Assembly (NCBI RefSeq): GCF_000500935.1
Contig: NC_022998.1
Location: forward strand, 682,001 to 746,000
Direction: 5' to 3'
DNA from: Spiroplasma apis B31
GTDB lineage: Bacteria; Bacillota_I; Bacilli_A; Mycoplasmatales; Mycoplasmataceae
Length of the DNA: 64,000 bases
Numbering within the stretch: the first letter of the stretch is position 1; each line of letters begins with the position of its first letter. Below, one piece after another: positions 1 through 64,000 of the stretch. Under the pieces are notes generated by a model. It made no database searches. It had not been told where the DNA came from and saw nothing but the letters and a program-made list of their open reading frames with translations. The position numbers were made by a program, and so were the translations under genes.

Positions 1-70
1 AAATTATATATATAATAGTAATAGATATTTTTTATGAATATGAAGAAATTCTTTTTTGGGGGTAAATAAT

Positions 71-1033
71 ATGAAATTAATTTTATCCATTGAACTAGGC
101 GTGAATGCATCAAAAGTTGGTTTGGTCAATCAATACGGTGATATACAAGCTAAATTTTATGTTGAACATGATAATTCAAGACTATTAGAAAACTTATATG
201 AAAAAATAGTACAAGGCATCGAAACAGTAGGTATTAATTACCAAGATGATATTGATAAAGTTGGCATAGCAGCAATTGGTTTTGTTGATCACATGTTAGG
301 AATTGTAAGATATTCTGCAAACCTAGAATGAAGTAACTTTTATTTAAAAGACAAAGCTGAGGAACTTTTCAAAAAACCCATATTTGTTTTAAATGACGCT
401 AATGCAGCTGCATTAGGAGAATTTTGAACTGGGGCTGCAAAACAACATGATTCAATTATTTTTTATACAATTGGTAGTGGTATCGGTGGTGCTGTTGTTT
501 TAGATGGAAAATTAATTTCTGGAGCAAGAGGTTTTGCAGGAGAATTTGGTCACGGTGGTGGTGTATACCAAGATAAATACATTTGTAAATGTGGATTAAC
601 CGGATGTATTGAACCAGTTTCTTCAGGACCAGGTATTGCTAAGTTTTTTGAAGATACCTTTAGAGAAGAACCAAATCACCCTGCTGCAATTTATTTTAAA
701 GAAATAGAATCTTTTCAAACAAAAGATATCGTATCAACTTATGAAGAAAACAATGAGCCGGTCGCTATTTTAGAGTTACTAGAAAGAGCATTGAACCCAT
801 TAATAATGCATATGGCAACGATGGTAAATGCATTAGATCCAGAAGCAATAATAATATCTGGTGGACTTGGTAATATGGGTGATTTATTAGTAAATATTAT
901 CTATAAAAATATAAAAAAATATATTATAAAAAACTTCGCCGATGAAATCATTGTCGAAATTGGTCAATTAGGAAATGATGCAGCAGTTATTGGAACAGCT
1001 TATTATGCCTTAAATGACTGAAAAATATTTTAA
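71..1033 (+). CDS. glcK: ROK-family glucokinase
   Basis: Likely phosphorylates glucose (or a related hexose) with ATP in the cytoplasm, feeding glycolysis. The 320-aa product starts with the ROK phosphate-binding motif (LSIELGVNASKVGLV). It has the sugar-site motif GSGIGGAVVLDG and FAGEFGHGG, then the ROK zinc motif CKCGLTGCIE near residue 180. The C-terminal ISGGLGNMGDLL motif is also present. ATG 71 is chosen because GGGGGT lies 5-8 bases upstream. TGA codons are read as Trp, for example in the NLEW and EFW contexts. It is followed after 12 bases by the DUF896 gene. Exact sugar specificity cannot be told from sequence. Confidence 0.9.
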
Positions 1034-1045
1034 GAGGAAAATTTT

Positions 1046-1264
1046 GTGGAAAAATTATTAGATAGAATTAACGAATTAGCAAGATTAAAAAAAGAAAGAG
1101 AATTAACTAATGAAGAATTAGAAGAAAGAGATTTCTTAAGAGAAAAGTATATTAGTTTGTTCAGAGAGGGATTATTAGAGCAATTAAAAAGTATAAAAGT
1201 TGTAAATGAAAGTGGTGAAGATATAACGCCACAAAAAATCAAGGATTTAAAGCAACAAGTTTAA
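1046..1264 (+). CDS. DUF896 (YnzC-like) small protein
   Basis: A 72-aa, highly charged helical protein of the DUF896/YnzC family, common in Firmicutes and mollicutes and of unknown function. The N-terminal part (LLDRINELARLKKERELT) and the following helix ending in FLREKYISLFREG match the family closely. It starts at GTG 1046 with AAGAGGA upstream, probably cotranscribed with the glucokinase gene. A strong stem-loop follows the stop. Confidence 0.85.
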   Translation: MEKLLDRINELARLKKERELTNEELEERDFLREKYISLFREGLLEQLKSIKVVNESGEDITPQKIKDLKQQV

Positions 1265-1275
1265 TAGATTGCAAC

Positions 1276-1330
1276 ACTTTATTTTTTATCATACGTTTTT
1301 AAGACGTAAATAAAAAATAAAGTTTTTTTC
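1276..1330 (+). terminator. Rho-independent terminator after DUF896 gene
   Basis: A 13-bp perfect A/T stem (ACTTTATTTTTTA with its complement) around a ~22-base loop, followed by a T run. It ends the glcK-DUF896 unit. Confidence 0.75.
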
Positions 1331-1352
1331 ATTATGAATAATGAAAAAAACT
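1321..1352. other. Second perfect 15-bp hairpin
   Basis: AGTTTTTTTCATTAT pairs with ATAATGAAAAAAACT over a 2-base loop, and its left arm overlaps the T run of the preceding terminator. It could form an alternative or tandem structure. No gene is nearby until transketolase at 1487. Confidence 0.5.
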
Positions 1353-1486
1353 TAAGTAAAATGAAACGAATTTGCATCAACACTAAATAATTTGAATCTA
1401 AAATTAATTAGAAGTTTTTTTATTTCTTAATCTATATTCTATGTATCTAAATATATAATTATCTTAGAAGGTAAGGTATTCGAATA

Positions 1487-3454
1487 ATGAACAAAAACAA
1501 TAAGAATTTAAATGCAATGAGAATTCTAGGTATTGAATCAATTAATAAGGCAAACTCAGGACATCCAGGTATAGTATTGGGTGCAGCTCCTATAATTTAC
1601 ACACTTTTCACTAAAGTGATGAATATTAATCCCTCTAATCCAACTTGGATTAATAGAGATAGATTTGTATTAAGTGCTGGTCATGGTAGCGCATTATTAT
1701 ACTCTGCATTACATTTATCAGGTTTTAATTTATCAATAGACGATTTAAAAAATTTTAGACAGTTAAATTCTTTAACCCCAGGACATCCAGAATACGGACA
1801 CACAGAGGGTGTAGACGCTACGACAGGTCCATTGGGGCAAGGTATGGCTATGGGTGTCGGATTGGCTCTTGCAGAGAGCCATTTATCAGCTAAATATAAC
1901 ACAGAAAAACATAAGATAGTTGATCACTATACTTACATTTTATGTGGTGATGGAGATTTACAAGAAGGGGTTACAAATGAAGCTATTTCTTTTGCTGGAA
2001 GATATAAATTAAATAAACTAATTGTTTTACACGATTCTAATGATATTCAATTAGATGCAAGAGTGGAAGTTGCCCAATCAGAAAACATAGCTGATCGTTT
2101 TAAAGCAGCGGGATGAAATACTTTGAAAATTGAAGATGGTGAAAATTTAGATGACATTTTGAAGGCTATCGAAATTGCAAAAAATTCTGATAAGCCAACA
2201 TATATTGAAGTTAAAACAATTATTGGGATTGGTTCAACAAACAAAGGAACAACTAAGGTTCATGGTTCTCCTTTAGGACTAGATATCGTAAATGTAAAGA
2301 AATATTTTAACTGAGAAAATGATGATTTTAATGTTGATCAAGATGTCTACAACTACTATAAAACACAAGTTTACGATAGGGGAGTTGTAGCGAATGAAGA
2401 GTGGGTTAAAACTTTTGCGGAGTTCAAAAAAGAAAACCCAAAACTATCCAGTGAATTTGAAGTTTCATTAAACAAGGATTACAAAATAGAAATAGGGGAG
2501 TTAAAATCTTTAAATAAAAAAGTTGAGCAAGCAACAAGAGTATCATCTGGGGAAGTTTTAAATCTACTAAGTTCTAATATAACTTCTTTAATTGGTGGAA
2601 GTGCTGATTTAGCAGAGTCAACTAAGGCCAAGGGAGCCGATGGTAACTACGATTACAATAATAAACTAGGTAGAAACGTTATGTACGGTGTAAGAGAGTT
2701 TGCTATGGCTGCTATCAATAACGGAATAGCATTGCATGGTGGACTTCTTCCGTTCTCTTCAGGGTTTTTTGTATTTGCTGATTATTTAAAACCAGCAATA
2801 AGACTTGCATCATTGATGAAACTACAAACTTTATTTATATTCACACACGATTCAATTGCAGTAGGAGAGGATGGACCGACCCATCAACCAATTGAACAAC
2901 TAGCAATGTTACGAAGTATACCAAACATAAACGTTTTTAGACCTTGTGATATGGCTGAAGTTCAAGCAAGTTATCTGCATGCGTTGGAAGATAAAACAAA
3001 ACCAAGTGTAATTCTAGCAACTAGACAAAACTTGAAAGAACTTGATCATAAAAATGTTTTTAATGATGTAAAAAAAGGTGCCTACTTAATTAGTGAAGCT
3101 GATAATCCTTCTATAACACTTATTGCTTCAGGAAGTGAAGTATCAATCGCTTTAGAAGTAAAAGAAATTCTTAAAAATAAAGGATTTGAAGTAAATGTAG
3201 TATCTATGGTTAATATGAATGCATTTTTAAAAGAAGATGTAAGTTATCAAAATAAAATCATTAATAAGCAAACCAAACGTTTCTCCATTGAATTAGGAAC
3301 AACTTATGGCTGACATAGATTTTTAGGTGATGATGGAGTTGCCTTTGGTATCGATAATTTCGGATATTCTGCACCTTATGATGCAATTATGAATCACTTA
3401 GATTTTAACGCTAAATCAATAGCAGAAAAAATCGTCAAGTTTATAAATCAATAA
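1487..3454 (+). CDS. tkt: transketolase
   Basis: Thiamine-diphosphate enzyme of the non-oxidative pentose phosphate pathway, transferring two-carbon units between sugar phosphates. At 655 aa it is full length. The N-terminal part has [16 protein letters not shown] and the TPP/metal motif [13 protein letters not shown]. The middle has [10 protein letters not shown], and the region around residues 400-450 has the pyrimidine-domain [29 protein letters not shown] and RPCD motifs. ATG 1487 has AGAAGGTAAGG upstream. Several Trp residues are TGA. It appears monocistronic or cotranscribed with the small membrane protein at 3508. Confidence 0.97.
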
Positions 3455-3507
3455 ACTTATGTTATATTAATATTAAAGTAAAATTTACATAGGAAGGAAT
3501 TTAAATT

Positions 3508-3723
3508 ATGGTATGATGAGGAGTCCTTATAATAGCTATCGTTGCCGCTCTTGTTGGTGGAATTTTAGGTTTTATAATAACAAGAAAAATAATTCAAAAA
3601 CAATTAAAAGATAATCCCCCAATTAATGAAAATCAAATCAGAGCAATGTATAGAAGCATGGGTCGTAAACCAACTGAAGCAGATATCAAAAAAACAATGA
3701 ATGCCGTTAAAAGAGGTAAATAA
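3508..3723 (+). CDS. UPF0154 (YneF-like) membrane protein
   Basis: A 71-aa protein with one N-terminal membrane segment (WWGVLIIAIVAALVGGILGF) followed by a basic cytoplasmic tail ending in MYRSMGRKPTEADIKKTM, the family signature of UPF0154/YneF. Function unknown; often found downstream of transketolase in Firmicutes. AGGAAGG lies upstream of ATG 3508. Its two early TGA codons keep it out of a standard-code reading. Confidence 0.85.
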
Positions 3724-3728
3724 TTATA

Positions 3729-3750
3729 AGCACCAGTGTGCTTTTTTTTA
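3729..3750 (+). terminator. Terminator after YneF-like gene
   Basis: AGCAC-CAGT-GTGCT followed by a T8 run. Confidence 0.75.
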
Positions 3751-3969
3751 AACTTTTTATGGCTGAGTGTTGTTTGTTAATTCGATACAATCATTTGAAG
3801 GGTAACAAAAAAAATACTTCGCGATGATTGATACGAATTACTAAAGAATAAAACACTTAAGAAAATTAATGTATATTTAAAAAAAAATAAATTAAAATAA
3901 AAGACTTTTTAGATTAATAATATGTATAAACATAAAGGTCTTATAAAAGTTAAGTAGAAGGTGAATGTT
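3751..3969. other. Intergenic with imperfect inverted repeat
   Basis: No gene seen. About 3779-3840 holds an imperfect inverted repeat (AATTCGATACAATCAT against ATGATTGATACGAATT). It could be a regulatory site or a decayed mobile end; no function can be assigned. Confidence 0.35.
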
Positions 3970-4665
3970 GTGATACAAGTTTTTAGTGATATAGATTTTA
4001 AAAGAACAAATGCGTATCTTATTTATAATGAGGACAAAAAAGGAATTTTAATTGATACAGCTTTTCGAAAATATCGTGAAGTAATCGATTTTGCTATCAA
4101 CAACAATATTGAAATTACAGATATTTTCATAACACATGGACACTTTGGACATTTTTATGGAATAAATGAAATAACAGAAATATTGAATTATCCTAATGTA
4201 TATATTGGTAAGGATGATTTAATGGCATTATTTGATCCAAGTAAAAACACTAGTGGTCTTTATGATGTTCTTGAAAAACCTTGAGCAGCAAAACCAATAA
4301 AAAACTTAAGAGTTATTACAGAACAATGTTCAATGATGGTAAATGGTTATAATTTACAAATTTATACTAAACCAGGACACACAATTGGTTCTATAATGTT
4401 AGATTTTGTTGATCTTAAGAGTTTATTTAATGGGGACTCATTGTTTTTAAAGTTTGATGTTTTAAATTCAAAACCTTCTGAGAAAAGTAATCAAAGTATC
4501 TTAGAAAATATTAAATGAATCTTAGAAACTTATTCTCGAGAATACTCAATATATCCAGGTCATTTTGATTGTGGTTTCACGATTCGTGATGTATATGAAA
4601 AAAGTAATATAATAAAAAAAAGATATTTTAAATATATTTTTCCCAAAAAAAACAAAGAGAAATAA
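3970..4665 (+). CDS. metallo-beta-lactamase-fold hydrolase with altered metal motif
   Basis: 231-aa protein of the glyoxalase II-like metallo-beta-lactamase fold. Other family motifs are visible: GILIDTAF, PGHTIGSI (third metal His), FNGDSLF (bridging Asp) and YPGHFDCGFTI (last His). The core motif, however, reads THGHFGH rather than THxHxDH: the codon for the conserved metal-ligand Asp is GGA (Gly). Activity may therefore be changed or lost. I chose GTG 3970, 7-9 bases after AGAAGGTG, over the in-frame GTG at 3961 that sits inside that site. Substrate unknown. Confidence 0.8.
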
Positions 4666-4675
4666 TAGCATTGAA

Positions 4676-4703
4676 ACAGATACTTTAAAGTATCTGTTTT
4701 TTT
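4676..4703 (+). terminator. Terminator after hydrolase gene
   Basis: ACAGATACTT-TA-AAGTATCTGT perfect stem followed by T8. Confidence 0.85.
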
Positions 4704-4835
4704 ACTTTAAGCGAGAATTATTTTTAATGACTATTATAGTACCGAAATATCTACGATACTTTATAAACAAGATTTGAAAACTAATTATCAAGTGAACTTA
4801 AATCTTAAAATGTATTTTATGATATTTAATAATAA

Positions 4836-4893
4836 AAAAATCCTCAATGAGCATAGTTGACGAATCACTATATTTATTTACTCAAAGAGGATT
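4836..4893 (-). terminator. Terminator of plsY (minus strand)
   Basis: AATCCTC...GAG pairs with CTC...GAGGATT around a loop of about 30 bases, with a T7 run on the minus strand just downstream of the plsY stop. Confidence 0.65.
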
Positions 4894-4903
4894 ATGTAAA
4901 TTT

Positions 4904-5683
4904 TTATTTCTTTTCATTCGAAAGTGTTTGTTCTTTTTTATCTTTTTTAGATTTTAAATAAGCTGGCTCAACACCTTTGATTAAACGTTTTATATTAGGT
5001 ACATGTCTTAAAATTAAAACTATAGTTGACATTGTCACAACAATGTTCATTGTTAAGAAACTTTCAAAATAGCTATGTTTATTTCAAACATATAAGTAAT
5101 TGAATCAACACAAATGATTACCATTATCATAAATAGGGGTGAAAAATTCTATTCCATTTATTATGAATGAACTTCCACCAGTTATTTGTGGGACCCAAAG
5201 TAAAATCATAGAAATAATTGATGAAAATATTGATGCAATACTTACTTTTTTGGTTGTTAGTAATATTAATCATCAAAGACCAAAAAACACTAATAAGATA
5301 GCTCAATTTGTAACCATCATTAAACCAAAAAAACAACTAACCGCTTTACCACCTTTGAATTTATAATAAATTGGAAAACAGTGACCTAAAACCGCAAAAA
5401 AAGATGCTACAAAGAAACTAGTCTCATTGAATGCTGGAGACGGTATGTAAGAAAATAGCATTGCAATAATTGCTGTGAATAGTATTTTAAAAGCATCTAA
5501 AAAAACAATTACAACCCCTCATGCTTTACCCAAGATCCTACTAGCGTTAGTGGCACCAGCATTTTTACTTCCTTCTTGCCTTATGTCTTTTTTGGTTTTA
5601 ATTTTAACAACAGTAATTGAAAATGAGAAACTACCAACAAAATAACCAATTATTGATGCTAAAATCGTACCTATCACAAACAT
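4904..5683 (-). CDS. plsY: glycerol-3-phosphate acyltransferase PlsY
   Basis: Integral membrane enzyme that acylates glycerol-3-phosphate from acyl-phosphate, the first step of phospholipid synthesis. The 259-aa product has the N-terminal membrane segment IGYFVGSFSFSITV, then the PlsY motif GSKNAGATNASRILG. Next comes GHCFPIYYKFKGGKAV, the second conserved loop, then several more hydrophobic segments. It is longer than the usual ~200 aa because of a C-terminal extension with a hydrophobic segment and a lysine-rich end. ATG 5683 has GGGAGTG upstream. It is alone on the minus strand among plus-strand genes. In mollicutes it usually works with PlsX. Confidence 0.93.
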
Positions 5684-5808
5684 AAATTAACACTCCCATA
5701 CTTTTATTTTGAACTATTAATTATGATACTACAAAAGGGTGGTTATGTATATTAAAATAAGATAAAATAAATGTGATTTACCAAAAAAATCATAAGAAGG
5801 AATGAAAA

Positions 5809-6495
5809 ATGAATTTATACGACAAAATAGATTTAAAAAAAATAGTTTTTAATTTATACAAAAAAGATGTTCATTCATTAATAGAATCTAAAGATTACAA
5901 ACTTAGTGAGAAAGACGTATCTGAAATAATTGTTTTAGCTAAAACCGATAACTTGAAAACTCTTTACGAGGGATTAAATAATGTTTTCGAAAAAAACTTG
6001 ACCGATGATAAGTTTGAGTTGAGCTTGATGTTGACTTTATTTTTACAAAGGTATCATTATTTCTTTGTTACAGAAAATGAGTGAAAAAAATATTCTATTG
6101 GGATAGAAATACCAATGGAAATAAATCCTGGTACATTTTTCTTGGAATACGTTGCTCCTTTCTTTGAAACTCAAATCAAAAATTATACATATAATTATTT
6201 AAACTTAATTGAATCTTTTAATATATTGAAATGAAATAAAAAATTTGGACAAGATTTAATAAATATAATCAATGATATTAATAATAAGGATGACTTCGTT
6301 GAAAGATTGGCAAGTTCAGAAAACTTAGTAAAATTCTTGCAAGATACAAAGAATATTTACGCATCACTTGAAGCTGTTGGTATTGAAAGTGAAAAAAAGG
6401 AATTTTTAGCTCACACAAACGAAATCAAAATAGTATTTCAATCAATGAATCATATTATAAACGAAATATTGCTAAGCATTGTTAAAGCAGAATAG
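5809..6495 (+). CDS. hypothetical cytosolic protein
   Basis: 228-aa acidic, helix-rich protein with no motif I recognise, no signal peptide and no clear membrane segment. Start ATG 5809 follows AGAAGGAATG. One TGA Trp at ~93 and another in the middle were read through. It is tightly followed (9 bases) by a small membrane protein and then ribF, so it is probably in that operon. Confidence 0.75.
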
Positions 6496-6504
6496 GGGAA
6501 TTAT

Positions 6505-6807
6505 ATGTTTGAAAAATATAATGATATGTCATTAGAAGATCTTAATAACTCGTTGGAAAAACAAAAACAAAAGCAAGAAGTTTTAACTAAAGAAGAAAAT
6601 TTTTACGAAAAAAAAGCAAGAAAGAATTTATACTTTTGGTTTATTTTACCAGTCTTTGGTTTATTTGCTTATTATTTTCATCTAACAAGAAGAAAATCTA
6701 AACCAGAAATATTCGAAAAGCTACACGAAATAAAAAATAATTTAGGATTTGTTGAGTTAGAAATGATGATAATAAAAACAAAAATAGAAAATTATAAAGA
6801 AAAATAA
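6505..6807 (+). CDS. small membrane protein with flanking coiled coils
   Basis: 100 aa: an N-terminal Glu/Lys/Gln helix (LEDLNNSLEKQKQKQE), one membrane segment near 42-62 (LYFWFILPVFGLFAYYF) and a second charged helix. Start ATG 6505 has AGGGGA upstream. Lies between the 228-aa protein and ribF in one probable operon. Function unknown. Confidence 0.75.
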   Translation: MFEKYNDMSLEDLNNSLEKQKQKQEVLTKEENFYEKKARKNLYFWFILPVFGLFAYYFHLTRRKSKPEIFEKLHEIKNNLGFVELEMMIIKTKIENYKEK

Positions 6808-6823
6808 TAATCAGGAGGTTTCA

Positions 6824-7711
6824 ATGGTTAATTCATTTTTTTACAATAACTTATCTAGAATAATGATCAATTTACAAGAAAGTATGGCATTAGTTTGTGA
6901 CTTTGAAAATTGATCTAATTACGAAGAGGAACTAGTATCAAACCTTAAAAAGTTGGCAAAAAAATATGAATTAAACACAACCTTATTGGTACCAGTAACC
7001 AGCGAAATCAATACTGGACTATGAAACTACGAAAATATTAAAGAACTAGCAGATAAAAAGAATATCACTAACGTTATATTTTATGTTCTTAATGATTTTA
7101 CAACCGATGATAATCAAGAGTATCTGCATTCAAATCTTTATGAATTTCTAAATATAAAAAAAATAATTGTTGTTGATAATTTTAAAATAAAAAATAAGAT
7201 AGTTTTTTCAAGTGAGTTCTTTAAAAAATTCTGGAAGAATAATTGTTTTCTTATCGAAGAAACTATTGATGAGCAAAAAAACTCCTTAAGAAAAATCCTA
7301 TTAGAAGCCGATTTCAAAAAATTTAAAGAAAAAACGGGTCTTTATTACAAAATATCTGGGAGAGTCTCTGAGGGTAAAAAAATGGGTAGAAACCTTGGGT
7401 TTCCAACAATAAATTTATTAACCCCTGAGCCAATCTTATTATCAGAAGGAGTTTACGCTTGTGATGTGCATATAAAACATCTTGCAAAAAGCTATAAAGG
7501 TGCTGGTTGTTACTGAATAAATGAGTTAAATCAAAAAGTATTAGAAATAAACATTTTAGATTTTGATAAGGATATCTATGGCTGAGAAGTTGAAATAACA
7601 CCAATTTGCAAACTTCGTAATAATAAAAAGGTTAATACAATAGAAGAATTAAAGGAACTTTTGAAACAAGATGTTGAAAAAGTTAGACAAACAGAAATAA
7701 ACATTTCTTAA
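6824..7711 (+). CDS. ribF: RibF-like riboflavin kinase with degenerate N-terminal domain
   Basis: 295-aa protein. The C-terminal half (from about residue 173) is a riboflavin kinase domain: YKISGRVSEGKKMGRNLGFPTINL is represented by GRVSEGKKMGRNLGFPT, then LSEGVYACDV and LEINILDFDKDIYG. The N-terminal half has the length of the FMN adenylyltransferase domain. I cannot see its nucleotide-binding GxFDGxHxGH motif; the first 40 residues carry only VCDFENWSNYEEEL. The protein may make FMN but not FAD. RBS AGGAGG lies before ATG 6824; nfo follows after 10 bases. Confidence 0.85.
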
Positions 7712-7721
7712 GGAGATAAAA

Positions 7722-8621
7722 ATGGAAAAACAAAAATTTTATTTAGGTAGTCATGTAGGTATGAATTCAAAGAATAAATATCTTATTGGAAGTGTTTTAG
7801 AAGCGTTGAGTAACAACGCTAATACACTAATGTTTTTTACTGGTGCACCGCAAAATACCATTAGAACAGCAGTAGAAAAATTAAATATAAGCGATTTTAA
7901 AAGGCTTTTGGAAGAAAATAACATAGATATTGAAAAAGTAGTATGTCATGGACCTTATACCATCAATCTTGCTAATTCCGTTAAACAAGAGACATTTGAT
8001 TTAGGAGTTAGATTATTAAAAGAGGAATTGATTAGATTAGAACAAATAGGAGTTAAACTTTTAGTGTTACATCCAGGGGCAGCAGTTGGTGCCCCTAAAA
8101 ACAAGGCTCTTGATAGCTTAATTTTAGGTTTAGATAAAGTTTATGATGAGTTACCAAATATAGAAGTAAAGGTGGCTCTAGAGACAATGAGTGGCAAAGG
8201 TACAGAAATATGTACTAACTTTGAAGATTTGAAGTATGTATTAGATAATGTGAAACATAAAGAAAAAATAGGGGTCTGTTTTGATACTTGCCATATGCAT
8301 GATTCTGGTTATGATATTAAAAATAACTTTGATCAAGTTGTTAAAAAATTTGACCAAATGATTGGTTTAAACAAACTATTGGTAATACACTTAAACGATT
8401 CAAAAAATCCAATTGGAGCACACAAAGACCGTCATCAAAACATTGGCTATGGACATATAGGTTTTGAAGCATTAGCAAGTATTGTGCATAATCCACTTTT
8501 TAAAGATACTCCAATAATTTTAGAAACACCTTGAATTGATGGTAAGTATAGTCCATACAAAGATGAAATAGAACTATTGAAACAAAATACATTTGAGAAA
8601 AGATTTGACATTGAGATTTAG
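7722..8621 (+). CDS. nfo: endonuclease IV (AP endonuclease)
   Basis: 299-aa zinc-dependent AP endonuclease for base-excision repair. Family motifs run in order: GSHVGMN near the start, TGAPQNTIR, CHGPYTINLAN, LVLHPGAAVGA, LETMSGKGTEI, GVCFDTCHMHDSGYD, HLNDSKNPIGAHKDRHQNIG (the metal-binding His/Asp cluster), and the C-terminal ILETPW with TGA as Trp. Start ATG 7722 follows AAGGAG. Last gene of the ribF operon; its stop codon lies inside the terminator loop. Confidence 0.96.
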
Positions 8622-8635
8622 CAAATCTTTTTTTT
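8600..8635 (+). terminator. Terminator overlapping nfo stop
   Basis: AAGATTTG pairs with CAAATCTT around a 14-base loop that contains the TAG stop; a T run follows. Confidence 0.75.
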
Positions 8636-8799
8636 ATTTATTTAAAAAAAGCAAAATATTATACAACTGTAATAACGAAAAAAAATACTATTTTAGAAAA
8701 AAACTCAAAAAAATGTTATTATTATCTTGGTCAAAATTTGTAAAATTAAACGGTATTTAGTTTTATTTTTTTTGTCTCTTTTATAGAAAGGTAACATTT

Positions 8800-9627
8800 A
8801 TGGATTATCATTATGCATTAAAATTCTTTTTTAGTGAATTTCTAGGAACATTTGTTCTTATATTCTTAGGAAATGGTGCAGTAGCTTGCTACGACCTAAA
8901 AGCTACAAAAGGTACTCAAAGACCAGTAGGTGGACTAAGTTGACTTGGTGTTGGTATTGGTTATGGACTTGCTGTATTCATAGGGGTAATTGGTTCAGGT
9001 TTTTCAAACCATCAATTAAACCCAGCAGCAACACTTTTAGATATAATATTGCAAATTGGAGGTAAAGGAAATACATTTGAACATGGTTATTGACTAGTAC
9101 CAGTTGCATTGCTTGCGCAATTTGTTGGAGCAATGGCATCACAATTAGTATTAGATGGTTTATTTTATATTAGTTTTAAAGAAACTGATGACTCAAGCAA
9201 AATTTTTGCAATGCACGCAACAACAAGAATCAAAAGCGATAAAGTTTCAGTAAAAGGACAATTTTTAATAGCTTTTTGTGTAGAAACAGTATGTACTTTT
9301 ATTCTATTGATAGGATTAAAGGGTGCAGATTTATATTTCGCAGCCGGAAAAGGGACATTCGATTTAACTGGAAGTTCTAAAAACTTCATTTTTGGAATCA
9401 CAGCAGGACTTTTAGTTATGACTTTAGTTATTGGAGCTGGTGGAATTACTGGTCCAGCTTTAAATCCTACTCGTGATCTAGCCCCTAGAATTATTTACAC
9501 AATTCTACCTCTACCAAATAAATCAATGAAATCTGCAGAATGAAACTATGCATGAGTTCTAATCGTAGGACCTTTACTAGGTGCTACATTGGCAGCAGGT
9601 GTATTCTTAGGATTACAATCAATATAA
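8800..9627 (+). CDS. glpF: aquaglyceroporin (glycerol uptake facilitator)
   Basis: 275-aa MIP-family channel with six membrane segments, likely passing glycerol or other small neutral solutes. The first pore motif is NHQLNPAAT. The second is GPALNPTRDLAPR, where the usual NPA is NPT but the Asp after Arg that marks glycerol channels is kept. A long insert (about 120-150) is charged. RBS AGAAAGG precedes ATG 8800. It has its own terminator and appears monocistronic. Which solute it carries is inference. Confidence 0.9.
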
Positions 9628-9639
9628 AAAATTATTGAG

Positions 9640-9697
9640 ACACTTTATATAAAAAATTACGACTGTTGTCATAATATTTATATAAAGTGTTTTTTTG
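9640..9697 (+). terminator. Terminator after glpF
   Basis: 13-bp stem ACACTTTATATAA with its complement around a ~30-base loop, then T7. Confidence 0.75.
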
Positions 9698-9752
9698 TTG
9701 CACATTTTTTTATAAGTGTGTAATTTTATAAGTTAAGTTTATAGGTCATAAA

Positions 9753-9878
9753 ATGAAAAGAACATCAAATAAAGAGGAAGATAGTTTGTTTGAAATAGAA
9801 ACTTTTATAATCGATGGAAATAACGAAAAAAATACTATGTACTCTAACTCACAAACACAATTTATTCCTAATGAATAA
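9753..9878 (+). CDS. possible 41-aa peptide
   Basis: Short open frame (MKRTSNKEEDSLFEIETF at its start) with hydrophilic composition. Only a weak AGGT lies upstream and nothing is recognised. It may be a chance frame or a gene remnant. Confidence 0.25.
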   Translation: MKRTSNKEEDSLFEIETFIIDGNNEKNTMYSNSQTQFIPNE

Positions 9879-10140
9879 GGCGAAAAAACATCTATTGTAA
9901 AATTTATTAAAAACAAATAGGGAACCCAAAAAATATTCTTATAAGTTCATCGAAAACTAAAAAAATAAATTTAAAATACATTTTGCATCAAAAGTACAAA
10001 CAATGTTTGAAAGTACTTTATTTATTTACGTAACTAATGATAAAAATACTTAAAATAATTTACTTATTTAAAAATTATTTATAAAATATATTTTTTATAT
10101 ACTATTCTTATGAATCATTTTATTATTAATATAGAAATGA
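9879..10140. other. Intergenic, nothing recognised
   Basis: Very AT-rich; no open frame, RNA or clear stem-loop noticed. Confidence 0.4.
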
Positions 10141-10395
10141 GTGATCTTATTGTTTTTTAATGTATATTTAATAAAAATCCTAACTTTTGGATCGATATTA
10201 GTGTTAGAAATTTTGCAAGCAGCTACAACTATGATGGAATTACCTGATTATCTAATACCTTTATTACTAGTAATTATTTTATTTAAAAATAATAAAATAA
10301 GACAATTTGAAATATTTAATAATATATTTGAAAAATGAGTTATTTCTGACTTTAGGTCGGTATTAGGACTAATAACCAAATATCACAAATATTAA
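10141..10395 (+). CDS. possible small membrane protein
   Basis: 84 codons from GTG 10141 with two hydrophobic stretches (FFNVYLIKILTFGSILVL and YLIPLLLVIILF). No ribosome binding site is visible and a stop lies just upstream in frame, so this could be a truncated or non-coding frame. Confidence 0.3.
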
Positions 10396-10454
10396 CATAT
10401 GAAAATTTTTTTTACTTTTTTAAAAGTAAACTTATAGTATTCAAGGAGGCCGTT

Positions 10455-11219
10455 ATGGTTATATTTTCATGATTATTAGCAATATTTCTCTCTTTATTTT
10501 TATGAACTTCACTATCATTATTTCCGAAATTTTATAAAAATAAAAAAACTTACACATCAATAAGAGTTATATTAATAGTATTTTTACTATTTGTTCAACT
10601 CCAAAGAACATGATATTTACATTTAAGAGTTAATGGTTGAGGTAACCCTGCAGACTACTTCTTATTGTATTTCTGTTCATTATCAGCATGAGCTGCAATT
10701 GTGATTTTGATCTATCCAAATAAAAGAACTCTAAATTGCTTTTTCCCATATATGATAATGGGTCCTGTTGTGACATTTATTTTTCCAACAGAAAAACCAG
10801 TTTTGTGAGATATAAACTTTTTCACTTTCTACTTATCTCATGCTTGCACTCTATTTACTGCAATGTATATTTATTTATATGGTTATACAGACTATAAACT
10901 TTCAAAAGATTCAATAGTTTGAAGCGCAGTTACAGGTTTTATAGTGGTATTTGGTGTTGAAGTATATAATCTTTACTTTGATCAAAATTTCATAATTGGT
11001 GATGTTGCTGGTGCATTTAATATCACTCATCTAAAAAGACCTTTACAATTATTGATAACATTTGTTGGGGGTGTCCCATTTGTCTTAATTGGATTGAGCT
11101 TTACCTACTTTTTCAAACCAATTTATATAAAAGAAGGTACCAAAGCTCATAATACTTGGTGAGAAAATTTTTTAATCAAAGTAAAAGAAAAAAGAGAGTT
11201 AAAATTGTCTAAAAAGTAA
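10455..11219 (+). CDS. integral membrane protein, YwaF/TIGR02206-like
   Basis: 254-aa membrane protein with about seven hydrophobic segments. Spacing and motifs such as GWGNPADYFLLYFCSLSAW and FFTFYLSHACTLFTAMY resemble the YwaF (TIGR02206) family of unknown function, in which a conserved His sits in a central helix. Strong RBS AAGGAGG before ATG 10455. Contains many TGA Trp codons. Its stop codon is within the left arm of the terminator. The family call is from memory of the pattern only. Confidence 0.65.
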
Positions 11220-11237
11220 TTTATATTACTTTTTTTT
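11211..11237 (+). terminator. Terminator overlapping stop codon
   Basis: AAAAGTAAT-TTAT-ATTACTTTT stem with a T8 tract. Confidence 0.7.
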
Positions 11238-11293
11238 ATTATGATTAAGTTATGCGAGTAAAATAATATTTGAGAAAATAAAGGAGATTTATA

Positions 11294-12406
11294 ATGCAAA
11301 CAGCTTCATTATCGTTATTGATAGTACTAATAGTATTGGTTTTAGTTCTGATTTTCATATTTGTTTTTAAAAAATCAGTTAAAAGCACTGATGGTGTTAG
11401 AAAAACTGATTTAGAAAATTTAAAACTAGAGTTTGACAAAACTAACTCTGAGAGTTCTAGTGAACTGAAAGTAATGTTATTAGAAAATATGAATAAACAA
11501 CAAGAAAGTTTATACAGTGTTCAAAATAATTTTAGAGAAATCATTGCAGAAAAAACCAGAGAAACACAAGATAAACTAGTAAACGCAAACGAAATTGTTA
11601 GGTCAATGATATCTAAGGTGGCAGAACAATCACTACCAATAGCAGAAGTAAAAGAAAAAGTTAATAAATTAGACAATCTATTAAGTCAAAATAATAAGGC
11701 GGGTAGTTCAGGGGAGTATTTACTAGAAAGAATATTTTCTAACTTAACTGGTTTTATCAAAAATCACAATTTGATCTATGAAAGACAATATACAATGAAA
11801 AAACTTAATGAAGGTAAAAAACTGATAGTCGATCTTTTCATTAAAGGTGATGACTCAAAATTTGTTAATATACCGATTGATTCTAAGTTTCCTTTCAATG
11901 CATATACAGCGCTTCTAAATGCAGAAGTCGATTCAAATAACTATAAAGACTTAGTTAAACAGTTTGAAAAAGATGTTAATGCAAGAGTCAAAGAAACATC
12001 AAAATATGTTAGTAGCGAAGATAACACTGTATATGCCATAATGTTTGTGCCAAGTGAGGGAATATTCTCTTATATAAATGCTAATACAGATATAATAGAC
12101 AGTGCATACAAGAAAAAAGTAATAATAGCAGGTCCAAGTACATTGATGGCGATTCTTCAGTCGGTTGACAAGTATATGTCATTATTCGATGATATTAGTA
12201 AATTCGATAAAAAGGTGGAAGTTCTTATTAAAACAATGAAATATATAGAAAATTATGACGCCAAAATGGAAGAGTTATTCTCAAATATTGTTAAACTTTC
12301 GAAAAGCTATGAAGAAGTAAAAGTAAAGGAAACATCTTTGAAAAATATATATAAAAAATTATTAAATGAAAGCAACATTGAAGAAATTAGTGAAATTAAA
12401 TTATAA
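11294..12406 (+). CDS. rmuC: RmuC-family protein
   Basis: 370-aa protein thought to limit inversion events at short inverted repeats. It has an N-terminal membrane anchor (LSLLIVLIVLVLVLIFIFVF), a coiled-coil region (about 40-140), then the nuclease-like RmuC domain: GSSGEYLLERIF, YERQYTM, VDLFIKGDDSKFVNIPIDSKFP (central part IDSKFPFNAY), MFVPSEGIFSYI and IIAGPSTLMAIL. RBS AAAGGAG before ATG 11294. No TGA codons. Given the inverted IS copies in this window its presence is relevant. Confidence 0.92.
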   Translation: MQTASLSLLIVLIVLVLVLIFIFVFKKSVKSTDGVRKTDLENLKLEFDKTNSESSSELKVMLLENMNKQQESLYSVQNNFREIIAEKTRETQDKLVNANEIVRSMISKVAEQSLPIAEVKEKVNKLDNLLSQNNKAGSSGEYLLERIFSNLTGFIKNHNLIYERQYTMKKLNEGKKLIVDLFIKGDDSKFVNIPIDSKFPFNAYTALLNAEVDSNNYKDLVKQFEKDVNARVKETSKYVSSEDNTVYAIMFVPSEGIFSYINANTDIIDSAYKKKVIIAGPSTLMAILQSVDKYMSLFDDISKFDKKVEVLIKTMKYIENYDAKMEELFSNIVKLSKSYEEVKVKETSLKNIYKKLLNESNIEEISEIKL

Positions 12407-12460
12407 GATTACTAAATTACTTTTATGATAAAATCATTCTAAATAAGAATAGGTGAAAAA

Positions 12461-13453
12461 ATGAAAAAAATTCTATCTCTAATTGCATCAGTTGGTCTTG
12501 TTACAACTCCAATCACTTCTATGGTAATCTCATGCAACACATCTACATCAAATAAAAAATTTAACAGCATCTCGGATATTGGAAAGCTTTGAAATACAAA
12601 TAATTTTAAAACTATATCTTTATCAGAATTTTATGTAAAATCAAAAGTTGAGGAAAATTCTCAAAATGAAGATAGTTGAAAAGCTAAATTAAAATTATCT
12701 TTATCTAAACTAGTTGCATATCGATTTAGTGCAACAGATGGTGATGAAAGTAGTCAAGAAAAGGCATATACCGAGTTCAATAAAGAAGATGTTAAAGTCT
12801 ACTTTGATAATCCACAAAAAAATAAAGAAGCTGAAGAAATCAATGATACTAATTTAGAAGACTATTTAGAATATACTGGTTTATCAAGTAATGAACCAGT
12901 AATGGCTACATTCTATTTAAAAAGTGACAACTTGGGAACTATTGATTTCAATGTTACAAATAAACATACAATTTATTTAAATTCAGAGTCAATCGCTGGT
13001 GGTGATTACACATATGTACTCGGTTGAAATGAAAAAATGAAAATATTAAAAAATTGAAAGAACAATATGAAAGCATCAACAGATCAAGAAACTACTGGTA
13101 ATAATCCAACATTTTATTTAGACGAAAATGTCAAGGGTGAACTAACAGAGTTAGATTTGAAAGTAGAAATTTTAAAAGCTTTAAACAAGAATCTAAATCA
13201 CGCCTTATTCATAAATAGTTTAATAAAAAAAGACACAAGAAAATCCCCAACAGATGAATCTAAAACAGAAGAGTATAAAAACTTTAGCTCTGAAATGTTA
13301 ATAAACTATTTAATTGGATACAAGGAAAAAATCGGGGGTAATATTCAAACAAACTCAGTTTCACAATTAGATGCTAAAAAAAGTTTTGATGCAACCATCT
13401 TTGGTCAAGAATTTACTATAAAATGTATCAAAGGTATAACAATAGTAAAATAA
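12461..13453 (+). CDS. lipoprotein of unknown function
   Basis: 330-aa surface lipoprotein. A 23-residue signal peptide (KKILSLIASVGLVTTPITSM) ends with the lipobox VISC, so Cys25 should be lipid-modified. The mature protein is hydrophilic, Asn/Lys-rich, and I recognise no domain. Start ATG 12461 follows AGGTG. Standalone between rmuC and nusB. Confidence 0.8.
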
Positions 13454-13534
13454 AACAACTTCATAAACAAAATGGACTTTTTCAGGGTCTTTTTTTTGTT
13501 ATAATATAAACAATTATTGAGTGAGGTAAATATA

Positions 13535-13951
13535 ATGACTCTTAGTGTTAGTTTTTTGAAAAAAAGAAGAAGAATGTCTATTCAAATGATTTATAGAGCG
13601 CTTATTCTCGATGAAAATATTGATAGAGTAAAGCAAGACGTTCTTGATGGATTTCAATTACAAAATATTGATGATAAAACTAGTGAGTATTTGTTAAATA
13701 ACCTAGATTATTGTGAGAAAGCTTATTTCATCATCAAACCTTTCATTGGTAAAACATGAAGTTGAGATAGATTACCTAAAATGATTCAGGCTATATTATT
13801 AAATGGTGTCTACGAAATAAGCGAAACAGATATTCCTAAACCTGTTATTATCAACGAATCAATTGAGTTAGTAAGAGAATTTTTACCGAACTGAAACCCA
13901 ACATTCATCAATGCAGTTTTAGATCAAATAAATCCTATTAAGGAAGGTTAA
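13535..13951 (+). CDS. nusB: transcription antitermination factor NusB
   Basis: 138-aa RNA-binding antitermination factor. The C-terminal half has the family pattern MIQAILLNGVYEISETDIPK followed by INESIELVREF and FINAVLDQI. The N-terminal RRRMSIQMIYRALI matches the usual R..A.Q.LY start. ATG 13535 is preceded by GAGGT. Reads straight (4 bases) into a large unknown gene and then xseA, as nusB-xseAB-dxs-tlyA clusters do in related bacteria. Confidence 0.9.
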
Positions 13952-13955
13952 TATT

Positions 13956-15422
13956 GTGGAATTAAAAAACTATGATACTTTAATCTCAGAAGCACAAAAA
14001 CTTTTTCTTAAAGTCAAAGAAAAAATACGGGTTTTTTTTATGATTGATTTCAAGAACTATATCTATAAAACAAAATTAGAAAAGTTTGATAATGTAGAAA
14101 AAAGTTTCTTGAATAAAGGCTTTTCTGAGTTTGTAGCTGTTCATTATTTAAAGAAAATAATTGAAAAAAACTTTACAGAAAATAATTACAAATATTTAAC
14201 TAATTATAATTCTCAAGCAACAAAAAAAATTGAGAATAAAGAGTATGATAATATTCTTATAATTGGAGCCAATAATGTAACAAAAGAAAATAAAAAAATG
14301 GTTGACCTCGTAAATAAAATAGCAAAACACACAAACAAAAATATAAGTATAAAAAATATGAATTGATACAATAAGGTTTACTTTCATAAATTCATATTTC
14401 ATCACTCGATGTTGAATTACTTGCAAACAGACTTATTAAATGATTTTTCAAATTACGATGTTTCATTATTTAACAACATTACAAATTACAAATTTAAAAA
14501 TACAAGTTTAAACTTTGAAAACGATTGAAAAAACTACTTAAATTTTCATATAATACCCGAATTCAAAATTTTTATGAATACATACATAGAAGTCGATAGT
14601 GATTCTTTAGAGAAAAAAATAAAAATGAGTGAGGATGCAATTACTGAAAACACACTAGTTATTTTTTACAATAATGTTAAAATGAACTCACTTTATAAAT
14701 CTTTGTATTTGAATAATATAAGTACGTTTTTAAAATTGTTAAAAAATAATACACCCGTAATCTCAATAAGAAATACTAGTTTATTCAACTTAATTAAAAC
14801 TTTAGAAATATATAACTTTGAAAATCTAGAAGATTTGCAAAAGTTGTTATGTCAAGATAACGTTTCAGAGCCAATAAAGCCAACTGATATCTTAAATAAT
14901 TATTGAGAAGAAATTTTAAAAGATCAAACACTATTAGAAGAAACTTTAAAAGATGATGATAATTTTTCTGCAAAAGAAAAAAATATGTGAGAAGATAGTG
15001 ATCTTTTGAAAACTGTTGACATCAATGAACCTCACGAATTTAATATTTTTAAAAACAAAAACACCTTACTAATTGATAAATTATTAAGCGATAATAATTA
15101 TAGTGATATAGATTCATTCAAGTTTGACTCCAACAAATTGAAGGAAAGTTTGAATCGATATATTGATCTATTTAAGGAATTATGAAAAAGTAATACTAAT
15201 GTGAGTTTGAATAACACAGAAAATAAATGAAACCATTCATCATTAGATGGTATCACATTGAAAGAATTGCATGTCTTAGTCAACAATTCTTGCGAACGCA
15301 TTTTAGAAATAATTAAGACAAATAACTTAGACCTTAATTCCTATCACTATTATTATCAGTTATACATGAAAGTCATAACGACAACGAAGGAAATTAAATT
15401 AATTTTAGAAAACTATAATTAG
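13956..15422 (+). CDS. large hypothetical protein between nusB and xseA
   Basis: 488-aa soluble, Asn/Lys-rich protein starting at GTG 13956 after AGGAAGG. No motif recognised; residues 95-110 contain DNILIIGANNVTKENK, resembling a beta strand-loop-helix but without a P-loop. Translationally packed between nusB and xseA, so cotranscribed with nucleic-acid genes. It may be a fast-evolving lineage-specific protein. Confidence 0.75.
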
Positions 15423-15433
15423 AGGTATACATT

Positions 15434-16759
15434 TTGGAAACAAAAGTTTTAAAAATTAAAGATTTGAATGAAAACTTAAAATTTTTTATAGAGTCATCAA
15501 ATAATTTTAAAAATATCAATATAAAAGGTGAAATTGCAAACCTTACTTATAACAAATCAGGTCATATATACTTTTCTTTGAAAGATAATGAAGCGAAAAT
15601 AGATTGTGCTATTTGAAAAAGTAATGCACAAAAGTTTATCAACTTAAATCCACAAGAAGGTACGGAAGTTATCGCATCAGGATCACTTAGTTTTTATAAA
15701 CCAACAGGAAAATTAACATTTACAATTGTGAATGTTAAGCTCGATGGTATAGGTGAGTTATCGATAATTTATGATAAACGATATAATGAGTTGAAACAAA
15801 AGGGTTGATTTGATAATGAAATCAAAAAAAATATTCCTAAAATTCCAAAAAATATCGGTATTGTTACAGCTGAATCGGGAGATGCAGTAAGGGATCTTAT
15901 AACAACAGCTAAAAGAAGATATCCACCAGTGAATATTTATTTATTCCCATCATCAGTACAAGGAGAAACTGCAGCTAATGATATCGCTAATAAAATAATG
16001 AAGGCTAATAGATTTCATAAAAAGTTAGATTTACTGATTGTTGGTAGAGGTGGAGGAAGTTATGAAGATTTATGAACGTTTAACGAAATGGCAGTATTGG
16101 AAGCAATTTATAAATCTAATATTCCCATTATTTCTGCTGTAGGACACGAACCTGATGTAACATTGGCCGATTATGTTGCTGATTTGAGAGTTTCAACACC
16201 AACAGCCGCAGGGGAAAGAGCTGCGCCTGAGAAAACTAACTTGATCCAAGCTTTAAATAATAAACTAAAAGAGTTGGGTAATGTGTTATCAAATAAAATA
16301 AATATTGAAAAAAATAAAATATTAAATTTTGAGAACGAACAAAAGAAAGTTTTAATAAATAAAATTTTATTCATGGATAAAGAATTATCTAACTTGGATA
16401 ACTATTTGAATGAAAGTTTAATTAGAAAATTCCAAATGGCAAAAACAAGTTTAAATAACCACATCAACAATGTAAGATTCCTATTCAAACATAATTTTGA
16501 TAAAACAAAAAATTATTTAATTGCAACCAATGAAGGATGAAACAAAAAATTATTAGAAAACTATAATTTATTGAAAAATACTATTTTTCAATTAGATGAA
16601 AAGTTAGATTTATTAAACCCTCTAAAACCTTTAGAACACGGTTTTGCAATTTTAAAACAAGATGAAAAGATAATAAAATCAGTCACAAGTATCAACAAAC
16701 AAAATAACATAGAAGCTATTCTGATTGACGGTAAAATCAATTTGAAAGTAGAAAATTAA
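15434..16759 (+). CDS. xseA: exodeoxyribonuclease VII large subunit
   Basis: 441-aa large subunit of exonuclease VII. The N-terminal OB domain has [20 protein letters not shown], of which [11 protein letters not shown] is the core. The catalytic part has [31 protein letters not shown] and [20 protein letters not shown], followed by STPTAAGE. A long coiled coil covers about 250-380. Start TTG 15434 is chosen for AGAGGT 7 bases upstream. xseB follows after 14 bases. Confidence 0.97.
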
Positions 16760-16773
16760 AGGAGAATTAAAGA

Positions 16774-16980
16774 ATGTCAAATAAAAGTTTTAATGAAATG
16801 TTAGAAAATATTAAGTTAATATCTAATAAATTAAATGACCCAAATACATCAATGGAGGAGTCAATTAATTTATTTAAAGAAGGTAAGGAGATCATATCTC
16901 AAGCAAAAACTCAACTAGAAACTTTAGAAGGTGAAATAAAAAAAGTTCTAGATAATGATGAGTTAGAAGATTTTAATTAA
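16774..16980 (+). CDS. xseB: exodeoxyribonuclease VII small subunit
   Basis: 68-aa small subunit with the family pattern FNEMLENIKLISNKL, then SMEESINLFKEGKEII. RBS AAAGGAG before ATG 16774. Stop codon abuts the terminator. Confidence 0.93.
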   Translation: MSNKSFNEMLENIKLISNKLNDPNTSMEESINLFKEGKEIISQAKTQLETLEGEIKKVLDNDELEDFN

Positions 16981-17000
16981 GACCTTTTTAGGTCTTTTTA
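16979..17000 (+). terminator. Terminator after xseB
   Basis: AAGACCT-TTTT-AGGTCTT stem with following Ts. Confidence 0.75.
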
Positions 17001-17025
17001 TGTTTAAATATAGAGAGGGGAGTTG

Positions 17026-18669
17026 ATGTTTATGAACTGAAAGGAAATCAATAATTACAATGATCTATCAGGTTGTGAAAGTACTGATACTCTTGCTTCC
17101 TTGGCTGAGGAAATAAGGAATTATCTTATTAATTTTACAAACTTGAATGGTGGTCATATCGGAAGTAATCTTGGTGTAGTAGAACTAACTATTGCCTTAC
17201 TTTCGAGGTATAGTCCAGAAAAATATATTTATCTTTTTGACACAGGACATCAATCTCATGTTTATAAGCTTCTTACAGATAGAAAAGAAAAATTTGAAAC
17301 TATAAATAAATTTAATGGTATTTCTAACTTTCAAGAGATTTCAGAAAGTGATTTTGATTATATATCAACAGGTCATAGCGGAACAGCAATTGGATATGCT
17401 ATGGGATATAGCGTTGGGCAATCAGAAAAAAAAGTTATATCTATTGTTGGAGATGCTGCATTTTACGGTTCATATACCAATGCAGGGTTGTTAAACTTGA
17501 TTAAAAGTGAAAATAAAACTATAACTATTGTTAATGATAATAATGAAGCAATTGGTAGAAACTCCATCAAAATAAAGAACTTAAGATCATATGTAGAAGG
17601 AATTGGATTCAACTATGTATATTGTGATGATGGTCATGACTTTTCCAAATTGTTTGATGCTTTCAATGAATGTGAAAAATACAACAATCATGTAATCATA
17701 CATGTGATAACTAAAAAAGGATTTAAATATAATGGTGAAAAGGAATTAACATTCAATCACACAATAGAAGAAAATAAAAATAATACATTCCAAAAAAAAA
17801 TACCTGAACTTATTGAAAGTTGTTTTAACAAAAACTCCTACTTGATTTGTCCTGCAATGATTAATGCCAGTGGCTTCACAAAGCTATGGGAAAATTATCC
17901 TAAAAACGTCATAGATTGTGGTATAAACGAAGAACTAACAGCACTAGTTGCAAGCTCGTTGGCTAATTTGGGTAAAACGGTTTTTATATCAGTGTATTCA
18001 ACATTTTTCCAAAGAATGTTTGATCAGTTAACACACGATATTTTTAGAAATAACTTAAATATTATTTTTCTAATAGACCGAGCAGGTATAAATTATACAA
18101 CAGGTATAAGTCATCACGGAATTTATGACGTTAGTTTAATCCAAAATTTCAATGACACAATCATTTATTGTCCAGCTACTTCAAGCGATATTTCAAATAT
18201 AAAAAATTTAATTGTTAATAACAAAAAACAATTATTCATAAGATATGAAAAAGCAGAAGTGATAAATTTAAATTATAATGAAAATCAAAATGATCAAGGA
18301 TGAGTGGAAGTTATTTACAATAAAAATAACTCATCAACTATAATTACATACAGTGTGATCTTAAAAGAGTTTTACGACATCATAACCAATAACAACTATC
18401 CTATAAATTTAATAAACGCCAGATTTATAAACCCCATAGATAAAAAAATATTGGAAAAACATAAAGAAAATAAAATTTATGTATACGAACAAGTTATAAA
18501 TAAAAATAATTTATTTACAAACATAGATTTATTTTATAAAAAGAAAGATAATATATATAGTTATGCTTTAAATAGAAATGATATTCATCACGGTTCTAAA
18601 AAAGATTTGCTAAGTAATTTGAAAATGGATCCAGAAGATATAGTGAATATAATTTTAAAAAACAATTAG
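17026..18669 (+). CDS. dxs: 1-deoxy-D-xylulose-5-phosphate synthase
   Basis: Thiamine-diphosphate enzyme joining pyruvate and glyceraldehyde-3-phosphate to start the MEP isoprenoid pathway. At 547 aa it is shorter than the usual ~620. Visible motifs: NGGHIGSNLGVVELTIAL, FDTGHQSHVYKLLT, STGHSGTAIGYAMGY and the TPP motif GDAAFYGSYTNAGL with NDNNEAIGRN. Later come DCGINEELTALVASSLA, HDIF and DRAGINYTTGISHHG. The first TPP Asp-Gly is Asp-Ala, as in other DXS enzymes. ATG 17026 (or 17032) follows AGAGGGGAG. TGA Trp occurs at residue 5. Confidence 0.93.
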
Positions 18670-18686
18670 TAAAAAGGAGGTAAATT

Positions 18687-19490
18687 ATGAATGATACAGA
18701 TAAAGAGTTCTGACTTAAAAAAATAGCAGAAGAAGAACTTTTAAATAATTTATTAGACTCAAAATCTGAAAAAAAATTAGAAAGTTTTCTTGAAAATTTA
18801 AATCAAATAAAAGAAATACTACATATAAAAGAAAAGAATGATAAAAAAATCTTTCAAGAATACAATAATAAAATTGTCATACCAACAGGTAGTGAAGAAA
18901 CATTAATTGAAGAGTTAAATATTTTTAACAAAAACATGTATGATGATTTTCCAGAACATTATAATTTAGATTTTCCAGAAAAAATAAAAGAACTAAAGAA
19001 GGAGTTCACTAAACCTAAACCAATTAAAAAAAATATTTTTAATTTATCTCAACCATATATACAGGAAACCACTAAAGAACTAAATTCTGATGATATGAAA
19101 ACAATTTTATCTCCACAAAGTATTATAGAACAAGAAGAATCAGATAATAAAAATGAAACTTTATCAGATGAAGTTAAAGAAATTTATTTGAACTCAGAAG
19201 AAGAAAAACAAGAATGTTTAAATGAAATAGCAAATAATTTAAACAAAGGTAATTATAATAAACTTAAATTAAATAGAAGAATGTCTTTAACATGCAATAG
19301 ATATATGAAAAAATTAAATAAAATTAAACAAGGCTTTATTGATACATATGGTTCAGAAATATTTAAGAAAATTAGAGGGTGAATAATTGAAGAAAATATT
19401 CTTTACCACAATGCTGACAAAGAAAAAAAACTTGAGGCATTGAATTTAAAGAAAGAAAAGATAAATGCAAAAAGAAAAAGATTTAAATAG
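18687..19490 (+). CDS. hypothetical charged protein
   Basis: 267-aa Glu/Lys/Asn-rich protein, mostly helical, with no signal peptide. The C-terminal part (about 195-260) is basic, with LKLNRRMSLTCNRYMKKL. RBS AAAGGAGG before ATG 18687. It sits between dxs and tlyA with short gaps, where Bacillus has xseB-ispA-dxs-yqxC, so it is in the operon but not a recognisable isoprenoid gene. Confidence 0.75.
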
Positions 19491-19501
19491 GAGGTGAAAG
19501 G

Positions 19502-20323
19502 ATGAAAGAAAGGTTGGACCAAATTTTATTAGACTCAAAACTAGTTGAGACTCGCAGCAAAGCAAGAGGTTTAATAATGGATGGAAAGGTTATTGTCAAT
19601 AATGAAAAAATAACTAAACCAGGAACATTATTTGATCGTGAAAAAATAAAGCTAAACTTAGTGAATGAGGATAACCAATTTGTAAGTAGGGCTGGAGCTA
19701 AATTATCAAAAGCTATTGAATTATGAAAGTTAGATATAACAAACAAAGTTTGTTTAGATATTGGTAGCTCTACTGGTGGCTTTACAGATTGCTGTTTACA
19801 GTACGGAGCAAATCATGTATTTGCTGTGGACGTTGGTACAAATCAATTAGATTATAGGTTACGAACCGATAAAAGGGTAACTTCTATGGAAAAAACTAAT
19901 TTTAGAAATGTAACAAGAAAACATTTCAATAGAAACATTGATTTTTTTTGTTGTGATGTGAGTTTTATATCCTTAGATAAAATATTAAAACCTTTAAAAG
20001 ATATAGTTGACGATAATACTTTTGGTGTACTTTTAATAAAACCTCAGTTTGAATTAGACAAAGAAGATGTTAAAAAAGGAAAAATCAACTCTAAGATGGA
20101 TCATAAAAAAGCGATAAGTAGGGTAGTTGATTATTGTAATGCTAATAATTTCAGAGTAAACGGAATTGATTTTTCCCCTATTTTAGGAAATAAAAAGAAA
20201 AATATTGAATACATTTGTTACATCGAAAAACTAAGTAATGTCAGTCATGAACAACCTACAATAAATAACATATTAGATATAGTTGAAACTGCTTGAAAAT
20301 ATTTTGAGGTTCACAATGAATAA
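19502..20323 (+). CDS. tlyA: TlyA-family rRNA 2'-O-methyltransferase
   Basis: 273-aa protein with an N-terminal S4 RNA-binding domain (RLDQILLDSKLVETRSKARG, then FVSRAGAKL) and a Rossmann methyltransferase domain (CLDIGSSTGGFTDCCLQYGA, VDVGTNQLDYRLR). Known members (TlyA, YqxC) methylate ribosomal RNA; older annotations say hemolysin. RBS AGGAGGTG before ATG 19502. The stop overlaps the start of the next gene by 8 bases. Confidence 0.93.
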
Positions 20324-21617
20324 AGTTATTTTCTTATTAGATATGGATGCTTTTTTTGCAAGTTGTCATATGGTTAATGACCCGAGTTTGAAAAATAAAA
20401 ATGTTGTTGTGGCATCAACTAATAGAAGAGCAATAATTACAACTGCAAGTTATAATGCAAGAAAGTTTGGAATCTCAGCAGGAACACCAGTGTTTAAAGC
20501 TAAAGAATTATGTCCGGACTTATATATTGCTGAAAGTGATTTTAATCTTTATATACAATACTCTCATAGGGTTTTTGATATAATATACGAACACTTTACA
20601 AAAAATTTTGAAGTAGCTTCAATCGACGAATGCTATATAGATGTGACTAATATTTGAAAAAAACATGGTACAGTAAAGAGAACAGCTCAAGCGATTTTAA
20701 ATAAAATATTCGAAGAAACAGGTTTAACTTGTTCAATTGGAATTAGTACAAATAAATTTTTAGCAAAGACTGCAGTTGATTTCAATAAACCTTTTGGAAT
20801 TTCGTTCTTATTAGAAAAAGATATACCAGAAAAATTATGACCATTACCAATAAAAGAAATGCATATGGTTGGAGAAGCTACTGAAAAAATTATGAAGAGC
20901 TTAGATATTAATACTATTGGAGATTTAGCGAAAGCTGATGTCAATGCTGTAATATCTTCCATCGGAAAACGTGGCTATGTTTTATGAAATTGAGCGAATG
21001 GTATAGGTGATGATTCAGTAACTAGAGAGTCTAGTGAATTGAAATCTATTGGAAACGAGATGACACTTCATTTTACAACAACCAACAAAGATGAAATTGA
21101 AGAAATAATATACGAATTATCACTAAAAGTTAGTGAAAGAGCAAAGAAAAGATATTTGGTTGGTAAAACTATTGCTATAGTTGTAAAATTTTTAAGTGAT
21201 AGTCATGGCGAATACAACAAGAAGGAAAGAAAGAAACACTTAATAAGACAAGAAACTATCACCGATCCAACAAATGATGTAGAAGTTATTTATTCAGTTG
21301 CGAAAGAATGTCTTTATGATATTTGAGAAGGTGATCCACTCTTGTTATTAGGAGTTCGATTAACCAAGTTATCAAATAAGATAGAAGAGAAGAAACAAAT
21401 AACCTTTGATGAAATTGATTTAAACGATACTGCTAATTTAAATTTTATTGAAAGAATAATTTATGATTTGAATATCAAGTTTGGTAAAGAATTTATTTTC
21501 ACTGGTAATAAATTATTGATGTATAATGAAAAAAATCGAAGTCAAAGTAAATATTTAAAAAATGATGATGTACATTTATCAAACAAACAAATAATGGATA
21601 AATGAAAAGGTGAATAA
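20316..21617 (+). CDS. dinB: Y-family DNA polymerase IV
   Basis: 433-aa translesion DNA polymerase. Motifs: FLLDMDAFFASCHMVNDP (metal Asp), TTASYNARKFGI, EVASIDECYIDVT (catalytic Asp-Glu), TCSIGISTNKFLAKTAVD and the helix-hairpin-helix region EKIMKSLDINTIGDLA. The little-finger domain follows with a lysine-rich end. ATG 20316 overlaps tlyA by 8 bases (coupled translation). No typical sliding-clamp QLSLF tail seen. Confidence 0.93.
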
Positions 21618-21618
21618 C

Positions 21619-22254
21619 ATGTCACAAGTAGATATTAAATTAGATGATATCATTTTAGAATTGAGATCAATTCATAGGCAACTTAATCAAATATTTTTTG
21701 AAGGAAAGCTGCATTCTGTTCAAATCAATATAGAAAACAACATTAGACGTAGAAAAGTTTTAACCCAAGGTACTTTCGAACCAAATGATAATTGAAGTTC
21801 AAAAGAGAGTCAAATCACAATATGAACATCTTCATTAGACGGTGATTATTATAATATAATAGCCATCTTGCTACACGAAATGGTACATCAATTCAATTAC
21901 GAAAACGGAATAAAAGATGTTGAAAACAATCAGAGACATAATAAAAAATTTAGAGATGCGGCATTAAGAGTGGAGCTTTCGTTACCTAAAACTGTGAGAG
22001 GTGATGGTACAAATTCTAAAAAAGGTTTCATGTTTACAGAACCTAGTGAAAGTTTAAAAAAATTAATAGACGAAAAACTAGATTTTAATAAATCTGTATT
22101 TAGTCTTAAACATAACTATGCAATAAATAGAGCACAAAAGGGGTATAGTAGTAGAAATACTTACACTTGCTTAGGTTGCGACTTAAAGATAAGTAGTTCA
22201 AAAGAGCTAAATTTAAAATGTTTAGATTGTGATTTAACTCTTACCATCAAATAA
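21619..22254 (+). CDS. SprT-like zinc metalloprotease domain protein
   Basis: 211-aa protein. The metal-binding motif LLHEMVHQFNY (HExxH) is followed by NNQRHNKKFRDAA, giving the third His. The C-terminus has a zinc-ribbon (TCLGCDLKI...LKCLDCDL). This is the SprT/Spartan architecture, which in other organisms degrades DNA-protein crosslinks. It starts at ATG 21619, one base after dinB, and follows tlyA-dinB. A role in damage tolerance with dinB is inference. Confidence 0.88.
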
Positions 22255-22284
22255 AGTGTATATTTAAATATACACTTTATTTGA
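22247..22284 (+). terminator. Perfect 38-bp palindrome at operon end
   Basis: TCAAATAAAGTGTATATTT followed directly by its exact reverse complement, overlapping the SprT-like stop. It would form a long A/T stem; the T tract after it is short, so termination is likely but not certain. Confidence 0.65.
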
Positions 22285-22410
22285 TGTATTTGGTTTATTC
22301 GGATAATATAATTATAAGTTACTTTTTTTGACCCCCTATTGTTTTGAGTTTAAAAAAAATGGTAAAATTAGTATATTAAAGTCTACTTTAAGACTACTGG
22401 AGGTAAGCAC
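22285..22410 (+). promoter_or_regulatory. Probable promoter region
   Basis: Contains TTGAGT and TAAAAT-like boxes (about 22344-22368, spacing shorter than ideal) and a small repeat AGTCTACTTTAAGACT before the ribosome binding site TGGAGG. Low-confidence promoter call. Confidence 0.3.
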
Positions 22411-23100
22411 ATGTCAGGTTTCGCACCAAAATTTTGTCCCACACATTTAAAAATTCACGTATGTGAGCTACAAAATGTAACTAAAAAGGTTTCTAATATT
22501 GAGAATGATTTAGGAGCTAAGGTAAGAAGGTTGCACGGGATACAAACAGAAGAAGAAAGACTTAAAGAAGAAGCAAAGCGAAAGCCACAAAAAGGTACTC
22601 TGGGAGATATTTTAGCCAGAGCTAAAGAAAAAATAAAAAAAGAAAAGGAAGAGTACACTAAAAAAACTGGGATTGATAGTGATACCGACTCTAAACCAGT
22701 TACTCAAGAAGAAATATCTGACAGAATGGCATCACTGAGAAGAAAAATGTTAGGAGGGGAAGATATTATCAAAACTGATAACTCCCCTATCGTTGAGCCT
22801 ATAACAACAAACAAAAATAAAAGTTCTTCACCCAAAAAACAAAAAAAATCTACACCTCCTATTAAAGAAGAAAAGTTAGAAGAATCAAACAAAAGTAAAA
22901 AATTATTCACAGAAGAAGAAACACAAGAGTTAATTCAAAACGCTGTTAAAGAGGCTTTAAAAAAAGTTGGGTATTTGAATGATACTAAACTAAAGACAGT
23001 TAAGACAACTTCTAGTAATACAAAAAAAACAACCAAACCACAAAATTTAAAAGAAAAAACAACAAATAATAATAGTAAAACAAAAAGTAAAAAATTATAG
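22411..23100 (+). CDS. lysine-rich low-complexity protein
   Basis: 229 aa. The first 40 residues carry two Cys (KFCPTHLKIHVCELQN) and could hold a small metal or folded knot. Then a long Glu/Lys coiled coil (about 48-90) and a Lys/Thr/Ser/Asn-rich disordered tail. RBS TGGAGG before ATG 22411. Convergent with coaE with one base between stop codons. Function unknown. Confidence 0.75.
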   Translation: MSGFAPKFCPTHLKIHVCELQNVTKKVSNIENDLGAKVRRLHGIQTEEERLKEEAKRKPQKGTLGDILARAKEKIKKEKEEYTKKTGIDSDTDSKPVTQEEISDRMASLRRKMLGGEDIIKTDNSPIVEPITTNKNKSSSPKKQKKSTPPIKEEKLEESNKSKKLFTEEETQELIQNAVKEALKKVGYLNDTKLKTVKTTSSNTKKTTKPQNLKEKTTNNNSKTKSKKL

Positions 23101-23101
23101 A

Positions 23102-23677
23102 CTAACTCATTAAGATTTCGTCTATAATTTTTTTTATTTGTTTATGAAATTGTGAAATATTATAATTATTTTTAATAACATAATCGAACTCACAATTTTT
23201 TAATTGTTCTTTTTGATACTTAGTTATTTTTTTAAACTCATTCATTCCCCTTTTATCTCGCTTCAAAGTATCAGAAAAACGTTTAGTTCATTTTTTCTTT
23301 AATAGTATTTTCTTATCAAATTTCATATCAATACCATTGATCATAGCAGCTTCAACAACTATCATATCTTTATCCATATTATTCGAAACTATTGTTTTTA
23401 TTTTATTTGAAATAAGCGGTCACATGAGAGATGTAAACTGGTTATTTAAAAATGTGTTATTAAATACAATATTTCTCAATATACTTTTATCAATTATATT
23501 ATCCTTTATTGCTTCTGAGACATTATTTTCAATGAATCTCACAACATCTTTGTGATATAAAAATTCTCTTGCTATTTCATCAGCTTCGATGATTAAAACA
23601 TTTTTCATAGTTTTAACATATTTTAATAAAGTTGTTTTACCACTACCAATAAAACCACTTACTCCTACCAGTTTCAA
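23102..23677 (-). CDS. coaE: dephospho-CoA kinase
   Basis: 191-aa kinase for the last step of CoA synthesis. P-loop VGVSGFIGSGKTTLL at residues 4-18, then IEADEIAREFL (substrate Asp), later WPLISNKI and VVEAAMINGIDFDKKILL, as in CoaE. RBS GGAGGG upstream of ATG 23677. The plus-strand reading of this stretch is a shadow. Confidence 0.9.
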
Positions 23678-23690
23678 AATAAACCCTCCA

Positions 23691-23716
23691 CAAAAAAATC
23701 TAATTTACATTAGATT
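23691..23716 (-). terminator. Terminator between membrane protein gene and coaE (minus)
   Basis: AATCTAAT-GTAA-ATTAGATT with a T7 run on the minus strand, four bases after the stop at 23720. Confidence 0.8.
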
Positions 23717-23719
23717 AGA

Positions 23720-25222
23720 TTAATTATATATTATTTTATTGGCATAATTAGATAGCTTTGTTTTGATAGGAGACATTAATTGAAGAACTTCTAGACAAGT
23801 ATCTCGATAATCTTCATAATCTTCAGCTTGCTTTGCTTCATCAAGTCTTCTAAGATAATTAGCTTCTTTTTGAATATGTCTGAAGTGAGTTGTCAATCTT
23901 TCTTTGATGCAGTATCCAACCTTTGCAAGTAATGCTTCTTTTCTGAATGCGATTGCAAATATTTGTTCTACAACACTTTCAGCAACTAAAATATTTCATG
24001 TTTCAATTGCAACTCAATAATCATTAATTAGTTCTGTTAAATCATCAAGATACCTTCCAAAAATATTTAAATCTTTTCTTTTGGTTAAATTTTCAATCAT
24101 TTTTACAAATCTTTGATCAGTATGTGTTAAATCTTGAAAATTCTCTTTGATCTCCTCAAAAATAAAGTTTCAGTTTTGTGAGTCTTTAGTTTTAACAATA
24201 AAATCATATTTATTCTTATTTTTTGTATAAAGACTGCTATTAGTATTTTTAGATATTTCAAGCATTTTCAATAATGTTCTATAATAATTTAAACATTTTC
24301 GCTTCAATTCTTCTTTCTCGTTACTCAACTCACTTGTTTGACTTTTGTTCTCTTTAGCTTCCAATATTATTGATTTCAGATTTGGCTTTTTAACATATTC
24401 ATACTCAGGAGTTAATTGTGTCCCAACGTATGCATCAATATCTTTTAAAACAGCTATATTGATATTTCATCAAGCACATTCTCCTATAATAACACCAATA
24501 AAAGATATAAATAATATAGGCAAAATTAACAATGTTGGTGTTAGAATTCACCCTCATTTTAATAATTCATTATCACCTGCTGTATAAATTAAACCATCAT
24601 AAAACCAAACCAAACTAGGTCAATAGAATGCTTTATAAAGTTTATCTGCTGATTCTGTTAATATATCTGACAAGGATTTTACAATTTCTGAATTAACCAT
24701 AGGAGTGCCTTTAAAACTATATTCTCATAAAAGTCCTATCGAGAATGGTGCAGAAGCATTCAAGGTGATTAAACTTCCTAATACCAACACTACTATACCT
24801 ATTCAACAAATTATCATTGTTAGTTGATAACCCCTAATAGGTTTAACTATTCTTGCAACTCCTTTTTTAGTTTTGTTATTATAACCTACATTATGAATAA
24901 TAATTCTGGTTAGAATCAAAAATAAAATTGAGCCACCTATAATCCACGGTAGATAAAATAATGTAAATTTATTTGGTACAAAAATAAAATAACCATCTTT
25001 GTAAAAAATAAAACTTAATATACTAGGCATTCTCTTGTAGTCTCTGTCATAGAATAATGAGTATATTTTTTCGAATGATTCATCAATTCCTGTTTCACCA
25101 ATAACTGCTGGTGAGAAAAACATTAGAGTTCCGAATAAGAGGTATAAAAAAGCAAAAATAGCTAGTGAAATTAACATAAATTTAGATTTTCTATTATTTT
25201 TTAAAATCTTTATTTTTTTCAA
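23720..25222 (-). CDS. multi-pass membrane protein, unknown
   Basis: 500 aa. N-terminal half has about five hydrophobic segments, such as FMLISLAIFAFLYLLFG, YLPWIIGGSILFLIL, WIGIVVLVLGSLITL and LILPILFISFIGVII. The C-terminal ~250 residues are a charged helical cytoplasmic domain. RBS GGAGG before ATG 25222. Read through seven or more TGA Trp codons. Not recognised; no transport motif seen. Confidence 0.8.
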
Positions 25223-25345
25223 AACATTTCCTCCAAAACTATCTTAAAGTTATTATATAATAACAAGTTATTTTATATAAGCAAATGAGTAATAAATAAT
25301 TAATTTAAGTGTGTTTATAAAAAATTATTAATTATATAACTAATA

Positions 25346-26650
25346 TTAATTATTCTTTTTAATTTTAGATTCAGTTATTGAATATTTTTTAATTAAAATC
25401 TCTTTTTTATGCTCATTAGATGCTTTAAAAGTGCTTATATAATTATTTCTATTATTATTGATTACATAAAACATTATATTTTGCCCTTTATTTATAAATA
25501 AACCTTCGTTTTCAAGTTGTCTTTTCATTCTTGATTTGTTTACAAATTTTCAGACATTTTTGTCAACCAATCTATTAATGATGGGTATTGATACCAAACA
25601 CAAACAAATAGAGAATGAAGTATCTGTAATATAATGCCCTCTCATAACAACCGTTGCAAAATTCATTGAAATTGCGTGTAAAGTTATGATATACATCAAT
25701 ATTATTTTATAATTTGATAACTTACGTTTTTTATTTTTTCCAACAAGTAAATAAATGAATGTTCCGTTAGTAAATGCTGATACAACATGACCAGAAGGAA
25801 AAGCATAATCAAAAAAACTTCGACCCGCAAAAGAGTTATTGTCTCGTAAAAAGAATGCATTAACTTTTCATCATGGTCATTCCCCGTTTATATTACTCGT
25901 ATAACCATTAGTTAATTCATCAAAACTGCCGAACCTTAAGCCTGAATTCAAATAACTTTGTTTTCAATCTTCGCTAAATTTAGAATAAAAATCACCAAAG
26001 AAGATATTGTAGTAATAAGGTCTACCAAATAAAACTTTTAAAAAAACAATAATAAAATAATTTAAAAAAACAAACATCAAACCTTTGATGGCGTCAATTC
26101 AATACTCTTGTTCAAAAATATCTTTACGCTTTGGGAACCTTACGATCATATAAAACATAATAAAAAATAAAAATGGTAGTTCGTAAGAAGAAGCAACTAA
26201 CTTACCAACAATTTTATATTTTATACTATCAAATATTTCTATATCATTACCTAAACCAATTCCATTGTCCACAAAAAACAAAGTACAAAGTTCATATGCT
26301 CATGCACTTAATCAAGCAGTCCCAGCAAAAATGATTATACTTTTTGTTAATCAATGTTGATTAGAGTATCAAGATGCTGGTTTTTTTATTCTCATATATT
26401 GAAAATGCGTTTGTAATAATATCGACCCTAATAATAAAAATAAGACAGATAAATCCATATTACCAGCCATCAAATAATACTGTGACCAATACTTTCAAAC
26501 TTCATAACTCAATGCTTTTTCAAATATTTTAGCTAACTCTAAATCATTTTCTCAAGGGCTTGCATAAATAAAAGCAGAGAGACTTAAAATAAACACAATT
26601 GCTCCGGGAATAAAAATAAACCTAAACATTTTTTTATCTTTGATAATCAT
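25346..26650 (-). CDS. PAP2-family membrane phosphatase
   Basis: 434-aa integral membrane protein. Residues about 240-370 carry the type 2 phosphatidic acid phosphatase signature: LKVLFGRPYYYN, then FAFPSGH-type FPSGHVVSA, then MRGHYITDTS (catalytic His and Asp). Around ten hydrophobic segments. Probably removes phosphate from a lipid such as phosphatidate or an isoprenyl diphosphate; substrate unknown. RBS GGAGGACC before ATG 26650. An N-terminal extension and a basic C-terminus are beyond the family core. Confidence 0.85.
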
Positions 26651-26693
26651 AAGGTCCTCCACAAATATTGCAAAAAATTTTTAACTAGTAATT

Positions 26694-27767
26694 TTAATAT
26701 TTTAAGAATTGTTCAAAGTCAAGTTTTAGATCTCGATAAGTAAGACAATCATTAATTAAACGAATTTGATTCTCTACAAGTTCGAATGGTTTAAACGAGA
26801 ATTTTTGAGTTTCTCCTAAATAGATACCCTCTTCTTCAATTATATGTTCAGGTTTTACACAAGCAGAAATATTTTCTCTATCCATTTTATTTTGACTAGT
26901 TAAATATTTAAACATAGGTCGGTACTCACCTCTACCAGGTCCCATATTAACTAAACCAAATGCAAATCTAGGATCAACAACAAAAACACTCAAAACATTT
27001 AATTTTGTTCTTTCATCCATAAAATGTGCAATTGTCTTGTTAGTAAGTAGGAATGAAGATTTTTCCAACATTGAGATTTTATACATTTTTAAAAAAGTAT
27101 TATTTACAATATTGTGAAAATAATAATCGACAAACTTATAATTTTGTTCAAGATCAACATCATTAGGAATTATTATTTGTTTTTTATATTCTTGTTCACT
27201 AAAATTTATTCCTGAGTTTTCTACATAATCATATAAACTTTCAAAAGTTCTAGAAGTAAATATGTAATCGTACATTTCAAATATAACATAACTTATTATT
27301 GATAAGATTGTTCTTCTAACTTCTGATGGTGTTTCTTTATTTACAGCATCGAAAAGTCTATATCTTTTATCCCTAGACACAAAAAAATATTTGTAGTCGC
27401 CATTTAGTAAACTAACTAAAAAATAGAAATATTTTATAAAAAGAACTTCTTTACCTGTCAAAGAAATATAACCATGTTCTTTATCTACTCTTCTTTCGAT
27501 TATAGACTTTGCAATTTTTGAGATTTGATTATATCTTTTATTTATTCTATCAATGTTAAAACTCGTGTCTCAAGAAAACAAAACATTTATAAGAGGTTCA
27601 TTGTATACATCAACTTCAATTATTTCATCTGATTGAAAATCTATATATTTAAAACATTTTGTACCGTCTTCTTTGGTACTTATTCATTTATCTAAAAAAC
27701 TACTTGGTAATATTAAGTTTTTTTTGATCCTTTTTTTTTCTGAAATTTCATTATACTTTTCGAACAT
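26694..27767 (-). CDS. hypothetical protein
   Basis: 357-aa soluble protein, no recognised family with confidence. The segment LLTNKTIAHFMDERTKLNVL followed by FVVDPRFAFGLVNMGP faintly recalls DUF4238-type proteins. ATG 27767 chosen for AAAGAGG eight bases upstream; an in-frame ATG at 27788 lies inside the preceding gene's end. Part of a minus-strand run down to the PAP2 gene. Confidence 0.7.
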
Positions 27768-27780
27768 GTTTTTATCCTCT

Positions 27781-28059
27781 TTACTCATTCTCAATCAATC
27801 ATAATTGTTTAGTTGGAGAAATCGGTGTTGCTGTAATTATGGTCTTCGTACCTATATCTATAACTAAAAAAATGTCTTTTTTATTAACTTTAATATAAAT
27901 GTATTTTGTAGTTTCAAAGTGTTCAGTTGAGCTTTCAATCAAGTCAAGTACCTTTTCTTTTAATAAAAACTCTTCTTCATTAGGCAGTAAAAGTCTTTGA
28001 CGAATTCTGTGAATGCTGTGGGTTGAAAAATTAAACTGACGACGATAATAATAACCCAT
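27781..28059 (-). CDS. small hypothetical protein
   Basis: 92 aa, basic N-terminus (YYYRRQFNFSTHSIHRIRQR) and an alpha/beta C-terminal part (KYIYIKVNKKDIFLVIDIGT). The His/Arg helix followed by two strands recalls small RelE/BrnT-like folds, but I cannot assign it. Start ATG 28059 follows AGAAGG. One TGA Trp near the end. Followed after 13 bases by the 357-aa gene. Confidence 0.65.
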
Positions 28060-28097
28060 AATACACACCTTCTAATTACTTTATAATATTATTATAA

Positions 28098-28131
28098 TGA
28101 AAAATCAAACTAAATTATATAGTTTGATTTT
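28098..28131. terminator. Bidirectional-looking terminator
   Basis: AATCAAACTA paired with TAGTTTGATT around a 7-base loop; T runs on both sides. On the minus strand it ends the 456-aa membrane protein gene. Confidence 0.7.
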
Positions 28132-28136
28132 TTTGT

Positions 28137-29507
28137 CTAATCATTTTTAGGTTTGTTACGACCTTCTCTTTTCTCTTTAATTTTTCTGTAGAAATTGTCA
28201 ACCTCTTCTTGATTTTCGTATAAAGTTGGATCCATTTGATATTTGCGACCTTGAAGAGCTTCATTAATTAGTTTTTGGTATTCTTGTGTAGCTCTGATAA
28301 CTTTTTGTCTATCTAATCTTGGATTAATTGAAATCAACACTATTAATGATGCGAATGATGCTATTAAAAATACAAATAATAGTCAAATAACCGCTTTTAT
28401 TAAAGGTAGATTAAATTTACCTACTAAGAAATCTACTAATCTTTTTATATCTCCATCATTTATTTGAATATCTTTTTGAGTAGAAAGGAGATTTGAAATG
28501 TTTTTTTCTAAATCATTCATACCAAAAATATATGAAAACCCGCCAATACCAGGTGTTATAACGATAGCGACAAGGAATATTACTGGAACAATAAGGTTAT
28601 AAATTGGAAAAACAAATTGTTCTCTGTATCTCTTCGGTGGTGCAACTATTGTATAAACAATTCATGAAAGCAGTAACATTATTAAAATAATCATAACGTA
28701 ATTGGCTTGACCTGATTTAATTCCTAGTAAAGAACCACTATCGATAATCCCTGTTTTTCCACCAAGGAATTTTCAATTTTCAAATAAATCTTTAATTTCA
28801 TCAACAGATGCTCCTACATTTTGTTTTTGAAATAAAAATAATAGATTAAGAACAAGATAGAACAACCCTGTCAAGCCGAACATAACACCAAATACCAATT
28901 TCACTCACCTAATATACTTAGGTTTAGTCAAATATGGGTAAAATCTTGGATCTTGCATTGGTGGGATCGGTATAGATTCACCCTGATAGTTATAGTTGTT
29001 GTTGAAATTTTGGTTGGTATTACTATTTGATTGATTAGGTTGTTCATCAGATTTGTCCACCACTTCAACAGTTGGGTTTTCTTTTGTATCTTCATTATAA
29101 AGATTTTTCATTTCTTCTGATACTCTACTATTTAATTGGATTTCTTTCTCACTGATATCAATCAAACTATTATTCAATTCATCTCTAGATACACTGTAAT
29201 TATTTAAACAAAAAGTAAGTGTATAAGAATAATCGGCATATATGTCTTCAAGTTTTTTATTATCTGGTTTTTCGAATTTGATTTTTTGTTTTAAAATGTT
29301 TACAATTGACTTTCCAAAAATAGGACTTCATTTTATATCCTTATACAAAGTCTTTTCTTCTACTTCTAAAAAAAGTAGATTGTTAACCATTTGAATTACT
29401 TGTTCTTTAAAATTATCATCCAAAACAATTTTTGTTCTTAATTTTTCATTCTTTACGATATTAAATAAAGAAATTACAGTGCTATCATATATTTTTTGTG
29501 CTTCCAA
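28137..29507 (-). CDS. membrane protein with disordered linker, unknown
   Basis: 456 aa. A helical N-terminal domain (~130 aa) leads to an Asn/Pro/Gln-rich linker (SNSNTNQNFNNNYNYQGES) and four hydrophobic segments, then a charged tail. I use TTG 29507 (AAAGGT upstream), in frame with later ATGs such as 29390. It follows holA after 25 bases, so likely in that operon. Function unknown. Confidence 0.7.
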
Positions 29508-29532
29508 GACAATCTTTACCTTTCAAATTATA

Positions 29533-30483
29533 TTAAACAAACATTTTTAACAACATTACAGAAGGAATAATCTTATTATCGATAATACCTTCTTTGATAC
29601 TTTTATCTAATATATATAACAATTTGATTTTATCATTAATTTGTGTGATATCTCACTTATTTTGCTCCATTAATTTTTGTATTCTGTAGGGATTTTGAGA
29701 CAAATATGAAGCTATTTGTGAGTTGCTTTGCCCTTCTTCTTTTAATATTATTGCGTTTCTTAGTATTATAAAACTATTTGCTAAAAGCATCAAAAACCCG
29801 AATATATCTTTATTACTTTCTGAGTAATCTTTTCAGCTTTTTAAAAATTTTTCAATATCATTAGTCAAAAATGCATTGGCTATTTCAAAAGTGTCATATT
29901 GCATATATTTGTTGAAAAATGAGTTAATAACTTCCTTAGTTATCTTTTTTTCTATGCTCAATAATTTGTTCAACTCATTTGAAAAAATAGACATGTCTAT
30001 CGGTATTAACTCTAAAAATGCTAAAATTGCATCTTCTTCAAACTCCTTATTTAAAGTGGTCAGTTTTTTTATAACTAATTCTTTTTTTGTTTCAAATGTT
30101 GGTTGATCAAGTTTGATAATTTTCACTTTACTTTCAAAAAGTTTAACTATTTTTAGCCTTTTTGAGATTTTTTCACTGTTTAAGGTATATATAAAGGTTA
30201 CATTATTTGATTTTAATTCTAGAAAATTCTCAATATATTTTAAATCAAAGTCACTATTTAATTTAACTTTTGATTCATTCATAAATCAGCAATCATTAAT
30301 AATTATTAGTTTTTTGGTATTAAATAAAGAATATGTTTTGGCTTGTTCATCGATATTTCTTATTGAGTGATCTATCAAAGAATATGTATATATTTCATAT
30401 TCTTGATCAGACGTTAGTTTTTTAGTTATTTTTTCTACTTGTTTTTTTATTAAATAATTGTCACTAGAATAGATAAAAAACAT
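29533..30483 (-). CDS. holA: DNA polymerase III delta subunit
   Basis: 316-aa clamp-loader subunit. Divergent but keeps the family layout: N-terminal FIYSSDNYLIKKQVEKI, then NNVTFIYTLNSEKISKRLKI, VIKKLTTLNKEFEEDAI, LELIPIDMSIFSNELNKL and EIANAFLTNDIEKFLKSW. It lies divergently next to rpsT, the usual holA-rpsT neighbourhood in Firmicutes and mollicutes. ATG 30483 has AAGAG eight bases upstream. Confidence 0.85.
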
Positions 30484-30544
30484 ACTTAACACTCTTCTTT
30501 CAATATAATTAAACACTATTTTTTGTAAAATATTGTATTTTTAT

Positions 30545-30573
30545 TTGTTTTGCTGTCCAAAATACTCTATAAT
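30545..30573 (+). promoter_or_regulatory. rpsT promoter
   Basis: TTGTTT and TATAAT separated by 17 bases, about 40 bases before the start of rpsT. Confidence 0.55.
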
Positions 30574-30615
30574 CATTTTGTATATGTGAAATTTTACTAT
30601 AAAGGGGTGAATTAG

Positions 30616-30858
30616 ATGGCAAATATTAAATCACAAAAGAAACGTATTTTAACTAACGAAAAATCTCGTTTGGCTAATAAAGCTTTTAGAAGTCAAGTCA
30701 AAACTGCTATCAAAAAAGCAGCACTTGCAAAAAAAGATGGACTTGAAGAACAAACAACTTTAATCAATACTGCAGTGAGTTTGATTGATAAATCAGTAAC
30801 TAAAGGAATTTGAAAAGCAAACAAAGCAGCTAGAGAAAAATCAAGATTGATGAAATAA
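30616..30858 (+). CDS. rpsT: 30S ribosomal protein S20
   Basis: 80-aa primary 16S rRNA-binding protein. Starts ANIKSQKKRILTNEKSRLAN, the conserved S20 opening, and ends KANKAAREKSRLMK. One TGA Trp (GIWKANK). RBS AAAGGGGTG. Single-gene transcript between holA and comEC, with its own promoter and terminator. Confidence 0.96.
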
Positions 30859-30867
30859 TTATTCTAT

Positions 30868-30890
30868 GAGAGTTTTATAACTCTTTTTTT
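30868..30890. terminator. Terminator shared by rpsT and comEC ends
   Basis: AGAGTT-TTAT-AACTCT with T7 on the plus strand. The comEC stop codon (30875-30877) lies in its loop. Confidence 0.7.
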
Positions 30891-32965
30891 ATTTCTCTAA
30901 CAATATTGTCATCAATTTCATATCTAAAGCTATGCCTAGAATATGTAACACTAGTTTTGCAGTGAGCTTCATTCAAAGTATTGATAGTTTCTATATTAGG
31001 GAAAGGTCTACTAGGAATATTTTCACCAGAAATAAAACAATACTTTGGTTTTAATAAGCTTATAAATTCTTTTGAACTACTTGTCTTACTTCCATGATGA
31101 CCTACTTGCAATAAATCCACTCCATTTCCAATAGATTCTATAAATCTTTTTTCCGTTATAACTCTATATTCTCTTTTCTTAGTAGTGTCACCCGTAAACA
31201 CCTTTTTTCTATTTTCAATTTTGACGACTGAAATTTGTGAATTATCGTTCTCATCTTTATTTCCATTTTCGACAAAGTTGTCTATTTTTAAATCCTTATA
31301 ACTAAAATATTGCACCTTGTCATAGTTGTAAAAAATATTTTCAATATTATATTCATCCTTGATAGTTTCCAATAAATTATAATGGTCCTCATGATTATGT
31401 GAAATAAAAACAGTATTGACAGTACGAACCCCTAGATAGTTCAAATAATCTTTTAAAAGGTTTTTACCATAACCACCCTTACCTTTACCTGTATCAAATA
31501 AAAAAGCTTCACCACGATGTATCAATACAAAACTGTTTCCATTACCAACATTTAACATATCAACTGATGAATAGTTTAATTTAAATTGATTTCATTGAAT
31601 CATAAAAAATATGATTAATAGTAACGTCCCTTTTATTAAATTTTTTGTTATTCTACGAGCTAATTCACTTTTCACGAAAACAAACAAACACAAATAATAA
31701 GCAAATATCAAAAAAACACTGAAATGTCCACAGTGAGTAATGACATTATTAGTTTTCAAGAAAGCGACTGTCTCATTTAAAGTGGAATAAAAAAAAGTAA
31801 ATATAGGATCAAGAAACTGAAGAAACCCAAAAAAAGATAAAAAATAGCAAATAGAAATATTTGGAAGCAAAAACATTTGTTGTATTTCACTTATTCAAAA
31901 AACTTTATAATCTAAGTACATTTGAATAGGAATAAACACTAAATTTAAATTTATAAAATTCAATACTATATTAGAAAACATTCTTCTATTTTGAAACTTT
32001 TTTAAAAACACAATAACTACCGATGAGTATATAAAACCAATATTATATACATATAAAGGGTCTCAAATTAGCATTATACTCCATACCAAGGAGTTTTTTA
32101 TTGTCCGTTTCAGAGTGATACCCCTTATTTTGGCAAACCAATTTATGAATGAAAATATAATAAATTTCAGTAAAATGCTTGGTCACCTTAATAAATAACA
32201 ATAAATCAAAAGTAAAAAAGTAAAAATTACTTTATACTTTTGAAGTTTTTTGCATTTTCTAAAAATTACTTTATCAAAAATCAAAGCTATACCGTATAAA
32301 TAAAAACCACTCAGATTTAACATAAAACTTAAACCTAACTCAACAAGATTTTTATAGATAGGGTCATTTGTTCTTTGTTGATAGAAAAATAGGTTCATCA
32401 ATTCAGTACCTTGAGTGTTTTTAAAGAAATAATAACGTAAATTATGGAAGCTATACTTTTCAATTGTATAATTCATTATTTCATAGATAACATTTTTGTC
32501 ATTTAAATAAGAACCAAAGTCAAACTCTCAAAAGTTAGCATAACCATTGAGTTTTTTAAACTCCCCTATTATCTTTACATACTCCCCTACCGCTAATTTT
32601 ATCTCCCCTACTCTTAAATAATATTTATCTAGTCCCTTTGATAAGAGGAAATAGTTATCTTTGACATCATAGACTTGGTAAAAATTTATACTATTGATTA
32701 CAAACAGATTGTATTTATAGAAAATCAAAAATAGACACAAAAATATAACCCACACTATTAGGAATTTATAGCTATTTTTGATATCAATCAGGTATGTTAA
32801 AAATAGAATTGAGTAAATTGATCAAGTAAAATAATCAGAATTAAGTTTCTTTGTTAAACAAACTAATACAATATTAATAGCTGTCAATATGATGTAGTTA
32901 ACATTAGTTAACCAAACGCCATAAAGCTTCTTTAAAAAACTGCCTATTATAATCACTCCCAACAT
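30875..32965 (-). CDS. comEC: ComEC/Rec2 DNA-uptake channel
   Basis: 696-aa protein, full in one frame once TGA is Trp. N-terminal membrane and OB-like part (FYQVYDVKDNYFLLSKG), then the competence membrane domain with about eight segments (MLNLSGFYLYGIALIF, WDPLYVYNIGF). The C-terminal metallo-beta-lactamase domain has FISHNHEDHYNLLETI (HxHxDH intact), VFTGDTT and LLQVGHHGSKTSSS. It would carry single-stranded DNA across the membrane. ATG 32965 overlaps the upstream gene by 62 bases. No comEA or com pilus genes here, so competence is unproven. Confidence 0.88.
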
Positions 32966-33431
32966 AGATTTTTTTAAGTTTTGTTAAACACATTTCGAAA
33001 CTTAATGAATAATCTGTAAATATTTTTACGGTTTTATTACTAACATTGGTTGATATTCCCCTAGTTTCAAAAAAGCCTACGGTAGTTTTAAATCTTGATA
33101 CTTTTATAGTTTGTATATGTTCTTTTGGCAATAAGTTAATTATTTTTTTACTTTTGTAATCTTTGTTATTTTCTACGTAAAAAATATTATACAAATGTAG
33201 TAGTTTATTTTTCTTTAATAAATCATACTCATCTTTTGCATCTTTTAAATTTTCAATATAATCAGGCATAAGATTTTTATCCTTTAGTTGTATGTTATAT
33301 TTAACTTTCAGAGTAATCTTATTGTCAATTTTATTTATAGTTGCCGTACTGTTGTTACGAGTAAATAAGAAAATACAAAATGCAATTAACAACAAAATTA
33401 AAATAATAAAAAAGTAATGAATCTTTTTCAA
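32904..33431 (-). CDS. single-pass membrane protein upstream of comEC
   Basis: 175 aa from TTG 33431 (GGAGGG upstream): an N-terminal membrane segment (YFFIILILLLIAFCIFLF) and an extracytoplasmic domain. Position just before comEC and the anchor-plus-domain layout recall ComEA. I do not see its helix-hairpin-helix motif, so it may be a diverged partner or something else. Overlaps comEC by 62 bases in another frame. Confidence 0.65.
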   Translation of the reverse strand: MKKIHYFFIILILLLIAFCIFLFTRNNSTATINKIDNKITLKVKYNIQLKDKNLMPDYIENLKDAKDEYDLLKKNKLLHLYNIFYVENNKDYKSKKIINLLPKEHIQTIKVSRFKTTVGFFETRGISTNVSNKTVKIFTDYSLSFEMCLTKLKKIYVGSDYNRQFFKEALWRLVN

Positions 33432-33458
33432 AGTACCCTCCACAAATATATTCGTACG

Positions 33459-33556
<98 letters not shown>

Positions 33557-33567
33557 TTTATAAAATA

Positions 33568-34095
33568 TTAAGATTGTAGTTTTTTAAGATGCACACAATC
33601 TTTTGAGGGTTTATTGTATTTGTTGATAGTATCATAATACATTCCAGTCTTTATGAATCCTGCTTTCTCCATGACTCTTTCCGATGGTACATTTTCAATA
33701 TCGTGTAAAGCATATATTTTTTTATATTTAAATTTTTCAAATGCGAAGTCAGTTAAAGTTTTTACAGCCTCTGTACAATATCCGAGGTTTTGAAAATTTT
33801 TATTAACAACATAACCTATTCCATAATCTTTCTCATAACTTCTTATATTTATCGCTCCTATAACCTTGTTATTCTTTTTTAATTGAATTAAAAACTTTCC
33901 TTCTGGTTCATTTAAATAATATTCTTGAATATTTTTTTCTGTATCAGTAATTGATTTATGTACTTCAAATGAAAGAAAATAATTTATCTTTTCGTCACTA
34001 CAATATTCAAATATATCATGTTTATATTTTTCTTCACACCGAATTAAATTAATTCTTTCACCACCAATGAACTTAATTGGTTTTCATTTAATCAT
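33568..34095 (-). CDS. GNAT-family N-acetyltransferase (RimJ/RimL-like)
   Basis: 175 aa. Opening ERINLIRCEEKYKHDIFEY, the beta-strand motif FLIQLKKNNKVIGAINIR, the acetyl-CoA loop VVNKNFQNLGYCTEAVKTL and the end motif NVPSERVMEKAGFIKTG match RimJ/RimL-type acetyltransferases. Acetylates a protein N-terminus, amine or drug; substrate unknown. Start ATG 34095 overlaps the valS stop by 8 bases, so expression is probably coupled and under the valS T-box. Confidence 0.85.
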
Positions 34096-36739
34096 TTTTA
34101 TTGATATCCGAAAGCTTTTCTAAAATTATATTGTATTGATTTTCATACTGATCATATTTTTTTCTTTCGTTTTCTACCTTAGAAGCATTAGCTTTTTTTA
34201 AAAAGTTTTCATTATTTAATAAGTTTTTGCTTCGTGTAAGTTCGTTTTCTAATTCTATTTTCTTAGAAATCAATTCTTGTAACTGTTTTTCTTTATCGAT
34301 GAAATCACTATTTAATATTTCTAAAAAACAATCATATAAAGGTATAGAAGTAATATCATTTGAAGGAGCTTTTTCTAATGAAACATTTGAATTACATAAT
34401 AAACCTAAATATTTATTCAAAATATTTACAAGACTTTTTATTTTTTCTGACTCCTGAGAGGTTGAATAATTAAGGTAAAAAGATAATGAAATAGTATTTT
34501 TTATGTTATGTATTGCTCTAAATTCACGTATTTTTGTTATTGATTCTAAAATAACTTCTTCAAATAAGTCATTCTCAAATGCAAAATTAACTTCACTTCA
34601 GCTTTCTAACATTATAGATTCTTTTAAATCAAAATTCTGATAAATTTCTTCTGTCACAAAAGGCATGAATGGATGCAACATTATAAGTATATGTTTAAGT
34701 ACATATCCAAGAGTTTCTTTAGTTTTTAATGCAGCTTTATTATTTTCACCAATTTTAGCTTTTGCTAACTCTAAAAATCAGCTGCAGTAATCGTTTCAAA
34801 TAAAATTATATAAAGCTTTACCAGCAATTGTGAACTCAAACTTGTCCATAGCAGATTTAACTTCTTTTTTAGTAACAGACAAGCGATTTAATATTCATTT
34901 TTCTAGTTTGTTATCTTCAAAAGAAAAGTTTGACGTACTTAAAATAAAGTTTGTTTCATCAGGAATAACATCAATATACATCATGACAAACCTTGAAGCG
35001 TTTCAAATTTTATTTACAAAGTTTCAACTTGATCTTATTTTTTCTTCACTATAACGTAAATCCTGACCTGGGGTTGAGTTAGTTAAAAGAAAAAATCTTA
35101 ATGCATCAGCACCATAATCTTCAATAACTTTCATAGGGTCCACGCCATTACCAAGTGATTTTGACATTTTTCTGCCTTCTTCATCCCTAATAAGTCCGTG
35201 TATTAGAACGTTTTCGAACGGTTTATAACCTGTGAATTCAAGACTTTGGAAAATCATTCTAGCTACTCAAAAGAAGATAATATCATAACCTGTAACCATT
35301 GTTGAAACTGGAAAATATCTTTTCATTAAATTTGAATCTTTGGTTGATGATCAATCCATTGTTGAAAAAGGTCATAGAGCAGAAGAAAATCATGTATCTA
35401 AAACATCTTCATCTTGTACTCAATTTTCAATATCAGTTGGTGGATTGGTATCAACATATAATTCACCTGTTTCTTTATGATATCAAGCAGGTATTTGATG
35501 CCCTCATCATAACTGACGACTGATAGTTCAATCATTAGCGTTTTCCATTCATTTTAAAAGAACCTCATTAAATCTTGAAGGATAAAAGTTTATCTCTTTT
35601 TCAGAATCTTGTAAATTAATAACTTCTGTTGCTAGAGATTCCATTTTAACAAATCATTGTTCTGATAGATATTGTTCAACAATAGCACCACTTCTTTCAG
35701 AATAACCTACTTGATGGACAATATCTTCTTTTTTTATGAATGTTCCTTCATTTTTTAATTTTTTAACCAAATTTTCTCTTGCTTCAAAACGTTCTAATCC
35801 TTCTAAATCATTAGCTAGCTCATTTAAAGTACCATCTGTATTCATACAAATTGGCATTTCCAAATTATATTTTAAACCAAGTTCAAAATCGTTAATATCA
35901 TGTGCGGGTGTACACTTCATAACCCCAGTTCCAAATGCTATATCGACATATTCGTCTGCTATAACAGGGATAACTTCCTTATTAGCTGGATTTATAACAT
36001 TTTTACCGATAAAGTCTGTATAACGACTATCGTTGGGATTCACAACAACACAAACATCACCAAACATTGTTTCTGGTCTTGTAGTAGCTATTTCTAAATA
36101 TTTATCACTATTAGATTCTAAAATATATTTGAAGTGATACATCCCACCATTTGTTTCTTTGTAAATAACCTCGATATTAGAAATAGCGGTTTTTTGTTTA
36201 GGATCTCAATTGATTATTCTTTTAGATTTGTATATCAATCCTTTTTTATACATCTCTACAAAAACAAAATTAACAATTTTATTCATTTCTGGAGAATATG
36301 TAAACTTCTCTTTTGTATAATCTAAACTTAAACCAAGTTTTTTCCATTGTTCCCTAATAGTATTGGCATACTCTTCTTTTCATTCTCAAGCTTTTTCTAA
36401 AAATTTCGCTCTACCTATTTCATATCTAGAAATTCCTTGTTCCTTTAATTTCTGTTCAACTTTAACTTGAGTTGCAATTCCCGCATGGTCCATTCCAGGA
36501 ATTCACAAGGTATCATAGCCAAATAGTTTTTTGTATCTAATTAGTGCATCTTGTAGGGCACCATCTCACGCGTGACCTAAATGAAGCTTACCAGTTACAT
36601 TTGGGGGAGGAATAACAATTGAATATGGTGGTTTATTTGAATCATTTTCTGCTACAAAGAGATTTTTTTCCATTCAAAAATCATATTTATTTTCTTCCAC
36701 TGCTAAGTGATTATATTTTTTTTCTAACTCTTTTTTCAT
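34088..36739 (-). CDS. valS: valyl-tRNA synthetase
   Basis: 883-aa class I synthetase that charges tRNA-Val. The start has [20 protein letters not shown]-type residues on the minus strand near 36600 ([15 protein letters not shown]). The editing domain has [18 protein letters not shown] and [17 protein letters not shown]. The second catalytic motif is [15 protein letters not shown] (KMSKS), and the C-terminal coiled coil covers the last ~75 residues. RBS AAGGAGAAAG before ATG 36739. Controlled by a T-box leader; GNAT gene is coupled downstream. Confidence 0.97.
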
Positions 36740-36950
36740 ACTTTCTCCTTTTTAAATAAAAAAATCGTTCCTTCTTATATAAAAGGAACGAATTAAATCC
36801 GCGGTACCATCCTGATTGACTCATTAGTAGAGTCCACTCTAAAATATTTAATTTAATTAACCATACAACCTTCGGTATTTTATAATATTAGTTCGCACCA
36901 ACCACTAACTCTCTGAAAGAATAAAGATACCTACTCCTTATGTCTAGAAA
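36740..36950 (-). promoter_or_regulatory. T-box riboswitch (tRNA-Val) of valS
   Basis: Minus-strand leader with all main T-box parts. Stem I has the AGUA/GAA loop-E pairing (GGAGUAGGUAU with AUACCGAAGG) and AGAGAG/GGUGCGAA distal parts. The T-box sequence AGGATGGTACCGCGG is at 36799-36813 and is followed by a terminator at 36757-36791. The specifier, on the 3' side of the stem I internal loop right after GAAG, reads GUU at 36867-36869, a Val codon. Uncharged tRNA-Val should favour read-through into valS. Confidence 0.93.
36757..36791 (-). terminator. T-box terminator hairpin
   Basis: TCGTTCCTT paired with AAGGAACGA around ~9 bases, followed by T7 on the minus strand. Confidence 0.85.
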
Positions 36951-36951
36951 T

Positions 36952-36957
36952 ATTATA
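36952..36957 (-). promoter_or_regulatory. -10 box of valS leader
   Basis: TATAAT on the minus strand just before the T-box leader; no good -35 box at 17 bases. Confidence 0.5.
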
Positions 36958-37472
36958 CACTTTTTTTGGGTTTTAATCATTTATATACTCAACCTACATG
37001 CTTGAAGTCTAAACTTTCGTTACTTTTCTCTTCTTTAAGTTTTTATATATCTTGAGATTCTTATAGTATTTATATAGGTTTTTTAACCCAAAGCATCTTA
37101 TAATTGTTTTCATATAAGTTTATTAAATACTATAATTATATATGCATATAAATTACTTCATTACTATAATCTCAGTAAATACTTAGATATTTTTTTTCTT
37201 TTAGTCTTTGTTTTTTTTATTGTACTTATTTTAAAATAAAGCATTTTATTAACCTTGTTTTAATTGATTCAAACAAATGAGGAAATAAGTAACTATTATT
37301 TCACTTATAAATATCTGAATTTAACAAGTGTATAACACTCTTACAAAATCATCTAAGAAGTTATGATAAATTTAGATGCGTTTTTTATTTGAAAAAATTA
37401 TAAAAAATAACCTAGTAGAGTCAAAATTATTGAGAAGACTAGATTTAAAATGAACATTCAGTTTTTGATAAA
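36958..37472. other. AT-rich spacer
   Basis: No gene seen. A hairpin at 37350-37378 (CATCTAA with TTAGATG) could end the minus-strand gene starting at 38201. Confidence 0.4.
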
Positions 37473-38201
37473 TCAATTTTTACTTAACTCTAATCCTTTG
37501 CAAGTTAAAGTAGGCGTCAATTCATAATATATCAATCCTATTTTTTGATCACCTTTAAAAAATAACTCTTGAAAAAATCTTTCCCTACTCGAGGAATTGC
37601 TTAAACTACATCTAAAATTTCTAAAATGAAAATTATTAAATACATCATTTAAAGCTTTTGCATTATTCAAAAAATCACTATGTTCATCCGAATTATAATT
37701 TTCATAAATTTTCATGTTGTTCTCGTTATTGTAATAAATACTATTAGCTGCATCACATCTGATATATTTTATCTTAATATAGGTAGTTTTTATGTAACCT
37801 TCAACAAATAAATGATAAGATCTTTTAAATTTATCTAAAAATCTTGCAAAATTACGATCAAAATCGAATTCTACATACTTTTGTACAAAGAGTGACATAT
37901 CAAAGCTTTCTTTTTTATATCAATCATCTTTTTCTAATTTCTCAAGATTTATTTTTATATTCAAATATACTTTTGTCTCTTCATTTTTAAATTCTAGATT
38001 CTTTCTTCTTTTATCATTTTGCTTTAAATTAGAAATATCAGGATAAATATATTCTTCATAACCATGTTTTACTAACGGCACGTTTTGAGAAGTATACTTT
38101 CCAAAACTATTAAATTCAGTAAAAGATTCAAAAAAAATAGCTTTTAATAAGTTTTTTTCATAATCTTTTTTAAATTTTTTAACTTCCTTGTTTGTATTCA
38201 T
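37473..38201 (-). CDS. hypothetical protein
   Basis: 242 aa, rich in Asn, Lys, Phe and Tyr, no membrane segment or motif recognised. ATG 38201 chosen with TGAGG about ten bases upstream. A TGA Trp joins two halves (EKDDWYKKES). First gene of the accessory island; may be lineage-specific. Confidence 0.65.
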
Positions 38202-38599
38202 AATTTTCAAGCCTCAATTTTAATTTTTGTTTATTTAGTACTTCTTTTTTCGATTTTTTACTGGCTTTAAACATATTTAGTTGAAAGATATTGAGGCAAC
38301 TCCTAATATCTTTATTATATTTAATTTTTATTTAAATTTTAATCATTTAAAGAAACTTTACTTAGTTAGGGGTAAATATAATCGCTCCTTTTTTTTAATT
38401 TCTCATTTATGCAATACAATAAATTAAAATTGCATACATTTTTATTTTTTTAGCGATATTTGATTTATTTACTTTAAGTTAGTCATGACTTTTTTAATTT
38501 TTAGCAGATCACAGCACATTTAATTAAGTTATGCTTATTCATTATTTGCGTATTTGCGCTTTAAATCACCTTATTTCCTTTTTATAATCAAAATAAAAA
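38202..38599. other. AT-rich spacer
   Basis: No gene. A minus-strand imperfect hairpin around 38287-38312 (AGATATT with AATATCT) is the only structure noticed. Confidence 0.35.
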
Positions 38600-39265
38600 C
38601 TGCTTTTACATCAGTTATAAATATTTACTCGATCTATTTATTACCTCCTTATATTTCCCTCACCCAATTATATTCATAAAAATATCTTGTTCTTTATAAA
38701 CATCCTTAGTTAAATAATTTTTAACATTGTAATTAACTTTATATCTTGATTTATATTTATTCATATCATTATTTAACTCCAACTTTTCAATAGAAGTAAC
38801 TTCAATCAATTCTTTTATCTATTTCATTCTCTAAAGTTGCTTAAAGTTTAGTTGTCCCATAATTGTTATTTATATACACAAAAATTGTATCACTTTTACC
38901 AACCTCAAAGTTTTGACCTAAAAAAGATGACCAAATTATTGGCTGTATATGTTTGTTATCATAGTTAAATGTAACTTAACTAGTGAGTTGAATACCATTT
39001 TCATTAGGTTCAAATGTGGCTTGGGTTTTTGTTAGATTCTTACAAACCTAACATCGTACCGAAATAAAAAATGATCTACAAATCTTTTCTGATATGATTT
39101 AACAATTGTTTCCAATGTTAGGGTGTTTTCTACACCTTTTATCTCGCCTTAATCTTTTGTATCTCCGGAATTTAGACTTTTTTTTCTACTTGTTGAATGC
39201 ATGATACAACTGTGATACTTAATGGCGCTACTAAAAAAAGCAGAAAGTAAAATACATTGGATTCT
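38600..39265 (-). pseudogene. decayed copy of the neighbouring lipoprotein gene
   Basis: Aligns by eye over about 600 bases with the intact gene at 39549-40451. Both share stretches such as TCTTGTTCTTT, AATAGAAGTAACTTCAATCA, GATACAACTGTGATACTTA and GCTTGGGTTTTTGTT. This copy has several indels and stop codons, and the start ATG is gone although the signal-peptide coding region is still visible near 39190-39245. The 3' end is blurred. It is a tandem duplicate, in the same orientation. Confidence 0.8.
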
Positions 39266-39291
39266 TATAAATTATTCTTGTCAAAAGACAA

Positions 39292-39320
39292 TAAAAAAAA
39301 GAGATGCAAATCTCTTTTTA
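39292..39320 (-). terminator. Terminator downstream of intact lipoprotein gene
   Basis: AGAGAT-TTGC-ATCTCT with T8 on the minus strand. Confidence 0.7.
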
Positions 39321-39548
39321 GCTAAATGTTGTTTCAAACATATCTTTTTCACCAAATCATCATTTAAGACATACATCTACTTCTCACACTTTTATATAAG
39401 AAAATATTTCATAAAATTTAAGTTTTTGAATCATAAATTATTTTAAATTTAGTAACCATTTATTAAGTAATCTTTATAAAGATAATAAATTATTATAATT
39501 TTCTTAAGATTTGTCCACTTATTACAATAATTATTGTAAATCAATAAT

Positions 39549-40451
39549 TTATCCTCCTCATAAAAGGTTCACAGACCCACGATACCATGTTGTTGCATTA
39601 ATTCTTGCTTTTAAACGGTATACAAATCTACCCTGCTCTTTTTTTCTTATAACTTCAACATCCTTTTTTACTGATAATTGATATTTAGGATTTTTCAAGT
39701 TTCAAGCATTAATTATTTCTTCTTCAGTTGCCATATTATTTATGTCTCAATTACGAGTTATAATGGGGTTTAATTTATCACTTTCTAAGTTAATTCTATG
39801 TACAACAATTTCAGTATCCTTAGTTACTTCTTTATATTTAAGTGACATTATCACTTTGATATTTTCTTGTTCTTTTTCTAAATCCTTAGCTATATAATCA
39901 TTAACTTTGTAATTAATTTTATAACTTGATTTATATTTATCGATATCATTATTTACTTCCAACTTTTCAATAGAAGTAACTTCAATCATTTTTTTATCTC
40001 TTTCATCTTCTACAGTTGTTTCAAGTTTAGCTGTACCATAACTGTTATCTATATCAACAAAAATTGTATCACTTTCCCTAACTTCAAGGTTTACTTTTGA
40101 TTGCGATGATCAAATTATTGGCTGTATAAGTTTGTAATCATAGTTAAATGTAACTGAACCAGTAAGTTGAACACCTTTTTCATTAGGTTCAATTGTGGCT
40201 TGGGTTTTTGTTGGAGTTCCTACAAACCTAACATGATATTGAGATAAAAAATGATCTCCAGTTTTTTTCTCATATGATTTAACAATTGTTTCTAGTGTTG
40301 GGATGTCTTCTACACCTTTTATCTCGCCTAAATCTTTTGTAACTACAGAATCTAAATCTCTTTTTAAGCTTTTTGAACCACACGATACAACTGTGATACT
40401 TAGTGGCGCCACTAAAAAAGCAGAACCTATAATACTAATTAATTTTTTCAT
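39549..40451 (-). CDS. lipoprotein, unknown
   Basis: 300 aa. Signal peptide KKLISIIGSAFLVAPLSITV with lipobox VVSC (Cys24). The mature part looks like repeated beta-rich segments and ends in WYRGSVNLLWGG. ATG 40451 follows a weak AGGTG. A damaged tandem copy lies just downstream. No domain recognised. Confidence 0.8.
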
Positions 40452-40811
40452 ATTAACACCTATTTCTTTTTCTTATGCATTGATTTTATTATGAACGCAC
40501 TGAAAAACTTTTTCAAGTTGTTCTCATTACTTCAAGTTAGTCTTTCAAAATTATCTAAATAATAAAAATAGTAAACATAAGTGCTAACATATTGAATTGA
40601 TGTATTGGATATTAAGTCAATATTATTCTAAAGCGTTTTCGTAACTATCAAAATATATATACTTATTTTTAATTTTATAAAATAAATACTATATTCGCCG
40701 TTAGAAATCAAAGAACTAAAATCATTCATCTCATTTTCAAAATATGGATATAATTCTCTAAATATACATTATGTTAAAAAAACAGAAAATTATACAAGGA
40801 GAATTTTTTAT

Positions 40812-41165
40812 ATGGCTAATTTAAAAGGAAACAAATCAAACATCCTAAATTTTGATACTAAAAAAGAATTGATTATCAAGCATTTTGATCAAAATTTATC
40901 TTATAAAGACCTATCAAAAATGTGCAATATTTCATATTCAACAGTTAGAAGAATGTGTGTAGATTGAGAAGTTTTTGGTGATGAGTCGCTTATTTCGAAA
41001 ACTGGAAAACACAATAAGCACAACGGAAAAATTAGAATCAAGTCAAAAGATCCAAAAGATAAGAAAATTGCAGAACTTAATAAAAAATTGAAATGATTAG
41101 AAATGGAGAATGAGGTTTTAAAAAAGTTCAATGAACTGATGGAGAATTCAGAAAAAAAATTATAA
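40812..41165 (+). CDS. IS3 transposase OrfA
   Basis: 117-aa helix-turn-helix protein: KKELIIKHFDQNLSYKDLSK then ISYSTVRRMCVDWEVFG, and a C-terminal leucine-zipper-like KKLKWLEMENEVLKKF. RBS AAGGAG before ATG 40812. Its end has a run A8 where a -1 shift would join OrfB, as in IS3 elements. Intact in this copy. Confidence 0.85.
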
Positions 41166-42030
41166 AGTATTACAAAACTATAGATAAATATAATAACAAA
41201 TACACGGTTCTTTCTTTATGTAAATTATTTAATGTCACAAGAGCGAGTTATTATCGCTGATGTGGTAAAAATAAACCGGATTATGAAATAAAAATAGATA
41301 TGGACTTAGCATATAAAATAAAAAATATATTCATGATAAACAATGGCATTTATGGTGCACCCAGAATAAAAATAATTTTAAATAATCAAGGCATAGTAGT
41401 AAGTCAATCTAAAGTTGCTAGAATAATGAAATTATTCATTTTATATTTAGTTATAAGAATAAAAAAGTTGTATAGAAAACCAAAAGAAGTCAAAAAAAAT
41501 AACTTATGGTCCTAATCACGCTAATAGAAATTGATCTTTGTATTCAAAAAATAAGCTTTGAGTTACAGATATTACATATATACCTTTCAATAAAAAATTT
41601 TGTATATTTCAGTGTTTTTAAAGACGAAAACACTGAATTCATAGTAGTTCATGAGGTATCTTTAAAAAAGGATATAGATATTTACAGAAAAACACTTGAG
41701 AAAGTTTCGTTTCATAGACAAGATCTATCTAAAAAACTTATTATCTATTCTGATAACGGAAGCCAATATACACCTATATTTGCAAAGCGTTATGCTAAAA
41801 AAAATAATATTATAATATCATTATCTAGACCATGTAATTCTATTGATAATGGAATATGTGGAACCTTTTTTTCATCATTAAAAGAAAAGTAAAAAACAAA
41901 ACTAAAGCAAAATGAGTTTCGCAAGTTGAAAATAGCAATTGACAATTATATAGAGTTTTACAATTATGAAAGAATAATGATCAAACACATGAGACCTCCA
42001 GCATATGCTTATTTAGATTCCAAATTATAA
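41150..42030 (+). pseudogene. IS3 transposase OrfB, frameshifted
   Basis: DDE integrase domain: RASYYRWCGKNKPDYEIK, NGIYGAPRIKIILNNQG, then IYSDNGSQYTPIFAKRY and NSIDNGICGTFF. Compared with copy 2 it has an extra A near 41498 (A8 for A7) and an extra T near 41600. It also has a TGA-to-TAA stop near 41891. Not translatable in full. Confidence 0.85.
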
Positions 42031-42101
42031 AAAAAATGCTTCAAACTTTGTTGAAGTATTCTTATAAAAAAACATTCTGTATACTTAACAAAATATATTT
42101 A

Positions 42102-42269
42102 CCTCTTTCTAGAGTAAAATTTATTTTTCCCAGTTTAATTAGTTAGTTTATATTTTTTTAGCATAACTTTTTTTTGAAAGAACTTAACCTAATTTAGGAT
42201 AATAATTTTTTAATAAAATCTGAATTAGTATTCTTAAAAAGAATAAGTAAGAAATATTATCAACTGATT
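42102..42269. other. AT-rich spacer after IS copy 1
   Basis: Nothing recognised. Confidence 0.3.
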
Positions 42270-42730
42270 TTTTTAAAATACTTTAAATACGTATTAATGT
42301 TAGATCATATATTGAGTAGTTGAAGTTCGTAAAACTACTTTAGATAACTAATAAAGATAAAAAATTATAAACAACAAGTGCATATAAATTAAATAATAAT
42401 CTAGACTACATTAAATAAGATAAAAGGAATCTACTAACTTTAATTGAATACAATCCTTAAGAAAGTATAATTTATAATGCATCATTGAGAGATATATTAA
42501 CTTGTTTTTTTAAAAAAATAGTAACCAAAAAATCATTGAAGTTTTGTGTCAAGTTAACTAATCAAAATGTTCAGAAAATAGTATTTTAAAAACATTTATA
42601 ATAAATGATTTTAAAGATTTATCTGGTAGTAAAGTACATAGAATATCAATCGCAAGAGCATTGAAACAAAATAAGCCACTTATGATTATGGACTAAATTA
42701 CAGCAAGTATAGATAAATGGTCTACTTAGA
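42270..42730 (+). pseudogene. remnant of an ABC transporter ATPase domain
   Basis: Broken frames still spell ESIIYNASLRDILT (Q-loop region) at about 42461-42502. They also spell DLSGSKVHRISIARALKQNK, followed by PLMIMD and ITASIDKW, at about 42616-42722. These match the signature motif and Walker B of peptide or lipid exporters. At least two stops and a frameshift separate them, and no Walker A was found. It points tail-to-tail at the intact ABC gene on the other strand. Confidence 0.75.
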
Positions 42731-42754
42731 CTCCCATATTCAAATTTAGTCAAT

Positions 42755-44359
42755 CTATAAATCTATAATTTTATTAAATTTTTTCAAAATATCACTATTT
42801 ACTTTATGAGAAATCATTATTATCGTTTTATTTTCATCATTAAGAAAAATATCAAAAATTATACTAGCAGTTTTTTCATCTAGCGAAGAAGTTATTTCGT
42901 CTAAATAAAATCAACTTTTATTTGACAATAATGATCTTATAATCGATATTCTTTGTCTTTCACCACCAGAAAAATTAGAAAAATTATCTTCAACCATAGA
43001 ATCAAGACCATTTGGTAATTTTGAAATTAAATCTTTCATATTTAATAGGTTAAAATAATTTAAAACTTCTTGCCTATTTTCATAATTATCATCAATAACT
43101 AAATTGCTATAAAGTGTACCTTTATTCAAAATACTCTCTTGATTCACATATGATGCAAAGTTTCTAATTTCTTTTTCTGCCATTTTTTTATCATTAATAT
43201 AAACTTCTCCTGAGTTTTTTGCAATTGGATTAAATAATAATTTTAATAAGGTTGTTTTACCAATTCCACTTTTTCCACGAATCAATATTTTATCACCCTT
43301 ATTTATTTCTAAATTAAAATTATTAACTGTAAATTTATTATCATTTTGAAACTTAAAATTTAAATTTTCATATTTTATTTTTTGCAAATCATTGATTGAA
43401 TCAATTTCTTTATTTTTTCTTGAATTATCAACAATTGTTTTATTTATTAATTTATAGTCATTTTTTAGTACTTTTTTAAAAGATAAAATTTTCATAAATG
43501 CTCTAATACTATTGTTTCCAAAAAATACATATGTTGCACTAATTGTAGTTAAAGTTGTAATAATCCCAATACTATTAATGAATCCTTTTAGATAAAAATA
43601 ACTAAATACTATTATTAAAATAACTTGACCCAAAAAAATAATTAGTTGATTTAAAAAAGAACTTAAAGACATAATGTTTTTCATTCTTTTATTTTTTTTC
43701 TCAAGTTTTAAAGAGTTGCTTTTTATATCTTTTATTAGCTTATTTGATAAATTCATAGTTCAATAAGTTCAATATGAATTGAATATATCTTTTGAAGATT
43801 GTAAAAATTTATCATTTTCTTCATTAGTTTTATTAACTGCTTTTTGACTAATTTTTGACATTGAGAAGGGAATGATTGTAACAATTATAGACAGAATCAA
43901 AATTGGCATTAAAGCAATTCAACTAATATATATTACTAAAACAAAACTCACAATAATTGCTAGTAAACATTTTGTAATTTCAAAAATGCTTTGAAAATAA
44001 TTATTTTCTATCTGACTAATTTTATTTGAATTCATATTTATAAATTCACCTGAATCTAAATTAAGCTGATAGACATCACTAAATGTATTTTTCGCAACAA
44101 TCTCTCTAAGGCGTGTATTTAAAGAAGTTAAAGCTGAATTAAGAATTAATTCTCCAATATATTCAAGTAATAAATGCATTATGATAAAGAAACATGAAAG
44201 TCCTGATCAATATAAAAAACTATTAAAATTATTTTCAATTGCTTTATCAATAATGAATGAAAAAGAATATGACATTGCCAAATAACACACATTACCTAAT
44301 AAAGTTGAAAATGTGTATGACATGTATTGTAATCAATTCAATTTATTAAAATATTTCAT
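42755..44359 (-). CDS. ABC exporter (membrane-ATPase fusion)
   Basis: 534-aa half-transporter: about six membrane segments in residues 10-290, then an ATPase domain. Walker A is GKSGIGKT (about 360), the signature FSGGERQR and Walker B WFYLDEITSSLDE, with Trp from TGA; a switch His follows in MISHKVNSD. No N-terminal C39 peptidase domain is present. RBS AGGAG before ATG 44359. It lies downstream of a 29-aa peptide gene and a terminator. Export of that peptide's product is the natural inference; a homodimer is expected. Confidence 0.88.
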
Positions 44360-44390
44360 AATATACTCCTATATCTTTTATTTTAAAAAT

Positions 44391-44433
44391 AAAAAACACT
44401 TTATTTTTTTTATTATAAAACATTTAAAGTGTT
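44391..44433 (-). terminator. Intercistronic terminator between peptide and exporter genes
   Basis: AACACTTTA pairs with TAAAGTGTT around a ~21-base loop, followed by T6 on the minus strand. Such a partial terminator is typical after RiPP precursor genes, giving more peptide mRNA than exporter mRNA. Confidence 0.7.
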
Positions 44434-44449
44434 ATAGTACAGAAAAAAA

Positions 44450-44539
44450 CTAATGATTTAAGTTTCAACAATTACCCATTTGCTCTAAAGCTTCTTGGAT
44501 AATTTCTGCATCTTCTAAAATTTCTAAGATATCACTCAT
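44450..44539 (-). CDS. 29-aa candidate RiPP precursor peptide
   Basis: Encodes 29 residues. The first 22 form an acidic amphipathic leader-like helix (SDILEILEDAEIIQEALE) ending in QMG. The last seven are NCWNLNH, a Cys/Trp/Asn-rich possible core. Trp25 is TGA, so the core exists only with code 4. A strong ribosome binding site (AAAGGAGCGG, nine or so bases before ATG) argues for real translation. Neighbours are an E1-like enzyme, an unknown protein and an ABC exporter. Product structure unknown. Confidence 0.7.
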
Positions 44540-44563
44540 TATTTCCGCTCCTTTTTAAAACTT

Positions 44564-45671
44564 TTATGATAACATTAATATTTTAATATTACTAAATTTA
44601 CAATTAATATTTAATTCACTATTAGTTAAATGATTAAATATATTGTAAGATAATTTTATCCAATCACTAAAAGTATCGATTTCCATCCATTCTAAAACTC
44701 TATTGTCATAATATCCATAATCAATCATTTTAATTAAAACTTTTTTTCATTTTTTATTAAATTTTTCATATTTTAATAATTCAAATATAAGATCTACATT
44801 ATTTTTAGAATACTTATAACATTTTAGTAAAACTTTTTTTACAAAAAAATAATCTTGACTAATTGAAGAATAGTTTTTAGCTAACAAATTGCAATAAACA
44901 TTCTTGTAATTAAGTTTAAGTATTTCTTTTTTTGTAAATTTTGATTCTATATATTTTAAAGCATTTTCTTTGTTATGTTTTTTTTAATTTGTAGAATGCA
45001 ATTAAGTTAATTTTTTCAAACTTACTTTTTGAATTAAGAATAAGTTTTTTCAAATATTTTAAAGCAATTGAATAATCATTTCTAACAAAATAACTAAAAG
45101 TATTTAAGATTGATAACCTTTTTTCGTATGATTTTTTAACCAATTTAAATGCTTTCTCTCAAAGATTTATTTTATATTTAATTTTATAAAATTTTAACGA
45201 ATGTATAATATGAATTATATAATATACATTATTTCAATCAACTTTAAATTCGTTATAAAATCCTCTACAACAAGAAACTTTAATGTTATATCAATTGGCA
45301 TTTCTTTTTGAATATATTTTATCTTTTTTTATTACTTGAAAATTTATACCTAAAAGTTCTCTTAATACTATCAAAATTTTTTTAGAAAATTTATCAATGT
45401 TGCTGTCATTGTATAAAATAATATAAATGTTTATTTCTTTATATTTTTCTTTTATCTGACAAAAAAACAAAATTATTGAGGTCATATATCTAAAAATAAT
45501 AGAGTTAGTAGCTGAAGATAAATTTTTATTTGGAATGTTTATGAAATGATTTTTATATCATTCCTTATCCAGTATATATCTTGCATACTTTTTTGTCTTT
45601 AATTGTTTAAAACCTCTAAAGCATTCAAGAATTTTTCCTGTTTTAAAAAATAATTTAAAAGTTTTTTTCAT
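44564..45671 (-). pseudogene. unknown RiPP-cluster protein with one frameshift
   Basis: Reads from ATG 45671 (KKTFKLFFKTGKILECFRGF) for ~230 codons. In an A8 run on the minus strand near 44978-44985 the frame breaks. One A fewer restores a ~368-aa protein ending in a TAA at 44564. Contains KVSCCRGFYNEF and a helical, Lys/Leu/Tyr-rich C-terminal half. No family recognised. It could be a true pseudogene, expressed by slippage at A8, or a sequencing error. Confidence 0.65.
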
Positions 45672-45738
45672 TTTTTTAATTATTAATGTTTTTTTGTCTA
45701 TGAAACCTTTTTCTTTATAAAAAATAGATTTTTTATTA

Positions 45739-46524
45739 CTAAAAAAAATCTATTTGTTTAGTAATTATAAATATAGAAGGTAACAACTCATGAAATTCAA
45801 TTTTGTTTTCAATTTTTATTAATAATTCTTCTTTTCCGGAATCAATATTTCATTCAGATTTATCATTAGGATAATAAAACTCAGGCAATGCAGTAATGTT
45901 TCCTATATAACCCTTAGATAAAATATAAGGTTTAGAAAAAATTTTAGATACTTGTTTAATAATATTTGCATTCGTTTTTCAATCAGGTTCATCAGCACAA
46001 AGTATAGAAATATCTGGTGAATAATTTTTAAAAATTTTGCATAATTCATTTACAGAATTAATTTTAGTTTTTTTTTTATAATTTTAGAGTCATTTGAACA
46101 TAATTCTTCAAGAATATCTACTTTGAATTTACCATTTTTTTTTTTTTTTTTCATTTATATCATCAATTAATATTATTTTTTTTATGTAATTTAATTTACT
46201 TATAGATAAATACAACAGACTCCCCATTGCACCACAACCTATTATTAAAATAGTTTTATCTTTTATACATTTCTTATTATTATATATTTTCAAAATGTTT
46301 AATTCCATTAAATGATATATTATGTTTTCTGCTTCGTTAACTGATTTTATTTTAAACTCATTTATAAAATCTAACATTGATTTTTTTGATTTTAAAAATA
46401 ATAATACTTCTATCATTTTTTTTGTCAAATTTTAATTTTATTGCTTTAAAAATTCAAAATCATCTATAATTATTTTCCCTTTACCTTTATAAATTTAAAT
46501 ATCTTTATTTATTATATATTTCAT
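45739..46524 (-). pseudogene. MccB-like ThiF/E1 adenylating enzyme, degraded
   Basis: Starts at ATG 46524 (AGGTG upstream). The N-terminal ~90 residues look like a small winged-helix peptide clamp (KIIIDDFEF, later FINEFKIKSVNEAENIIYHL). Then comes the E1 nucleotide motif TILIIGCGAMGSLLYLSISK with IILIDDI. Further on are SILCADEPDWKTNANII and SKGYIGNI, matching the ThiF/MccB pattern of a DxPD-type loop before a GYxG strand. Broken by a TAA at 46495-46497, indels near 46415-46440, an A17 run (46135-46151) and an A10 run (46068-46077). Confidence 0.75.
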
Positions 46525-46811
46525 TATTATCACCTAAATTTATTTTAGATGAATGATTTATTAAAGTCCACTTTTTTAATGATACGGATGTGAGAAATTT
46601 TAAGGGGTATAGAGATTTTTTTAAATTAGAAACTGGTTCTAAATTTAAAAAATAAGCTAAATCAATCAAACTCCTTTTTAATTAATTTTTATTTGGATTT
46701 TTAATATCACATTCATTTTAAAAAAATACTAAAAAATAAGTTTAATTTCTTTTTCTTATATGAATAAGAAGCGATTATGTACTCATTTATAATAAATAAA
46801 TAGAGAAAATT
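46525..46811. other. Spacer upstream of the RiPP locus and ISNCY wreck
   Basis: A plus-strand frame of about 30 codons at 46567-46653 (NDTDVRNFKGYRDFF) has no start and may be a remnant. No clear promoter found for either flank. Confidence 0.3.
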
Positions 46812-48154
46812 ATGAAAAGAAACTTTTTAAACACCATGAAACAAGAACAACTAAGATTAATTAAAGAACTATCTCTAAATAAAGACTCAATTAAAAATAT
46901 TGCATTTCAACTTGGATATAGCATTAAACATACAAGAAGAAAATTAAATGAGTATAAAAAAATTGTGCCAAAAGCTTTTATTCACAAAAACTCTTTTAAG
47001 ACACCAATTAATAAAATTCAACAAAGTACAAAAGATGAAATTGTTGAACTATTTAAAAGTACATATTATGACTTTAGCATTAAACATTATTGAGAATTAG
47101 TTTGAAAAAAACAAAATTAGTTAATCTTCAATTAGAAAAATATTGCTCCAAGAAAAAATTTTAATCGAAACTTTACATAGAAAAACAAAAAAAGATATTC
47201 TTAGAAATTTAAAAGCAGCAAAGCACAAAAATTATTTAGAAGAGTATATTTCAAAATGAATTATAACAAGTAAACCCCATCCAAGTCAAAGAAAAATAAC
47301 AAAATTTGGAGAGATTTATGAAACTGATGCTTCAAATCATCAATGAATCAAAGATATAAAATGTCATTTACATTTTGTAATTGATAAAGCAGGCAAAAGA
47401 ATTTTAGTTGGTTATTTTAGTGAACAAGAGACTACTGAAAGTTACTACAAAATCTATAAATTAGCATTTAAAACTTATGGTTTGCCAGAGTTAAATGTTA
47501 GTGATAATAGAAATGTTTTTAGTAGTAAAAATAATAGAGATCTAGAGGGAAATAGTGTTTCTAAGACTCAATTACAATTTATTTTTCATTCATTAGGAGT
47601 TAGAAAAAAAACTACTTCTATTCCTCAAGAAAAAGCTCTTGTTGAAAGAACTTTTGGTACATTACAAAATAGATGACCTCACTGATTAGAACTATGGGAT
47701 TGAATAGCATTGAAAAATTAAACGAACATTTACCAATGTTAATTGAACAATATAACGCAATGTTTTGTATTCCAATAGAAAGTTTAGCAAACATTAAAAG
47801 ACCATTTGATAAAGATGAAAATATTGTATTTCATATAGAACAGAGCGAGTTATAGATAGTGGTCACAGTATTAGTTTTCAAAACAAAAATGATTTGCTTG
47901 CGTTGGTTTTACACCAGTTTATCTAAAACCTAAATAAAGATAATGATTATGCAAACTAGTGAAGATAAATTGTTTGCATCTTATGGGAATGAAATTTATA
48001 ACCTGTTTGAAGTTGAAGATAACAGATTATATGAAAATAAAGATACTTTGTTTGAAGAAGAATGTGAAAATATAAAGATTTCTAAAATTGATACTCCGTG
48101 AAGGTATTCAAACTGATATCTATTCAATAAAAAAAATACAAGATCTATTTACTA
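46812..48154 (+). pseudogene. ISNCY/IS1202-like transposase, degraded
   Basis: N-terminal helix-turn-helix part from ATG 46812 (LRLIKELSLNKDSIKNIAFQ). The DDE core has GEIYETDASNHQWIKDIKCH, LHFVIDKAGKRILVGYFSEQ, YGLPELNVSDNRNVFSS and QEKALVERTFGTLQNR, the IS1202-group pattern. Frames change near 47100-47160 and 47673 and after 47855. A C-terminal piece ends with DTPWRYSNWYLF near 48120. Confidence 0.8.
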
Positions 48155-48167
48155 GTTCTTGTATTTT
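48135..48167 (+). terminator. Terminator at the end of the ISNCY-like element
   Basis: AATACAAG paired with CTTGTATT around 15 bases, then TT. Confidence 0.55.
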
Positions 48168-48246
48168 GGAACATAATTGCTTATTATTGACAGGTTATTT
48201 TTAACACATATTACTATAAAAATAAACTAATTGCTTTTTAAAATCC

Positions 48247-48711
48247 TTAATATCATATTGATTTTAATTTAAAGTCGTTATTTAATAGTTGTTTTTGACT
48301 TCAAAAATAAAATATTAAAGTTGTAAAATACCCAATTATAGGAATAAATGAACTGATTCCACTAGCTACTTTTTTAGATTTATGTTCATCTTTTAACACA
48401 ACTTCTAAGATCAATCTTCTAATTGATCAATAAAATCATACTTGTTTTATATATAAAAGTAATAGACATATTCCAGCAGATGTTGTAAAAGGAATATATA
48501 AGTAATCTAAATTTTTTAAATTATTTAATAAATATATTGTAAGAAATATAAAATATGAAATTATTACAATCAATTGAATTATTCCTCAAAATAAATAAAA
48601 TATTATTGGGTTTTTATTCAAAATTTTTTCTTTATAATCTTTTTTATAATAATTGTATGTACATCAACTGCATACAAAAAAAATTGTTTGAAATACATAA
48701 TCAATAAACAT
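48247..48711 (-). CDS. small multi-pass membrane protein
   Basis: 154 aa, four hydrophobic segments (FQTIFFVCSWCTYNYY, FYLFWGIIQLIVIISYFIF, IPFTTSAGICLLLLYI, FIPIIGYFTTLIFYF). The loop HKSKKVASG is basic. RBS AAAGGAT before ATG 48711. TGA codons hide it in the standard code. Downstream of a small lipoprotein gene in the same orientation, so perhaps one unit. Function unknown; an immunity-type role is only a guess. Confidence 0.7.
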
Positions 48712-48752
48712 GTGCAATATCCTTTCTTTTTTTTACTTAGTTAAATAAAATT

Positions 48753-48774
48753 ATTAATAAATTAATTTATTAAT
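48753..48774. repeat. 22-bp perfect palindrome
   Basis: ATTAATAAATTAA followed by TTTATTAAT, symmetric, just after the lipoprotein stop; it may act as a weak terminator or operator. Confidence 0.5.
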
Positions 48775-48779
48775 TGGCC

Positions 48780-49172
48780 TTATACAATAAAACGTATAAG
48801 AAAATTTGCTACATATTCTCCATATGATACACGATATACTTCTTCATAATCATTATCTGGTAAATTATCTTTATCTATTTCTACAGTAAAGCTTACGATT
48901 AAATTATTTTTCGTAGGTTGTTTTTCTAATTTCAATTTGTAAGCTGTATTAGGAACATTTTGATCCTCAGTAGCTGTTAATGTTATTCCGTCTAAATATT
49001 CAGGTACTTCTATTGTACTAGTTTCACTTAATTTATTTTTATTCAATTCTATGTTAGAAACTTTTATGTTAGGTGCATCTGGATCAAAAAGCTTGGCATT
49101 GCATGCATTTACAATAACCCCTGAATTTATTAAAAAAAACATTGATGTAAGCGAGCATGATATTTTTTTCAT
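48780..49172 (-). CDS. small lipoprotein
   Basis: 130 aa. Signal-like N-terminus (KKISCSLTSMFFLINSGVIV) with lipobox VNAC (Cys24). The short mature part looks like a single beta-sandwich domain, with IEVPEYLDGITLTATEDQ. RBS AAAGGAT before ATG 49172. May be a truncated relative of larger Spiroplasma lipoproteins. Confidence 0.75.
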   Translation of the reverse strand: MKKISCSLTSMFFLINSGVIVNACNAKLFDPDAPNIKVSNIELNKNKLSETSTIEVPEYLDGITLTATEDQNVPNTAYKLKLEKQPTKNNLIVSFTVEIDKDNLPDNDYEEVYRVSYGEYVANFLIRFIV

Positions 49173-49288
49173 TTTTATATCCTTTCTTTTAATAAAACTG
49201 ATATAGAAGCTAATAATTTTTTAAATACAATTCACATTTTTTCTTTATATAATCATATATTAAAAGCAAAAAATGTCAATAAAGTAGG

Positions 49289-49999
49289 GCTGTGGGAAAA
49301 AATAAGGGGGTATTGGACTTTTTGATTCGGTTTATTCATATCAAAAAAGATTCAATTATTCTCAAGTAAAAAATTAAAATTGCTTATAGTTTGGAAAATT
49401 AAGTTCTACAGCTATAAAATAACAGTGCTGGCGTTAGCTGACTTTTTTCAATTTAATACTTTTTGTATTTTTTGTTATTATTTCTAATTATGTTTGATAA
49501 AAAATATAGATTTTTTTGAGTTTAACATACCATTTTTAGTCTACAAAAAAATAACTTATATAATGAATATTTATGGAACTAAACGATAGAACTTTTAGGA
49601 ATATATTAAAAGCTGAGCTTTCTTTTAAAAGTATTCACATCACCTATCATATTTTTATAATTTATATTATCTATTCTTGTAGATTTCCCTAATCTCCTAC
49701 ACCTTGAATTTGTTGCTTTTCTATTTTAATTTATTGGGTAAATATAAACTTCAATTAATTTTAACTTTTTGATTGTGAAACTTAAATTTTCATATTACAT
49801 TTTATCAAATGAGTGAATTTTTTCTGTTTTTGAACATCTTCAATTATCATTGCTATTGTTGATTAATTGTCGATCATTTAGCTAATAGAATTGAATAGTT
49901 ATTATGAATTCAATATATCTATCTACACAATGTTTATCATCTAAGCTTGAGTTATTATTTTTCGTTCGTGTAATATATTAAATCAACCACATTTCTATT
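49289..49999. repeat. Direct repeat, copy A (~710 bp)
   Basis: Nearly identical to 53573-54275, starting GCTGTGGGAAAAAATAAG and ending near CCACATTTCTATT. Carries no intact gene; a plus-strand stub begins ELNDRTFRNILKAELSFK. IS3 copy 2 starts five bases after its end. Confidence 0.9.
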
Positions 50000-50087
50000 T
50001 AATTAAATATATTTTGTCAAGTATACAAAATGTTTTTTATAAGAATACTTCAAACTTGGTTGAAGTATTTTTTTCATAATTTGAAAT

Positions 50088-50950
50088 CTAAATAAGCATA
50101 TGCTGGGGGCTCTTGTGTTTAATCATTATTCTTTCATAATTGTAAAATTCTATATAATTGTCGATTGCTAATTTCAACTTGAGAAACTCATCCTGCTTTA
50201 GTTTTATTTTTCACTCTTCTTTTAATGATGAAAAAAAGGTTTCACACATCCCATTATCAATAGAATTACCTGGTCTAGATAATGATATTATAATATTATT
50301 TTTTTTAGCATAACGCTTTGCAAATATAGATGTATATTGATTTCCGTTATCAGAATGGATAATAAGTTTCTTAGATAGATCTTGTCTATGAAGCGAAGCT
50401 TTCTCAAGTGTTTTTCTGTAAATATCTATGTCATTTTTTAAAGATACCTCATGACCTACTATGAATCCAGTGTTTGCGTCTTTCAAAACACTTAAATATG
50501 CAAATTTTTTATTGAAAGGTATATATGTAATATCTGTAACTCAAAGCTCATTTTTTGAATACAAAGATCGATTTCTATTAACATGATTAGGACCATAAGT
50601 TATTTTTTTGACTTCTTTTGGTTTTCTATACATCTTTTTAATTCTTATAACTGAATATAAATTGAATAATTTTATTATTCTAGCAACTTTAGATTGACTT
50701 ACTACTATGCCTTAATTATTTAAAATTATTTTTATTCTGGGTGCACCATAAATTCCATTGTTTATTATAAATAAATTCTTTATTTTATATGCTAAGTCCA
50801 TATCTATTTTTGTTTCATAATCCGGTTTATTTTTACCACATCAGCGATAACAACTTGCTCTTGTGACATTAAATAATTTACATAAAGAAAGAACCGTGTA
50901 TTTTCTATTATATTTATCTATAGTTTTGTAATACTTTATGATTTTTTTTT
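50088..50950 (-). pseudogene. IS3 OrfB with nonsense and frameshift
   Basis: DDE domain (IIHSDNGNQYTSIFAKRY, NSIDNGMCETFFSSLKEE) is in one frame. However, Gln CAA has become TAA at 50712-50714, and a one-base deletion near 50110 shortens the C-terminus to HKSPQHMLI. Confidence 0.85.
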
Positions 50951-51289
50951 TGAATCCTCCATCAGTTCATTGAACTTTTTTAAGACCTCATTCTCCATTT
51001 CTAATCATTTCAATTTTTTATTAAGTTCTGCAATATTCTTATCTTTTGGATCTTTTGGATTGATTATAATCTTTCCGTTGTGCTTATTGTTTTTTCCAGT
51101 TTTTGAAATAAGCGACTCATCACCAAAAACTTCTCAATCTACACACATTCTTCTAACTGTTGAATATGAAATATTGTGCATTTTTGATAAGTCTTTATAA
51201 GATAAATTTTGATCAAAATGCTTGATAATCAACTCTTTTTTAGTCTCAAAAATTAGAATGTTTGATTTGTTTCATTTTAAATTAGCTAT
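50936..51289 (-). pseudogene. IS3 OrfA, start codon lost
   Basis: Same 117 codons as copy 1, but the first codon is ATA instead of ATG (51287-51289). The rest is open (NISYSTVRRMCVDWEVFGDE) and ends in an A10 slippery run. Confidence 0.8.
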
Positions 51290-51446
51290 ATGAAAAATTC
51301 TCCTTGTATAATTTTATGTTTTTTAACATAATGTACACTTAGAGAATCATATTCATTCGCTAGTTAGAGCTGTTAAATTAAACAAAAAAAATAGAGTCCT
51401 AGCGTTGCTAGTGTTCTATTTAACTTAATTTAAGTATAACATAGTT

Positions 51447-51698
51447 TTAAAACTCAAAGTCAATCTCATTATCTTTTAAAACTTTTTGGAGCTGATTGTT
51501 TTTTTGCTTTCGCTCTTTTAACTTGTTTTCTAACTCTTTAAACTTGTTTTCTAGCTCTTTGAACTTGTTTTCTAGCTCTTTAAACTTGTTTTCTAGCTCT
51601 TTAAACTTGTTTTCTTGATCAAGTAAAAAATTATTTATTTTTTCTTCTAAAATTTTATTATTTTTCTCAATTTCTGCACTACATTTTGACATCTCCAA
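51447..51698 (-). CDS. coiled-coil protein with ENKFKEL heptads
   Basis: 83 aa, almost entirely a coiled coil: about five copies of the exact heptad ENKFKEL in the middle, then ERKQKNNQLQKVL. Start TTG 51698 or ATG 51692; AAGGAG precedes. Comparable heptad proteins occur in Spiroplasma genomes near mobile DNA. Function unknown. Confidence 0.65.
   Translation of the reverse strand: MEMSKCSAEIEKNNKILEEKINNFLLDQENKFKELENKFKELENKFKELENKFKELENKLKERKQKNNQLQKVLKDNEIDFEF
51512..51614. repeat. 21-bp tandem repeats (~5 units)
   Basis: Unit like CTCTTTAAACTTGTTTTCTAG repeated head to tail inside the coiled-coil gene; length likely varies by slippage. Confidence 0.85.
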
Positions 51699-51707
51699 TT
51701 TAACTCC

Positions 51708-51914
51708 TTAATTCATCTTAGATATCTTTATTATACTTATATAATTACTTATTTCAAAATTTAGATTTTTTAACAATTTTTTTAATCTTTTAGGGAAGTT
51801 AACTTTGTGCGAAACAACAATAATAATCTCATTATTTTCATTTCCAACATTAATCATAATACTTATCATTTTTTTATCTCATTCTAACTTATCAACGATA
51901 TTTTGTTCACTCAT
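51708..51914 (-). CDS. possible 68-aa protein upstream of coiled-coil gene
   Basis: From ATG 51914 (SEQNIVDKLEWDKKMISIMI, ending SIIKISKMN). Alpha/beta composition; one TGA Trp. Its stop abuts the ribosome binding site of the coiled-coil gene. It may be the 3' part of a gene cut by the IS beginning at 51960. Confidence 0.45.
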
Positions 51915-51959
51915 ATTCAGGATAAGTTTTTTTATGCTTTCTAATATTTTCTTCTAATT

Positions 51960-53299
51960 AAAGGGTCATCCCAAACTACAATTATTTTAATAAATTACTC
52001 TTGTACATTTCTATAGTTGCAATTTTTAATTTATTTACTATTCTATTGTTTGAATAATTTCAAATACAATTTTCCATTTAAGTTAAAAAATATTTTTTTG
52101 TTTGAAAATTTATATCCTTTAAGATAATTCTGTTTGAAACTATTAAAGAATGTTTCTACTATTGCGTTTTGTCATAAAGCATAACCATCCGTCATACTTT
52201 GTTTTATTTTATTTGCTTTACAAAAATTCATCATATTAATACTTCTAAACTGGGCTCCTCTATCTGTATGGATAATTGAATTATTTATATTGTAGTTATC
52301 TTTTAATATATATAGTGATTTTATAATTCTTTTGTAGTTTGATTACTTGAAAATAAGTTTTTAACGGTAATCTAGAATAAACATCAATATATGCAAACAT
52401 ATATAATTTAGAGTTACTAAACTTAAATTCTGGTATATCTAAACATATTTTTCCAATGGTCTTGAAGCAAAAAAATCTACTTTACCAGTAATTGGATTTT
52501 TCAATAAATTTGGAGCAGTATTTACAGGTTCTTTTTTGCCACTAACATAAGATTTTCACTTTCTACTTTTTTCACAATTATCAGGAAAAAGTCCTTGACT
52601 TTTCATTGAACTTAAAACTGTTTTTCTACCAATACCGAATTTTAAAGCTATTTTTTTATGCCCTCATTTACGGTGTGTACCATATTTTAAGTCACAATCA
52701 TTAAATACTAGTTTTATGAATAAATCATAAGAAGTATTTCTTTTTGTTTTATAATCTTTTGAACCATTATTAACTCAACTTTTATAAGTTTTAAAGTTAA
52801 TGTTTAATAGATTTAATAATCATGAAAGTTTTATATTTTTTTGCAAGTATTTACTTATTATTTTATAAAATTCAATGTTTATTTTTTGTTTTTTAAATCC
52901 TTTACCAGAGATGCTGTGAACTTTTCCATAATTTCGACCTTATTAATTAACTCTCTATTTACCTTATTTTTATTTTGCATCTCTTTTCTTAAAAAATTTA
53001 ACTCTTGTTTTATGTTTTCGAAGTTTTTTTGTTTATCAATACTGGATTTTCTGCCTTTTTTTTGACAAATAAACCAGAGAACCCACTAGTTATATACCTA
53101 TTCTGTCATTGATAAATAGTACATGGTTGTTTAATATTATATTTTTCTGCTATTTTTTTGCACTTATATCAGATGATAAAAACTCATTTACTATTTTCAT
53201 TTTTTCATCTGCAGTAAATAGTTTTGTTTTAGCCATAAAAAAGAACCCTCTTATAAAAATTATATACATAATTTTTGTGTAGTTTGGGGTGACCCTTTT
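51960..53299 (-). mobile_element. IS element with ~20-bp inverted ends, degraded
   Basis: 1.34 kb bounded by AAAGGGTCATCCCAAACTAC on the left and GTAGTTTGGGGTGACCCTTT on the right (one mismatch). On the minus strand OrfA starts at ATG 53236 (AKTKLFTADEKMKIVNEFL). The DDE part still reads IIHTDRGAQFRSINMMNFCK and YALWQNAIVETFFNSFKQN, the IS3-family integrase pattern. Many frameshifts. A different subtype from the element at 40.8 and 50.0 kb. Confidence 0.85.
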
Positions 53300-53318
53300 A
53301 CTTGACAAAATATATTTA
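53300..53318. repeat. Third copy of the IS3 right-end sequence
   Basis: ACTTGACAAAATATATTTA, also found at the right end of both IS3 copies, lies directly beside the other IS. Probably a stub of a third insertion. Confidence 0.55.
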
Positions 53319-53424
53319 TTTCTTAACCTTTGCCGGTCTTTTTCTTGTCATTTTTCACAGGGCTAAATGATACGACTCATTCACCAATTTTCTATTTAGA
53401 CAATTTCGTTACCTTTCTTATTAA

Positions 53425-53447
53425 TAAAAAAGCACACAATGTGCTTT
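53425..53447 (-). terminator. Minus-strand terminator
   Basis: AAAGCACA-TTG-TGTGCTTT with T6 on the minus strand. No intact gene precedes it, so it may remain from a lost gene. Confidence 0.6.
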
Positions 53448-53572
53448 CATCTTGTTTAAAGGGAACACCCTACCTATCATAAATAGGCCTAAACTATCCT
53501 TAGAATTAGGATAATTTAAGTTTATCATAAATAGTTGAAATTACAATCTTTTTATACTTTTCGCTGTGGGAA

Positions 53573-54275
53573 AAAATAAGAGGGTTTTGGACTTTTTGAT
53601 TCGGTTTATTCAAATCAAAAAAGATTCAATTATTCTCAAGTAAAAAATTAAAATTGCTTATAGTTTGGAAAATTAAGTTCTACAGTTATAAAATAACAGT
53701 GCTGGCGTTAGCTGACTTTTTTCAATTTGATACTTTTTGTATTTTTTGTTATTATTTCTAATTATGTTTGATAAAAAATATAGATTTTTTTGGGTTTAAC
53801 ATACCATATTTTAATATACAAAAAAATAACTTTTATAATGAATATTTATGGAACTAAATGATAGAGCTTTTAGGAATATATTAAAAGCTGAGTTTTCTTT
53901 TAAAAGTATTCACATCACCTATCATATTTTTATAATTTATATTATCTATTCTTGTAGATTTCCCTAATCTCCTACCCCTTGAATTTGTTGCTTTTCTATT
54001 TTAATTTATTGGGTAAATATAAACTTCAATTAATTTTAACTTTTTGATTGTGAAACTTAAATTTTCATATTACATTTTATCAAATAAGTGAATTTTTTCT
54101 GTTTTTGAACATCTTCAATTATTATTGCTATTGTTGATTAATTATCGATCATTTAGCTAATAAAATTGAATAGTTTATCATGAATTCAATATATCTATCT
54201 ACACAATGTTTATCATCTAAGCTTGAGTCATTATTTTTCGTTCGTGTAATATATTAAATCAACCACATTTCTATT
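53573..54275. repeat. Direct repeat, copy B (~700 bp)
   Basis: Partner of 49289-49999; a few dozen substitutions and small indels. With copy A it brackets IS3 copy 2, the coiled-coil gene and the second IS. Confidence 0.9.
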
Positions 54276-54452
54276 CATTTCTATCTTTTATTATAAAAAA
54301 AATATTACCTTTAGGTTCACCAAAATTTTATTAATTGCAAAGTTCTTTACAGTTTCTAAAATCCTAACTTTATTTATTTTGTTTTTTTTGTTTCTTAAGT
54401 AAGGAAAATGAAAAAAATAGATACATTTTCACATTTTGATACTTTAAATAAG
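54276..54452. other. AT-rich spacer
   Basis: Nothing recognised. Confidence 0.3.
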
Positions 54453-54613
54453 TTAATATATTAAGTCTATTTTGTAGGTCAACACGCTTTCAATAGATTC
54501 TTCACTTGAATGAGAATGAATGACTAATTCTTTGTAGATGTCTGAATCTATGTTTTAAATAAAACATTGTAAGTAAGATTCACTAGACCCACTTCATTAT
54601 TAATAGTCTCCAT
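54453..54613 (-). pseudogene. short frameshifted gene after the methyltransferase
   Basis: ATG 54613 begins ETINNEVGLVNLTYNVLF, then a TAG; the next frame continues DSDIYKELVIHSHSSEESI to a TAA at 54453. With one base change it would give ~53 aa. It lies where a restriction enzyme or partner gene would be, but shows no nuclease motif. Confidence 0.4.
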
Positions 54614-54633
54614 ATTTTCTCCTAAATAAATAA

Positions 54634-54658
54634 TAAAAAAGTTACCTTAGGTAACTTT
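54634..54658 (-). terminator. Terminator overlapping methyltransferase stop
   Basis: AAAGTTACC-TAA-GGTAACTTT with T6 on the minus strand; the loop is the stop codon itself. Confidence 0.85.
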
Positions 54659-55885
54659 ACACATTATAACTATATATTCTTTAGACATAGTTGGAATAAC
54701 ACCAACCTTGTTATTTGAGTTTGAAGCTAAACTAGGCATTCTCTTATTCAAAATATCTCTTATTATTGTTTTTTTATGTTTAAAACCATTTTTCTCAAAC
54801 ATTCTTACCGTTATATCATCCAATGGTATTTCTATATTTCTCACTCTTCTGTTCCCAACAACATATACGACTACTCCACCTTTTTTTACTTTTTTAGAAA
54901 CCATTTTTATAGAATTATAATAATCTACAAAAAAATAAATTACTTCTAAATATCTTTTAGATTTGAAATGTTTTTCCTTTTCTTTTATCTCGTTTATTGT
55001 TTCGTCGAGTTCTTTAATATCAAAAACATAATTTTTATCCTCTGTATTTTTTGTGCCACCCATAAGCAAGTTATCTAACTTATTAGCATTTTCAATATTT
55101 AACCATTCATTTGATAATCTCGAGAATTGACCATAAGCTACAGTGGTTCTACTATCTCCGTAAGGTGGAGATGTAACAACCAGTTCAATTGAATTGTCTG
55201 GAATATCTTGTTCACTAATGTTTAAAACCGATTTATTAAACAACTTTATCATACTTCTTTTTTTGAAGTTTGAATATTCTTCTATCATAAATAAATTGTT
55301 TTTTAGTATATTGAAAAAGCAATCAAAAACGTTAGGGTTATGAAGATTTCTTTTTTCTTTTTGAATTCTATAAAGCTTGAATTCTCCATTTCTTGTCATA
55401 GAACAAGCCCTTATAGTTTCTGAAAAACAAACCTTGAAAAAGTTTTTATTTTCCAAACTAACTTCTTTATCTATATAACTTTTTATTTTTGAAAGATCTT
55501 CTATAGTGTTTTTCTTAAATCATGTATCAATTATATTAAATGTAAACATCTTGAAATCAATTTGTAAAAAATCAAAATCAATACATTTTTGTATCTCTGA
55601 CTTAAGTAAGTCTATATTATATGTGTCTGTTTTAACTTTTGCAATCAATACAGCCAAAGGATTTAAATCTACTCCATATATTTTATCTACGCATTGCATT
55701 TGTGCTTCTACAATAGAAGTTCCAGAGCCCATATAAGGGTCCAAAAAACTTTTAATATCTTCATTTTCCTTTAGTATGGCTCTTATAATTCTCGGCATAA
55801 GCATAGCTGGATAAGGATGTATCCCGTGAACTAATTCTTTCATACTAAAATCTTTAAAATTTCAATTTTTATCATATATTTTCAT
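54647..55885 (-). CDS. DNA methyltransferase (N4/N6 amino)
   Basis: 412-aa SAM-dependent enzyme. AdoMet motif FLDPYMGSGTSIVEA at about residue 55 precedes the catalytic motif VVTSPPYGDSRTT at about 235, and YGQFSRLSNEWLN follows. SPPY marks an amino-methyltransferase acting on adenine N6 or cytosine N4. Starts at ATG 55885 with a weak ribosome site. No intact endonuclease is adjacent, so it is probably an orphan or the survivor of a restriction-modification system. Target site unknown. Confidence 0.87.
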
Positions 55886-56933
55886 ATTCTAATTTTATAT
55901 TTATTTTAGAAGATTCTATTTAAAATTTTGCTTTTTTAACATTATTCATACTAAATTGTTCTACCTTAACACATTTACGAAATTTAATAAAAAATAACGT
56001 GATAAGTATAACCAATTCTAAAAAAATTTCATAAAACTTAAAACTGATCTTTGTTTTGACATAAATAAACTTTTTTTTGTTTAATTTTGTTCAATATCAT
56101 TTTACTTCTGCATAATTATCTCGCTTCACTAATTGGTTGATTTCCTAACGAGGTTGTTTCTTTCGTATTATTAGGTTTTTGACAAAATAGTAATATTTTT
56201 TTCAGCCTATATATTCGGAAATATAAGGGTTTACTAAATTACATTATCAAATTCAAGATTAGACTTTCAAATGACTTAATTATACAAATAAAAACATTTT
56301 AAGAATTTTCCTATAAAACTTTTTTTTCTTTGATAAAGAAAAAATATTGTTCATGATTAATAAGATTTTAATTGTTAATAAACATAAATAAAAATATTTT
56401 GTTTAAACGTATATGTGATCTTGTAACTCAAAATTAATTAATTTTGTATTTTATATAAATTTTATTTACAAATACTCATTTCACATTAATTTTTTATTTA
56501 AGCTTAAAAAGCAATGTTTATTCCTGAAATTCATATACAATTACTTTTCTTATATATACATTCATAGTTGTATGATACTTTATCATTAAACACTTAACTC
56601 ATATTGATTCATTTAAATTTTTTTTACTACATTTCTCACTTCTAGTAAATTTAATCTTTTATTTAAATCACAAATTAATAACTCTTATTATTTTATGTTG
56701 ATTTTCCCTTTCCATTATGTTGATTAATTTTTTTGTATTTAAACATTAATTATATAATGATTAATCACAACTTCATATTTGGTATCAAATAATAATATGA
56801 CGTATTTCTCAAGGCACAAATTTTCATAAAAAAAAATTCTCCTTGTAAGATTTATGTTTTTAAACACAATAATTACTTAGAGAATTTTCTTATTTTGATA
56901 ATTTTAGTTATCGATCATTTCGAGTATTAAATT
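55886..56933. other. 1-kb non-coding region with gene scraps
   Basis: No intact gene. A minus-strand scrap near 56100-56200 reads FCQKPNNTKETTSLGNQPIS, like the start of a mature lipoprotein, with stops around it. A hairpin near 56322-56346 (TTTTTTCTTT with AAAGAAAAAA). An IS end relic lies at 56828-56887. Confidence 0.4.
56828..56887 (-). mobile_element. Solo left-end relic of the IS3 element
   Basis: Minus strand reads ATTCTCTAAGTAATTATTGTG, then TTTAAAAACATAAATCTTAC and AAGGAGAATTTTT. This is the same order of features as the left end of both IS3 copies (ends, spacer, OrfA ribosome binding site), with no transposase following. Confidence 0.7.
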
Positions 56934-59567
56934 TTATAATTTTATTTTGAAAATGCTTAATGTATTATTTTCTCCATCCTGTGTAACGGGTCTTAATCCA
57001 ATTTTAAGCATATTTTCATTAAATGGCAGATTTGGTATATATGCTGCCTTGATTTTTGACTCACCAACACGATATCATTTATTGACTAGATTATAATAGA
57101 CTTCGAAATAATCATAATTATTATTGTCTGTCTCTCATTCTAATCGAACATTTGTATTTCCATTTCCTCTTGTTATGATAGCTTCTGAACTTAACTTTTT
57201 AACTTTAGCACCTTTATAAGGATTAGTAGTTTTGCTGATATTAAACTCACCAACATTAAACTTAAATTGTGTATTATCATTTACATTAATTTTAAGTCCA
57301 ATTTTTGCTAGAGTTTTTTCTTTTGATGTTGCAATATTTTTAATTGTAATTCTTGATCAACCATCTTCTAGATTTTCGATAACTGGTTTATGAGATTCAA
57401 TTATCTCTCTTTTCCCATCATTAGTAAAAGTAGTAAGTACATTTATATTTTTAATTACATCATTCAAGACTTTGTTATCATGACTTGCTTTCACTATAAA
57501 ACTTATGTCATAAGAATCTTTTGAAAGGTTGCTACCCATTATATTCCAATCATAAATAGAATTTGCTTTTCAAGTCCCTTCAGTAATTGAACCATCTAGT
57601 TTTAATTGTCCTCCAAAAGCGAGTGAGTTACCTTTTTGATAAATATCATAGTAATCATAAAAACCATTCAAACCACCGGTAATAGGTAGTGAAGATAAAT
57701 TATTTTGATTATTTTGTTTCATATCAAAATTGTATGTAGGGTTTAAATCTGTGAATCTTCTATTTGTTCATGGATAATTGCTAGTTTTTGTTAATAACTT
57801 ACCTTCTTTGTTTCTATTTAAGAAAGTTATACCATTACCAAGTGAAAAGTTCGATTTTATACCACCTTTATCTGCTAAGTTTTCATCATTGATTGTTGTA
57901 AATTCTTGAATAATGTTACCAATCCCGAAACTATTAGAAATTAATCCGTTATTTTCTTTATAATCATAAACTTTATAAATTGGATTATTATCATCAACTT
58001 TTTCATTCCCTGTGTCAATTCTTGGATCGGCTTTAATCATATTGGAAACATTATTACGGTAATTAGCGTTTAAACCTTTGTCTTTTGACGATAATGAAGA
58101 GTTTAAACCTGAGAACATATAATTTTCATATAAATTAGCTACTTGTTGAGCATATAAGAACGAGTTTAATCTTTGTTGATAATTTGTCAAATCAACATTT
58201 TTGTTTGCTATTTGGAATGCTTGACTACCAAACTCCCCTGAACCAGCACCTGAGAATGAAGAAAAAGATTGATAAATATTTTTGTTGTATTCATTTTCAT
58301 CTGGATTCGTACTTGCTTTACCATAAACTAAATTTCTAAAATCGTAGTTACCAATAAAACCATAGTTTGCTGATAGTTCAATTAGATTATGAACTTTATT
58401 AGGATTTATTTTGTTATCAGTTAAGTAACGATTATTTGTATCTGGACTAACTCTAAAATCTAATTGCGCAATGTCTGCGTATTCAGCAGTTTTGACATAG
58501 TCGCCATAAACAGGTGTTCCATTAACTTGGTCATAAGTTGCACTATCTTTATAATATGCTAACTTTAAGTTTTTCTTTTTTTCATCGTTACTATTTTTAG
58601 TTTTATCTCTATATTGTTTTACAACATCAAAAGCATAATTTGAAGAAGTTACTGTACCATGTGGTCAACCCCCATTTGCTTCATCATTAAAGAACCAACC
58701 ATCAAAGCCATAAGTTATAGCCATATCAATTAAAACATCAACAATTTTATATGTACCATCAGAGTTTTTTTCTAAAAAGTCCGCGACGTCATTTCTTGAA
58801 AGACCACCATATCCAGATAAGAAAATTAGTCCAAATACAGGCGTTCCATTGATATGTCCAGCGTCTATCACATCTGCAGCAGGTGGCGAGATGTTACCGT
58901 GTTGACCTCAATCAAATAAATAGTCTCTATATTGATAATTTGAAATAGTTTTTTCAAATGTGTTTCTGGTTCCAACGTTAGTTGCTTGATATGAACCATT
59001 TACTCTCGAATGATCTCTAATGTCTCCGAATGAGATTCTTTCATCTTGTGTCTCTACTGACTTTAAAGCTGTTTTGGTACGTTTTTGTAATTTTTCAGTT
59101 GACATACCGTATTTTAAATCAATATCCTTATTATTGTTTCATTCCAAGATGGTATTAGCTCTTAGTCCTTTTCTTGCTTTTGAAGTAATTCCAAACTCCG
59201 CTCAAGTATTACCTGATGAGTATATTTTATTTATAGGTACTCCTGTAACCGCTTGTTTTGTTAATGAAGACGATTCTTTGAAATTTGTGTCAAGCACATC
59301 GTAATCAAAATAACTACCTTTGAAATTAGGTTCTACAATTTCATTTGATTCCTCAAAATTGAAGTCTGATTCATTCTTAAGTAAATAATCAACACTAACT
59401 GTAGGTACATTAATGTCGTTTCCCCTTGAATCTTTTTCTCAATCAAAGTCCTTCAAAGAAGAAAGGAACTTGTTTGATGATAGTTCACCAATATTGCACG
59501 ATACTACAAATAGAGTGGTTGGTAGTACGATAGATAAGGATAACATAAAGTTTATTAATTTTTTCAT
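56934..59567 (-). CDS. GH85 endo-beta-N-acetylglucosaminidase lipoprotein
   Basis: 877-aa surface lipoprotein. Signal peptide KKLINFMLSLSIVLPTTLFV with lipobox VVSC (Cys24). The GH85 domain spans about 150-550: YLFDWGQHGNISPPAADV, HINGTPVFGLIFLSGYGG, and the catalytic YGFDGWFFNDEANGGW, giving the Asn294-x-Glu296 pair used in this family. C-terminal ~250 residues are beta-rich carbohydrate-binding or Fn3-like modules. The family cuts the chitobiose core of N-glycans, so host glycoproteins are the likely substrate. Last gene of the 63.1-56.9 kb operon; its start follows the previous stop by one base. Confidence 0.88.
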
Positions 59568-59568
59568 T

Positions 59569-60690
59569 TTAGTTTTCCTTTCTATTCAAACTTTCATACT
59601 TCTCAGTTGATTTTATTGCAAAGTTTAAAAGCTTATTTGAGAGTCTTAATACCGGATTACTAAATAAAACTTGAGTATCATTTAGATTACTTGAGTTGAA
59701 TATAGGGTGAACATAAAAATCAAATGAGAAATAGTATCAAGTATTTTCTAAATCTTCTTCTTCAATTGGTGCTCAAAATTCTATATACCCTAGAAACATA
59801 TCAAAGTTCTTAGCACAAAACAATAAATTTAACATCCTTAAATCTAACAACGGTAATTTTGCTGTTAAGTCTTTTTGACTATTGTAGCAAGCATTATACA
59901 TCATTTGAGCATAAATTTGAACTAAGTAACAAGCTGCAATTGATTGCATAACGTGTTGATCACTTAGGAAATATTTAAGATATATAAACGCTCTTCATTG
60001 TAAAAAAGATAAATCGTCATTTTTATAATTGTTGACATTAAGTTTAAATTTTAAAGTTTTATTATCCTTAATCGCTTCAATATTAATATATGCCGAACCT
60101 TCTATATCACTACCCTTGAAATAAATTGCACCATTTTCATCGATTGGGTCATTCTCATTTACTAAACTAATTGGTAAATCTAAACTGGATGAACCTTCAG
60201 AAGTTATATTAACTTTAAAAATATATCCCTTATCTTTAAGATATTTGTAATTATATATTTGAATGAATTCTACTTCTCCTAAGGTTGATGTAGCAACTAA
60301 TGATCCATTTACTGGAATTTCAGGAGAGTTTCTATAAGGAAACTCTAAATCAACGAATATTTTGGTTTCGTAAATATCATTATCCAGATCTTTTTGAGGT
60401 AACGGTTGCAATTGAGATTTTAAAGAGTTTATGTTTCCCTTTTTCCATTTTCTTGCTTCTGCATAAACGTTATTATTAAACTCTTTGAAATACTTAGCAA
60501 GAGTTGTGGCATTTTGCAGTAACAAGTCTTGTCAATTATTCATATATTTATAATCAACCTTTGTTTCTCTAAAATTTAGAATATCATCTATTTTTAATTC
60601 ATTATAATTAGAAATAGAGCAAGAAATTGATGAACTAGTAATTGATATCGGTAAGAATGTAGATAGTATAGTTAGAATTAATTTTTTCAT
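59569..60690 (-). CDS. lipoprotein of the glycan operon
   Basis: 373 aa. Signal peptide KKLILTILSTFLPISITS with lipobox SISC. The mature protein has aromatic-rich segments (WRAFIYLKYFL, FLGYIEFWAPIEEEDLENTW) and no family I recognise. Could be a binding partner of the endoglycosidase or the transporter. RBS GGAG before ATG 60690; start overlaps the permease end by 13 bases. Confidence 0.8.
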
Positions 60691-61586
60691 GTTAGTCTCC
60701 TTTCTTTAAGATACAAAGTAGTTCAATACAGACCAATGATTGTTGCAAACTCAAAGATAATAATTGAGAAAGTAATCAAGTAATTTGTTGTAAACAGATG
60801 AGTCGTTAAGTTAGTGATTACTAGATTAATCAACCCACTATCAACTTGTATATCGATATAAAATAAATAGATCAATCAAGTTAAATATTTATTTGGAATC
60901 AAATATCCAAAATACATTATTTTGTTTGTAAAAGTTGCATCGTTTGGACTGACTATATGTTCGCTAAATATTAGTATCAAACATATTATCAAAATATTGA
61001 TAAGTTGTGCTAAAGCAGTTTGCTTTATCAAAGTTCCAACGAAATATCCATAAATAAAGCTAAATATAATAGATAAAAGAAGCACAAATATAATTCCCAG
61101 TGTTCTTCTAAAAGTTGATAAAAAATTAACTGTATCTTGATTAACAAGTTCCTTATAATAGTTAAGATTCAATGCATTTAAAAATGATTTATTTTGAAGA
61201 AATATATCTACAGTTGAGCAAAGTATCATAAAGATAAATAAAGATAAAATATTTAAAATAATAAAAACCAACAATATAGAAAGTATCATATATATCTTTT
61301 TTAGTTTAAATATTGAAAGATATTTGTTAAATACTGAATTATTTCAATCAGAAATCATTGAAGTAATGAAAAAGATCGAGAAAATAGATGGTAATGTTAG
61401 TTTGACTACCATAATTGCAGGATTTACTACTTTTAAGTCAAAATTAGATGTATAAAAATAAGCAAACAAATAAACAAGAAATGGTATTAGTATCATGTAC
61501 ACATAAAGTTTAAAAGATTTAATTGAGGAACAAAAAGTAAATAGAATAGTTCTAGAAAAACTGTTTTTTGAAGTTAAATTATTCAT
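60678..61586 (-). CDS. ABC transporter permease (second)
   Basis: 302 aa with about six hydrophobic segments (YVYMILIPFLVYLFAYFY, LSILLVFIILNILSLFIFMI, LGIIFVLLLSIIFSFIYGYF, LINILIICLILIF). ABC-2-type layout with a large loop after segment 2. ATG 61586 overlaps the preceding stop (TAATG). Confidence 0.8.
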
Positions 61587-62446
61587 TAATTTTTCACCCC
61601 TCAACTAAATTTATATTTAATATATAGACACATAGATATTAGAACTAAAACTGATATGAACAAAGGTATGTATATATTGTTAAAAGATACAAATAAACCA
61701 CTTATATTATTTGTAGATAATATTTGTTGTATTCCAAAACTATCTATGAATTGGTACGATGTGATTAGATATATTATTCATACACAATATTTCAAAGGGT
61801 TTAAATATTCTAAAACAGCAATAAACTTTATCTTAGATGTGATATAAGGAATAATTGTTAAATCACAAAGTAATATAATGATAAATAGTGCTGCTGTATT
61901 GATTGCTAAGATGATATATTTATTGTTTGAAATATTTGAAATTGATATAAATATCATTAAAGAAACAATTGACATCAAAAAACTTGATAGTAGAAAAAAT
62001 ATTCAAATATATCAAGTTGCATTAATCAGCATAGAGAAGTCAATTGGAAACATTGGTATAAATCTAGTTGTTATTGCAGCTAGACTTGCAGAAAAGACAA
62101 TTGAAATAAAAGAAAAGATAATAGCATTGACAAAAAGAACAAGCATTATGTCTAATGACGATATTCCAGACCCTTTTATTTTTTTCAAGAAGTTAGTTGA
62201 CTTTCATTCTGTAACAACAAGAGAAAGATAAAATCCAACCATTATGCTTCCTATTGATAAAAATCCAAATAACTGAGGTGTATAAATAACATTCACAATC
62301 ATTTTTCCTCAAACTCAATAAAGTAAAAATGATAATACCATCGGGATCAAAATTGAAACAACATAAATTTTTGGGTCTTTGAAAAGAATCTTTGTTACTA
62401 AGAAAAGTAACCTATTTAAATTTGTAAATTTAATTTTTGATTTCAT
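61586..62446 (-). CDS. ABC transporter permease (first)
   Basis: 286 aa with six or seven hydrophobic segments (YVVSILIPMVLSFLLYW, LFGFLSIGSIMVGFYLSLVV, LDIMLVLFVNAIIFSFISIV, YIILAINTAALFIIILL). Resembles ABC-2-type exporter permeases. ATG 62446 overlaps the ATPase gene by 17 bases. Pairs with the second permease as a likely heterodimer. Confidence 0.8.
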
Positions 62447-63134
62447 TTTGTACCTTCGAATTTCTAAAATGATTTTCTAAAAAGTTTTTTACTGTTTTGT
62501 GCTCGTCAATAACCTTATTTAATTTTATATCTTCGTAAATGCTCCCATCCTTCATAACAATCAATCTATCGCACAAGGTTTCAATTTCGTCAGGTATATG
62601 AGAAACTATTAATAAAGTTTTCTCTTTACTTTCTTTCATCTTTTCAAAAAATGAAAGAAGTTTTAAATGTATTCTCAAATCAAGACCAGTTATAAGTTCA
62701 TCTATAACAACCAATGATGGATCGTTAATAATTGCTAAAAAGCAATTTAACCTTTGTCTTTGACCTAGTGAAAGTTTATTAATATCGCGTTTATAGATTT
62801 CTTCAATTTCAAAGATTTCAAAAATGTCTGCAACATACTTATCCTCTGATCATTTTTGCCCTTTAAAAAACTTTATTAAATCTAAAGGTCTTGTTTTTGT
62901 CGGCCAGTTACCTTCCTGAAACTGTATACCGATTATGTCGTCTATATTTTTAGACATTTTTACACTACCGCTTGAAGGTTTTTGGATTCCGGAAATAATT
63001 TCTACAAGGGTTGACTTACCACTACCGTTTGCGCCAATTATCGCTACATTTTCACCTTTAGAAATATTTAATGATACATCATTCAAGGCAACCTTATTTC
63101 CGTATTTTTTTGTAATATTTTTAATTTCAATCAA
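62430..63134 (-). CDS. ABC transporter ATP-binding protein
   Basis: 234-aa ATPase: Walker A GANGSGKS (about 36-43), Q-loop GIQFQEGNWP, signature LSLGQRQR, Walker B LVVIDELITGLD, switch HIPDEIE. Starts at TTG 63134 with GGGAGG upstream. First gene of the operon with two permeases and two lipoproteins. The Q at FQEG and the short C-terminus fit export-type ABC-2 ATPases; the transported substrate is unknown. Confidence 0.9.
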
Positions 63135-63152
63135 TTTTCTTATCCTCCCTGT

Positions 63153-63179
63153 TTGATTTAAAATTTTTATTTAAATCAA
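63153..63179 (-). promoter_or_regulatory. Hairpin in the 5' leader of the ABC/GH85 operon
   Basis: TTGATTTAAA pairs perfectly with TTTAAATCAA, just upstream of the ribosome binding site at about 63140-63147. It could hinder or gate translation or mark an operator. Confidence 0.5.
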
Positions 63180-63334
63180 TTTTCAAAAAAAACATGTGTT
63201 ATCTTTTTTATATGTATTTTTACAAAAATTATATTTATTTTATTATAACCTTAATATTTCTAGAAACTTTTAAATGTAATCAAAAATTATCAATTCACAA
63301 CTATATAAAAAGTTCATTAATTACTTTTCGTGTT

Positions 63335-63375
63335 ACAAAAAAATCGCCTTGAATTATAAAAATTCTGGCGATTTA
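63335..63375 (-). terminator. Terminator of the right-edge gene
   Basis: AAATCGCC pairs with GGCGATTT with inner AGAATT/AATTC pairing; T7 follows on the minus strand. Confidence 0.8.
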
Positions 63376-63447
63376 TCCCGACTATTATTATTAATATATT
63401 ATTTTATTAAAAAATTCATTAGCAATTAGAAATCACACTTGTAAATA

Positions 63448-63990
63448 TTAAATGTATCTTTCTAATGGTGGGGTTGTAGCCTTTTTAGTATCTCGAAGTA
63501 TTTTAACCTCACTAAAAATAACTTTATATAAAGTATATAAATAAGTTTCTATAAAAACAATTCTATTTTCAGCTTGTTTTTCAAGTAGGAATTTCTTAAA
63601 CTCTAATTTAGACTCTTTTTCTTTTTTATTAGATATTTTTGACATTCTATATACTTTTTCAATACTTTTAATAATTTTTCTTTGCATTCTTACTTCTGAG
63701 ACTTTGAAGCAAGTATAAGATATGATAATACCTGTTCCAAGAATAACAAAAAACAATGATGATGAAGACACCAATAGATAAATTATGTTTTTAACATAAT
63801 AATTATTAAAAATATTCATTATATCTGTGACAGAATTTAAAGCTCAATAATCACCTTGTTTGTAAATTAAACCGTTATTTCTTGAAAAATTCTCAGTAAA
63901 TTCACTTTTTTGTAAGAAGTTAATATAGTAAAAAGTTAATAAGATAAATATTGTTAAAATTAAACCTGTTTTTATAATATTATGAAACAT
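63448..63990 (-). CDS. membrane protein, edge of window
   Basis: 180 aa from ATG 63990: membrane segment near 9-25 (LILTIFILLTFYYINF), a second at about 72-95 (IIYLLVSSSSLFFVILGTGI), then a basic charged tail ending PPLERYI. No ribosome site is visible in the ten bases before the window edge, so the gene may start further right. Not recognised. Confidence 0.6.
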
Positions 63991-64000
63991 TTTATTCTTA

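Follow-up and report, generated by a model that had tools for sequence, protein, structure and literature searches.

A probable ThiF-like RiPP cluster, apparently decayed in Spiroplasma apis, with an intact relative on plasmids of Lactobacillus helsingborgensis

Spiroplasma apis B31, a honeybee bacterium, carries a four-gene locus that is probably a horizontally acquired RiPP cluster built around a ThiF-like adenylyltransferase, forming a subfamily of its own, with an enzyme that appears to be dead in S. apis and would be macrocyclizing in working relatives. The cluster is apparently a real but undescribed member of a known peptide-modifying class, and the best reading of the sequences is that the subfamily is new within the ThiF-like RiPP systems, where its relatives are GrcB, EnfB and IndF; no description of it was found in the literature searched, the coverage of which was limited. 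A wider reading, which includes the claim that mollicutes had not been seen to carry such a system before, is held more tentatively, with somewhat less than even confidence in the whole taken jointly. Direct support comes from the homology of three proteins and the C-terminal motif of the peptide between Spiroplasma and Lactobacillus, from strict co-occurrence of the parts, and from the signs of movement and of decay in S. apis.

The window, the whole stretch of DNA that was analysed, comprises 64,000 nucleotides (positions 682001-746000 of the 1,160,554-base single-contig S. apis B31 genome). Read in code 4, its minus strand encodes an E1/ThiF-like enzyme, a conserved unknown protein (hereafter the partner protein), a 29-codon peptide and an ABC exporter; each element listed by the first-pass annotation is present, in the order that it gave. 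The features are listed below in window coordinates, where G000 is S. apis and G019 is a second Spiroplasma genome, very likely that of S. turonicum.

About 46524-45655, minus strand: E1/ThiF-like RiPP enzyme gene, a pseudogene, 94% identical in DNA to the open frame of G019 (300 aa)
About 45671-44564, minus strand: partner protein gene, frameshifted near 44985, homologous to a 393-aa Lactobacillus protein
44539-44450, minus strand: precursor peptide gene, 29 aa, ending in GNCWNLNH, with matches in G000 and G019 only
44395-44433, minus strand: inverted repeat and T-run 3' of the peptide gene, a possible terminator judged from sequence
44359-42755, minus strand: ABC exporter, intact, 534 aa, with PF00664 and PF00005
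42134-46584, no strand assigned: block common to S. apis and G019 with 90% identity (blastn), differing in genomic place

The locus is more than a chance arrangement, because its parts recur jointly in a second Spiroplasma and on Lactobacillus plasmids. Insertion-sequence genes flank it on both sides in S. apis. An IS3-type element is present there in several copies (40812-42030, plus strand; 50088-50633, minus strand; L084:2701-4016), of which one is broken and adjoins the cluster and one lies directly 3' of recA. Just behind the exporter, on the opposite strand and within the block common to G019, lies the remnant of a further ABC ATPase (42605-42720, plus strand; ...RISIARALKQNKPLMIMD.ITASID...). 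A search of the cluster region against Rfam gave no match.

The identity of the enzyme was assessed from the G019 and Lactobacillus proteins. The best match to a solved structure is MccB, with E values of 3e-12 (G019), 6e-10 (Lactobacillus) and 1e-16 (joint profile); the second solved match of the G019 enzyme is PaaA (E value of 0.0012, query 31-151). The ThiF family PF00899 is matched with E values of 9e-14 and 2e-12, respectively, and the MoeB/ThiF equivalog cut-off is missed by a wide interval (best scores of 55.7 and 48.9 bits, respectively, against the 159 required). Among solved enzymes, this one is thus closest to MccB, as was first proposed, and not to the MoeB/ThiF proteins of cofactor synthesis. 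About 85 residues preceding the E1 domain align between the two lineages, as a clamp or RRE domain would, and the PaaA match begins inside this segment. The two enzymes share a motif of their own, LPEFYYPN, are shorter than the MccB of Escherichia coli ATCC 25922, the locus of which has a codon run for MRTGNAN upstream, and lack the C-terminal CxxC pairs that E. coli MccB and two relatives possess. Of the ATP-site residues, Arg, Lys and Asp are all retained in the Lactobacillus enzyme, Arg is replaced by Met in that of G019 (NLQMQ), and the motif is deleted in S. apis. Single-sequence structure predictions for fragments from the window were poor (pLDDT of 58 and 49).

A class-wide profile search, in a class that seemingly excludes the Lactobacillales, returned for the most part ordinary enzymes of ThiF/MoeB type and yielded no additional full-length member, and viral contigs and a phage collection gave no match. 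Several MccB-like sequences were encountered elsewhere. In two mollicutes of the order to which S. apis belongs, an MccB-like E1 domain is fused to an MccF-type S66 peptidase in one long open reading frame (L022:5071-7062, plus strand, contig CASEIC010000029.1 of an uncultured Mycoplasma, and L023:5032-6966, minus strand), possibly combining maker and protector in one protein. In G307 (L024:4340-6172, minus strand) a transposase gene of the IS30 type interrupts an MccB-like E1 gene that has CxxC motifs. An alphaproteobacterial metagenome-assembled genome (L031:6698-11956, plus strand) has a microcin C-like arrangement in which an MFS transporter gene and two ATP-grasp-like genes come after an MccB-like gene (352 aa), and Borrelia and Borreliella plasmids carry MccB-like ThiF-family sequences, some of them in pieces or unannotated.

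The enzyme gene, the peptide and the partner protein are found only, and always together, in S. apis and G019, that is in two of the 20 genomes of the genus and two of the 320 of the order. The G019 enzyme frame is open over 300 aa, the peptide (MNDILEILEDAEIIPEALEQMGNCWNLNH) and the exporter are intact, and the partner gene has one in-frame TAA. The Met in place of the ATP-site Arg and the in-frame TAA suggest that the G019 copy may be failing too. The common block of 4.5 kb is 90% identical between the two species, whereas recA is 78% identical, and its surroundings differ: in G019 it sits between rny and recA, whereas in S. apis recA lies at 352.8 kb, with an insertion sequence after it, and the cluster is far off at about 725-728 kb. 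The simplest reading of the two identities and the different genomic places is that the cluster was acquired horizontally and has moved between genomes.

To judge from its sequence, the S. apis enzyme gene is dead and this copy of the cluster is decayed. No single frame spans the gene, which differs from the open G019 copy by seven indels; among these, about 29 nt net are missing at a poly-A tract in the position expected for the catalytic NLxxQ motif. The matching stretch contains 14 stop codons, of which four are TGA and are read through in code 4. A single frame slip does not account for this pattern, and the first-pass annotation had missed the death of the gene. A PF00899 search of the S. 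apis genome gave no match because the enzyme gene is broken. The partner gene is also frameshifted, and the peptide and exporter genes are intact. Sequencing error was considered as a cause of the frameshifts and was rejected: the genome was sequenced with Illumina technology (PMC3886961) and the genes neighbouring the cluster are intact, which makes homopolymer error unlikely and decay the better explanation.

There is about an even chance that the cluster is now functionless in Spiroplasma, a transferred island in the course of decay in which the peptide and exporter genes are intact merely for lack of time. The broken enzyme and partner genes of S. apis, the two lesions of G019 and the insertion-sequence genes on both sides are consistent with such an island. 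However, both species keep an intact peptide gene and an intact exporter gene, with dN/dS values between S. apis and G019 of 0.11 for the peptide, where there are five changes only, and 0.21 for the exporter, and the G019 enzyme frame is open over 300 aa. The island explanation bears on whether the cluster is used today, and does not conflict with the identification of the system as a ThiF-like RiPP cluster.

A tblastn search with the G019 enzyme against 72,556 plasmids matched only two records, both from honeybee Lactobacillus helsingborgensis (NZ_CP084390.1, locus at 41358-45176, and NZ_CP084385.1). The enzyme is 25% identical to that of G019 over 98% of the query. All of the genes are intact, in the order peptide, E1, partner and ABC exporter, and the annotation lists a ThiF-family protein, then a 393-aa hypothetical protein and then an ABC transporter. 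The 393-aa protein matches the Spiroplasma partner protein in pairwise comparison (E values of 6e-7 for S. apis and 7e-8 for G019), and the exporters of S. apis and L. helsingborgensis align end to end with 26% identity. The peptide gene itself, of 26 codons, is unannotated and lies just upstream of the enzyme gene (MEAIDLSSLEVSSAIGQAGTCWTLWN), with a GGGAGG site 5' and a strong terminator 3'. The locus thus resembles that of Spiroplasma in its three homologous proteins in the same order and in the core motif of its peptide, and differs from it in that the peptide gene precedes the enzyme rather than the exporter and ends in Asn. From these sequences the two appear to be the same subfamily.

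The same plasmid carries a lantibiotic dehydratase gene (L057:15992-16879, plus strand) about 4.3 kb downstream of the ABC gene, and therefore holds more than one peptide-modifying system. A further plasmid cluster, from Lactobacillus sp. JM1 (L087:1393-7768, plus strand), is TOMM-like, with a 47-aa precursor containing SCSGCQ, two unknown proteins, a ThiF-like protein, a protein that is YcaO-like by eye and two ABC genes; it was set aside as a relative on account of the YcaO-like protein and the different precursor.

The S. apis peptide (MSDILEILEDAEIIQEALEQMGNCWNLNH) is encoded at 44539-44450, with a GGAG ribosome site about 8 nt before the ATG. Its matches (97/90%, self/cross) come from S. 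apis and G019 only; weak matches in other Mycoplasmatales (E values of 0.05-0.4) fall mostly in the leader and were set aside. The C-terminal endings are GNCWNLNH in Spiroplasma and GTCWTLWN in L. helsingborgensis, with G, C, W and L common to both at equal distances from the stop codon. Cys at position -6 and Trp at -5 are therefore kept across the lineages, while the last residue is His, as reported initially for S. apis and now seen in both Spiroplasma copies, or Asn in L. helsingborgensis. A short ATG frame with a G.CW.L.. ending occurs exactly once at each of the three loci, and dinucleotide shuffling of the Lactobacillus locus gave no such ending in 1000 trials. The shuffle result and the shared ending are together the strongest indication that the peptide belongs to the system. 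Homologous loci, in G019 and in L. helsingborgensis, do carry a conserved peptide gene, although 'conserved' here describes few sequences from two precursor lineages, which counts against the preferred reading. The terminator proposed after the peptide gene is plausible in that the 9-bp inverted repeat and T-run are kept in G019, but the repeat folds no better than shuffled sequences (z of -0.33) and was not flagged by a terminator scanner.

In characterized ThiF-like RiPP enzymes, an N-terminal RRE binds the leader, the carboxylate is adenylated and a nucleophile attacks; the products are a phosphoramidate for MccB, a Glu-Cys thiolactone for GrcB, an imide for EnfB and a Trp indolylamide for IndF (PMC12150305, PMC12250964). 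By homology with MccB and its relatives, the precursor of 26-29 aa would be bound through its leader by the N-terminal part of the E1-like enzyme and adenylated at its C-terminal carboxylate by the E1 fold, using ATP. Following GrcB and IndF, the adenylate may then be attacked within the same peptide by the Cys six residues from the end or by the adjacent Trp, giving a ring, either a thiolactone or an indolylamide, with the loss of 18 Da. Given that Cys and Trp are kept in both lineages and that the last residue is Asn in one and His in the other, our best guess is a ring that joins the C-terminal carboxylate either to Cys, spanning six residues, or to Trp, spanning five; an Asn-specific reaction of the microcin C kind is less likely. 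The product would be carried out by the ABC exporter, the S. apis version of which has both membrane (PF00664, E value of 1e-15) and ATPase (PF00005, 9e-23) domains. The exporter has no C39 peptidase domain and no leader protease is encoded within the cluster, which, like the lesions of G019, speaks against the proposed scheme; the partner protein, which has no Pfam, NCBIfam or PDB match, may have an accessory part in modification, a role in leader removal or one in protecting the cell.

Two other chemistries were weighed. Microcin C-type chemistry would join a nucleotide via a P-N bond to the C-terminal residue and yield a Trojan-horse peptide-nucleotide. MccB is the closest solved enzyme and the Lactobacillus precursor ends in Asn, yet the His of the Spiroplasma precursors cannot form the succinimide of the MccB mechanism (PMC12250964), the precursors are 26-29 aa long, the enzymes lack CxxC pairs, and neither an MFS exporter nor MccE/MccF-type genes lie beside any of the three loci; we consider this chemistry unlikely. 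The second is TOMM-like: the E1-like protein would be only a docking or leader-binding partner, a role that such proteins play in TOMM clusters (PMC12150305), and the partner protein would be a diverged cyclodehydratase converting Cys to an azoline. The conserved core Cys and the missing ATP-site Arg of the G019 enzyme fit this scheme, but the Lactobacillus enzyme retains its ATP-site residues, there is a single Cys and no dehydrogenase, and searches of Pfam and NCBIfam found no YcaO match in the partner protein or the exporter, where a very distant YcaO could escape the profiles. We regard the TOMM-like scheme as likewise unlikely, and retain macrocyclization by a ThiF-like adenylyltransferase as the preferred reading.

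The class of ThiF-like RiPP enzymes is small but growing, and its characterized subfamilies have each yielded a different chemistry. To this class the present locus contributes a precursor motif (G.CW.L..) and a conserved partner protein, both of them new, together with a compact version that is intact in L. helsingborgensis; it also suggests that such clusters reach wall-less bacteria, move among insect-associated species and decay there.

Among known systems, microcin C (MccA/MccB; PDB entries 3h5n and 6om4) offers the closest solved enzyme, an E1 fold with an N-terminal extension, together with an adjacent small precursor gene and an exporter. Its precursor is usually of 7 aa and Asn-ended, whereas those described here are of 26-29 aa with a G.CW.L.. 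core and His or Asn last, and it has an MFS exporter, MccE/F and CxxC pairs where our cluster has an ABC exporter, a shorter enzyme and the additional partner protein. The label 'microcin C7-like' given in the first-pass annotation is consequently wrong, with no heptapeptide, MFS exporter, MccE/F or zinc cysteines and no conserved last residue (Asn included), even though co-occurrence, the shared core and the MccB match uphold its grouping of peptide, enzyme and exporter into one MccB-like RiPP cluster. The ind cluster of Streptococcus (IndF; Trp indolylamide; PMC12150305) likewise pairs a ThiF-like enzyme with a short leader-core precursor with Trp near its C-terminus and an exporter, but has the core NWYFI and an M16 peptidase, whereas our cluster has another core, with Cys, and the partner protein in place of an M16 peptidase. 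The grc cluster (GrcB; Glu-Cys thiolactone; PMC12250964) has in common the ThiF-like enzyme and a core Cys, but links an inner Glu with a C-terminal Cys and includes radical SAM enzymes and a separate RRE, whereas here the Cys is not C-terminal and none of those partners is present. Enterofaecin (EnfB; macrocyclic imide; PMC12250964) resembles the cluster in a ThiF-like enzyme acting on the C-terminal carboxylate, a short precursor and ABC transport genes, and differs in its WWIVI core and its partner genes. The core motifs and partners of these three systems, M16 peptidase and radical SAM enzymes among them, were not found at our loci. Taken together, the cluster sits nearer to the wider group of ThiF-like RiPP enzymes represented by GrcB, EnfB and IndF than to microcin C.

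What the first reader, a model, noticed from the sequence alone, without database searches (positions are those of the whole stretch)
56934..63134. GH85 endoglycosidase lipoprotein coupled to an ABC system in one overlapping operon
ATPase, two permeases, a lipoprotein and a GH85 lipoprotein overlap or nearly touch. The GH85 Asn-x-Glu pair is intact at 294/296. A surface enzyme that releases host N-glycans beside a dedicated transporter would be a host-interaction or feeding system. The permeases look like export types, so direction of transport is unclear.
Basis: partly seen in the sequence, partly recalled or inferred. Interest (0 to 1): 0.7.

Follow-up and report, generated by a model that had tools for sequence, protein, structure and literature searches.

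The report
Sugar-cutting enzyme wired to ABC exporter
Many Spiroplasma, wall-less bacteria that live in insects, carry a surface enzyme that should clip sugar chains off host proteins, and its gene is nearly always inherited together with its own ATP-driven export pump, a pairing that looks more like a way of dealing with the host than a way of feeding.

Summary
With TGA read as Trp, five overlapping or abutting minus-strand genes (63134 to 56934) encode an ABC ATPase, two six-segment permeases, an unclassified lipoprotein and a GH85 endo-beta-N-acetylglucosaminidase lipoprotein with Asn294/Glu296 intact. Genome length identifies Spiroplasma apis B31.

In 60 family genomes, 53 of 58 GH85 hits lie within 5 kb of this permease family (about 3.7 expected). 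Linked ATPases and linked permeases each form one clade, linked GH85s form one clade (with one unlinked row inside), and no stand-alone copy of the linked exporter clade was found. Only 1 of 76 other bacterial GH85 loci has even a weak permease hit.

Feeding is not supported. The permeases are ABC-2 (export) type, the unit has no type I permease, and S. apis has no GH38, GH92, GH125, GH130 or GH20. GH85 genes in sugar-import or alpha-mannosidase loci exist in relatives but fall outside the linked clade.

Most likely: an endoglycosidase-exporter unit that strips N-glycans from host glycoproteins at the cell surface, with ATP work directed outward, loosely like the mycoplasma MIB-MIP-ATPase system. 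The exported substrate and the lipoprotein's role are unknown.

The parts
62430..63134 (-). ABC ATPase, 234 aa, Walker A (residue 34), signature (121), Walker B (142) and H-loop (177) motifs present
   Evidence: PF00005 E 8.1e-23; motif names recalled
61586..62446 (-). Permease B, 286 aa, six hydrophobic segments, first copy of the duplicated permease
60678..61604 (-). Permease A, 308 aa, six hydrophobic segments, second copy
59569..60690 (-). Predicted lipoprotein, 373 aa, no Pfam family; relatives in the two-permease loci
   Evidence: model useless
56934..59567 (-). GH85 endo-beta-N-acetylglucosaminidase, predicted lipoprotein, 877 aa
58680..58688 (-). Codons of Asn294-Asp295-Glu296, the GH85 catalytic pair
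   Evidence: coordinates worked out from the start codon at 59567
63336..63374 (-). Terminator-like hairpin (8-bp stem AAATCGCC/GGCGATTT, 18-base loop, T run) that separates the unit from the gene upstream
   Evidence: read by eye; its loop is too long for the scan, which reported none

Best explanation
A dedicated endoglycosidase-exporter unit. Shown by sequence: GH85 is a predicted surface lipoprotein with an intact active site; the ATPase has its motifs; the permeases are ABC-2-like; enzyme and exporter are inherited as one unit. Inferred from known GH85 chemistry: the enzyme cuts between the two GlcNAc residues of N-glycans on host glycoproteins at the wall-less cell surface. Inferred from the transporter type and the missing catabolic enzymes: the ABC system spends ATP outward, either expelling a host-derived or membrane-inserted molecule or clearing or resetting the enzyme's target, and does not import the released glycan. 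The net role is host interaction (immune evasion or surface clearing) in arthropods. This follows the design logic of the mycoplasma MIB-MIP plus F1-like ATPase system without sharing its parts.
For: 53 of 58 GH85 hits within 5 kb of the permease family, about 3.7 expected. Linked permeases (87) and ATPases (53) each separate completely from stand-alone copies (39 and 38) with SH-aLRT 100. Linked GH85s form one clade of 57 rows. Active site kept: Asn 55 of 55, Glu 54 of 55. dN/dS 0-0.29 in the pairs tested. Export-type permeases. No GH38, GH92, GH125, GH130 or GH20 hit in S. apis. Precedent of a surface enzyme that needs an ATPase partner: MIB-MIP (PMC12994834).
Against: No experiment. Direction and cargo unknown. 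The export call rests on family-level matches: neither window permease reaches a Pfam family and the PDB hit is E = 0.017. The one-permease forms lack the lipoprotein, so its role is not universal. No host target is identified. Eight of 33 GH85 genomes do have GH38.
Confidence: 0.42

Rival explanations
1. Feeding: GH85 releases host N-glycans and the adjacent ABC imports them, with the 373-aa lipoprotein as solute-binding protein.
For: GH85 next to an importer is a known feeding layout (PMC5215778 abstract), and real importer loci with GH85 occur in another family of the order.
Against: Permeases are ABC-2-like, not BPD_transp_1. No GH92, GH125 or GH130 in 60 genomes, GH20 in 1 of 60, and GH38 unrelated to GH85. 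GH85s in importer or GH38 loci lie outside the linked clade. The one-permease forms have no recognised separate lipoprotein partner.
Confidence: 0.15
2. Self-protection pump: the ABC system removes host antimicrobial or other membrane-inserted molecules, in the manner of LanFEG plus LanI, and GH85 is a co-regulated companion that attacks glycoproteins independently.
For: ATPase, two permeases and a lipoprotein in one unit recall LanFEG/LanI (recalled); the lantibiotic-protection ATPase model is among the hits.
Against: That model scores 98.1 bits against a cut-off of 309.75. A merely co-regulated companion does not readily explain why no linked-clade exporter was seen without GH85.
Confidence: 0.2
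3. Coat building: the exporter delivers a lipid- or protein-borne acceptor to the surface and GH85 transglycosylates host oligomannose onto it.
For: Some GH85 enzymes transglycosylate well (recalled; glycosynthase papers appear in the listing). Export direction fits.
Against: No glycosyltransferase or acceptor gene was recognised in the unit; nothing here shows an acceptor.
Confidence: 0.08
4. The ABC system places or exports the GH85 protein itself, or the arrangement is only inherited synteny with no joint function.
For: The extracytoplasmic protein is always co-encoded with the exporter in the linked loci.
Against: GH85 has an ordinary N-terminal signal and lipobox-like Cys in most members. 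Gene order was rearranged into at least five forms while the partnership held, which frozen synteny does not explain.
Confidence: 0.12

Closest known systems
Endo-A (Arthrobacter) and Endo-D (pneumococcus), GH85 endo-beta-N-acetylglucosaminidases
   Same: Pfam family, aligned Asn-x-Glu, predicted fold over residues 105-877
   Different: Predicted lipoprotein in Mollicutes, about 15-20% identical, partnered with an ABC-2-like exporter
Pneumococcal EndoD-GH92-ABC_NG N-glycan system (PMC5215778, abstract)
   Same: GH85 working alongside an ABC transporter
   Different: That system has a solute-binding protein (NgtS) and GH92; here the permeases are export type and GH92 is absent
MIB-MIP with F1-like X0 ATPase in mycoplasmas (PMC12994834)
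   Same: Design logic: surface enzyme system encoded with, and needing, an ATP-driven membrane partner
   Different: Protease and antibody binder with an F-type ATPase, against a glycosidase with an ABC exporter; the paper found no homologue in its Spiroplasma branches
LanFEG/LanI lantibiotic immunity (recalled)
   Same: ATPase, two six-segment permeases and a lipoprotein
   Different: The lantibiotic-protection model does not reach its cut-off; partnered with a glycosidase

Membership tests
GH85 | Match to PF03644 above the curated cut-off | tested here: met
   79.1 bits against 22.2
GH85 | Catalytic Asn and Glu | tested here: met
   N294 and E296; 55 of 55 and 54 of 55 in relatives of at least 600 aa
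GH85 | GH85 fold | tested here: met
   Endo-A and Endo-D are the best structural matches, from a model of low mean confidence
GH85 | Release of N-glycans | not testable with these tools
   needs an assay
ABC-2 (type V) exporter | ABC-2 permease family match | tested here: inconclusive
   0 families for the window permeases; 4 of 16 aligned relatives hit ABC2_membrane_3; only PDB hit ABCG16, E 0.017
ABC-2 (type V) exporter | Six membrane segments per permease and an intact ABC ATPase | tested here: met
   six hydrophobic segments in each and the ATPase motifs
GH85 N-glycan import locus | Type I (BPD_transp_1) permeases | tested here: not met
   no such match in the five proteins, whereas L203 and L205 have it
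GH85 N-glycan import locus | Exo-mannosidases to use the glycan | tested here: not met
   no GH38, GH92, GH125 or GH130 hit in S. apis; other mannosidase families not tested
LanFEG/LanI immunity system | Lantibiotic-protection ATPase model cut-off | tested here: not met
   TIGR03740 98.1 bits against 309.75
MIB-MIP with F1-like X0 ATPase | F-type alpha/beta-like ATPase subunits in the cluster | tested here: not met
   The unit's ATPase is ABC (PF00005)
MIB-MIP with F1-like X0 ATPase | MIB and MIP homologues | not tested
   the paper reports none in its Spiroplasma branches

The most novel reading that the evidence does not exclude
Arthropod-associated mollicutes evolved, once, an ATP-driven surface deglycosylation machine: an endoglycosidase that works only with its own ABC exporter, the arthropod-host counterpart of the mycoplasma antibody-cleaving MIB-MIP-ATPase. 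Boldest form: the exporter presents an acceptor and the enzyme transglycosylates host oligomannose onto it, dressing the cell in host sugar.
Probability: 0.3. Interest if true: 0.85.

Novelty: new variant of a known kind. Interest (0 to 1): 0.62.

Why it matters
A surface enzyme and an export pump that are kept together across much of a bacterial family point to a joint function that annotation as 'endo-beta-N-acetylglucosaminidase' and 'ABC transporter' hides. It gives a concrete, testable candidate for how spiroplasmas handle host glycoproteins in their arthropod hosts, and it asks whether an ABC exporter can power or clear an extracellular hydrolase.

Tried and rejected
Feeding model: tested through five glycoside hydrolase families and permease type, and ranked lower. 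Lipoprotein long and short forms: whole-profile HHalign aligned only the N-terminus (E 3.8e-06, probability 87), C-terminal parts gave E 5.1e-05 at probability 67, and four basal loci have a larger, only weakly similar protein in the same position; homology is likely, not proven. Promoter scan: 63 found against 60.5 expected, uninformative. The genome-contig scan returned only three Spiroplasma loci, so most relatives are unnamed.

Results against my reading: L045 and L046 (both G030), L071 and L100 have GH85 without this ABC; in L203 and L205 GH85 sits in importer loci, and L204 is a 4.7-kb contig too short to judge. Eight of 33 GH85 genomes do have GH38. Trees are quick searches with SH-aLRT only; rows under 600 aa (GH85), under 230 aa or 90 bits (permease), or outside 200-300 aa or at or below 230 bits (ATPase) were left out, so broken loci are mostly not in the trees. 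Architecture counts are my reading of the map. The expectation of 3.7 assumes uniform placement on 1.2 Mb and does not correct for shared ancestry; the data are closer to one origin plus long retention than to 53 independent events. In the GH85 tree forms T1 and T2 need 2 and 3 changes, not 1. GH38 was compared only with presence of GH85, not with each linked form.

Literature: six searches listed no paper that, by title or start of abstract, describes this linkage; most subscription papers are not in that library. GH85 in Spiroplasma itself is in print: PMC9666726 (passages) names it a pathogenicity determinant by citing a staphylococcal enzyme, and PMC7187355 (passages) reports one upregulated in a S. 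poulsonii variant.

Full report
What is there. The window is read with the mycoplasma code; the genome is 1,160,554 bases in one contig, the length published for Spiroplasma apis B31 (PMC3886961, whole text). Five minus-strand genes run from 63134 to 56934: ATPase, permease B, permease A, a 373-aa lipoprotein and a GH85 lipoprotein, with overlaps of 17, 19 and 13 bases and then a 1-base gap. A hairpin with a T run lies at 63336-63374, upstream of the ATPase and its AGGGAGG ribosome site (read by eye), so the unit probably starts there. One transcript is likely but not shown.

The enzyme. The 877-aa protein is GH85 by Pfam, by match to Endo-A and Endo-D and by predicted fold. The model is weak overall (mean pLDDT 49), but its best 13 Foldseek hits are all endo-beta-N-acetylglucosaminidases. 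In 55 GH85 proteins of at least 600 aa from the family the Asn is invariant and the Glu is present in 54. Seven close pairs give dN/dS of 0.06-0.29 for GH85 and 0-0.25 for the ABC and lipoprotein genes (the window pair L065/L079 is near saturation).

The transporter. The ATPase keeps its motifs. The permeases are related to each other, with six hydrophobic segments each. Neither window permease reaches a Pfam family, but 4 of 16 aligned relatives hit ABC2_membrane_3 and the family profile's only PDB hit is the plant exporter ABCG16 at E = 0.017. Export type is thus the best reading, at family level.

The linkage. GH85 occurs in 33 of 60 genomes of the family. I fetched 56 regions covering all 58 hits. 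By my reading of the map: T1 ATPase-permease-GH85-permease 18 (ATPase displaced or missing in some, one locus broken), T2 GH85-ATPase-permease 17 (one broken), T3a ATPase-permease-permease-lipoprotein-GH85 5 (the window form), T3b lipoprotein-ATPase-permease-permease-GH85 10, T4 ATPase-permease-GH85 2, no such ABC 4. S. apis itself has three GH85 loci in three of these forms, 28-32% identical. Counted separately, 53 of 58 GH85 hits have a permease hit of about 100 bits or more within 5 kb, against about 3.7 expected.

One origin. In a tree of 72 GH85s the linked ones form one clade of 57 rows (SH-aLRT 100). T3a, T3b and T4 are each one clade; T1 and T2 need 2 and 3 changes, the latter because one unlinked and one broken row lie inside. 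The unlinked row (L071) is sister to a tandem duplicate in a linked locus (L059). Linked permeases (87) and linked ATPases (53) each separate completely from stand-alone ATPase-permease pairs (39 and 38). So no copy of the linked exporter was seen without GH85, among hits above the thresholds used. In another family of the same order 5 of 5 GH85 loci are linked (one broken); in a third, 0 of 3. Outside Mollicutes, 76 GH85 loci (the best kept by the scan) gave one weak permease hit, 19 bits.

Why not feeding. In the third family, L203 and L205 have GH85 beside BPD_transp_1 permeases and an ABC ATPase with TOBE or MalK-type domains, and in G030 the GH85 of L045 lies among GH38 alpha-mannosidases. 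That is what a feeding locus looks like in this group, and those enzymes fall outside the linked clade. The linked systems occur in genomes with little of the machinery to use the glycan: GH92, GH125 and GH130 in 0 of 60, GH20 in 1 of 60 (weak), GH38 in 15 of 60 with no relation to GH85 (8 of 33 with GH85, 7 of 27 without; p = 1.0). In pneumococcus, by contrast, EndoD works with GH92 and a solute-binding importer (PMC5215778, abstract).

How it may work. My best reading is surface deglycosylation of host glycoproteins with outward ATP work. The closest precedent in logic is MIB-MIP, whose protection of Mycoplasma mycoides from agglutination by antibodies needs a partner ATPase by an unknown mechanism (PMC12994834: abstract, Discussion part 1 and passages). 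That paper found no homologue in its Spiroplasma branches. The lipoprotein goes with the two-permease forms: relatives in 15 regions, a shorter likely relative in 13 more; its role is unknown. What the exporter moves is the central open question.

Verdict. Real, conserved, probably of single origin and, as far as my searches show, undescribed as a unit; the enzyme and the transporter type are each known. Confidence in the unit is high, in the mechanism moderate to low.

Noticed in passing
L057/L101 (S. poulsonii MSRO_BK), L103 (S. ixodetis SHM), L208: The GH85-ABC locus is in pieces in these genomes, while the related L210 is intact; the two named species are, from recall, inherited symbionts.
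   Followed up: partly
L183-L202, L211-L229: A stand-alone ATPase-permease pair, sister to the GH85-linked exporters, is widespread in the family (39 loci) and has no GH85. Function unknown.
   Followed up: partly
L203, L205 (another family of the order): Much larger GH85 proteins (1181 and 1286 aa) beside type I ABC importer genes, which look like real glycan-feeding loci.
   Followed up: partly
L059: Two linked GH85 genes flank one ATPase-permease pair in the same genome region.
   Followed up: no
54647-55885: A 412-aa DNA methylase-like gene (N6_N4_Mtase) lies downstream of the unit on the same strand.
   Followed up: no
50088-52846: Short frames that read like broken transposase genes, by eye from the translations.
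   Followed up: no
L065:15451-16482 (beyond the window end): A formate/nitrite transporter gene upstream of the unit (PF01226), preceded by a 769-aa predicted lipoprotein without a Pfam family.
   Followed up: no
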